IMG/VR virus record: IMGVR_UViG_3300020122_000156
Span: 1 to 27,270 of that record
Reading direction: 5' to 3' (one strand)
From: a virus
DNA length: 27,270 nucleotides
A model generated the notes under the pieces. That model was not told where the DNA came from. It was given only the letters and a program-made list of their open reading frames with translations, and searched no databases. Positions 1-27,270 of this stretch are shown piece after piece (position 1 is the first letter of the stretch; each line of letters opens with the position of its first letter). Position numbers and translations under genes: made by a program.

Positions 1-1
1 G

Positions 2-925
2 CCAAGTCTGTGGTCGATCGTGGCTTTTGGGGTAATTATGTGCGACTTGTGGGCCTTCTCACTCTACAAAGGGCAAGGCACCTACGACACCAGCCTCACC
101 TGGAAGGGGAAGGTGTTTCTGCATCTCTACGAGCATCAGCCCCGGTTCAACGTGGTGCCGAAGTACTGCTGTGGACAGGGGAATGAGAATTTTATGAGTG
201 CCTTGGCGGGGGCCGCCGTGGCGGCGAGTGTCGGACTGATCGTCCTGGGCCAGCCGTGGGCGTGGATAGCGACCCTATTTTGTGCCCTCCCCTGCCTCAA
301 AACGCGCGGATTCTGGTGGCAATGGCCGCAGGTGAACCAAGGGTGGGGCTATCTGCTGATCGTGGGGGCCGCGGCGGCGGTCTGCACCTGGCCGGTGAGT
401 GTGCTGCCGGTGGGGCTCGCCTTAGCGGGACTGACGATCTGGCTCTGGCGGCGCTCTCCGGCGATGTGGTCCGGGCGGCACGAAATGTGGCGCTACGGCC
501 TCATGATCTGGCGGGATATGGGGTGGCCTGGTCGGCTGATCGGGGCCGGGCCGGAGAGCTGGATTCACATCTTTCAGCGGGATGCCGAGAATCGCGCCCC
601 CCGGTTGTCCGAGCAGAAGGTCTTTGCCACCCATGCGCATAACGAGTTTGTGCATGAACTGGTCGAACGGGGCGTCCTGGGCATGGTCGCCATGACGGGC
701 TATCTCGTGACCGCCATGTGGGGCCTCTGGCAGGGGAGCCCGGAAGCCCAGGCGGTCTTTGTGGTGGGCGCGATGCTGATCGCCTGCATGATGGTGAGCT
801 TCCCGGTCAGTTTGTATCATGAAGTCGCGTTTATCGAGCAGGGAGATGTCACGGGTCACGGCATGCCGATTTTGAATATCATTGCGTTGTCGGCGGTCCT
901 GTTAACGGAAGGAGTACTACGATGA
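2..925 (+). CDS. O-antigen polymerase/ligase-like membrane protein (5' partial)
   Basis: The reading frame is open to the left edge, so the true start is probably upstream; a GTG at 20 is the first start codon inside. The protein has several hydrophobic segments and, in its C-terminal half, the pattern of the Wzy_C/WaaL family: an Arg-rich stretch with GRHEMWRYG, a GPESW motif and a periplasmic-loop His motif, ATHAHNEFVHEL, followed by ERGVLG and another membrane segment. Members join or polymerise O-antigen or other surface glycans in the inner membrane. Complete members usually have about 10-12 membrane segments, so an N-terminal part is missing here. It runs against the late genes at the end of the lysis cassette, a usual place for lysogenic-conversion genes. 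Polymerase versus ligase cannot be told apart. The family call is fairly sure; the role in changing the host surface is inference. Confidence 0.75.
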   Translation, partial: PSLWSIVAFGVIMCDLWAFSLYKGQGTYDTSLTWKGKVFLHLYEHQPRFNVVPKYCCGQGNENFMSALAGAAVAASVGLIVLGQPWAWIATLFCALPCLKTRGFWWQWPQVNQGWGYLLIVGAAAAVCTWPVSVLPVGLALAGLTIWLWRRSPAMWSGRHEMWRYGLMIWRDMGWPGRLIGAGPESWIHIFQRDAENRAPRLSEQKVFATHAHNEFVHELVERGVLGMVAMTGYLVTAMWGLWQGSPEAQAVFVVGAMLIACMMVSFPVSLYHEVAFIEQGDVTGHGMPILNIIALSAVLLTEGVLR

Positions 926-1128
926 GACTCTTTATTGGGCTCGTGCTTGGATTGACAATCGGGGCGGTGGGGTCCCTGGGCGCACAGACCTGGTATGACA
1001 GCCCACAAGCGCAATGGTGGCAAGAGCAGCAATTCCTGCGGAATCAGCAACAACAACTTTATCAGCAGCAGCAGCAGAACCAGATTCTGCAGCAGATGCA
1101 GCAGCAGTTCCGGCCGCATCCCTGCTAG
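922..1128 (+). CDS. Small secreted or membrane-anchored Gln-rich protein
   Basis: A 68-residue protein whose ATG overlaps the stop of the O-antigen-like gene (ATGA), so the two are translationally coupled. Residues 1-20 form a signal peptide or membrane anchor: a positively charged Met-Arg start, a Leu/Ile/Gly core and a small-residue GSLGA end. The rest is very rich in Gln, with CAG/CAA runs from about 1045 to 1110, and looks extended or coiled. No known domain is recognised. The Gln repeat is slippage-prone. The pairing suggests it works with, or is exported beside, the glycan enzyme, but that is inference. Confidence 0.6.
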   Translation: MRLFIGLVLGLTIGAVGSLGAQTWYDSPQAQWWQEQQFLRNQQQQLYQQQQQNQILQQMQQQFRPHPC

Positions 1129-1137
1129 GAAGAGGCG

Positions 1138-1212
1138 ATGATGTATTGGGAGGCGTTTTGGATATTCCTCTTTATCGGGCTCTTGGGTTTGTCTTGGACG
1201 ATTCGGCGCTAG
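1138..1212 (+). CDS. 24-residue single-span membrane micro-protein
   Basis: A very short frame starting ATG ATG after a Shine-Dalgarno-like AGGAAGAGG (1127-1135), nine bases after the preceding stop. The translation has one Trp/Phe/Leu-rich membrane span followed by a basic WTIRR end, the usual topology of phage micro-proteins. Its TAG stop overlaps the TAG stop of the convergent holin-like gene on the other strand through a shared CTAG. The good ribosome site and the coherent membrane span support it; the small size means it could be chance. Confidence 0.4.
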   Translation: MMYWEAFWIFLFIGLLGLSWTIRR

Positions 1213-1745
1213 GGCTTGTTCGACACGACGCTGGCGATCGTGAGGCTTTTTGAAGCACTGCCGGAGGAGCTGCCGAAGTAGTAGCTCATCGCCCCAATCC
1301 AGGCGGTGCCCAAGGCCCCGAGCATGATGTTCACAATGTCGCGTGAGGCATCCGGCACGGCGTGAAAGATCACGAGCCCGAGCACGCCGAAGAAGCCGAC
1401 GGTCAAGACATACGCCAGAATCTTGGTCGTGTTGTCATGGACGGCGATTTCCCGGCCTCGGGCGTTCGCCCGATCGTCGGCGTTGAGCTTGGCCAGATTG
1501 ATGTCCAGGTTCCGCATGTCGATCGTGAACTGTTGCTCCGCCTGCTTGATCTTGAGCAACAGGTCCGGGGTCGCCGTGGCCAGCGTCTGCGCGAGATAGG
1601 ACTCCGGGTCTTGCGGTTTGGCGGCCTCGGGCGGCAGGATCGCATTCAGAATGGCTGACGTGGCCATGCCCGCCAACGGCGTGCCAAAGGCGCTCGCAAT
1701 CGTCGGGGCGACGGTTCTGACGACAGCTTTCCAATCGAAGTCCAT
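1209..1745 (-). CDS. Three-span holin-like protein
   Basis: 178 residues starting at an ATG behind an excellent AGGAGGAG site that overlaps the stop of the upstream holin-like gene. A longer frame exists upstream but lacks such a site. A weakly hydrophobic N-terminal segment (about 10-38) is followed by a charged helical middle and two clear membrane segments near residues 105-130 and 140-160. The C-terminal motif YYFGSSSGSASK, just after the last span, is typical of the three-span holin family best known from gene transfer agents. Such proteins sit in the inner membrane and release the endolysin. It is the last gene of the late block and follows a second membrane protein and an endolysin, which fits a lysis cassette. 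Confidence 0.65.
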   Translation of the reverse strand: MDFDWKAVVRTVAPTIASAFGTPLAGMATSAILNAILPPEAAKPQDPESYLAQTLATATPDLLLKIKQAEQQFTIDMRNLDINLAKLNADDRANARGREIAVHDNTTKILAYVLTVGFFGVLGLVIFHAVPDASRDIVNIMLGALGTAWIGAMSYYFGSSSGSASKSLTIASVVSNKP

Positions 1746-1753
1746 CGCTCCTC

Positions 1754-1987
1754 CTAGTGCAGCTTGACCCACGCGACAAAGCTGTGCCATGCGGCGAAAC
1801 ACGCCGTGAGGGTCCCGACGACCCACGCCATAAAAATCACGAAATTCTTAAACGCGGCAAAGAAGGCCGAGATCGGCGTAATAAACGCGACGAGCTGGAG
1901 CAGCAGCGCGTTCTGCTTGGCCAGGAGGTCATTCTGCGCCTCCATGGCGTCCATGAGGTGACTCATCTCAATCCGCCGCTCCTCCAT
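1754..1987 (-). CDS. Small holin-like membrane protein
   Basis: 77 residues: an amphipathic, charged N-terminus (about 1-28, coiled-coil-like with Met, Glu and Gln) and then a long hydrophobic region from about 29 to 73 that can make two membrane spans. The ATG at 1987 directly abuts the stop of the endolysin gene. A strong GGAGGAG lies just inside this start, so translation may instead begin at the ATG at 1966, giving 70 residues. The position between an M15 endolysin and a three-span holin-like gene suggests a holin or holin partner; this rests on context and topology, not a recognised family. Confidence 0.55.
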   Translation of the reverse strand: MEERRIEMSHLMDAMEAQNDLLAKQNALLLQLVAFITPISAFFAAFKNFVIFMAWVVGTLTACFAAWHSFVAWVKLH

Positions 1988-2473
1988 TCAGGCCATCGCA
2001 TGGTCTGACGCCTTGACCGCCCAGTGCCAGATAACCTTCCCGCCTTCGCGCATGAGAAACGTCTTGGTATCGGGACAATCGTGAATCCATTGATACACGG
2101 CCTGCCCGGTCGTGGTAAACTGCCCGCTCGCATCTTCGAGCGGCACGAGATCCACCGCGTTGCCCGCCAGATGATCGCTCACGCTCGCCAATTCCAAGGA
2201 GGACATGCCCACCATCGTCTCACGGAGCAGTGCCGTGATCTGCTCGACCGTGCGACATTCGGGATGATAATCCACGGCGGTCTGGAGCAGCGCCGCATGG
2301 AGATAGGTCTTGCCGATCCAGTGCCGGTCCGTCACGACCTGGCAGGCCATCGCGTGGGCTTGTGCCGCCACGTCGCGCCGGCCACTCAGGTAGACGACGG
2401 ACGGATAGGCGACAAGGAGTTGCCCCGCCCGGAGCGCCATCGTCGGGGACAGCTGTAAGGACTCCATGGTCAT
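1988..2473 (-). CDS. M15-type peptidoglycan endopeptidase (endolysin)
   Basis: 161 residues. The ATG at 2473 is chosen because GGAG lies nine bases upstream; a GTG at 2494 is possible. The LSGRR segment at 29-33 and the motif SDHLAGNAVD (99-108) match the SxHxxGxAxD zinc signature of M15 peptidases, giving ligands His101 and Asp108; the third ligand is probably His150 in WHW near the C-terminus. Phage members cut stem-peptide bonds in peptidoglycan at lysis. There is no separate binding domain or signal peptide, so release would need the neighbouring holins. Oddity: the acidic residue expected three places before the last His is Val147, so the catalytic acid is not obvious. Confidence 0.72.
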   Translation of the reverse strand: MTMESLQLSPTMALRAGQLLVAYPSVVYLSGRRDVAAQAHAMACQVVTDRHWIGKTYLHAALLQTAVDYHPECRTVEQITALLRETMVGMSSLELASVSDHLAGNAVDLVPLEDASGQFTTTGQAVYQWIHDCPDTKTFLMREGGKVIWHWAVKASDHAMA

Positions 2474-2522
2474 CGGGCACGTCTCCGGGTACACGATTTC
2501 GTCGCTTTATCCCAATGGCCCC

Positions 2523-2882
2523 CTACGGCAAGACACCGACAACGCTGAGGCCGGTAGGGGCAAGGGGAGGGTTCAGATTGACGACCGCCTCCGCTGTGTT
2601 GCTAAACAAGGATTCATTGCCCGCCGTATCGGTTGCGGTCAATTTGTAGCAATAGGTGCCATCGGTCGTGACGGTGTTCGAACCGGTCGTGACCTTCCCG
2701 AAGGTGCCGACCGTCGCAAACGCCCCAGGGAGCGAACAGGCCCCAGGAGCGCGGTACAGTTTATAGCCTGCCAGATCGGCTTCCGTGTTGGCGTTCCAAC
2801 TCAGATTGACGGTCGCGGCCTCAGCCAATCCGACGCAGGCGAGCCAGAGACTGAGCGCGAGGGTTACAGCTATGCGTGTCAT
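2523..2882 (-). CDS. Secreted fibronectin type III domain protein
   Basis: 119 residues, starting at an ATG seven bases after AAGGAG. Residues 1-22 form a signal peptide with an AEA cleavage site. The mature part is one fibronectin type III fold: [18 protein letters not shown] at its start, a YCYKLTATD strand and [11 protein letters not shown] near the end. Such domains bind surfaces or glycans or act as spacers. A Sec-type signal is unusual for a virion structural protein, so this may be exported from the infected cell or displayed on it. It lies between the spike genes and the endolysin. Its 5' end overlaps the preceding zinc-ribbon gene by 62 bases in another frame. Confidence 0.68.
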
Positions 2883-3036
2883 AGGGATGCTCCTTGTAAT
2901 AATGTTGGGCACAGCCCTCACAGAGGCCGGGCCGTTTCGCCAGAAAACTATTGGCCGTGAGAAACCCACAGCCGGGGCACGGCGTGTGATACGCCGACGC
3001 ACGAACCTGACAGGTACACGTGACACAATGGCCCAT
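2821..3036 (-). CDS. Cys-rich zinc-ribbon mini-protein
   Basis: 71 residues with Cys pairs at C4/C7/C9, C20/C23 and C39/C42, plus His17, enough for two zinc-knuckle-like sites. The start is coupled to the stop of the spike-base-like gene (TGATG, one-base overlap). The C-terminal part is basic. The last 62 bases overlap the signal-peptide coding part of the FN3 gene in a different frame, a long overlap that is unusual but compatible with phage compaction. No precise family is recognised; zinc binding is inferred from Cys spacing. Confidence 0.55.
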
Positions 3037-3308
3037 CAGTAGACCCCCACGAGGCTGCCCGCCGTCGTGCCGGTACTGAACACGTAATGGACACAAATCG
3101 GCAGCAACGAACCGGCGGGCACCGAAAAGAAGGTGACGGTGTTCGGCGCTTCCTGATTGCCCATCACCACCACGAGGTTTCCGGCGGCGCCGACATACAC
3201 GCCGCGTGTCTGTCCAGGCAGACGCTGCGTATCGGAGGGGGTAATCGCGAACGCACCGGACGCGGGCGAGGGCGGCACTTGCGTGATTTGGAATAAGGGA
3301 AAGGCCAT
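3036..3308 (-). CDS. Spike-base-like small structural protein
   Basis: 90 residues. The pattern ITPSDTQRLPGQTRGVYVG, then a glycine turn, FFSVPAGSLLP and a C-terminal FSTGTTAGSLVGVY, resembles the small beta-rich spike base protein family known from the Rhodobacter gene transfer agent (Rcc01079-like), found in many phages. These sit at the base of head spikes or fibres. Coupled by one-base TAATG and TGATG overlaps to both neighbours in a run of spike and fibre genes. The resemblance is remembered, not computed. Confidence 0.6.
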   Translation of the reverse strand: MAFPLFQITQVPPSPASGAFAITPSDTQRLPGQTRGVYVGAAGNLVVVMGNQEAPNTVTFFSVPAGSLLPICVHYVFSTGTTAGSLVGVY

Positions 3309-3580
3309 TACATCCTCCCGCGCACGGCGAGTTCAATCGCCAAATTGAGATCCTGTTGCGGAGGCGGCAGGCACTTGATCTTGCGGCAGTAGGCCTTGAC
3401 CGCCGTGTCCACAAACACGCGCTTATCGTTCCCGCTGCTGCCGGTCTGCTCCGCTTCTTCGACTTTGACCTTGACCAACTTATACCACGATTTGGCCATG
3501 AGATCTTGCCGCATCGCCGCTTCGTTGGGCAAGTAGCGCCGCTCCATCCAGCGCGCCAGATCTTCCAGGATCTCCCTCAC
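3308..3580 (-). CDS. Hypothetical small structural protein with PPPQ tail motif
   Basis: 90 residues starting at a GTG that overlaps the upstream stop (GTGA). The frame can be extended upstream to 3748, but that part is the shadow of the 59-residue gene before it. The N-terminal half is helical and charged; the C-terminus contains LPPPQQDLNLAIELAVRGRM. The upstream neighbour ends in a very similar LPPPQELSIGLGLDLRGGLA. The shared ending suggests a common docking or assembly element. The function is unknown; placement between the fibre and spike-base genes suggests a virion part. Confidence 0.6.
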   Translation of the reverse strand: MREILEDLARWMERRYLPNEAAMRQDLMAKSWYKLVKVKVEEAEQTGSSGNDKRVFVDTAVKAYCRKIKCLPPPQQDLNLAIELAVRGRM

Positions 3581-3756
3581 GCCAATCCGCCACGCAGATC
3601 GAGCCCGAGGCCGATCGAAAGTTCCTGCGGCGGCGGCAGCGTCGAGACCGGCCCCGCCCCGCCCGTGCCCCGCGAGGGCCAGCGGATTTGCATCGCCACG
3701 GATTCGGCGGCGGCTCCAGTCGGATATTTTCTGCCACCCGGTCGCCATACAATCAT
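3577..3756 (-). CDS. Hypothetical 59-residue protein with PPPQ tail motif
   Basis: A short frame whose ATG directly follows the TAG of the fibre gene and whose TGA overlaps the GTG start of the next gene. It contains a MIVWRPGGRKYPTG start, an SVAMQIRWPSRGTG middle and a C-terminal LPPPQELSIGLGLDLRGG that mirrors the end of its downstream neighbour. Back-to-back coupling on both sides is the main support. No family is recognised; a small tail or spike component is plausible. Confidence 0.5.
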   Translation of the reverse strand: MIVWRPGGRKYPTGAAAESVAMQIRWPSRGTGGAGPVSTLPPPQELSIGLGLDLRGGLA

Positions 3757-4968
3757 CTAAAAGCTCGTGGGAAAGGTCACAAACACATCGTCGTTATTCG
3801 TACTGGTCACTCTGAGCGTAATGACGTTCCCGTTCAAGTCCGACGCCGCAAAGTTGATGCTGTAGATGCCGAACGCAATCTCGGTCACGGCGCTCAAGCT
3901 GCCGGATCCAAAGGCCCCGCCGTCGATCGAGCGGGTGGCGGTCAAGGCCGCTGCCCCTGTGGCCGGCTGGTGGTTCGTCGAGTCTGTGATTAAGAACTCG
4001 AAATTCGCGAGCGCCTGATTCTTTTTGATGGCCGTGTTGATAAACACGCCGGTGGCCACACTGCCGACACTCCCCGTCACATTGCCGCCCACATTCCCCG
4101 TGACACTGCCCACCGCGCCCACCACCGAGCCGACGGTGCCGGTGACATTGCCGCCCACATTGCCGGTGACGCTGCCGACCGCACCCGTGACCGAGGCCAC
4201 GACGGTCGAGGCGGGCACCACCGCTTGCACCTGCTGCGAGGAGAGCGCGAGGGGTTGCGTCGAGAGCCAGGTTTCGAGATCCACACGCGGCACGCCTTGG
4301 AGCAGCACGCTGGTCGCCCGCGCCCCGAGCCAGTCCTGCGTATTCATGTTCGGCAGATTATTCGCGTCATAGGTCGCCGGTTGGCCGTTCCATTGCGTGA
4401 CATTGACGGGAGCCACCGCGCCAAGCGTCACGCCTGTGGCAGCCGTGATATTGGTGGTACTGGCGACAGTGCCAGACGGGAATGCTGTGGTGAGGAAGCC
4501 AGACGGCAGGCTCGTGACCACTTGCGCGTTCCAATCGCGGACGTTCACATTCGGAAAGTTATTCGCGTCGGTCGTGGCGGTCTGATTGTTGTAGTTCTTG
4601 ACGTTCACGTCGGGAATCCCCGCCGTCGCCGGGGTCGCCACTTGCGTCATGTTCCAATTGACGATGTTGACGCCCAAGACCGCCGTCGCGAGGTCCAGAA
4701 TCTGATCGGCAAAATCGGTATCATCCGCCGCCACGGCGTTAATGTAATAGGAGAGGTCCCCGGCGGTGTTGGTGTCTGTGGTGTTGAGCACGACCTTATA
4801 CCAGCCGTTCGCGATTTCGGAGACCGTGCCGCCCACGCGGGCAAAGGACGCGCCCGCCTTGGCGATGTTCACATTGGGTGACGCGCCCGTTTTCGGCGAG
4901 AGATGATCGCTCGTGGCAATCATCTTGAAGGTCCGTGTATAGGCGATGCCTTTAGGATAAAACGCCAT
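3757..4968 (-). CDS. Tail fibre-like protein with Gly/Val repeats
   Basis: 403 residues. The N-terminal about 105 residues look like a beta-sandwich baseplate or fibre attachment domain (a WYKVVLNTTDTNTAGDLSYYI strand pair). The middle carries repeated VNVxxWNxQ units (about 120-230). Residues about 265-310 are a low-complexity VGSVTGNVGGNVTG repeat, and a C-terminal beta domain has RSIDGGAFGSG and ending strands. Such Gly-rich stalks are common in phage fibres and other host-contact proteins. The start directly follows the stop of the upstream gene. Likely a receptor-binding or spike fibre; which domain binds the host is unknown. Confidence 0.62.
   Translation of the reverse strand: MAFYPKGIAYTRTFKMIATSDHLSPKTGASPNVNIAKAGASFARVGGTVSEIANGWYKVVLNTTDTNTAGDLSYYINAVAADDTDFADQILDLATAVLGVNIVNWNMTQVATPATAGIPDVNVKNYNNQTATTDANNFPNVNVRDWNAQVVTSLPSGFLTTAFPSGTVASTTNITAATGVTLGAVAPVNVTQWNGQPATYDANNLPNMNTQDWLGARATSVLLQGVPRVDLETWLSTQPLALSSQQVQAVVPASTVVASVTGAVGSVTGNVGGNVTGTVGSVVGAVGSVTGNVGGNVTGSVGSVATGVFINTAIKKNQALANFEFLITDSTNHQPATGAAALTATRSIDGGAFGSGSLSAVTEIAFGIYSINFAASDLNGNVITLRVTSTNNDDVFVTFPTSF
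4076..4190. repeat. Two-copy 66-base tandem repeat in the fibre gene
   Basis: Two near-identical segments of about 48 bases start at 4076 and 4142, a 66-base (22-codon) period. They encode the repeated VGSVTGNVGGNVTG stalk of the fibre. The period is a multiple of three, so copy-number change would lengthen or shorten the stalk without shifting the frame. Confidence 0.7.
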
Positions 4969-5721
4969 CTACCACCCGTGGACTTGCCGGGAGCCGATCT
5001 TGGTCCCGATGCCGCTCAAGGTTTTGCGAAAGACCGGTGTGAAGCTCGGCGGCGCGCCGCCGGAGAGTTTATACACGGCCACACAGACCACCCAGCCGCT
5101 GTTCGATCCGGTGGACCCATCGGCGGTTTTGGTAGAGCCGGACGCCCCGGAGTCTTTCGATTCCAGCGCCGTCACCGAAATGGAGGACCCATTATTGGCG
5201 GCGTCAATCGTAAAGCCGCTGCCCGCCGTGGGCGTCTCGCCCTCGCCGTCATCCGCATACCCTCCGATGATCAGTTCATTCGCCGCCGTGGTGGACCCCG
5301 ATGTGGTCGCGCTCCAGTTCGTGTTCCCGCCGGTATTGGTGCTTGTGCCCGTGGCATCCACCGCGCCGGCACCCACCGAATTATCGAGCCCTCGATAGGC
5401 CGCTGCCGAGGCCGAACAGGCCCCACCCACCCAGGTAATCGTCAAGACGGGCGTGCCGTTGCTCGTGACGGGCGCGGACCAAATCGAATTGCGGCAATCC
5501 AATCCTCCCACAATGGTATTGGCGCTCTCGACATCCTTCGTAAAGGTCCCGCAAAAGGTCCCGGTGATGCCGGTGATCGCTTCCACCGGCGTCCCGGCAT
5601 TCGGGCTGGCCGTCACAATCACCCGATCATCGACGACACAGGCCGCGCCGAGCGTGACGGTAAAAGGCGAACTGGCGTGTTCGGCGTGCCCCCCGGATCC
5701 TGTCACCGGGCTCCAGGCCAT
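4969..5721 (-). CDS. Beta-rich phage structural protein, likely spike or fibre tip
   Basis: 250 residues, rich in Ser, Thr, Gly and Ala, with alternating strands and no membrane span or signal peptide. A repeated layout (TVTLGAACVVDDRVIV, a TGTFCGTF strand, VLTITWVGGACSASAAAYRGLDN, then ELIIGGYADD and a final WVVCVAVYKL strand) matches a type of single-domain beta-sandwich protein often seen among phage fibre and spike genes. Several Cys residues (about positions 28, 57, 76, 102) are unusual for such a protein. It ends directly before the fibre gene and overlaps the internal virion gene by one base. A role in adsorption is inferred from context. Confidence 0.5.
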   Translation of the reverse strand: MAWSPVTGSGGHAEHASSPFTVTLGAACVVDDRVIVTASPNAGTPVEAITGITGTFCGTFTKDVESANTIVGGLDCRNSIWSAPVTSNGTPVLTITWVGGACSASAAAYRGLDNSVGAGAVDATGTSTNTGGNTNWSATTSGSTTAANELIIGGYADDGEGETPTAGSGFTIDAANNGSSISVTALESKDSGASGSTKTADGSTGSNSGWVVCVAVYKLSGGAPPSFTPVFRKTLSGIGTKIGSRQVHGW

Positions 5722-6215
5722 TACCGGCCCCGCACCATCTGAAACAGTTCCGCATTCGGATTGGCCGCTTGCGAGGCGGCAAAGGCTTCCAAGGCGCTCC
5801 AGAATTGCGGCGAGAACTTCCCGCCGTTGCCCTGCCAGAGTTCCTTAATGAGCGCCTTGCCTGCCTGGGTGTTGTTCGCAATGTTGTAGTTCGTGATCAT
5901 CGTGTGAATCTTGGGGATGAGGTACCCCGCCGCCACGCCGAGGCCCGCGCCTTCGGCCCCCATCTCGCCCGCGTGGCCAATCGCGCCGCCCGCGCCGCCC
6001 ATCCCCAACACCGTCGCAATCTGCCCCAGCCGTTCCTTTGATCCGGCATCGCTCCCGCGCGGGGCGGTAATGGGGGGAATCTTGTTCAGATTCACCAGCG
6101 ACTTCATCAGGCTCGTCTGCTCGTCGGGCGTGAAGGATTGGCGATAGAAGTTCGCCAGTTCGTCATGCGGATCATTGAGACGGTTGATGATTTTGTTCGC
6201 TCGAAAGCGCTCCAC
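5721..6215 (-). CDS. Internal virion protein, C-terminal part downstream of an in-frame TAA
   Basis: 164 residues from a GTG at 6215. It lies in the same frame as the gene before it (6228-7505), separated only by TAA and four codons reading GQGD. The N-terminus continues a charged helical region (ERFRANKIINRLN), then FTPDEQ and an IPPITAPRG segment, a glycine-rich hydrophobic zipper (MGGAGGAIGHAGEMGAEGAG) and a helical end. This looks like the C-terminal half of a long internal virion or ejection protein rather than an independent gene. A weak AAGGA sits 12 bases before the GTG, so separate translation is possible. Confidence 0.6.
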   Translation of the reverse strand: MERFRANKIINRLNDPHDELANFYRQSFTPDEQTSLMKSLVNLNKIPPITAPRGSDAGSKERLGQIATVLGMGGAGGAIGHAGEMGAEGAGLGVAAGYLIPKIHTMITNYNIANNTQAGKALIKELWQGNGGKFSPQFWSALEAFAASQAANPNAELFQMVRGR

Positions 6216-6227
6216 GTCGCCCTGTCC

Positions 6228-7505
6228 TTACATCGTGAAGGGACGCGCGAGATCTTCAATATCTTCCAGGACTCGTTCGCGTTTGAAGGCTTGCCGCGCG
6301 TCTTTCAGCGTCGGCGCCGCCTCTAAGTCTTTGGCATAGCCGCGATAGAGCGTTTTGAAATTGCCGACGTTCGCCGAGCCGCCCACGGCGGCTTCCCCTC
6401 GATTCGCGGCTCGTACTCGTTCGCCCGCCGTCCGCATCGCTTCTTGAAAGCGTGTCGCAGGTAATCCTCCCGGACCTGGCTCCCAGGATGCCGCTTCCGA
6501 TTTGATCCGGTTCGGCACGGACTGATCCAGATACTCCTGGAGCCACGCGGCCGTCTGCTCCGGTGCGCCAGGACTCGAAGATCCGGGAATAATCTGCTTG
6601 GGAAACACGGTGGCTCCGGCGATCTGTCCCTGCGTGGGGAGATCGGGAAAGAACCGCTTCACTTGCGGTATTTTGCCCATCGCAATCTCTTGCGAGGATT
6701 GCAGGGACTTATCGACGACGGGCGGATTAATCCGTGGTGCTCCTGTCGCGCGATAGACGCCCGCTTGACGTTGCGCTAATTGATCGGCCAGCGGATCTTG
6801 TAACGCCTCAGCCCGATACCGCACCGAGGGTTCGTAGGGGGCAATCACCCGCTCTTCTTCCGGCGTCAAGGGTCCCCGCTTGCGTTTTTCAAACAGCGCC
6901 AGAATGTCCTGCGCCGAATCCCCAGACTTTTTATAGAGCGGTTGCTCGGAGGGGAGCTGCCGCCCGATTCTCGCGGTAATCTCCTGCGCCGCCTCTCGTG
7001 CGTGCGGCATCGGAATCATGCCATTGCCCACTTTTTCGAACAACAGCTTCGACGGCACCGGCGGTGTGTACTGTTGGAGAATGTTGCGAATCTCCGGCGA
7101 CGCCAAGCGGTTCAAGGTTTCGGCTCCGCCCTTCTCGCCTAAGGCCCCGCCCAAGCGCTTCAAACTAGCCAAGCCTTTGAGCGCCGGGGGCACGCCTGCT
7201 TGCAAGAGATAACTGCTCACACTGGGTTGCGTGAGCCCAATCAGGTTATTGAAGCCTTCCCCGGCCAGTCCGCCAAACACGGCTCCAGCCATCGGCCCCA
7301 TGAAGGGCGAGGCGGCCACCGCGCCCACGGTGGGGGCAATCGCGGGGGCAATGCCCAGGCCCAATCGTCTGAGGCCAGCCCAATCGGTGGAGGCCATGAT
7401 GTCCTGCATCGGACTGAGCGGAGGCGAGGCGGACACTTCCGGTGCGGACTTCCACGCCGGTGGCTTAGAGGATTCGCCTACGACTGGCGCGTCTTGCCAC
7501 CCCAT
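6228..7505 (-). CDS. Internal virion protein, N-terminal part ending at an in-frame TAA
   Basis: 425 residues. A Pro/Ser-rich N-terminus leads into a glycine-zipper hydrophobic region (about 50-85, with PAIAPTVGAVAASPFMGPMAG), then long charged helical stretches and an ANRGEAAVGGSANVGNFK segment near the end. No signal peptide. This composition is typical of internal proteins of short-tailed phages that are ejected into the cell envelope. The ATG overlaps the stop of the previous gene. The frame stops at TAA (6230-6228), then continues open for 169 codons through the next listed part; uninterrupted, the protein would have about 594 residues. Confidence 0.62.
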   Translation of the reverse strand: MGWQDAPVVGESSKPPAWKSAPEVSASPPLSPMQDIMASTDWAGLRRLGLGIAPAIAPTVGAVAASPFMGPMAGAVFGGLAGEGFNNLIGLTQPSVSSYLLQAGVPPALKGLASLKRLGGALGEKGGAETLNRLASPEIRNILQQYTPPVPSKLLFEKVGNGMIPMPHAREAAQEITARIGRQLPSEQPLYKKSGDSAQDILALFEKRKRGPLTPEEERVIAPYEPSVRYRAEALQDPLADQLAQRQAGVYRATGAPRINPPVVDKSLQSSQEIAMGKIPQVKRFFPDLPTQGQIAGATVFPKQIIPGSSSPGAPEQTAAWLQEYLDQSVPNRIKSEAASWEPGPGGLPATRFQEAMRTAGERVRAANRGEAAVGGSANVGNFKTLYRGYAKDLEAAPTLKDARQAFKRERVLEDIEDLARPFTM

Positions 7506-8518
7506 TACGGCTTCTTTCTTTTCTTGCCGTCCGGCCCGATAAATTCCGTTCCAGCAGGGAGCTTGTCATACTCAGCATCATCTTTGATCTTCGGAAGGTC
7601 TGGAGACTTCGCAGACGGCTTCGTCTTTGGTGCCGCATTGCCGGGGAAATAATCCTCGGTCTTTCGGGCGGTCATCTCTTTCTGAATCTTCGCCGCCGTG
7701 GGCGACAAGAGCTGCTCAAATTTCTGCCGACTCCCGCCGCCGCCTTCGTACATGCGTTGGAGTTCCGAAATCTTGCCCGTCATCAGGTCTTTGTACGTAT
7801 CACTGACCCCGCCTTTCGACGCCCATTGCGACGGCGTGAGATTACTCGACACCGCCCGCGAGATTTCTTCACGATCCCCCGCGGCCGTCACGCCCGCTCC
7901 GACAATCGCCTTCGCTAATTCATCGCCGACCACCTTGACCGCCGCGTCCCAACTCGCCGGAGCCACCGCGCCCACCTGCTTCGCCCAGGCATTCGCAATC
8001 CGGTTATAGCCTTGAATATCTTTATTGTTGAGCGCCTGGGCCAAGCGATCAAGCGTTTCCAAATGATTCAGCGCCGTATTGAAGGACCGGACTTCATTGC
8101 CCTGCTTCCCGTGCGGCCCAAAGGCCGAAATGGTTTCACGCAGGAGCTTCGTATTGGCCTGTTGCCCCACAATCTGTGAGGCGCGAGTGGGTCCTGCCGT
8201 CGAGCCCTGGGGAGCTGGTCGATTGGCCTGCGGGAGCGTCGCAGCGGGATTGGCCCGGAGCGTTTCAAAGGCCTGCCGGTTTGCCGGTCCATAGGGGCCG
8301 GGGAACTGCGGGTGATAGTTCGGGTCCATCGCCGCTTGCTCCGCCATCGTGCGGAGCGTCGGTTCATCGTAGAGCCCGGCAATGCCCATGCCCTGAGCTT
8401 TATTGCGCTGGACCGCCGCGAAGTACTGCCCCGCCATCGGGTCCTCAGGATCGAGCGCGAGCCGGCGCTTCATCATTTCTTCGATCGACCCCGGCGGATA
8501 CATCCCGCCTTGATACAT
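7505..8518 (-). CDS. Internal virion protein, helical
   Basis: 337 residues, no membrane span. After a flexible Pro-rich N-terminal third, residues about 115-280 are helical, with LLRETISAFGPHGKQGNEVRS-like and ALNHLETLDRLAQALNN segments seen in ejection or internal virion proteins of podovirus-like phages. The C-terminus ends with LPAGTEFIGPDGKKRKKP, a basic tail often found at the end of such phage proteins. It is one-base coupled to the following zipper protein. The upstream site is weak (AAAAGACG), so a start at the internal ATG (codon 6) is possible. Role: probably packaged in the head and injected with DNA. Confidence 0.55.
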   Translation of the reverse strand: MYQGGMYPPGSIEEMMKRRLALDPEDPMAGQYFAAVQRNKAQGMGIAGLYDEPTLRTMAEQAAMDPNYHPQFPGPYGPANRQAFETLRANPAATLPQANRPAPQGSTAGPTRASQIVGQQANTKLLRETISAFGPHGKQGNEVRSFNTALNHLETLDRLAQALNNKDIQGYNRIANAWAKQVGAVAPASWDAAVKVVGDELAKAIVGAGVTAAGDREEISRAVSSNLTPSQWASKGGVSDTYKDLMTGKISELQRMYEGGGGSRQKFEQLLSPTAAKIQKEMTARKTEDYFPGNAAPKTKPSAKSPDLPKIKDDAEYDKLPAGTEFIGPDGKKRKKP

Positions 8519-8530
8519 CGTCTTTTGAGC

Positions 8531-8860
8531 TTATTGGATCGGATTGAGCGGCACCTGATGGGTTTTGCCCGTCATCTGCCCGGTCAACGGGCTGATCTGC
8601 TCTAAGGTGGTGCCCGGCTGTCGCACCTGCCACTGCGGCGCGGCATTCATCTGGAGCTGCTGCCGGAGCTGCTGCTGTTGAAGGGGGAACGCTTCCTTCG
8701 CCTGCTGGTTCGCAATCTGCTGCTGTTGGATCTGTTGCTGCATCTGCGCCAGGGCGGTAATGGCCTGAATCCCTTGCAGATGCCCCTGAGCCCCGGCCAG
8801 CGGCGCTTGCGCAAGCGAACCCGTCAAGGCCGGTGCGAAGGAGTCAAAGAACGTGCCCAT
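8531..8860 (-). CDS. Gln-rich small virion protein
   Basis: 109 residues. Starts directly after the TAG of the preceding gene, with GGAGG eight bases upstream. The central 45-75 region is a Gln-rich helix (QMQQQIQQQQIANQQ), and the N-terminus is Gly/Ala/Leu-rich. The C-terminus, TLEQISPLTGQMTGK, resembles a short capping segment. No known domain. Position among internal virion genes suggests a minor virion protein or chaperone. Confidence 0.5.
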   Translation of the reverse strand: MGTFFDSFAPALTGSLAQAPLAGAQGHLQGIQAITALAQMQQQIQQQQIANQQAKEAFPLQQQQLRQQLQMNAAPQWQVRQPGTTLEQISPLTGQMTGKTHQVPLNPIQ

Positions 8861-9496
8861 CTATTTGCCTCCAAACATGCTCATGAAGCTCGGGCTGTCC
8901 TGCCCGTAATTGCCGCCGGTGAAGCTGCTGTAGTTCGCGCTCTTGTCCATCCCGAGCCCGCTGGTATCGGTGCCAAAGCCTCCGGTCTGTCCGCCGCCAT
9001 AGCCTTTCAAGGCCTGCATCAACATGAGCGATTGCAAGGCCCCCGCCGTGCCGCCCATCTGGCCGGTGGGCTGACCCACGTTCTGCCCGGCCCCTTGGAG
9101 GGCGTTCAGCGCCGACTGTTGTTGCCCCGTCGCTTGGCCCATCGCGTTCTGCCACGCCCCTTGAATCTGCGGGGCCATCGCCTGCTGCGTAAGCGTCTGT
9201 CCTAATCCTCCCATCGGGTCGATGCCCTGCCCACCCAGCATGGGATTGACCGTCGAGCGCATGAACTGCGGGAGCGCCGATTTCATCGCGTTTAGATTGG
9301 CCTGGTAGTACGGCTGCGCTTGTCCGATCATGTACGCCGGATTTTGCATCCGTTGCTGCTGCTGGAGATAGTTATTGTAGATGTCCCGCTGACGCTGTTG
9401 TTGCTGTTGCTGACTGTAGGCCCCGAAGATGTCCCCGGCCAGCCCCAAGCCCAGCATCCCCGCTCCCATGCCCCCGATGCCGTCAAAGAGTCCCAT
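8861..9496 (-). CDS. Gly/Gln/Met-rich virion protein
   Basis: 211 residues. An N-terminal glycine-zipper hydrophobic segment (MGLFDGIGGMGAGMLGLGLAG) is followed by a Gln-rich helix, a YMIGQAQPYYQANLNAM region and a Gly-rich C-terminus ending in MSMFGGK. The start has GGAGGAGGG nine bases upstream, overlapping the end of the preceding gene. The zipper suggests membrane insertion on ejection. No family is recognised; internal virion protein by composition and neighbours. Confidence 0.52.
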   Translation of the reverse strand: MGLFDGIGGMGAGMLGLGLAGDIFGAYSQQQQQQRQRDIYNNYLQQQQRMQNPAYMIGQAQPYYQANLNAMKSALPQFMRSTVNPMLGGQGIDPMGGLGQTLTQQAMAPQIQGAWQNAMGQATGQQQSALNALQGAGQNVGQPTGQMGGTAGALQSLMLMQALKGYGGGQTGGFGTDTSGLGMDKSANYSSFTGGNYGQDSPSFMSMFGGK

Positions 9497-9498
9497 GA

Positions 9499-10518
9499 TT
9501 ATTGCCCTCCTCCAAGGCCGTAGAGCGCGGCCAAGCTCAAGTCTTGTGGATTCGCGAGCCCCGGCTGCTCCTGAGAGCCTTTCATCCTGGCCTCCCAGCG
9601 CGGCGCGAGGCCTTTATGCGCTTCTGATTGTTGCGCCCCGAGTGAGGCCCGTTGCGCCGGCGTGAGTCCTTGCGCACTCGCCGGTCCACTCGGCATCCCT
9701 GGCGGTGGCAACGCTTGCCCTGGTACGCCGCCCGCGCCCATGAACTGGGCGAGGCCTTGCCCGAAGGAGGCTCCGCCTAATGGACTGCCGCCTGGTCCCA
9801 CCATGCCCGCCGCCAATCCTGCCCCGCCTTCTCCCGCTGCGTAGCCTGCCGGTGTGATACCAGCACCTGGACCTGCGGCACCTGTGATCGGATCGAACAC
9901 GACATTCATTCCGGCATTGCCTGCCGCATCGGTGAGAAACGGCAGACTCGATCCGCCGACTTCCCCTGCGGCCCCAAACCCCGTCGGTTTCAATGCGCCC
10001 AGGCCTCCACCTCCCAGCCCCGCTCCCGCCCCAATCAAGTTCCCGGTCTGCGCAATCTGCGGGCCCATCCCCGGAATGTTGTAGGTGGAGGAGCCCCACG
10101 GCCCGAGCTGATTCAAGCCGCCCTTGGCGGCATCGAAGAGATTCTCCTTGCCCGTGATCCCGCTCAGGGCCGCCTTGCCTGCGCCGTACAGCCCCCCGGT
10201 GGCCACGTTCGCAATGAGGTCGGTCGGATTGAAGCCGTGGTAGTGCGAGCCCGCCGGATGGGCTTGCAGGTGTTCCAGGCCCTTCAGGATATTGTCCAGC
10301 CGATTCGTGCCGCCCATCGGCCCGCCGCCCGACTGGCCTGCAAACTGCTGCGCGAGTCCGTAATCGGCCTGGGTCCCGTGTCCCTGCAAGAGTTCTTGGA
10401 GCATCTGCACTTGCTGGACCGGAATGCCGAGGTAGTTCGACAAGTCCTGATTACTAAAGCCGCCGTAGCGTGCGTCACCCGCCATGAGCATCACCCCACA
10501 CAGTAGTAGCCATCTCAC
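9499..10518 (-). CDS. Gly/Pro-rich virion protein
   Basis: 339 residues. The GTG at 10518 overlaps the stop of the tail gene before it (GTGA); a better-spaced GGGG precedes the ATG at 10485, so the protein may begin at MAGDARYGG. The middle holds a glycine-rich low-complexity region (about 150-270) with GAGAGLGGGGLGA and PGGSPLGGASFG stretches, and the C-terminus is helical (LTPAQRASLGAQQSEAHKG). It opens the series of four Gly/Gln-rich virion proteins. Probably an internal or tail-tip protein; no named family. Confidence 0.52.
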   Translation of the reverse strand: MRWLLLCGVMLMAGDARYGGFSNQDLSNYLGIPVQQVQMLQELLQGHGTQADYGLAQQFAGQSGGGPMGGTNRLDNILKGLEHLQAHPAGSHYHGFNPTDLIANVATGGLYGAGKAALSGITGKENLFDAAKGGLNQLGPWGSSTYNIPGMGPQIAQTGNLIGAGAGLGGGGLGALKPTGFGAAGEVGGSSLPFLTDAAGNAGMNVVFDPITGAAGPGAGITPAGYAAGEGGAGLAAGMVGPGGSPLGGASFGQGLAQFMGAGGVPGQALPPPGMPSGPASAQGLTPAQRASLGAQQSEAHKGLAPRWEARMKGSQEQPGLANPQDLSLAALYGLGGGQ

Positions 10519-11408
10519 GCATTCCGCCCCCGCGTGTCGGACCAGCCGAGCGTCACGACACGGAGCACCGTCGCCGCATCCGAACTGCTCAACCGATAGC
10601 GAATTTGTCCCGCGAGACTCGTGCGCTCCACGAGCCGATACCCGCCCACCGTGGCCGCCGTGCTGTTCACGCTCCCGCCGTTCTCCAGCGGGGCCAGCGT
10701 TTGACTCGGCGCTTGGTCCTGTTGGTCCAAATCCGAAATGTGCATCATGGGGTTGCTAGTCGTCGAGAGACAGTAGGCGTTGAGAATCGCCTGCATGTTC
10801 ACGCCGGAGGGCACACTGCCCAAGCGCTTCACCACCGCGCTCGTGCCGGGGTTCGTATCGGCGAAATCCAACACCGCCGTCGCGAGCCGGAAATAGTCGC
10901 CGTCTTGGGTATAGCTGGCGATGTTTTTATTGGCATCGGTCGTGAACGAGGCAATCCGGCGGTAGACGGTATAGGGCGAGGGAATGTTCACCCCCGTCGC
11001 GACCGTATCGAAATAGGCGTCCACCGCCCCCGTATCGGTACGGATGATCGCCAAGAGGTGATAGGTCTGGAGCCCCTGAATCGACGTGGCCGCATAGAGG
11101 CCCCCGTTGCCGGTGCCGACCGCCCAGGACGTATTGAGCACCTTCACCAGCGTCGAGGTGAGGCTGATCGACGTGCTTTGATCGTTCCCCATCGCGATGC
11201 CTGCCGCGATGCTGACCGAGGTGGCCGCTTGCGAGGGCGTGGTTTGCAGCCCGGCCAGATAGCTACGCGGGAGCGTGCTGTTGAAGATGGCGGTGTCGAT
11301 CGCGTCCATCGTGGTGCGGTACGCGGTGCCCCAATTGGTCTCGCCATCGGCGGGCTTGCAGAATCCGTAGTGGGTGGTCGTGGTCGATCCAGGGGTACAG
11401 GACGGCAT
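10515..11408 (-). CDS. Tail or spike protein with N-terminal YGFCKPADGETNW motif
   Basis: 297 residues. The beginning, THYGFCKPADGETNWG followed by MDAIDTAI, matches the opening of many phage tail fibre and spike proteins that bind the virion through this region. The rest is beta-rich, with IAAGIAMGNDQ, YHLLAIIRTDTGAVDAYFD and YRRIASFTTDANKNI strands and a trimeric-looking C-terminus. The start follows the nozzle-like gene with AAGGAG six bases upstream. Probably a tail spike or adaptor for a fibre. Confidence 0.6.
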   Translation of the reverse strand: MPSCTPGSTTTTHYGFCKPADGETNWGTAYRTTMDAIDTAIFNSTLPRSYLAGLQTTPSQAATSVSIAAGIAMGNDQSTSISLTSTLVKVLNTSWAVGTGNGGLYAATSIQGLQTYHLLAIIRTDTGAVDAYFDTVATGVNIPSPYTVYRRIASFTTDANKNIASYTQDGDYFRLATAVLDFADTNPGTSAVVKRLGSVPSGVNMQAILNAYCLSTTSNPMMHISDLDQQDQAPSQTLAPLENGGSVNSTAATVGGYRLVERTSLAGQIRYRLSSSDAATVLRVVTLGWSDTRGRNA

Positions 11409-13028
11409 CTAGGCTCCTTGAAAGGTCGATTTGGTGAGCGGCATGGCGCGGGCGTGCAGTTCGATCCCGCGAATCTTGCCCAACGTCGTAAAGGTATCGT
11501 CCACACTGCCCGCGAGCTGCACCTGCACGTTGTTCGCTTTGAAGCCCATCGGGAACTCCAGCACCGTGTCTTCAATGGCTTCAATCGACGCCCCAAACGG
11601 ACTCGTGCCGAAGGGGTCCAGCCCAAACCCGAGAAACGGCGAAATGGCCCCCACCGAGGGAATGGTTTTGGTGACCGTCTTCGACTGCACCGGCCCGATC
11701 GGCGAGGGATAGAAGGTGGCGCTGATCGTGGCCCCGGCGGGAAAGCCGTAGGTCGTGAGCAGCATCCGCCGCCAGTACGCCCGCTCCGACGGCGTGCCGA
11801 CCGTATAGGCGCGGGTGCGAATCAGCCAATTCGTCGCGGTCCCATCGTTCGTTTTATCGCCCGCGAAATACCGCCGGACATAGCCCGCGTCCCAATCGCC
11901 GCCGATCACCGAGGGGAGACTCCCGGCATCGAGCACGAGTTGCAGCGTCGCAATGTTGTTCGGGAAGTTCAGGACCGTCCAGGCCCGGCGCACCAGATCG
12001 TAGATGAACACGCGCGTGAGCGTCGGCCCACTGGTCGGACAGGCACAGATGTACAGCGGCGGGTTCGCGCACTGCGTCGCCATGCTGTGGCCGATCTGCG
12101 CCCAATCCAGTCCGTTGTAGGCATCGCGCCCGAAGATCCGGGGCCGCTCCTCTTCGCTGATCAGCGTATCGTTCACGCCGTCGTAGAGCGAGAACCCACG
12201 ATGGGTCAAGCGAATCACGCCGAAGCCCGAAATGAACTGAATCGAGCGCGGGGCCACACAGCCCATGTCGGACTTGATCTTCTGCACCGAGAACGAACTG
12301 CCAAAGGGATTCGTGCATTCGTAGCCGCTGAAATCCTTCCAGGCGACCAGCGTGGCCGTGGGGGAAATCCCCGCTTCGGCAATCGTGTAATTCGCCAAGC
12401 CTTGGCCGGTCTGCCCATCGTCCCGCGCAATGTAGGTCTGATTGGCACCGGGCCAGCTGTTGGCGTTATTCAAGTCCGAGGATTGCAGCGACGACGGGCT
12501 CACGGCCGTGCCGGTGTTGGTCGTGGGATTCGTGTTCCAGGCCCACAAGAAGTTCAAATGGTTCGCGATGTGCTGGCCGTTCGGAGCCCCGGTCAAGTTG
12601 GCCAGGGTGATGCCGTCGAAGCTCTTCAGGACTTCCTGGTTACTGTTCGCCAGAATCGCCAAGCCCGTAAAGTTAATGATGTCCGGGATGAGCGAATAGG
12701 TCGTGAAGTTGCCGATGAGCCCCCAGGGATTACTGTCACGCCGGTATAGCGTGTTCGGGCTCATGCTATTAATCCCGGCTTGAATCGCCAGATAGTCGAT
12801 GGCGCCGGTGTTGCGCTGCAGATCCCAGAGCTTCACGATCGGGCGGACGGCATTCGGGGATTGGGCATTTTGAATCAGCGTGCCGTCCTTCACGCGCAAG
12901 CTGCCGTGCTCATCCAAGAGGAAGTTCACCGCCTGCTGCACCTGATCGGGGCGCAACAGATAGGGAGAGGCGACCGTGTTCTCGCCCTTACTGAAATCGT
13001 ATTGTGCGACGGGTTTGAGTTCACTCAA
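11409..13028 (-). CDS. Tail nozzle or DNA-stabilisation protein (P22 gp10/T7 gp12-like)
   Basis: About 539 residues, beta-rich throughout. The N-terminus (FSKGENTVASPYLLRPDQVQ, then NFLLDEHGSLRVKDGT) is the typical opening of the nozzle and stabilisation proteins at the bottom of short phage tails. Repeated propeller-like strands follow, for example FGVIRLTHRGFSLYDG and TLTRVFIYDLVRRAW. No ATG is available at the 5' end: TTG at 13028 has GAGGG nine bases upstream, while TTG at 13034 is too close. A TTG start is rare in this window. Its place between the adaptor and tail fibre genes fits the nozzle. Confidence 0.62.
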   Translation of the reverse strand: MSELKPVAQYDFSKGENTVASPYLLRPDQVQQAVNFLLDEHGSLRVKDGTLIQNAQSPNAVRPIVKLWDLQRNTGAIDYLAIQAGINSMSPNTLYRRDSNPWGLIGNFTTYSLIPDIINFTGLAILANSNQEVLKSFDGITLANLTGAPNGQHIANHLNFLWAWNTNPTTNTGTAVSPSSLQSSDLNNANSWPGANQTYIARDDGQTGQGLANYTIAEAGISPTATLVAWKDFSGYECTNPFGSSFSVQKIKSDMGCVAPRSIQFISGFGVIRLTHRGFSLYDGVNDTLISEEERPRIFGRDAYNGLDWAQIGHSMATQCANPPLYICACPTSGPTLTRVFIYDLVRRAWTVLNFPNNIATLQLVLDAGSLPSVIGGDWDAGYVRRYFAGDKTNDGTATNWLIRTRAYTVGTPSERAYWRRMLLTTYGFPAGATISATFYPSPIGPVQSKTVTKTIPSVGAISPFLGFGLDPFGTSPFGASIEAIEDTVLEFPMGFKANNVQVQLAGSVDDTFTTLGKIRGIELHARAMPLTKSTFQGA

Positions 13029-13044
13029 TTTCAATCACCCTCGC

Positions 13045-13227
13045 CTAGCGGCACACGGGACAGATCCCGCCGCCCGGATGTTCGCGTCCACACTCCGGGC
13101 AGCGCCAGCGCTTGAGCAACTGCGCCTGCACCACGCCATAGCGTTGATCGCGTGTCTGCCCCACCCGCTGCCAATGCCGCGCGTGGTCCTGCTGCAACTC
13201 GTCAAAGCTCGCGACATCCTTTTTCAT
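13045..13227 (-). CDS. Zinc-ribbon mini-protein
   Basis: 60 residues, ATGA-coupled to the adaptor-like gene. A charged helical N-terminal 40 residues is followed by CPECGREHPGGGICPVC at the extreme C-terminus, a clear four-Cys zinc ribbon (rubredoxin-type knuckles). It sits between adaptor and nozzle genes. The role is unknown; a small chaperone, connector accessory or host-interacting factor are all possible. Confidence 0.62.
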   Translation of the reverse strand: MKKDVASFDELQQDHARHWQRVGQTRDQRYGVVQAQLLKRWRCPECGREHPGGGICPVCR

Positions 13228-14147
13228 GTCGTGTACACATTGCCCCAAATGGTCCGGCCCATCACCGGCACGCCGTAGGGCTGGCTCTGCACGCCCTGGC
13301 TATCGCTGCGCCAGTTCGGGTCCGCATAGATCCGTTGGCATTCCTTGCGAAATTCATCCATGTGCATTTTGCCGGTGGCCTGATCCTCTTGCGCGTAACT
13401 GCACTTGGCGAGCACATATTCCTGTAAGGCGTAGATGAAGCCCCCCGGCAGCTCCACCACGTCGGTGCCCGTCGCGACTTCCAAGGGCATGCGCGAACCC
13501 TTGAACCAGCCCGACAAATGCGTGACGGTCACGCCGGTACTGTGCGCCGCCGCCGTGGTGCCGCACTGGCCCCGCTGCAACACCGTGATGCCGGTGGTGC
13601 CGGTGAGCGTGCCGTAAAACAGAATCTCGCTCTCGATCCCCACATACCCGTACGTCAAAAACCCCGCATTAATCGCCACCGCAAAGCCGGTGGTGGTGGT
13701 GGCGCTCAAGGCGTTGGGCGTGAGGGGGCTCGTCGGATCGGTCGTGGCGGGCACCGGAAACAACCCCACTTCCATGTGGTCCGTCTGCCGGTGCTGCGTG
13801 TAGAACTGGCTCTGCCCGCCCGTAATGGCTTTGGGCCAGAGGGTCATCCCCTCCGGCCCGAGCATCAGGCGGAAGCCGCCTTGAAAGCCTTCGTCGAGCT
13901 GGTGCCAGGCCCCGTTCAAGCTGTAGTTGGGCTGGTTCGCCGTGACGGACACCGCCGTCCAGTCCTTGATGATCCAGCCGACCTGCTCCGACAGGGCCTT
14001 GATGCCGTCGTTGATCCAGCGGTACAGCGTTTGGGCACGGAAAATCCCGCCGTCCGTGGTGGGCAGCGGGTTCCCGGATGCGTCATAGACGGCATCCGGG
14101 ATGATGTCCCGCACGATGTTCACAACCGTCGAAGCTGGGACGCTCAC
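13224..14147 (-). CDS. Head-tail adaptor-like protein
   Basis: 307 residues, GTG start behind a strong AAGGAGGGG. The N-terminal 75 residues have the helical pattern of head-to-tail adaptors (VVNIVRDIIPDAVYD, then LYRWINDGIKALSEQV), followed by a beta-rich middle with a YGYVGIESEILFYG strand and a helical C-terminus (GGFIYALQEYVLAKCSYAQ). The position downstream of the capsid gene and upstream of the nozzle fits the gp4/gp11-type adaptor that docks on the portal. A 12-bp hairpin lies in its 5' coding region (14073-14100). Confidence 0.55.
   Translation of the reverse strand: MSVPASTVVNIVRDIIPDAVYDASGNPLPTTDGGIFRAQTLYRWINDGIKALSEQVGWIIKDWTAVSVTANQPNYSLNGAWHQLDEGFQGGFRLMLGPEGMTLWPKAITGGQSQFYTQHRQTDHMEVGLFPVPATTDPTSPLTPNALSATTTTGFAVAINAGFLTYGYVGIESEILFYGTLTGTTGITVLQRGQCGTTAAAHSTGVTVTHLSGWFKGSRMPLEVATGTDVVELPGGFIYALQEYVLAKCSYAQEDQATGKMHMDEFRKECQRIYADPNWRSDSQGVQSQPYGVPVMGRTIWGNVYTT
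14073..14100. other. Strong hairpin inside the 5' end of the adaptor gene
   Basis: CCCGGATGC (14073-14081) and GCATCCGGG (14092-14100) form a perfect 9-bp inverted repeat, and GTC/GAC within the loop can add three more pairs around an ATA loop with one bulged G. It begins 47 bases after the GTG start, inside codons. This could slow ribosomes or protect the mRNA; coding constraint alone is also possible. Confidence 0.55.
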
Positions 14148-14159
14148 ACGCCCCTCCTT

Positions 14160-14678
14160 CTAGGTTGCGTCTATATTACAATCGAACGATGCCGTATCCG
14201 TGTTCGCCGTGCCAAACGGCACCGGGAACACCGCAATGCGCGCATAGGCGTACGGCAGATTGTCCGGCGTCACGCCGTTCATCATCAAACAGCTGGTCGC
14301 CCGTGCCGCTTGATACTGCGCAATCACCGAGGTGCCGGTGGACGATCCGGTCGCGCTGAACGCACCGCTGGAGGTCGCCACTTGCAGCTGGAAGATCATG
14401 CCGCCCGAGGCCACGCCCATCTTGTAATTCTTCATCCAGATCAAGGCCCGCACCGCGCGGACCCCGAAGCCGGTCGAGAACACGGACGTACAGCCCACGA
14501 ACGTCGCCGCGCCGCTCAAATCATTATCCGCAAATTGATTGCGGTAGCTGGGCACGCCGTCCCAGGTATCCCCGGCAATGGACGCGCCAATGGCGGCATT
14601 CACAATCCCGAACGTCGAACAAAACCGCTCACGCACCGGCCTCGAAAGGCCGTTCAGCAAATCTGTGAATCGATTCAT
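14160..14678 (-). CDS. Hypothetical structural protein next to the capsid gene
   Basis: 172 residues, ATG with AAAGGAG eight bases upstream. After a short charged N-terminus, the protein is beta-rich with small residues (ASIAGDTWDG, VFSTGFGVRAVRALIWMKN, GGMIFQLQVATSSGAF). No signal peptide or membrane span. Position directly downstream of the capsid gene suggests a head decoration or minor head protein; no family is recognised. Confidence 0.5.
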   Translation of the reverse strand: MNRFTDLLNGLSRPVRERFCSTFGIVNAAIGASIAGDTWDGVPSYRNQFADNDLSGAATFVGCTSVFSTGFGVRAVRALIWMKNYKMGVASGGMIFQLQVATSSGAFSATGSSTGTSVIAQYQAARATSCLMMNGVTPDNLPYAYARIAVFPVPFGTANTDTASFDCNIDAT

Positions 14679-14698
14679 GATCGTCTCCTTTCTGCCGG

Positions 14699-15670
14699 TT
14701 AGGCGTTGGCAACCCCGGTGATCCGCGCATGCTGCCGGAGCGAGTCAAACTTGAGGTTCCAGCCCACGGTAATGCGGCTGACCACAATTTCTTGCACGCT
14801 CGGCATGACAAACGGTCGGACCCGGAAGTTGTTGGTGGTGAGGAACACCGGGTTAAAGTATTTACTGGTGAGGATTTCGAACTCGCCCGCCGGCACGAAC
14901 TGATCGTGCAGCATGACGGCGCTGTTGTACATCAGGTGGTTCTTGAATCCCGCCCGCGTGGTCTCCTCATCGAAGTACCGCTGATTGGGCGTCAAGAGGT
15001 TGATGTAGCTATTGAACCCGGCCTGGGTCGTAATGATCGTATCCGGCTCTTCGTTCCCGAACGTCGCTTGCCCGTAGGCGGTCTGCAAGTTCGAGAGGCC
15101 CAGATTGCCGGTAAACGAGGTCGGCCCGGCCAAGCCGTTGCTCAACCAGAACGACGAACTCAGCGTGATCCCCGCATAGGTGCCGCTCGACGCCAGCGCC
15201 GACACGAGCGAATCGGTATCGATGCTCGTATTTTGTGGGCTGGTGCCGTAGATGCTGCGCGAGAGCTTTTGCAGCAAGCTCATCATGGCGATTTCTTCCT
15301 TCGCCTTGACCAGCGACAAGACCGCTTCCGGTCCCGCGTTCATGTCCAGATCGGTCGTGGGAATCACGATCGATTCATAATAGAAGCGCCATTGCAATTC
15401 AGCCGGCTGGGCCGAATCCGCAATGGAGGTATCCAGAATCTGCGAGCCCCAATAGGCCCCGCCCGTCACTTCTTCCGAGGAAATGACGGTCCAGACGATG
15501 GATCCGCCGCCCGAGACCTTGCGGCCCTGGCTGGTGGCCCGCCAAAACGTCGGAGACGGCTTACCCACGGCATCGACCAAATCTGGTGCGATGTACTTCT
15601 GAGTAATTCCGTTCATTGTGTTAATAAGACTCACAGGAGGCTGTGAGAGCTGTGTGCCTACGCCTGCCAT
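14699..15670 (-). CDS. Major capsid protein (HK97-fold)
   Basis: 323 residues, with AAAAGGAG upstream of the ATG. Features typical of HK97-type capsid proteins: a flexible N-arm; an E-loop-like region near residues 50-75; a long helix near 110-135 (GPEAVLSLVKAKEEIAMMS); the A-domain part with PDTIITTQAGFNSYINLL; and a C-terminal beta region with FEILTSKYFNPVFLT and VRPFVMP. It follows the scaffold gene, as expected for procapsid assembly. It contains no obvious crosslinking or protease site. A 7-bp hairpin lies just inside the 5' end of the gene. Confidence 0.82.
   Translation of the reverse strand: MAGVGTQLSQPPVSLINTMNGITQKYIAPDLVDAVGKPSPTFWRATSQGRKVSGGGSIVWTVISSEEVTGGAYWGSQILDTSIADSAQPAELQWRFYYESIVIPTTDLDMNAGPEAVLSLVKAKEEIAMMSLLQKLSRSIYGTSPQNTSIDTDSLVSALASSGTYAGITLSSSFWLSNGLAGPTSFTGNLGLSNLQTAYGQATFGNEEPDTIITTQAGFNSYINLLTPNQRYFDEETTRAGFKNHLMYNSAVMLHDQFVPAGEFEILTSKYFNPVFLTTNNFRVRPFVMPSVQEIVVSRITVGWNLKFDSLRQHARITGVANA
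15630..15647. other. Short hairpin 23 bases inside the capsid gene start
   Basis: CTCACAG (15630-15636), a 4-base loop and CTGTGAG (15641-15647). On the mRNA (minus strand) the loop region carries CCTCCT, complementary to the AGGAG ribosome site 12 bases before the ATG. The mRNA could therefore switch between a hairpin and a ribosome-site-blocking pairing. Speculative. Confidence 0.45.
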
Positions 15671-15704
15671 GGTTCAGGTCTCCTTTTCAGCCTCCCGCGT
15701 ACTC

Positions 15705-16442
15705 TCACACCCGATTCTGCAACGCTTCTTGCAACTCCGGCCCAAACTCTGCCAGCGCCATCGCGGCCCGGCTGTTCCAATCTTTGGGGAGTTCCGGCGC
15801 GGGGGCCCCGCTGCCCCGTCGTCCGCCCGGTTGGGGCGGCATCGGCGGTTCGGCTTTGGCCTTCTCGTAGCCGCGCTTCTCCGCGTCGGCTTCGGCTTTT
15901 TTGAAACGTCGCTCTTCGGTGTGGAGGCGGTAGGCGGTGTCAATGTCCGGGCCCTTCGAATACATCTGGCGCGTGAATTCCGCCAATTCCTGCGGGTTCA
16001 CGTCCGGATCTTTCTCCTTCAGCCGGTCCAGCTGCTGCTGATAGCGGTAGCTGTTCATGCTGATTTCGTCCATCTGCATCCGCTGCGCAAGCTGCCCGAT
16101 GGTGTTTTGCTGCCCTTCGATCAACTTCACCAGCGGCCCAAAGGCCGGATCACTCCGGTAGGCCGCCAGATCGTCGTCCTGGGCGTTGCGCGGGTCCACC
16201 CCGCGTGCCGCCATCGCTTGCGCCAATTGCGCTTGCAACGCCTGTTCGCGTTGCGTCTGCTGTGCCAGGATCTGCTCCATCTGCTTCTGCTTGCTGGAGA
16301 GATCCTGTGTGTGTTTCGTAAACTCGGATTTCAGTCCCAGCCCATCGCGCCAGTCTTTGAGACTCATCTTCTCCCCTTGGATTTCGATGGTCATCTCATC
16401 GGGGTAGGCCGCTTTGTCGCTATAGAGTTTGGCTAAATCCAT
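15705..16442 (-). CDS. Capsid scaffolding protein
   Basis: 245 residues, almost entirely helical and highly charged, with coiled-coil stretches (about 40-90 and 150-205), a Pro/Gly-rich hinge near 200-215 and a helical C-terminal tail ending in EFGPELQEALQNRV. It lies directly upstream of the capsid gene. Composition, size and position are those of phage scaffolds that shape the procapsid and leave it before or during packaging. Sequence alone does not show a protease domain. Confidence 0.72.
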   Translation of the reverse strand: MDLAKLYSDKAAYPDEMTIEIQGEKMSLKDWRDGLGLKSEFTKHTQDLSSKQKQMEQILAQQTQREQALQAQLAQAMAARGVDPRNAQDDDLAAYRSDPAFGPLVKLIEGQQNTIGQLAQRMQMDEISMNSYRYQQQLDRLKEKDPDVNPQELAEFTRQMYSKGPDIDTAYRLHTEERRFKKAEADAEKRGYEKAKAEPPMPPQPGGRRGSGAPAPELPKDWNSRAAMALAEFGPELQEALQNRV

Positions 16443-16482
16443 CGTGGCTCCTCTCCATTCTTCCTCCGGGGGTTGTCTGGTT

Positions 16483-16497
16483 GTTCACAGTGTGAAC
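16483..16497. promoter_or_regulatory. 15-base palindrome upstream of the scaffold-capsid genes
   Basis: GTTCACAGTGTGAAC is a perfect 7-bp inverted repeat around one central G, in the non-coding gap of 87 bases (16443-16529) between the collagen-like gene and the scaffold. It has the size and symmetry of a dimeric repressor or activator operator. No clear promoter hexamers stand next to it. Confidence 0.45.
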
Positions 16498-16529
16498 GTC
16501 GCCAGAGTTCCACGAAGAACATCATGGGG

Positions 16530-16898
16530 TTACATCATCGGAGTCGGCCCGCCCATCGGCGAGGGCATCATCCCCCCCAACAGGTCTGGAGGCGGTTGGA
16601 GTGGTTGACTCCCCAATTGCTCCAACTCTTCCCGTGCTTTCTGAATGTCCCCGTAGGCCTTGCTCAACAAATTACTGGCCTTGGCGCTGCGGGTATAGAT
16701 CGTGGCGAGGGCAATCTGAATGTTCGCGCTGGCCTTCTGGAGCGCTTCCTGCTCCTTGGCCTGCGTGGGCATCCCGGCGAGCTGGTCCAACGCACCCATC
16801 GCGGGATTGCCTTGGGGCCCGCCTGGAGGCATCCCGGGCATCCCTGGGGGCATCCCGCCGGGCATCCCCGGCATCCCGGGTGGCATCATCGGCGGCAT
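16530..16898 (-). CDS. Collagen-like virion protein
   Basis: 122 residues. The first 34 are Met/Pro/Gly repeats (MPGMPGG, PPGMPGMPPGG), then a helical coiled-coil-like region (about 45-95: KEQEALQKASANIQIALATI) and a Met/Pro/Gly end. Such proteins often occur near the portal or scaffold in tailed phages; the function is not established. It begins four bases after the stop of the damaged small gene. Confidence 0.6.
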   Translation of the reverse strand: MPPMMPPGMPGMPGGMPPGMPGMPPGGPQGNPAMGALDQLAGMPTQAKEQEALQKASANIQIALATIYTRSAKASNLLSKAYGDIQKAREELEQLGSQPLQPPPDLLGGMMPSPMGGPTPMM

Positions 16899-16901
16899 CG
16901 C

Positions 16902-17078
16902 CTACTTGCCGCCCTTGTTCTTGTTGACTTCGTAGCCGATCGGATCGGGAATGGACTTCCCGCCCTTCGGGCCATGCACACTGCCCATATTGCTCTTACT
17001 GTCCTGATCCTTCGTGCCGCTCGAATAGAGCGGACTGGCGAGTGGGTCGCGCTTACTGGTTCCTGGTACTCAGCTCAT
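16902..17078 (-). pseudogene. Small gene interrupted by an in-frame TGA at codon 3
   Basis: A strong AAGGAG lies seven bases before ATG (17078), but the frame reads Met-Ser then TGA (17072-17070). After that it stays open in the same frame for 55 codons to TAG (16904-16902), giving a coherent hydrophilic protein: KRDPLASPLYSSGTKDQ, GSVHGPKGGKSIPDPIG and a lysine-rich end. TGA is one transition from CGA (Arg), so the intact protein may have been 58 residues. Alternatives are sequencing error, stop readthrough, or a start at an internal GTG or ATG. TGA is used as a normal stop elsewhere in the window. Confidence 0.5.
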
Positions 17079-17101
17079 GTGGGTACTCCTTCGTGGTTAA
17101 G

Positions 17102-17126
17102 GAGCCTGTCCGGAGCAGACAGGCTC
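17102..17126. other. Intergenic hairpin
   Basis: GAGCCTGTC (17102-17110), a 7-base loop and GACAGGCTC (17118-17126) form a perfect 9-bp stem. An alternative 7-bp pairing (AGGAGCC at 17100-17106 with GGCTCCT at 17133-17139) is mutually exclusive with it. No T-run follows on either strand, so a simple terminator is unlikely; an RNA processing or attenuation element is possible. Confidence 0.5.
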
Positions 17127-17141
17127 TGATTCGGCTCCTAG

Positions 17142-17277
17142 TTACTTCCGCTTGTGGCCGCGTTTCCGTCCTCGACGGTCCCGCACCTCTTCCTTGAAGA
17201 GCATGGTTGTGTACACCCCCCTTCACGTCCCCACCGTACAGCGCCCGGAGGAGTGGCCCGTCGCTCCGCCGCTCCAA
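17142..17277 (-). pseudogene. Probable frameshifted small basic protein
   Basis: One frame (from about 17277) reads ERRSDGPLLRALYGGDVKGG up to a run of six G on the coding strand (17216-17221). The +1 frame from there reads VYTTMLFKEEVRDRRGRKRG and ends HKRK at a TAA (17144-17142). Joined at the G run they make a coherent small basic protein, suggesting a one-base indel or frameshifting. The 3' part could also be made alone as a 20-residue peptide from ATG 17204, which has AAGGGGGG upstream. No good start is visible for the 5' part. Confidence 0.35.
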
Positions 17278-17304
17278 CTCCTGGCAGGCCAGGTTCGGGA
17301 CTGA

Positions 17305-17349
17305 CTACCGTTTCTTCTTGCCGCGATACGTCTTGCTGCCGCGTCCCAT
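17305..17349 (-). CDS. 14-residue basic micro-ORF
   Basis: ATG at 17349 to TAG at 17307-17305 encodes MGRGSKTYRGKKKR, the first frame after the terminator. The ribosome site is poor. The frame beyond the TAG stays open into the damaged region (SVPNLACQELERRSD), so the TAG may be a third in-frame stop in an originally longer gene. Very short; may be chance. Confidence 0.25.
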   Translation of the reverse strand: MGRGSKTYRGKKKR

Positions 17350-17361
17350 AATTCCCACAAT

Positions 17362-17404
17362 AAAAAAGGCCGTCCCCCTGATCCTGTCAGGTGAGACGGC
17401 CTTT
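17362..17404 (-). terminator. Rho-independent terminator of the portal-packaging block
   Basis: AAAGGCCGTC (17365-17374) pairs perfectly with GACGGCCTTT (17395-17404). On the minus strand the stem is followed by TTTTTT then ATT, the classic U-run; the upper loop can add a CTGA/TCAG pairing. On the plus strand only a short TTT follows. It lies between the small gene ending at 17436 and the damaged genes before the scaffold. Confidence 0.85.
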
Positions 17405-17435
17405 GTGACTCGTAATCCCTAATCGAGCCGAGGCG

Positions 17436-17609
17436 CTATTGTCGATCTAAGACGGCTTCGACTTTTCTCCTCAGTCCGTTCGCGAGCTGTAAAATCTCGC
17501 GCAGTTCTTGTCTGGAGGCTGTCACTAGCACATGCGTACTGAGACTGTCAAGCCCGTGCGCGCTGGGGAGCACCTGCGTCATCCCGCTGATATACCCGCT
17601 ACCGCGCAT
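17436..17609 (-). CDS. Hypothetical small protein
   Basis: 57 residues, starting at the ATG overlapping the end of the upstream gene by 11 bases, with a GGGGG site six bases upstream; a longer start at 17642 lacks a good site. The C-terminal half is an amphipathic helix (RQELREILQLANGLRRKVEAVL). It is the last gene before the terminator. No function is recognised. Confidence 0.5.
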   Translation of the reverse strand: MRGSGYISGMTQVLPSAHGLDSLSTHVLVTASRQELREILQLANGLRRKVEAVLDRQ

Positions 17610-17826
17610 AGACGCCCCCGCTCCCGCGTGAGAGTCGATCATATTCCGACGCTAAGGCTTCCTTGACTTCTGTTTCGGCTTCCGCATCACTCACGCTATC
17701 GACATACGAGACCGGCAGCCGCACGCCGATTTCCTTGCCCTGCACATGCGTCTGCCCGTTCACCACGCCCTTGTAGCGCACCCAGCCGCTACTGAGGCGT
17801 TCGCGCTGTCGAATCATCACCGTCAT
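17599..17826 (-). CDS. Hypothetical small protein
   Basis: 75 residues, coupled by overlap to the GNAT gene upstream (ATGA). A short beta-like N-terminal half (SGWVRYKGVVNGQTHVQG, then VRLPVSYVDS) leads to an acidic helix (SDAEAETEVKEALASEYDRL). No family is recognised. It may act with the acetyltransferase because of coupling, but nothing in the sequence shows this. Confidence 0.5.
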   Translation of the reverse strand: MTVMIRQRERLSSGWVRYKGVVNGQTHVQGKEIGVRLPVSYVDSVSDAEAETEVKEALASEYDRLSRGSGGVYAR

Positions 17827-18248
17827 CGCCCCTCCCGCCCATACCGGACAATGGGTTCCGAATCGAGCGGGGCCAGCCCCGCCTTCTCACACACCCGGCG
17901 CATCGCCCCATGCGACGCCGCACAACCCACCGTTATCCGCACGGTCTGGTGCTCGTCCATGATCGCCCGCAAGGCCCGCGTGCCGGTTCCCTGATTCGGC
18001 GTGCCGATGAGCAGGCCAATATCAAATCCGTACCACGTCGGCATCAGCGTGGCCACGCCCACGAACTGCCCGTCATCGTGAATCCGTAGATACCGCGCCC
18101 CCATCGGCAACGAAGCCACATACTGGTACTGCCTCTCCAGTGTCGGCACTGCGCCCGCATGACGGGACTGCACGAGCCGACCGGGGGCCGTCAGCCATGT
18201 GAGGATCGTCGGATAGTCGTCGGGATGCACGGGGGCCAGCGTCATCAT
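17823..18248 (-). CDS. GNAT-family N-acetyltransferase
   Basis: 141 residues, ATGA-coupled to the portal gene. The GNAT fold is visible: an N-terminal helix region (PVHPDDYPTILTWL), strands around QFVGVATLMPTWYGFDIGLLIG, the acetyl-CoA loop PNQGTGTRAL (84-93), then strand VRITVGCAA and the motif HGAMRRVCEKAGLAPLDS (113-130), the common NxxAxxxYEKxGF position with His-Gly replacing Asn. Such enzymes transfer an acetyl group from acetyl-CoA to an amine on a small molecule, peptide or protein. The substrate is unknown. A GNAT between portal and small late genes is unusual; a virion or host-target modification is possible. Confidence 0.72.
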   Translation of the reverse strand: MMTLAPVHPDDYPTILTWLTAPGRLVQSRHAGAVPTLERQYQYVASLPMGARYLRIHDDGQFVGVATLMPTWYGFDIGLLIGTPNQGTGTRALRAIMDEHQTVRITVGCAASHGAMRRVCEKAGLAPLDSEPIVRYGREGR

Positions 18249-20014
18249 TTCTTTTTGTCATTTTTCTTCGCCATCGCCTTCATGGCGAGTTCCTGGTCGG
18301 CCTTCTGACTCTCCGCTTGCGCGTCCGGCATCTCCAGCGTCTTGAGCGTATACGCCGTGCTCACCTTGCCCATCTTGGAAAGCGCGAGCGTCAAGCGCTG
18401 CAAGAGCGTTTTCGAACGCAACGTAAACGAGGCCGGATCGACATGCACGCCATAGTCATCGGGCTTATTGATCGGCTCCCAGGGTGCCGGCTTCCACTCG
18501 GCCGCGCTCGCAAACGGAATCATGCGCGGCATCGTGTAGTACTGCGCCATGCGGTAGAACATCTGCGTGACGAGCTTTTGCACGGCCACATGCAGCAGGC
18601 GCGCGCGCAACCGCGTCAAGCCTTGCGCTTCGCTGATTTCGGTTTCGACCAGCTCGCCGCTCACATTCCCGCCACGCGGGGCGCGGTCGCGGCCCAGCAC
18701 CTTGCCCATCAGTTCCCGGAAGAAGCTGCCCATCTTCACCATGCTCTCCGGCATCGGGGGCGGATAGTAAATCTTGAATTCCCCCACGCCCTTCGCAAAC
18801 ACCTGGCCGGGAATGTTGGCCCAGCTGCCCGGCTTGATGCCCGTGGTCACGTCCGCGACGACAATCCCGTTGTTCAAGCGGATGCCGTTCTCCAAGACCA
18901 GCGAATCCATTTTGTTCCCCGCTTGCGACAGCGCTTTCACCGCCCGCACCGCCGGGGTGCGCACCCAGAACTCATGCGTGGTCGGCTCACTCCAGACCGG
19001 CACAATCGGGAAGGGCCCGAGGAACGGATACTTATCGTCGTAGAGCACCACGCCGTTCGCCGCCACAATCAAGCGCCCGTTCGGATACTTGAGCTTGGTC
19101 TTAATCGTCATCACCGGCATCAGCTCGCCGGTCTCTTTGTTCGGCTCCATCACCGGATTCCCCTGCTCGTCTTTCTTCTCTTCGGGGATCTCTTCGGTGG
19201 CATCGTCGTAGATGTACAGCGTGAGCTTCTCCACCCGCGCCTTCAGATAGCCCGTAATCCGCGTGGCCTGCCCCGGCGCGTTCAGCGGCCCTTTGTAGCT
19301 CCCGCTCCCCCAGCGCTTCCACACCTGCCACCAGGGGGCCGCGTTCGGCGTGGCGGTACTCACCGCATCCTCGGGCTTCACACGGAAACCCACTTCGGGG
19401 AAGTCCTCACGGATCTGCCGGAGATCGACGACTTCTTTCACCAGCACATAGGCCCAGTTGTCATCGCTCGTGGCATCAGGATCGGGGAACACACAGGCAG
19501 GATCGATGGCGCGAATGTCCAATTCCTTTTGGTGCGTCTGGCGGTTTTCCTTGATGCCGCAATAGAGAAAGCCCGCCGGATGCAGCAAGCTGTCCCGTGC
19601 CGCAATCGCCACTTGCAGATCGGCAAAGGTGCGCGTCCATTCGGCTTGCATCGCCGTTTCGACGTTCTGGTCCCGCTCGCCCTTGGTGGGGTCTTTATGG
19701 ACGAAGATCTTCATCGGATTGTCGGTCAAGTCCGACACTTCCGAGAGGATCATCGTTTTCAATTCATTGACGACGATGGGCAGCTTGAACGAGGGCAGAT
19801 CCGTATCCCACTGCTCGCCCCAGTAGATCGCGCGGTCGTCGTCCCAATCGTCGTCGTTCGCCTGATCGGTCTTGCCCTTCGCGGCATCGTCAGCGAGTTT
19901 CGAGAGCCATTGCCAGGTCTCACGCTCCCCCGCCGGGGCGGTCAAGTCGAACTCCTCCTCCTTTGGGAGGGCGGCGGCGGCGCCACCGAGGAGTGGTTGT
20001 GGGTCTTCCGCCAT
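18245..20014 (-). CDS. Portal protein (P22-like)
   Basis: 589 residues. The start region has a disordered acidic stretch and then a helix (ETWQWLSKLADDAAKG), followed by WDDDRAIYWGEQW and the IVVNELKTMILSEVSD segment common to P22-type portals. The central part contains PACVFPDPDATSDDNWAYVLVK, the C-terminal half has long wing or stem helices (SGELVETEISEAQGLTRL) and the extreme C-terminus is lysine-rich. It forms the dodecameric ring for DNA entry and exit at one head vertex. It lies downstream of the large terminase with small zinc-binding genes in between. Confidence 0.82.
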   Translation of the reverse strand: MAEDPQPLLGGAAAALPKEEEFDLTAPAGERETWQWLSKLADDAAKGKTDQANDDDWDDDRAIYWGEQWDTDLPSFKLPIVVNELKTMILSEVSDLTDNPMKIFVHKDPTKGERDQNVETAMQAEWTRTFADLQVAIAARDSLLHPAGFLYCGIKENRQTHQKELDIRAIDPACVFPDPDATSDDNWAYVLVKEVVDLRQIREDFPEVGFRVKPEDAVSTATPNAAPWWQVWKRWGSGSYKGPLNAPGQATRITGYLKARVEKLTLYIYDDATEEIPEEKKDEQGNPVMEPNKETGELMPVMTIKTKLKYPNGRLIVAANGVVLYDDKYPFLGPFPIVPVWSEPTTHEFWVRTPAVRAVKALSQAGNKMDSLVLENGIRLNNGIVVADVTTGIKPGSWANIPGQVFAKGVGEFKIYYPPPMPESMVKMGSFFRELMGKVLGRDRAPRGGNVSGELVETEISEAQGLTRLRARLLHVAVQKLVTQMFYRMAQYYTMPRMIPFASAAEWKPAPWEPINKPDDYGVHVDPASFTLRSKTLLQRLTLALSKMGKVSTAYTLKTLEMPDAQAESQKADQELAMKAMAKKNDKKK

Positions 20015-20421
20015 CAGAATTGTCCGGGATCGGGCGTCAAGTCATCGTGATACTCATCGGCATCCTGTGGCGCTTCCGCGGCGAGCTTCGCCTCAATCGC
20101 CGGGGCCAAATCAGGCCGTTGCTCCGCCAAGTCCAGCTCATCCCGCTGCACGCGCCGTGATTCCTTGGCCCAGCAGCCCGGCGAACAGACCCGCCGCACG
20201 TCGTAGTGCCAGCGCCCCACGCCCTCCGCGTTCATGCGGTACTCCTGCTTCGTGCGTTCGAAATGCGGGCGCAGGATCTTGAACTTGCCGGGATCGGTCG
20301 CGGCAAACTTGTACGGCCCGCCCTGGCATTGACTGCATCGCCAGTGGCAGATCCGGTGCGGCTGACAGCTCACACAGTCGGGAATGCAACAGGCGCTTTT
20401 CATCGTGATGGTTGACATCAT
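20014..20421 (-). CDS. Cys-rich zinc-binding protein
   Basis: 135 residues, ATGA-coupled to the gene upstream and overlapping the portal start by one base. The N-terminal third carries CCIPDCVSCQ, then CHWRCSQCQGG and a later CSPGC, at least eight Cys in a His-containing context, indicating one or two zinc sites. The middle (KFKILRPHFERTKQEYRMN) is basic, the C-terminus acidic. Several nearby genes have the same Cys-pair style. The function is unknown; coupling to the portal suggests assembly or host-contact work. Confidence 0.55.
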   Translation of the reverse strand: MMSTITMKSACCIPDCVSCQPHRICHWRCSQCQGGPYKFAATDPGKFKILRPHFERTKQEYRMNAEGVGRWHYDVRRVCSPGCWAKESRRVQRDELDLAEQRPDLAPAIEAKLAAEAPQDADEYHDDLTPDPGQF

Positions 20422-20648
20422 TTCCCCCATTCGTGCACGGGTTGGTTGCCGTTCTTCGGCACCGTGATGAGTTGCTGCTTCCGCTGATGCTCGGCCTTCC
20501 GGCCCATCAGGCGCTCTTGCAGCTCGTCCTGGGCCAGGTGCAGCATGAAGCAGGCAATCATCGGATCGTTCGGCAGATCAAAGATGATCCGCCCATCTTC
20601 AAACAAGCGAATCCGGGCATCGCCCCGGAGCGCGTCAGATTGCTGCAT
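20418..20648 (-). CDS. Hypothetical small protein
   Basis: 76 residues. An N-terminal beta hairpin (ARIRLFEDGRIIFDLPND) is followed by a long helix (MIACFMLHLAQDELQERLMGRKAEHQRKQQ) and a short end. Similar small proteins are frequent in phage late blocks but have no known role. Placed two bases after a zinc-ribbon gene and ATGA-coupled to the next. Confidence 0.55.
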   Translation of the reverse strand: MQQSDALRGDARIRLFEDGRIIFDLPNDPMIACFMLHLAQDELQERLMGRKAEHQRKQQLITVPKNGNQPVHEWGK

Positions 20649-20650
20649 CG

Positions 20651-20866
20651 TTAAAACCCCTTTCCCATGTACTTCAGCGCGGGTTGATCCTCGCGCCGTC
20701 CCGCGCCGATCGTGCCGCCTGCGCGACCCTTATCCACGGTCCGCCAGTTCTCACAGACCGGGCAGCGAAACACCCAATGCCGGTGCGTTTCGTCCTGCAC
20801 CGTCATGGCCAGGCCCTTGCGGGGGCAGTCCTCACAATGGCAGACGATCGTCAGGGACATCTTCAT
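20651..20866 (-). CDS. Zinc-ribbon mini-protein
   Basis: 71 residues with CHCEDC (C9, C11, C14) and CPVC (about 35-38), the ligands of a zinc ribbon, separated by a short strand region (MTVQDETHRHWVFR). The C-terminus is basic. A start at the second Met (20860) is also possible. It overlaps the end of the preceding small gene by 35 bases. The function is unknown. Confidence 0.55.
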   Translation of the reverse strand: MKMSLTIVCHCEDCPRKGLAMTVQDETHRHWVFRCPVCENWRTVDKGRAGGTIGAGRREDQPALKYMGKGF

Positions 20867-21029
20867 AATCCAGTTTGCGCTTCAAACAGTAGCCCTCCAT
20901 CGGCGCATAGCAGATGTAGAACGAGGGCGATTGCTCCAACACGATCCACGTCGTCTCATCGCCGCACCGCATGCCGCCAGGCCGGGGCCGATGGCGAATC
21001 CAACGGTAGCCGTTCAGCGTGCCGCTCAT
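20832..21029 (-). CDS. Hypothetical small protein
   Basis: 65 residues, ATGA-coupled to the large terminase stop. Beta-rich with a WIRHRPRPGGMRCGDETTWIV segment and three Cys residues, which could be half a zinc site. The C-terminus overlaps the following zinc-ribbon gene. No family is recognised. Confidence 0.5.
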   Translation of the reverse strand: MSGTLNGYRWIRHRPRPGGMRCGDETTWIVLEQSPSFYICYAPMEGYCLKRKLDYEDVPDDRLPL

Positions 21030-22741
21030 AAGGCCAGCCAGTTCGCGGGCTCCCGCGTCTGCGACTTATTGAACCGCGTTTCCCAATCCGCGTCCCATTG
21101 GGCGATCGGATCATTGACCGTCTGCATCCCGGCCCCCCGCAACCGCTCGCGCGTCAGCCGCTTCTTCTCGGGCTCCAGCTCGACGTGATAATGCTCCTCA
21201 CCCCACACCGCACAGGCGATGCCAAAGGCAAAGAGCAAGTCGTCCTTGCCCGCCAAGGATTCATACCGCCCGCTATCGTTCTCGCCAAAGCTCTGGAGCT
21301 GCGTGAGCAAGCTCTCCGAATGAATCGTACAGAGGCGCTCCTTCACGACTTCGACCATGCGGTTAATCATGATGCTGCGCGTTTTCGTGTTCGTTTCCCA
21401 GCCCCACATGCGCCCCGGATCGGGCTTGATGTGGTCTTTGTGTTTGTAGCGGTAGAGGTGGAAATAGTTGTGGTCTTTGAGGAGATAGGTCAGCAGTTCG
21501 CGCCCGCCACCGCCGCCACTGGCGGTGATTTCGGGCGCCAGAAATGCAGTATTGTAGCGTCGTCCAAGGACCGCGAGATGCCGCGCCATGACGTAGGTGG
21601 GGGACGCACAGTCGTATTCAGCCACCTGCTCAAGTGTGTCCAGGTCAAAGACTTCGGCGGCACTACGGCTATGCGATTGGTCATCAAATCCCATACTCGT
21701 ATCCGCGCCGATGAGGTACTTACGACCAGGAACCGGGGGCTGCCAAATTTCGAGATAGCCATCCGGATCGGCGGTAAAGCGTCCATCGAGGTCGAGTCGG
21801 AACTTCTTCCCATCGCGAATCTCCTTCCGCATCGGAATCAGGTCGGCGCTGCGGAACAGCGGCAATCCGGATTGAATGAACGCCTCCTCCGGCGTGCTCG
21901 GATACTCCTGGTGAAACTGCTCGACATCGCCTCGGCAGTAGCCCTCAATCATGAAGCGCCGCCACGCGAGCTGTCCGGCCCGCAGGCTGAACTCCTCCCG
22001 TAAGGCCACTTCTTCATAGTCCAGATCCGCCAGCACGGCGCCCTCGGCATCGGCGCCGCCCGCATAGCGATAGTCCGGCAGTTCGTACTCCGCGAGCTTG
22101 AACCAGGGCAGAAAGACGGGGGTGAGGTGGTTCTTGCCCCGCTGCGCCCGGTTCCATTCGTCGTAGAACAGCTCGCCCTCGTGCGTCTTGCCGTTCGCCG
22201 TGCTCTCGACGAACAGCCAGCTCTCACCCTTCATCGGCACGGTTTGCAAGGCCGCAATCCAGGCCTCCGGGTGCGGCCACAAGGCCACTTCGGAGAGATG
22301 CAAGGCCGTCATGGTCATGGAGCGGGTGGCGTGCGGAGACCCCGCCGTGGCAATGGAATACTGGCTGGTGCCCAACTGCATTTCTGTCCCGGCTTTGCTC
22401 ACAAACGGCGTTAAGGGCGAGAGGTCCATCATGCGCTCCGCCATCTTCCAAATGTGCGTGGTGCTCTCACTCGCATGCGCAATGACTTTGGCATTGACGT
22501 AGGGCTCCCACACAAACCGCGCGGTGAGCAGGCCTTGAATGAGCGTTGACATGCCCATCTGCCGGGCCTTGAGGATGATGAGCCTGATCGAGCGCCGTGC
22601 ATCCAAGGCCGGCGCAATCACGTCCCGCCAGACGATCTCCTGCGCTTCATTGAACTGAAAGCGCACGGCCGTGGGCACGTCTTTGGGACGAATCCACAGC
22701 GACTCAATGAACCGTCGGTAGAAGGCGGACCGGCTCGCCAT
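21026..22741 (-). CDS. Large terminase subunit
   Basis: 571 residues. The N-terminal ATPase domain has the Walker A-like LKARQMGMST (57-66), the Walker B strand LHLSE (147-151) and a coupling-motif region with VESTANGKT. The C-terminal RNase H-like nuclease has GADTSMG with its first Asp near 350 and an acidic KDDLLFAFG helix near 510. The enzyme packages DNA through the portal and cuts concatemers. It lies downstream of a candidate small terminase and upstream of the portal, as usual. The start has no clear ribosome site and lies two bases after the preceding stop, suggesting coupled translation. Confidence 0.9.
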   Translation of the reverse strand: MASRSAFYRRFIESLWIRPKDVPTAVRFQFNEAQEIVWRDVIAPALDARRSIRLIILKARQMGMSTLIQGLLTARFVWEPYVNAKVIAHASESTTHIWKMAERMMDLSPLTPFVSKAGTEMQLGTSQYSIATAGSPHATRSMTMTALHLSEVALWPHPEAWIAALQTVPMKGESWLFVESTANGKTHEGELFYDEWNRAQRGKNHLTPVFLPWFKLAEYELPDYRYAGGADAEGAVLADLDYEEVALREEFSLRAGQLAWRRFMIEGYCRGDVEQFHQEYPSTPEEAFIQSGLPLFRSADLIPMRKEIRDGKKFRLDLDGRFTADPDGYLEIWQPPVPGRKYLIGADTSMGFDDQSHSRSAAEVFDLDTLEQVAEYDCASPTYVMARHLAVLGRRYNTAFLAPEITASGGGGGRELLTYLLKDHNYFHLYRYKHKDHIKPDPGRMWGWETNTKTRSIMINRMVEVVKERLCTIHSESLLTQLQSFGENDSGRYESLAGKDDLLFAFGIACAVWGEEHYHVELEPEKKRLTRERLRGAGMQTVNDPIAQWDADWETRFNKSQTREPANWLAL

Positions 22742-22743
22742 CG

Positions 22744-22986
22744 CTAGTAGTCCGACTCGTCCTTACGCGTGCTGCGGGTGCGCGGCGGGCCATACGGTCC
22801 CGTGCCCTTTTTGTTGTACACCTGATCGCCGCCCGCTTGATCGCGGTTCTTGCCCGATGGTCCGGCGATGGATTGCCGCATATCTCCTCCAAACGGGCCC
22901 ACGTAGTGGTCAAACTCATCCGCCTCCCCCCGAGGCTGGTACAAGAGATCATTGCCGCGCCTGCGGTCGTTCTGTCGCTTGGGCAT
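22744..22986 (-). CDS. Hypothetical hydrophilic protein
   Basis: 80 residues, ATG with AAGGAG seven bases upstream. Basic, Gly/Asp/Pro-rich and probably disordered, with PRGEADEFDHYVGPFGGD in the middle and KKGTGPYGPPRTRSTRKDESDY at the end. No hydrophobic core or family. The position just before the large terminase suggests a packaging accessory or DNA-binding protein, by context only. Confidence 0.5.
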   Translation of the reverse strand: MPKRQNDRRRGNDLLYQPRGEADEFDHYVGPFGGDMRQSIAGPSGKNRDQAGGDQVYNKKGTGPYGPPRTRSTRKDESDY

Positions 22987-22997
22987 GGTCGTACTCC

Positions 22998-23171
22998 TTA
23001 GCTCACCGTCACGACCGGCGGCGTCTCCGTCACCGGGTTGCTGACCGGCACCGTAAAGTCTGACTTGCTACTGCTGATCATCGTGCCGTCCGGCATGAGC
23101 ACGCTCACCACGGCCTGATAACTGCCCGGCGGCACATTGTCTACTTCGTTGCTAATCTGCACGGTGGCCAT
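22998..23171 (-). CDS. Small immunoglobulin-like beta protein
   Basis: 57 residues, with a strong AAGGGAG site six bases before the ATG, located inside the end of the preceding gene (20-base overlap). Alternating strands VQISNEVDN, GSYQAVVSVLMPDG and SKSDFTVPV fit a mini Ig-like or FN3-like sandwich. Such domains often decorate virions. The function is inferred from the fold only. Confidence 0.5.
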   Translation of the reverse strand: MATVQISNEVDNVPPGSYQAVVSVLMPDGTMISSSKSDFTVPVSNPVTETPPVVTVS

Positions 23172-23490
23172 CGTCGTCTCCCTTCATCAGTTCAGTGGCA
23201 TACTTCCGCAGTTCATCGATACTCACTTTGCCCGTGTCCCGCAAGAACTTCGCCGCCTTCAACTTGAGCGCCATGTTCTCGCACTTCTCCAACGCCTGCA
23301 CCAGCTCGAGCGGCGGCATCGTCTCCGCCTTGGCCAGCACCGCCTGCGCGAGCAAGCGCGGCAGCGTGCCGTCCGTCAGCCCGTCTTGGGTGTCCAAGTG
23401 CGCCTGGACCGCCCCGAGCCAGCCCGCTGCCGGCTCTCCGACTGGAGTTGCTGCTCGATCGTCGCCCGTTCGCGGTCGGTCGGCAGCCAC
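23152..23490 (-). CDS. Candidate small terminase subunit
   Basis: 112 residues from a GTG with GGGG five bases upstream; the frame extends further upstream, but that part lies opposite two better membrane-protein frames. Mostly helical: a flexible N-terminus, then LPRLLAQAVLAKAETMPPLELVQALEKCENMALKLKAAKF, a central oligomerisation-like helix pair, and a charged C-terminus with KYATELMKGDDDG. Size, helicity and position upstream of the large terminase fit a small terminase that recognises the packaging site, but no helix-turn-helix is clear. Its 5' end overlaps the membrane protein before it by 115 bases. Confidence 0.45.
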   Translation of the reverse strand: MAADRPRTGDDRAATPVGEPAAGWLGAVQAHLDTQDGLTDGTLPRLLAQAVLAKAETMPPLELVQALEKCENMALKLKAAKFLRDTGKVSIDELRKYATELMKGDDDGHRAD

Positions 23491-23663
23491 GTCGTCCCCG
23501 CGTCCATATTGGGGGAGGCCTCGACGGAGGCTGAATCGATCAGGGGCGGTCGTGATTGATTGCGCAACCAGCGCAGCGTGGTCCCCAGGTGAGAGAGCTG
23601 CCACAGCACGACGCCGAGGCCGGCCAGGACGAGGAGCAGCAGGCTCAGGAGTATCCATGCCAT
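23376..23663 (-). CDS. Small N-terminally anchored membrane protein
   Basis: 95 residues with an N-terminal membrane span (about 2-22: AWILLSLLLLVLAGLGVVLW) followed by a charged soluble part with a Gln/Arg-rich end. The ATG directly follows the TGA of the small membrane gene upstream. It resembles spanin or phage membrane-accessory proteins in layout only. The last third overlaps the candidate small terminase in another frame. Confidence 0.5.
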   Translation of the reverse strand: MAWILLSLLLLVLAGLGVVLWQLSHLGTTLRWLRNQSRPPLIDSASVEASPNMDAGTTWLPTDRERATIEQQLQSESRQRAGSGRSRRTWTPKTG

Positions 23664-23807
23664 TCAGGCCCCCGGATCCTTGAGCCGGGGATCGAGCGGC
23701 GCGAGGGTCATCCACACGTACACGACGGCACAGCCCAGCAGGAGCGCCGTGAAGACCCCGCCCAGCCACGCCATCCACACCGAGAAATAGGAGAGCACAC
23801 AGGCCAT
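23664..23807 (-). CDS. Small membrane protein
   Basis: 47 residues with an excellent long hydrophobic region (about 3-35, Trp, Leu, Val and Cys-rich) and a short Pro/Asp/Lys tail. AGGGG lies eight bases before the ATG. Its TGA directly abuts the next ATG. Two neighbouring small membrane proteins at the start of the packaging block are unusual. No family is recognised. Confidence 0.5.
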   Translation of the reverse strand: MACVLSYFSVWMAWLGGVFTALLLGCAVVYVWMTLAPLDPRLKDPGA

Positions 23808-23822
23808 AGGGCAAACCCCTAG

Positions 23823-24029
23823 CTAATCACGATATTCGGGTTTCAACTTAAAGGGAAACGTGGTCATGTCGTAGAGTGGCTTCTGCCACGGCTTCCAGCG
23901 CCGTTGCACCAGCTTGCGGCCCTCCATGCGGCGGCCCCACGCGGAGTCACCTTTCCGCTTCGCGCCAGAGAGCTGGCCGAGGTAACGCATGCGCTGTACC
24001 AGGAGTGAGTCGTTCGCTAACGTAGCCAT
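23823..24029 (-). CDS. Basic hypothetical protein, first gene of the leftward block
   Basis: 68 residues, very basic (KRKGDSAWGRRMEGRKLVQRRW in the middle), without clear domains. Its ATG has no ribosome site, and the predicted minus-strand promoter puts transcription start about two bases upstream, so it may be translated from a leaderless or nearly leaderless mRNA. A small DNA- or RNA-binding role is plausible from charge. Confidence 0.5.
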   Translation of the reverse strand: MATLANDSLLVQRMRYLGQLSGAKRKGDSAWGRRMEGRKLVQRRWKPWQKPLYDMTTFPFKLKPEYRD

Positions 24030-24037
24030 CAGGGTTG

Positions 24038-24066
24038 CGTGTACACCGCTCGCCGCGTGCTGTCAA
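24038..24066 (-). promoter_or_regulatory. Leftward sigma70-type promoter
   Basis: On the minus strand TTGACA (24066-24061), a 17-base spacer and TACACG (24043-24038). The predicted start is about 24031, just before the ATG at 24029. The -35 is perfect, the -10 fair. It faces away from the rightward promoter; the two -35 boxes are separated by a 10-base pyrimidine tract (24067-24076). Confidence 0.6.
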
Positions 24067-24076
24067 TCTTTTTTTC

Positions 24077-24105
24077 TTGACACATGCCTAGAGGTCCGGT
24101 ATACA
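24077..24105 (+). promoter_or_regulatory. Rightward early sigma70-type promoter
   Basis: TTGACA (24077-24082), a 17-base spacer and TATACA (24100-24105): a perfect -35 and a -10 with five of six consensus bases. A tract of seven T lies just upstream. The ATG at 24112 lies seven bases past the -10, where +1 is expected, implying a leaderless mRNA for the first early gene. Confidence 0.75.
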
Positions 24106-24111
24106 GGTCCC

Positions 24112-24294
24112 ATGGAAACACCCTTCTTACTTCCGACCTATCAGTGCTGCCGATGTTCCCATCAGTGGATTCCACGGAAAACACACTATCCGAAACGCTG
24201 CCCCTCGTGTACCTCAGCCTATTGGGATCGTCCGACACAAAAAGAATTTGAGGAGTCGCGCACGCATGCAATATCTCAGCGTCAAGAACCTTGA
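24112..24294 (+). CDS. Zinc-ribbon protein, first early gene
   Basis: 60 residues. The ATG is chosen from the promoter: an upstream in-frame start would lie inside it. The ribbon is Cys12/Cys15 and Cys30/Cys33 (CRC-type, then CPSC), with HQWIPR between and SAYWDRP after: the pattern of a widespread family of small 'YxCxRCGHxWxPR...CPxCxSxYWD' proteins in bacteria and archaea, thought to be regulatory or nucleic-acid binding. It overlaps the replication gene by 29 bases. It may be an early regulator. Confidence 0.65.
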   Translation: METPFLLPTYQCCRCSHQWIPRKTHYPKRCPSCTSAYWDRPTQKEFEESRTHAISQRQEP

Positions 24295-24901
24295 GGTCTA
24301 TCAACATTACAAAGATCGTGATCCGAAATGGATTAAACTCTACTACTCCATTTTAGACGATGAAGTATTTATGGTCCTCGATGAAACCATGCGGTGTCGC
24401 TACATCACCTGTCTCATCATTGCGAGCCGCACCCACAACAAGATTCCCTATGACAAATCCTATCTCAAGAAGATTATGCGTCTTGATAAAGCCCCGAATT
24501 TACAACCACTTATCGATCACGGATTTCTCGTCTATCATCCGTCTAGCATTCCTCTAGACGACGACAAGCATTTGTCGCAGGGTCCGAATCACTCTCTCCT
24601 CTCCTCTCCTCTCCTATCTCCTCTTTCCGTTCCGAAGATGTCTCCGGATCTTAAGAGCAATAGTCATGCTGAACGAAATGGGCGAGGGCCGCGACCGTTT
24701 CCGGACGATCTTGTCTTTAATGACACGATCAAAAGCTCCTGGGCCGATCATGGGATTGATCCGGGCATTGAGTTTGCGAAGTTTCGGGATTATCACCGCG
24801 CCCGCGCCACCCGCTTTACCGATTGGATGGCCGCGTGGCGGAATTGGGCGAGGAAAGCCATTGAGCTGAAGGAGGCCTCCCATGTGCGACCAGTGCGGTA
24901 A
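24266..24901 (+). CDS. Replication initiator or replisome organiser-like protein
   Basis: 211 residues from an ATG with GAGGAG ten bases upstream; a TTG at 24248 is less likely. Residues about 1-95 look like the winged-helix start of phage replication proteins (WIKLYYSILDD, RCRYITCLIIASRTHNKIP, KPxLxPLIDHGFL style). A Ser/Leu/Pro linker (about 110-130) is encoded by a pyrimidine tract. The C-terminus has FPDDLVFNDTIKSSW and YHRARATRFTDWMAAWRNWARKA, a DnaT-like single-stranded DNA-binding pattern. It would load the host helicase at an origin. The gene is AT-richer than the late block. Recognition is by layout, not alignment. Confidence 0.65.
   Translation: MQYLSVKNLEVYQHYKDRDPKWIKLYYSILDDEVFMVLDETMRCRYITCLIIASRTHNKIPYDKSYLKKIMRLDKAPNLQPLIDHGFLVYHPSSIPLDDDKHLSQGPNHSLLSSPLLSPLSVPKMSPDLKSNSHAERNGRGPRPFPDDLVFNDTIKSSWADHGIDPGIEFAKFRDYHRARATRFTDWMAAWRNWARKAIELKEASHVRPVR
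24541..24629. other. Origin-like structured tract inside the initiator gene
   Basis: Two adjacent hairpins, GTCTAG/CTAGAC (24541-24559, 7-base loop) and CGACAA/TTGTCG (24562-24577, 4-base loop), are followed by a 38-base pyrimidine tract with repeated CTCCT (24592-24629). In lambda-type phages the origin lies inside the initiator gene, so this is a candidate origin. No clear iterons are present, so the assignment is uncertain. Confidence 0.35.
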
Positions 24902-25325
24902 CCAGCCGTGCACCTGTCAGAAGAAGGCGCAGACACCCAAAACCCTCTGGCTCCTGCAGACCTGTCAGGCTCCAGGCTGTGCGGTCGTGATCCGCTCGCA
25001 TCCGGACCGCCCGCTGCTGAGCCCGCGCTGTCAGTGGCACAACCAAGGCCGCGCGTACAACAGCGCCCAGATCAAGCACACCCCAGGTGAGGGGGCGCTC
25101 CTCAGCCGCGATGAATTCGGGCAGGATCTCTTCGAGGCCATCGCGGTGCAAGCCGAAATTCGCCAGTGCTACCGCAACGCGCAGATCGAGCGCGGGAAGA
25201 CGCGACCAGCGAAGGCCGAGGCGCACGAAGTCCGCGCGGTGGAATTACAGCACCACCTGGAAACGATCTTGAAGAAGAACACGATCTCAGGGCCAGACCT
25301 CAAGCGCCTCTTGGCCATCACATGA
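24882..25325 (+). CDS. Cys-rich zinc-binding early protein
   Basis: 147 residues, with AAGGAGG six bases before the ATG and a 20-base overlap with the initiator gene. The N-terminus carries CDQCGNQPCTC, then CQAPGCAVV and RCQWH, giving two probable zinc sites. The rest is helical and charged (FEAIAVQAEIRQCYRNAQIERGK, AVELQHHLETILKK). A DNA- or RNA-related role is likely from charge and position; no family is recognised. Confidence 0.6.
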   Translation: MCDQCGNQPCTCQKKAQTPKTLWLLQTCQAPGCAVVIRSHPDRPLLSPRCQWHNQGRAYNSAQIKHTPGEGALLSRDEFGQDLFEAIAVQAEIRQCYRNAQIERGKTRPAKAEAHEVRAVELQHHLETILKKNTISGPDLKRLLAIT

Positions 25326-25465
25326 CCGGCGACTATTTTATTTATACCCTCATGTCCCTCAACCTCGCCGCGTCCCTTACCTACGGCTGGCAGGGGCAGT
25401 ATATCAAAGCCTTGTACTGGATCGCCGCGCTGCTCTTGAACTTCTGTGTGTTGAGGATGAAATGA
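25322..25465 (+). CDS. Two-span membrane micro-protein
   Basis: 47 residues, ATGA-coupled on both sides. Two hydrophobic segments (about 5-18 and 28-44) are joined by a short polar YGWQGQYIK loop. It is encoded in the early block, where such membrane proteins often act as superinfection-exclusion or membrane-anchoring factors. Function inferred from topology only. Confidence 0.5.
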   Translation: MTGDYFIYTLMSLNLAASLTYGWQGQYIKALYWIAALLLNFCVLRMK

Positions 25466-25671
25466 GCCGATATAAACAAATGATGAAACGATTCTATGGC
25501 CCAGGAATTAGTAAATACATTCCCACGCATAAGGAAGTGCCGCTAGAGCCTACAGAGGCGATGATTCGAGAAGGCGTGAAAGCATTTCAGCATGCTCGCT
25601 ATCAAGAAAGCGACTCATTGGCAGACTGGAAAGCCTTCTACGTGGCCTGCATAAAGGCTTATAAACCATGA
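25462..25671 (+). CDS. Hypothetical early protein with PTEAMI motif
   Basis: 69 residues, ATGA-coupled on both sides. Contains VPLEPTEAMIREGVKAF and DWKAFYVACIKAY, a short helical pattern often seen in small phage proteins of unknown role. It is AT-richer than the late block. Probably an accessory early protein. Confidence 0.6.
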   Translation: MSRYKQMMKRFYGPGISKYIPTHKEVPLEPTEAMIREGVKAFQHARYQESDSLADWKAFYVACIKAYKP

Positions 25672-26420
25672 GCCTGCCTCAGCCCTACTACGACGAGGAC
25701 GGCATTACGATCTATCATGGCGATTGCCGCGAGATCCTGCCTTACTTGCCCAAGGTGGATCTGGTGCTGACCGATCCGCCGTATGAAGCGGAAGCTCATA
25801 CAGTGCAGAGGCGTGTTCGTAGAGGTAACGAGCCGCTGAGCTTCGAGCCGCTGAGCTTCGAGCCGCTGAGCTTCGGCCTTCGCGAAGCTGCGGCCATAGG
25901 CATGGCGAATCTCTCAACTGGCTGGATTCTCGTATTCTGTCAGATTGAAGCGGCCATGCTCTGGCGTGAACAGTTAGAAAAGGCTGGGGCAATCTATCGG
26001 CGATCGTGCATTTGGGTGAAGCCTGACGGCATGCCTCAGTACAGCGGAGATAGGCCAGGCATGGGCTATGAAACCTTCGTGGCCTGTCATGCGCCTGGGC
26101 GTTCTACGTGGAACGGTGGAGGCAAGCATGGCGTGTTTATCTTCAACAAAGGCGAGAATGGTGGCATCGCTAACGAGCATGAAACACAGAAGCCGCTCAA
26201 GCTCATGAAGGAGCTTGTATCGCTGTTCTCGGATCCTGGAGAGACTATTCTTGATCCATTTGGAGGCAGTGGGACCACAGCGAGAGCGGCTAAGGATTTG
26301 AGTCGCAAATGTATCTGCATTGAGATTGAAGAGAAGTATTGCGAGATCGCCGTCCGGCGCCTGGCCCAGATGGTGCTGCCGCTCTCTGGCACGGATCGTG
26401 CCGACTCGGGATCTCCCTAG
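25668..26420 (+). CDS. DNA N6-adenine or N4-cytosine methyltransferase
   Basis: 250 residues. Catalytic motif IV is TDPPY (35-39); motif I-type DPFGGSGTT lies at 196-204, and ETQKP at 172-176 is the usual motif X. With DPPY first and FGGSG last this is the beta-type order. The DPPY motif fits adenine or cytosine exocyclic methylation, not 5-methylcytosine. Residues 55-69 are a perfect triple EPLSF repeat just after the catalytic loop. No restriction partner is visible, so it is likely an orphan protecting phage DNA or acting in regulation. It is the last gene of the first early operon. Confidence 0.88.
   Translation: MSLPQPYYDEDGITIYHGDCREILPYLPKVDLVLTDPPYEAEAHTVQRRVRRGNEPLSFEPLSFEPLSFGLREAAAIGMANLSTGWILVFCQIEAAMLWREQLEKAGAIYRRSCIWVKPDGMPQYSGDRPGMGYETFVACHAPGRSTWNGGGKHGVFIFNKGENGGIANEHETQKPLKLMKELVSLFSDPGETILDPFGGSGTTARAAKDLSRKCICIEIEEKYCEIAVRRLAQMVLPLSGTDRADSGSP
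25830..25874 (+). repeat. Triplicated 15-base repeat in the methyltransferase gene
   Basis: GAGCCGCTGAGCTTC occurs three times head to tail without change (25830, 25845 and 25860), encoding EPLSF three times. The unit is five codons, so gain or loss keeps the frame. It lies between the catalytic motif and the rest of the enzyme. Confidence 0.9.
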
Positions 26421-26434
26421 GGCCTTTTTTCTTC

Positions 26435-26463
26435 TTGACACACGCGCATACATCTAATACACT
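26435..26463 (+). promoter_or_regulatory. Second rightward sigma70-type promoter
   Basis: TTGACA (26435-26440), 17 bases and TACACT (26458-26463), with a T-rich tract (26425-26436) just upstream. The ATG at 26470 is seven bases past the -10, as in the first early promoter. It begins the last operon. The -10 is weaker than the first one. Confidence 0.65.
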
Positions 26464-26499
26464 GCATACATGAACCGCACGAACCATCAGGAGGCGATT

Positions 26500-26721
26500 A
26501 TGATCATCACGAAAGTCACGCACACCGCCGACTGTACGCGGGTCTTCAAACGCTACGATCTCTCCTGCCCCCGCTGCCAAGAATTAGCGCACGGCGCCCC
26601 CGCGCGGAAGGGTTGGTTCACCCCGCGTGCCCTTGAGCCCCGGTGGGTGCCCTGCCGCTGTTTCGATCCGAATCCGGGCGGCTATTGCACGGTCTGCGGG
26701 AACGGACGTGACGTTTCATGA
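26500..26721 (+). CDS. Zinc-binding early protein with a possible second leaderless start
   Basis: 73 residues from an ATG with AGGAGG six bases upstream. An in-frame ATG at 26470, right at the predicted +1, would add ten residues from a leaderless mRNA. Three Cys clusters (CPRC, CRC and CTVC near the C-terminus) indicate one or two zinc sites. It ends ATGA-coupled to a ribbon-helix-helix gene. Its role is unknown, but zinc and coupling to a regulator suggest gene control. Confidence 0.6.
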   Translation: MIITKVTHTADCTRVFKRYDLSCPRCQELAHGAPARKGWFTPRALEPRWVPCRCFDPNPGGYCTVCGNGRDVS

Positions 26722-26861
26722 AAACCCACATCACCACGATTCGACTGACGCCCACGATGCACCGGATCTTGAAACGGATCGCCGGGCCGCACGGCTCGGT
26801 GTCGAGTGTGATCCGGTTGTTGTTGGCGCGGGCGATCCATCACTCCAAGGAGGTCGTATGA
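26718..26861 (+). CDS. Ribbon-helix-helix DNA-binding regulator
   Basis: 47 residues, ATGA-coupled on both sides. ITTIRLTPTMHRILKRIAG is the ribbon strand and first helix of the MetJ/Arc type, then GSVSSVIRLLLARAIHH is the second helix. It would bind DNA as a dimer and could control the early promoters or the operator-like palindrome (16483-16497), though this is inference. Confidence 0.6.
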   Translation: MKTHITTIRLTPTMHRILKRIAGPHGSVSSVIRLLLARAIHHSKEVV

Positions 26862-27270
26862 TTCCCTTCACGCAGTTCACCCATCTCTTGGCGACGCGCT
26901 TTGCTGGACAACTCCTGGAGGGCGACCATACACCCAACGGGCAGGCCTGCCTCTTGGAAGCCGCGCATGCGGTCCTGGAGGAGCCCTGGTCGGATGCGCC
27001 GACGCACTGGCCGGATCTCCGGCCGCTCAATGATGCGTGCTGGTCGTCTGCCGCCGTGCGGACACAGCATCTCGTGCCGGTGCTAGAAGCCTACTGGGAG
27101 TGGGGGGAATGGTCCTCGTCACGTCGTCAGAGGGTGATCGCGCAGGTGTGCCTCCTCACGGTCACTCGACTCATTGCCGAGTTACCGGGTCTGGAGGAGG
27201 CGGGGCGCCAGCCGTGTCGCGCCGCGCGCACGCTCAACGAGGCGGCGGCGGCGGCGCGGGCGGTGCGGGC
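26858..27270 (+). CDS. Early hypothetical protein (3' partial)
   Basis: Open for 137 codons to the right edge from an ATG with AAGGAGG four bases upstream, coupled to the regulator gene. Helical, with GQACLLEAAHAVLEEPWSD, WPDLRPLNDACWSS and a RRQRVIAQVCLLTVTRLIAEL helix. A similar layout (LNDA...W plus R...LVPV) occurs in many small phage and prophage proteins of unknown role. The end is not in the window. Confidence 0.55.
   Translation, partial: MIPFTQFTHLLATRFAGQLLEGDHTPNGQACLLEAAHAVLEEPWSDAPTHWPDLRPLNDACWSSAAVRTQHLVPVLEAYWEWGEWSSSRRQRVIAQVCLLTVTRLIAELPGLEEAGRQPCRAARTLNEAAAAARAVR

Follow-up and report, generated by a model that had tools for sequence, protein, structure and literature searches.

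The window, a 27,270-base IMG/VR virus record that belongs to a tailed phage according to its gene content, carries at the junction between two oppositely directed gene blocks a site that is best explained as two back-to-back sigma-70-type promoters with leaderless or nearly leaderless first cistrons, and we consider this reading probable. The motif, its spacing, the absence of Shine–Dalgarno (SD) sites, and coding support for both open reading frames (ORFs) are directly visible in the window.

The leftward block, starting from 24,029, is structural and contains genes for the terminase large subunit (21026–22741), portal (18245–20014), and major head protein (14699–15670), along with other genes. 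The rightward block, starting from 24,112, contains a small zinc-ribbon ORF, a replication/primosomal-like protein (24269–24901, plus strand; good SD site, GAGGAG), and a DNA methyltransferase. A tRNA search of the window found none. Two neighboring small leftward ORFs (20014–20430, 20651–20866) also have paired CxxC motifs, which suggests that this phage encodes many small proteins of the zinc-ribbon type. At the left contig end, a rightward ORF (2–925), oriented opposite to the structural genes, has weak similarity to O-antigen ligase (Wzy_C), below the curated cut-off; it is possibly a surface-modifying phage gene or, alternatively, flanking host DNA.

The intergenic space between 24029 and 24112 comprises 82 bases, and would accommodate both promoters for the host sigma-70-type RNA polymerase. 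Its center is formed by an inverted pair of −35 boxes, TGTCAA (24061–24066) and TTGACA (24077–24082), around the 10-base pyrimidine/A-tract TCTTTTTTTC (24067–24076). The predicted rightward promoter (24077–24105, plus strand) consists of TTGACA at 24077–24082, a 17-nt spacer, and TATACA at 24100–24105; the leftward one (24038–24066, minus strand), of TTGACA at 24066–24061, a 17-nt spacer, and TACACG at 24043–24038. Compared with the sigma-70 consensus (TTGACA/TATAAT, spacer of 16–18 nt), the −35 box is perfect and the spacer is 17 nt on both sides, while the last T is missing from both −10 hexamers, which match TATAAT in four out of six positions (rightward) and three out of six (leftward). 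The inverted TTGACA pair, the pyrimidine tract, and the 17-base spacers described by the first-pass annotation are thus present, with correct coordinates, and the short distances it reported to the ATG codons were borne out, being six bases past the rightward hexamer and eight past the leftward one. Overall, the divergent promoter pair is very probably real.

On the rightward side, GGTCCC separates the −10 box (end at 24105) from the ATG at 24112, so that the predicted +1 would be the A of this ATG. According to an approximate sigma-70 weight matrix applied over window positions, this promoter has rank 2 in the window (the mean for shuffles is 0.5). The gene starting here (24112–24294, plus strand) encodes 60 amino acids with a zinc-ribbon-like CxxC-x14-CPSC motif, and there is no further ATG, GTG or TTG start in its frame between 24112 and the motif. 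The codon score of this ORF is neutral to negative, and its coding support comes from the zinc ribbon. No database homolog was found among phages and plasmids, the best PDB similarity had an E-value of 0.17, and the NCBIfam search of the flanking ORFs yielded only weak similarity to the HypA zinc ribbon; with the thresholds applied, no repressor and no PHROG or Pfam family matched either flanking ORF. Taken together, the sequence offers strong support for the rightward leaderless reading, and we regard a leaderless rightward message as likely.

On the leftward side, CAACCCTG lies between the −10 box and the ATG at 24029, and the predicted +1 falls at 24031–24029, most plausibly near 24031 (24030 and 24029 are purines); the ATG would then begin at a position between +1 and +3. 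The first gene of this block (23823–24029, minus strand, 68 amino acids) is the sole one of its six frames with a positive codon score, and has no credible homolog among the searched phages and plasmids. An in-frame TGA of this ORF lies inside its own −35 box, and hence the start can hardly be further upstream. This promoter ranks only 12th by the matrix, and on hexamers alone is no better than shuffled sequence. Directly upstream of its −35 box, AAAAAAAGA resembles the proximal half of an UP element, judging by the established UP-element consensus. More generally, the A/T tract flanked by the inverted −35 boxes may serve both promoters as an UP element, and it is possible that TCTTTTTTTC is a shared contact of the alpha-CTD. 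Support for the leftward near-leaderless reading is moderate, and chances seem about even that this message is leaderless or has a leader of 1–2 nt.

The anti-SD pairing energy revealed no SD site before either ATG (24112, 24029), as the first-pass annotation had claimed: the values upstream of the two ATGs, −4.3 and −3.0 kcal/mol, are near the background (quartile −4.0, median −2.4), compared to about −6 to −12.6 kcal/mol for the clear-SD genes of the window. Folding the initial 50 nt of RNA gave nothing remarkable. Many other non-SD genes of the window abut or overlap the stop of the upstream gene and thus can use translational coupling, whereas the two first genes do not. Good SD sites precede the second rightward gene (24269) and many genes of the leftward block, which restricts leaderlessness to, at most, the first cistron on each side. 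We infer promoter activity at the two sites, transcription starts at or next to the ATG codons, and leaderless translation: the first gene on each side would be read from a message with a leader of 0–2 nt, and later genes would rely on SD sites or on overlap with the preceding gene. The leaderless divergent pair proposed earlier is retained as the best-supported reading, strongly for the rightward side and moderately for the leftward one. The accompanying idea, that it frees early expression from competition for ribosome sites, is not supported: the leftward block holds structural rather than early genes, and SD sites serve many of the genes further downstream.

Several other explanations have to be weighed against these data. 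A chance resemblance with no promoter pair at the site might be suspected from the simple sigma-70 consensus scan of the window, which lists neither promoter; the missing last T of the two −10 boxes explains the omission. TTGACA by itself is not rare (eight copies in the window vs. nine expected), but TGTCAA-N10-TTGACA occurs once, and in none of 100 shuffles, and TTGACA-N17-TAYAC is found three times (the divergent pair and a site at 26435) vs. 0.01 expected, a figure that is somewhat flattering, as TAYAC was defined after the sites were known. The remaining five TTGACA have no TAYAC at this distance, and at all three sites with it (three out of three) an ATG follows 7–9 nt past TAYAC. We consider chance resemblance extremely improbable; the threefold regularity also makes the leftward TACACG more credible than its matrix score. 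Alternatively, TGTCAA-N10-TTGACA, a perfect 6+6 dyad within a divergent intergenic region, could chiefly serve a dimeric regulator as its operator, its likeness to −35 boxes being secondary and transcription starting elsewhere. However, the dyad is confined to the −35 hexamers, TAYAC lies exactly 17 nt away on both sides, the copy at 26435 is non-palindromic and yet retains the same TTGACA-N17-TAYAC, no recognizable repressor gene lies beside the site, and no operator set surrounds it apart from this single dyad; the operator explanation is accordingly improbable.

The other two alternatives accept the rightward promoter and concern the use of the ATG codons. The ATG at 24112 may be incidental or weakly used, with the message serving mainly gene 2 (24269) and its first ~157 nt being a leader. 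This agrees with the codon score of the 60-residue ORF, which is not positive, and with the third promoter of the window (26435–26463, plus strand; TTGACA-N17-TACACT, rank 1 by the matrix), where an ATG with the same +1 geometry (26470) is followed 30 nt further, in frame, by the ATG (26500) of a gene with an AGGAGG site (26500–26721, plus strand; −10.3 kcal/mol). Thus, an ATG placed at +1 cannot by itself be taken as proof; the one at 26470 may go unused or yield an extended form of the protein, and a two-start gene at 26435–26530 is possible. At 24112, on the other hand, the zinc ribbon is in frame, as in 0 out of 5000 shuffles, with no alternative start in the frame past the promoter, and we find an incidental ATG rather unlikely. 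It could also be that only the rightward promoter exists and the leftward ORF is translated by coupling inside a longer leftward unit. A minus-strand ORF (24307–24029), open for 92 codons, ends in TGATG, overlapping the ATG at 24029 by one base, and the leftward −10 box is poor; but the codon score of this ORF is negative, it lies antisense to the zinc-ribbon ORF and spans both −35 boxes, and chance is an unlikely source of the leftward TTGACA-N17-TAYAC. This makes coupling very improbable.

The reading with two promoters and leaderless first cistrons can be compared with other viruses. We scanned IMG/VR for TTGACA-N17-TATAC with an ATG 2–32 nt further on, using the same motif with a 13-nt spacer as a control, and considered an ATG as ORF-starting if the ORF it opened spanned 40 codons or more. 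The comparison set is a sample of mostly AT-rich sequences (mean GC of 0.39 vs. 61% in the window). Among the matches listed, ORF-starting ATGs were observed 5–8 nt past the hexamer for 22 out of 134 distinct promoters vs. four out of 118 wrong-spacer controls (Fisher p = 0.0007), with a peak at 6 nt (13 cases), and depletion of the positions just beyond the peak. Further away, ATGs form another, broad group, which fits SD-led leaders. At another divergent phage promoter pair, a leaderless-looking gene resembles that of ribosomal protein S21 (phrog_21469), and the gene on the opposite side has an SD-like leader.

Close relatives of the window are represented by one near-identical contig, with seven differences in about 13.95 kb, none of them near the site. 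The GGCGGC-type low-complexity stretch at the right end of the window (27200–27270), which runs for more than 100 bases further in this contig, may have broken the assembly. No moderately diverged relative was found in scans of viral contigs with the terminase, portal, zinc-ribbon, and replication proteins, and a prophage/host search with the terminase and capsid found nothing. Terminases at 30–33% identity were considered for a conservation test and set aside, as their upstream regions are not comparable.

The scan for divergent pairs yielded phages with TGTCAA-(A/T tract)-TTGACA before the gene of the terminase small subunit (TerS; phrog_2538, E-value 5e-5). We collected this marine family by protein sequence and obtained 28 distinct upstream regions with a recognizable promoter. 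Among these recognized loci (the pattern was not recognized in 15 others, which limits the fraction to the former), the gap between the −10 box and the ATG is 6–9 nt in 25 out of 28 cases, an SD-like site is seen in none out of 28, and the upstream inverted TGTCAA, in 23 out of 28. The hosts of their cultured relatives are Pelagibacter, Puniceispirillum, and members of the Roseobacter group. Pelagibacter phage HTVC103P has TTGTCA-N17-TATAAT-N6-ATG at the annotated terS start; in HTVC033P, CRP-2, and HMO-2011, the arrangement differs. The other side of the terS promoters often opens no ORF, and a non-coding transcript from it is possible. The terS regions of uncultured marine phages and HTVC103P share with the window the inverted TGTCAA/TTGACA pair, the A/T tract, the 17-nt spacer, the ATG at 6–9 nt, and the lack of an SD site. 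Their −10 box is TATA(A/C)T, and, unlike the window, they are AT-rich and involve a different, non-homologous gene, for which leaderlessness is likewise deduced. These upstream regions show the design to be present and conserved in phages other than that of the window, and, going by our scans, the arrangement is common among other viruses.

We suggest, tentatively and at somewhat less than even chances, that the window is one case of a widespread, conserved phage design, whereby leaderless first cistrons at junctions of divergent blocks are driven by back-to-back promoters whose −35 boxes form an inverted pair flanking an A/T tract, and which would have stayed fixed upstream of terS in marine phages. 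Among phages, leaderless messages are known chiefly from a handful of repressor genes; numerous SD-less first cistrons of phages may simply be leaderless. This has implications for gene calling, where starts are often moved to find a ribosome site, and for the competition of phages for ribosomes, and the ATG-distance test with the wrong-spacer control makes leaderless starts measurable across viral collections.

Phage transcripts have been remarked to be often leaderless (PMC5312081), and the cI mRNA of phage lambda is named as a leaderless phage message (PMC4488713, PMC9031893). Lambda cI is a repressor gene with an activated promoter, unlike the genes at the site studied here. To our knowledge, lambda cro, the divergent partner of cI, is not leaderless. 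A lambdoid cI/cro switch region was considered as a candidate identity for the site and rejected, given no repressor match in the flanking ORFs and no operator set beyond the single dyad. RACE identified a single leaderless mRNA, starting at the AUG, for each of the divergent genes cI and cro of phage PY54, and an UP-like AT-rich sequence lies beside the cro promoter (PMC4488713). These genes resemble those of the window in being divergently transcribed and directly preceded by their promoters; however, the PY54 region is a cI/cro lysogeny switch with operators, and no inverted pairing of its −35 boxes is described, whereas the window has no recognizable repressor and its leftward block is structural. 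Since leaderless messages of PY54 cI and cro have been proven by RACE, the promoter pair of the window is probably a new example of an already known leaderless arrangement.
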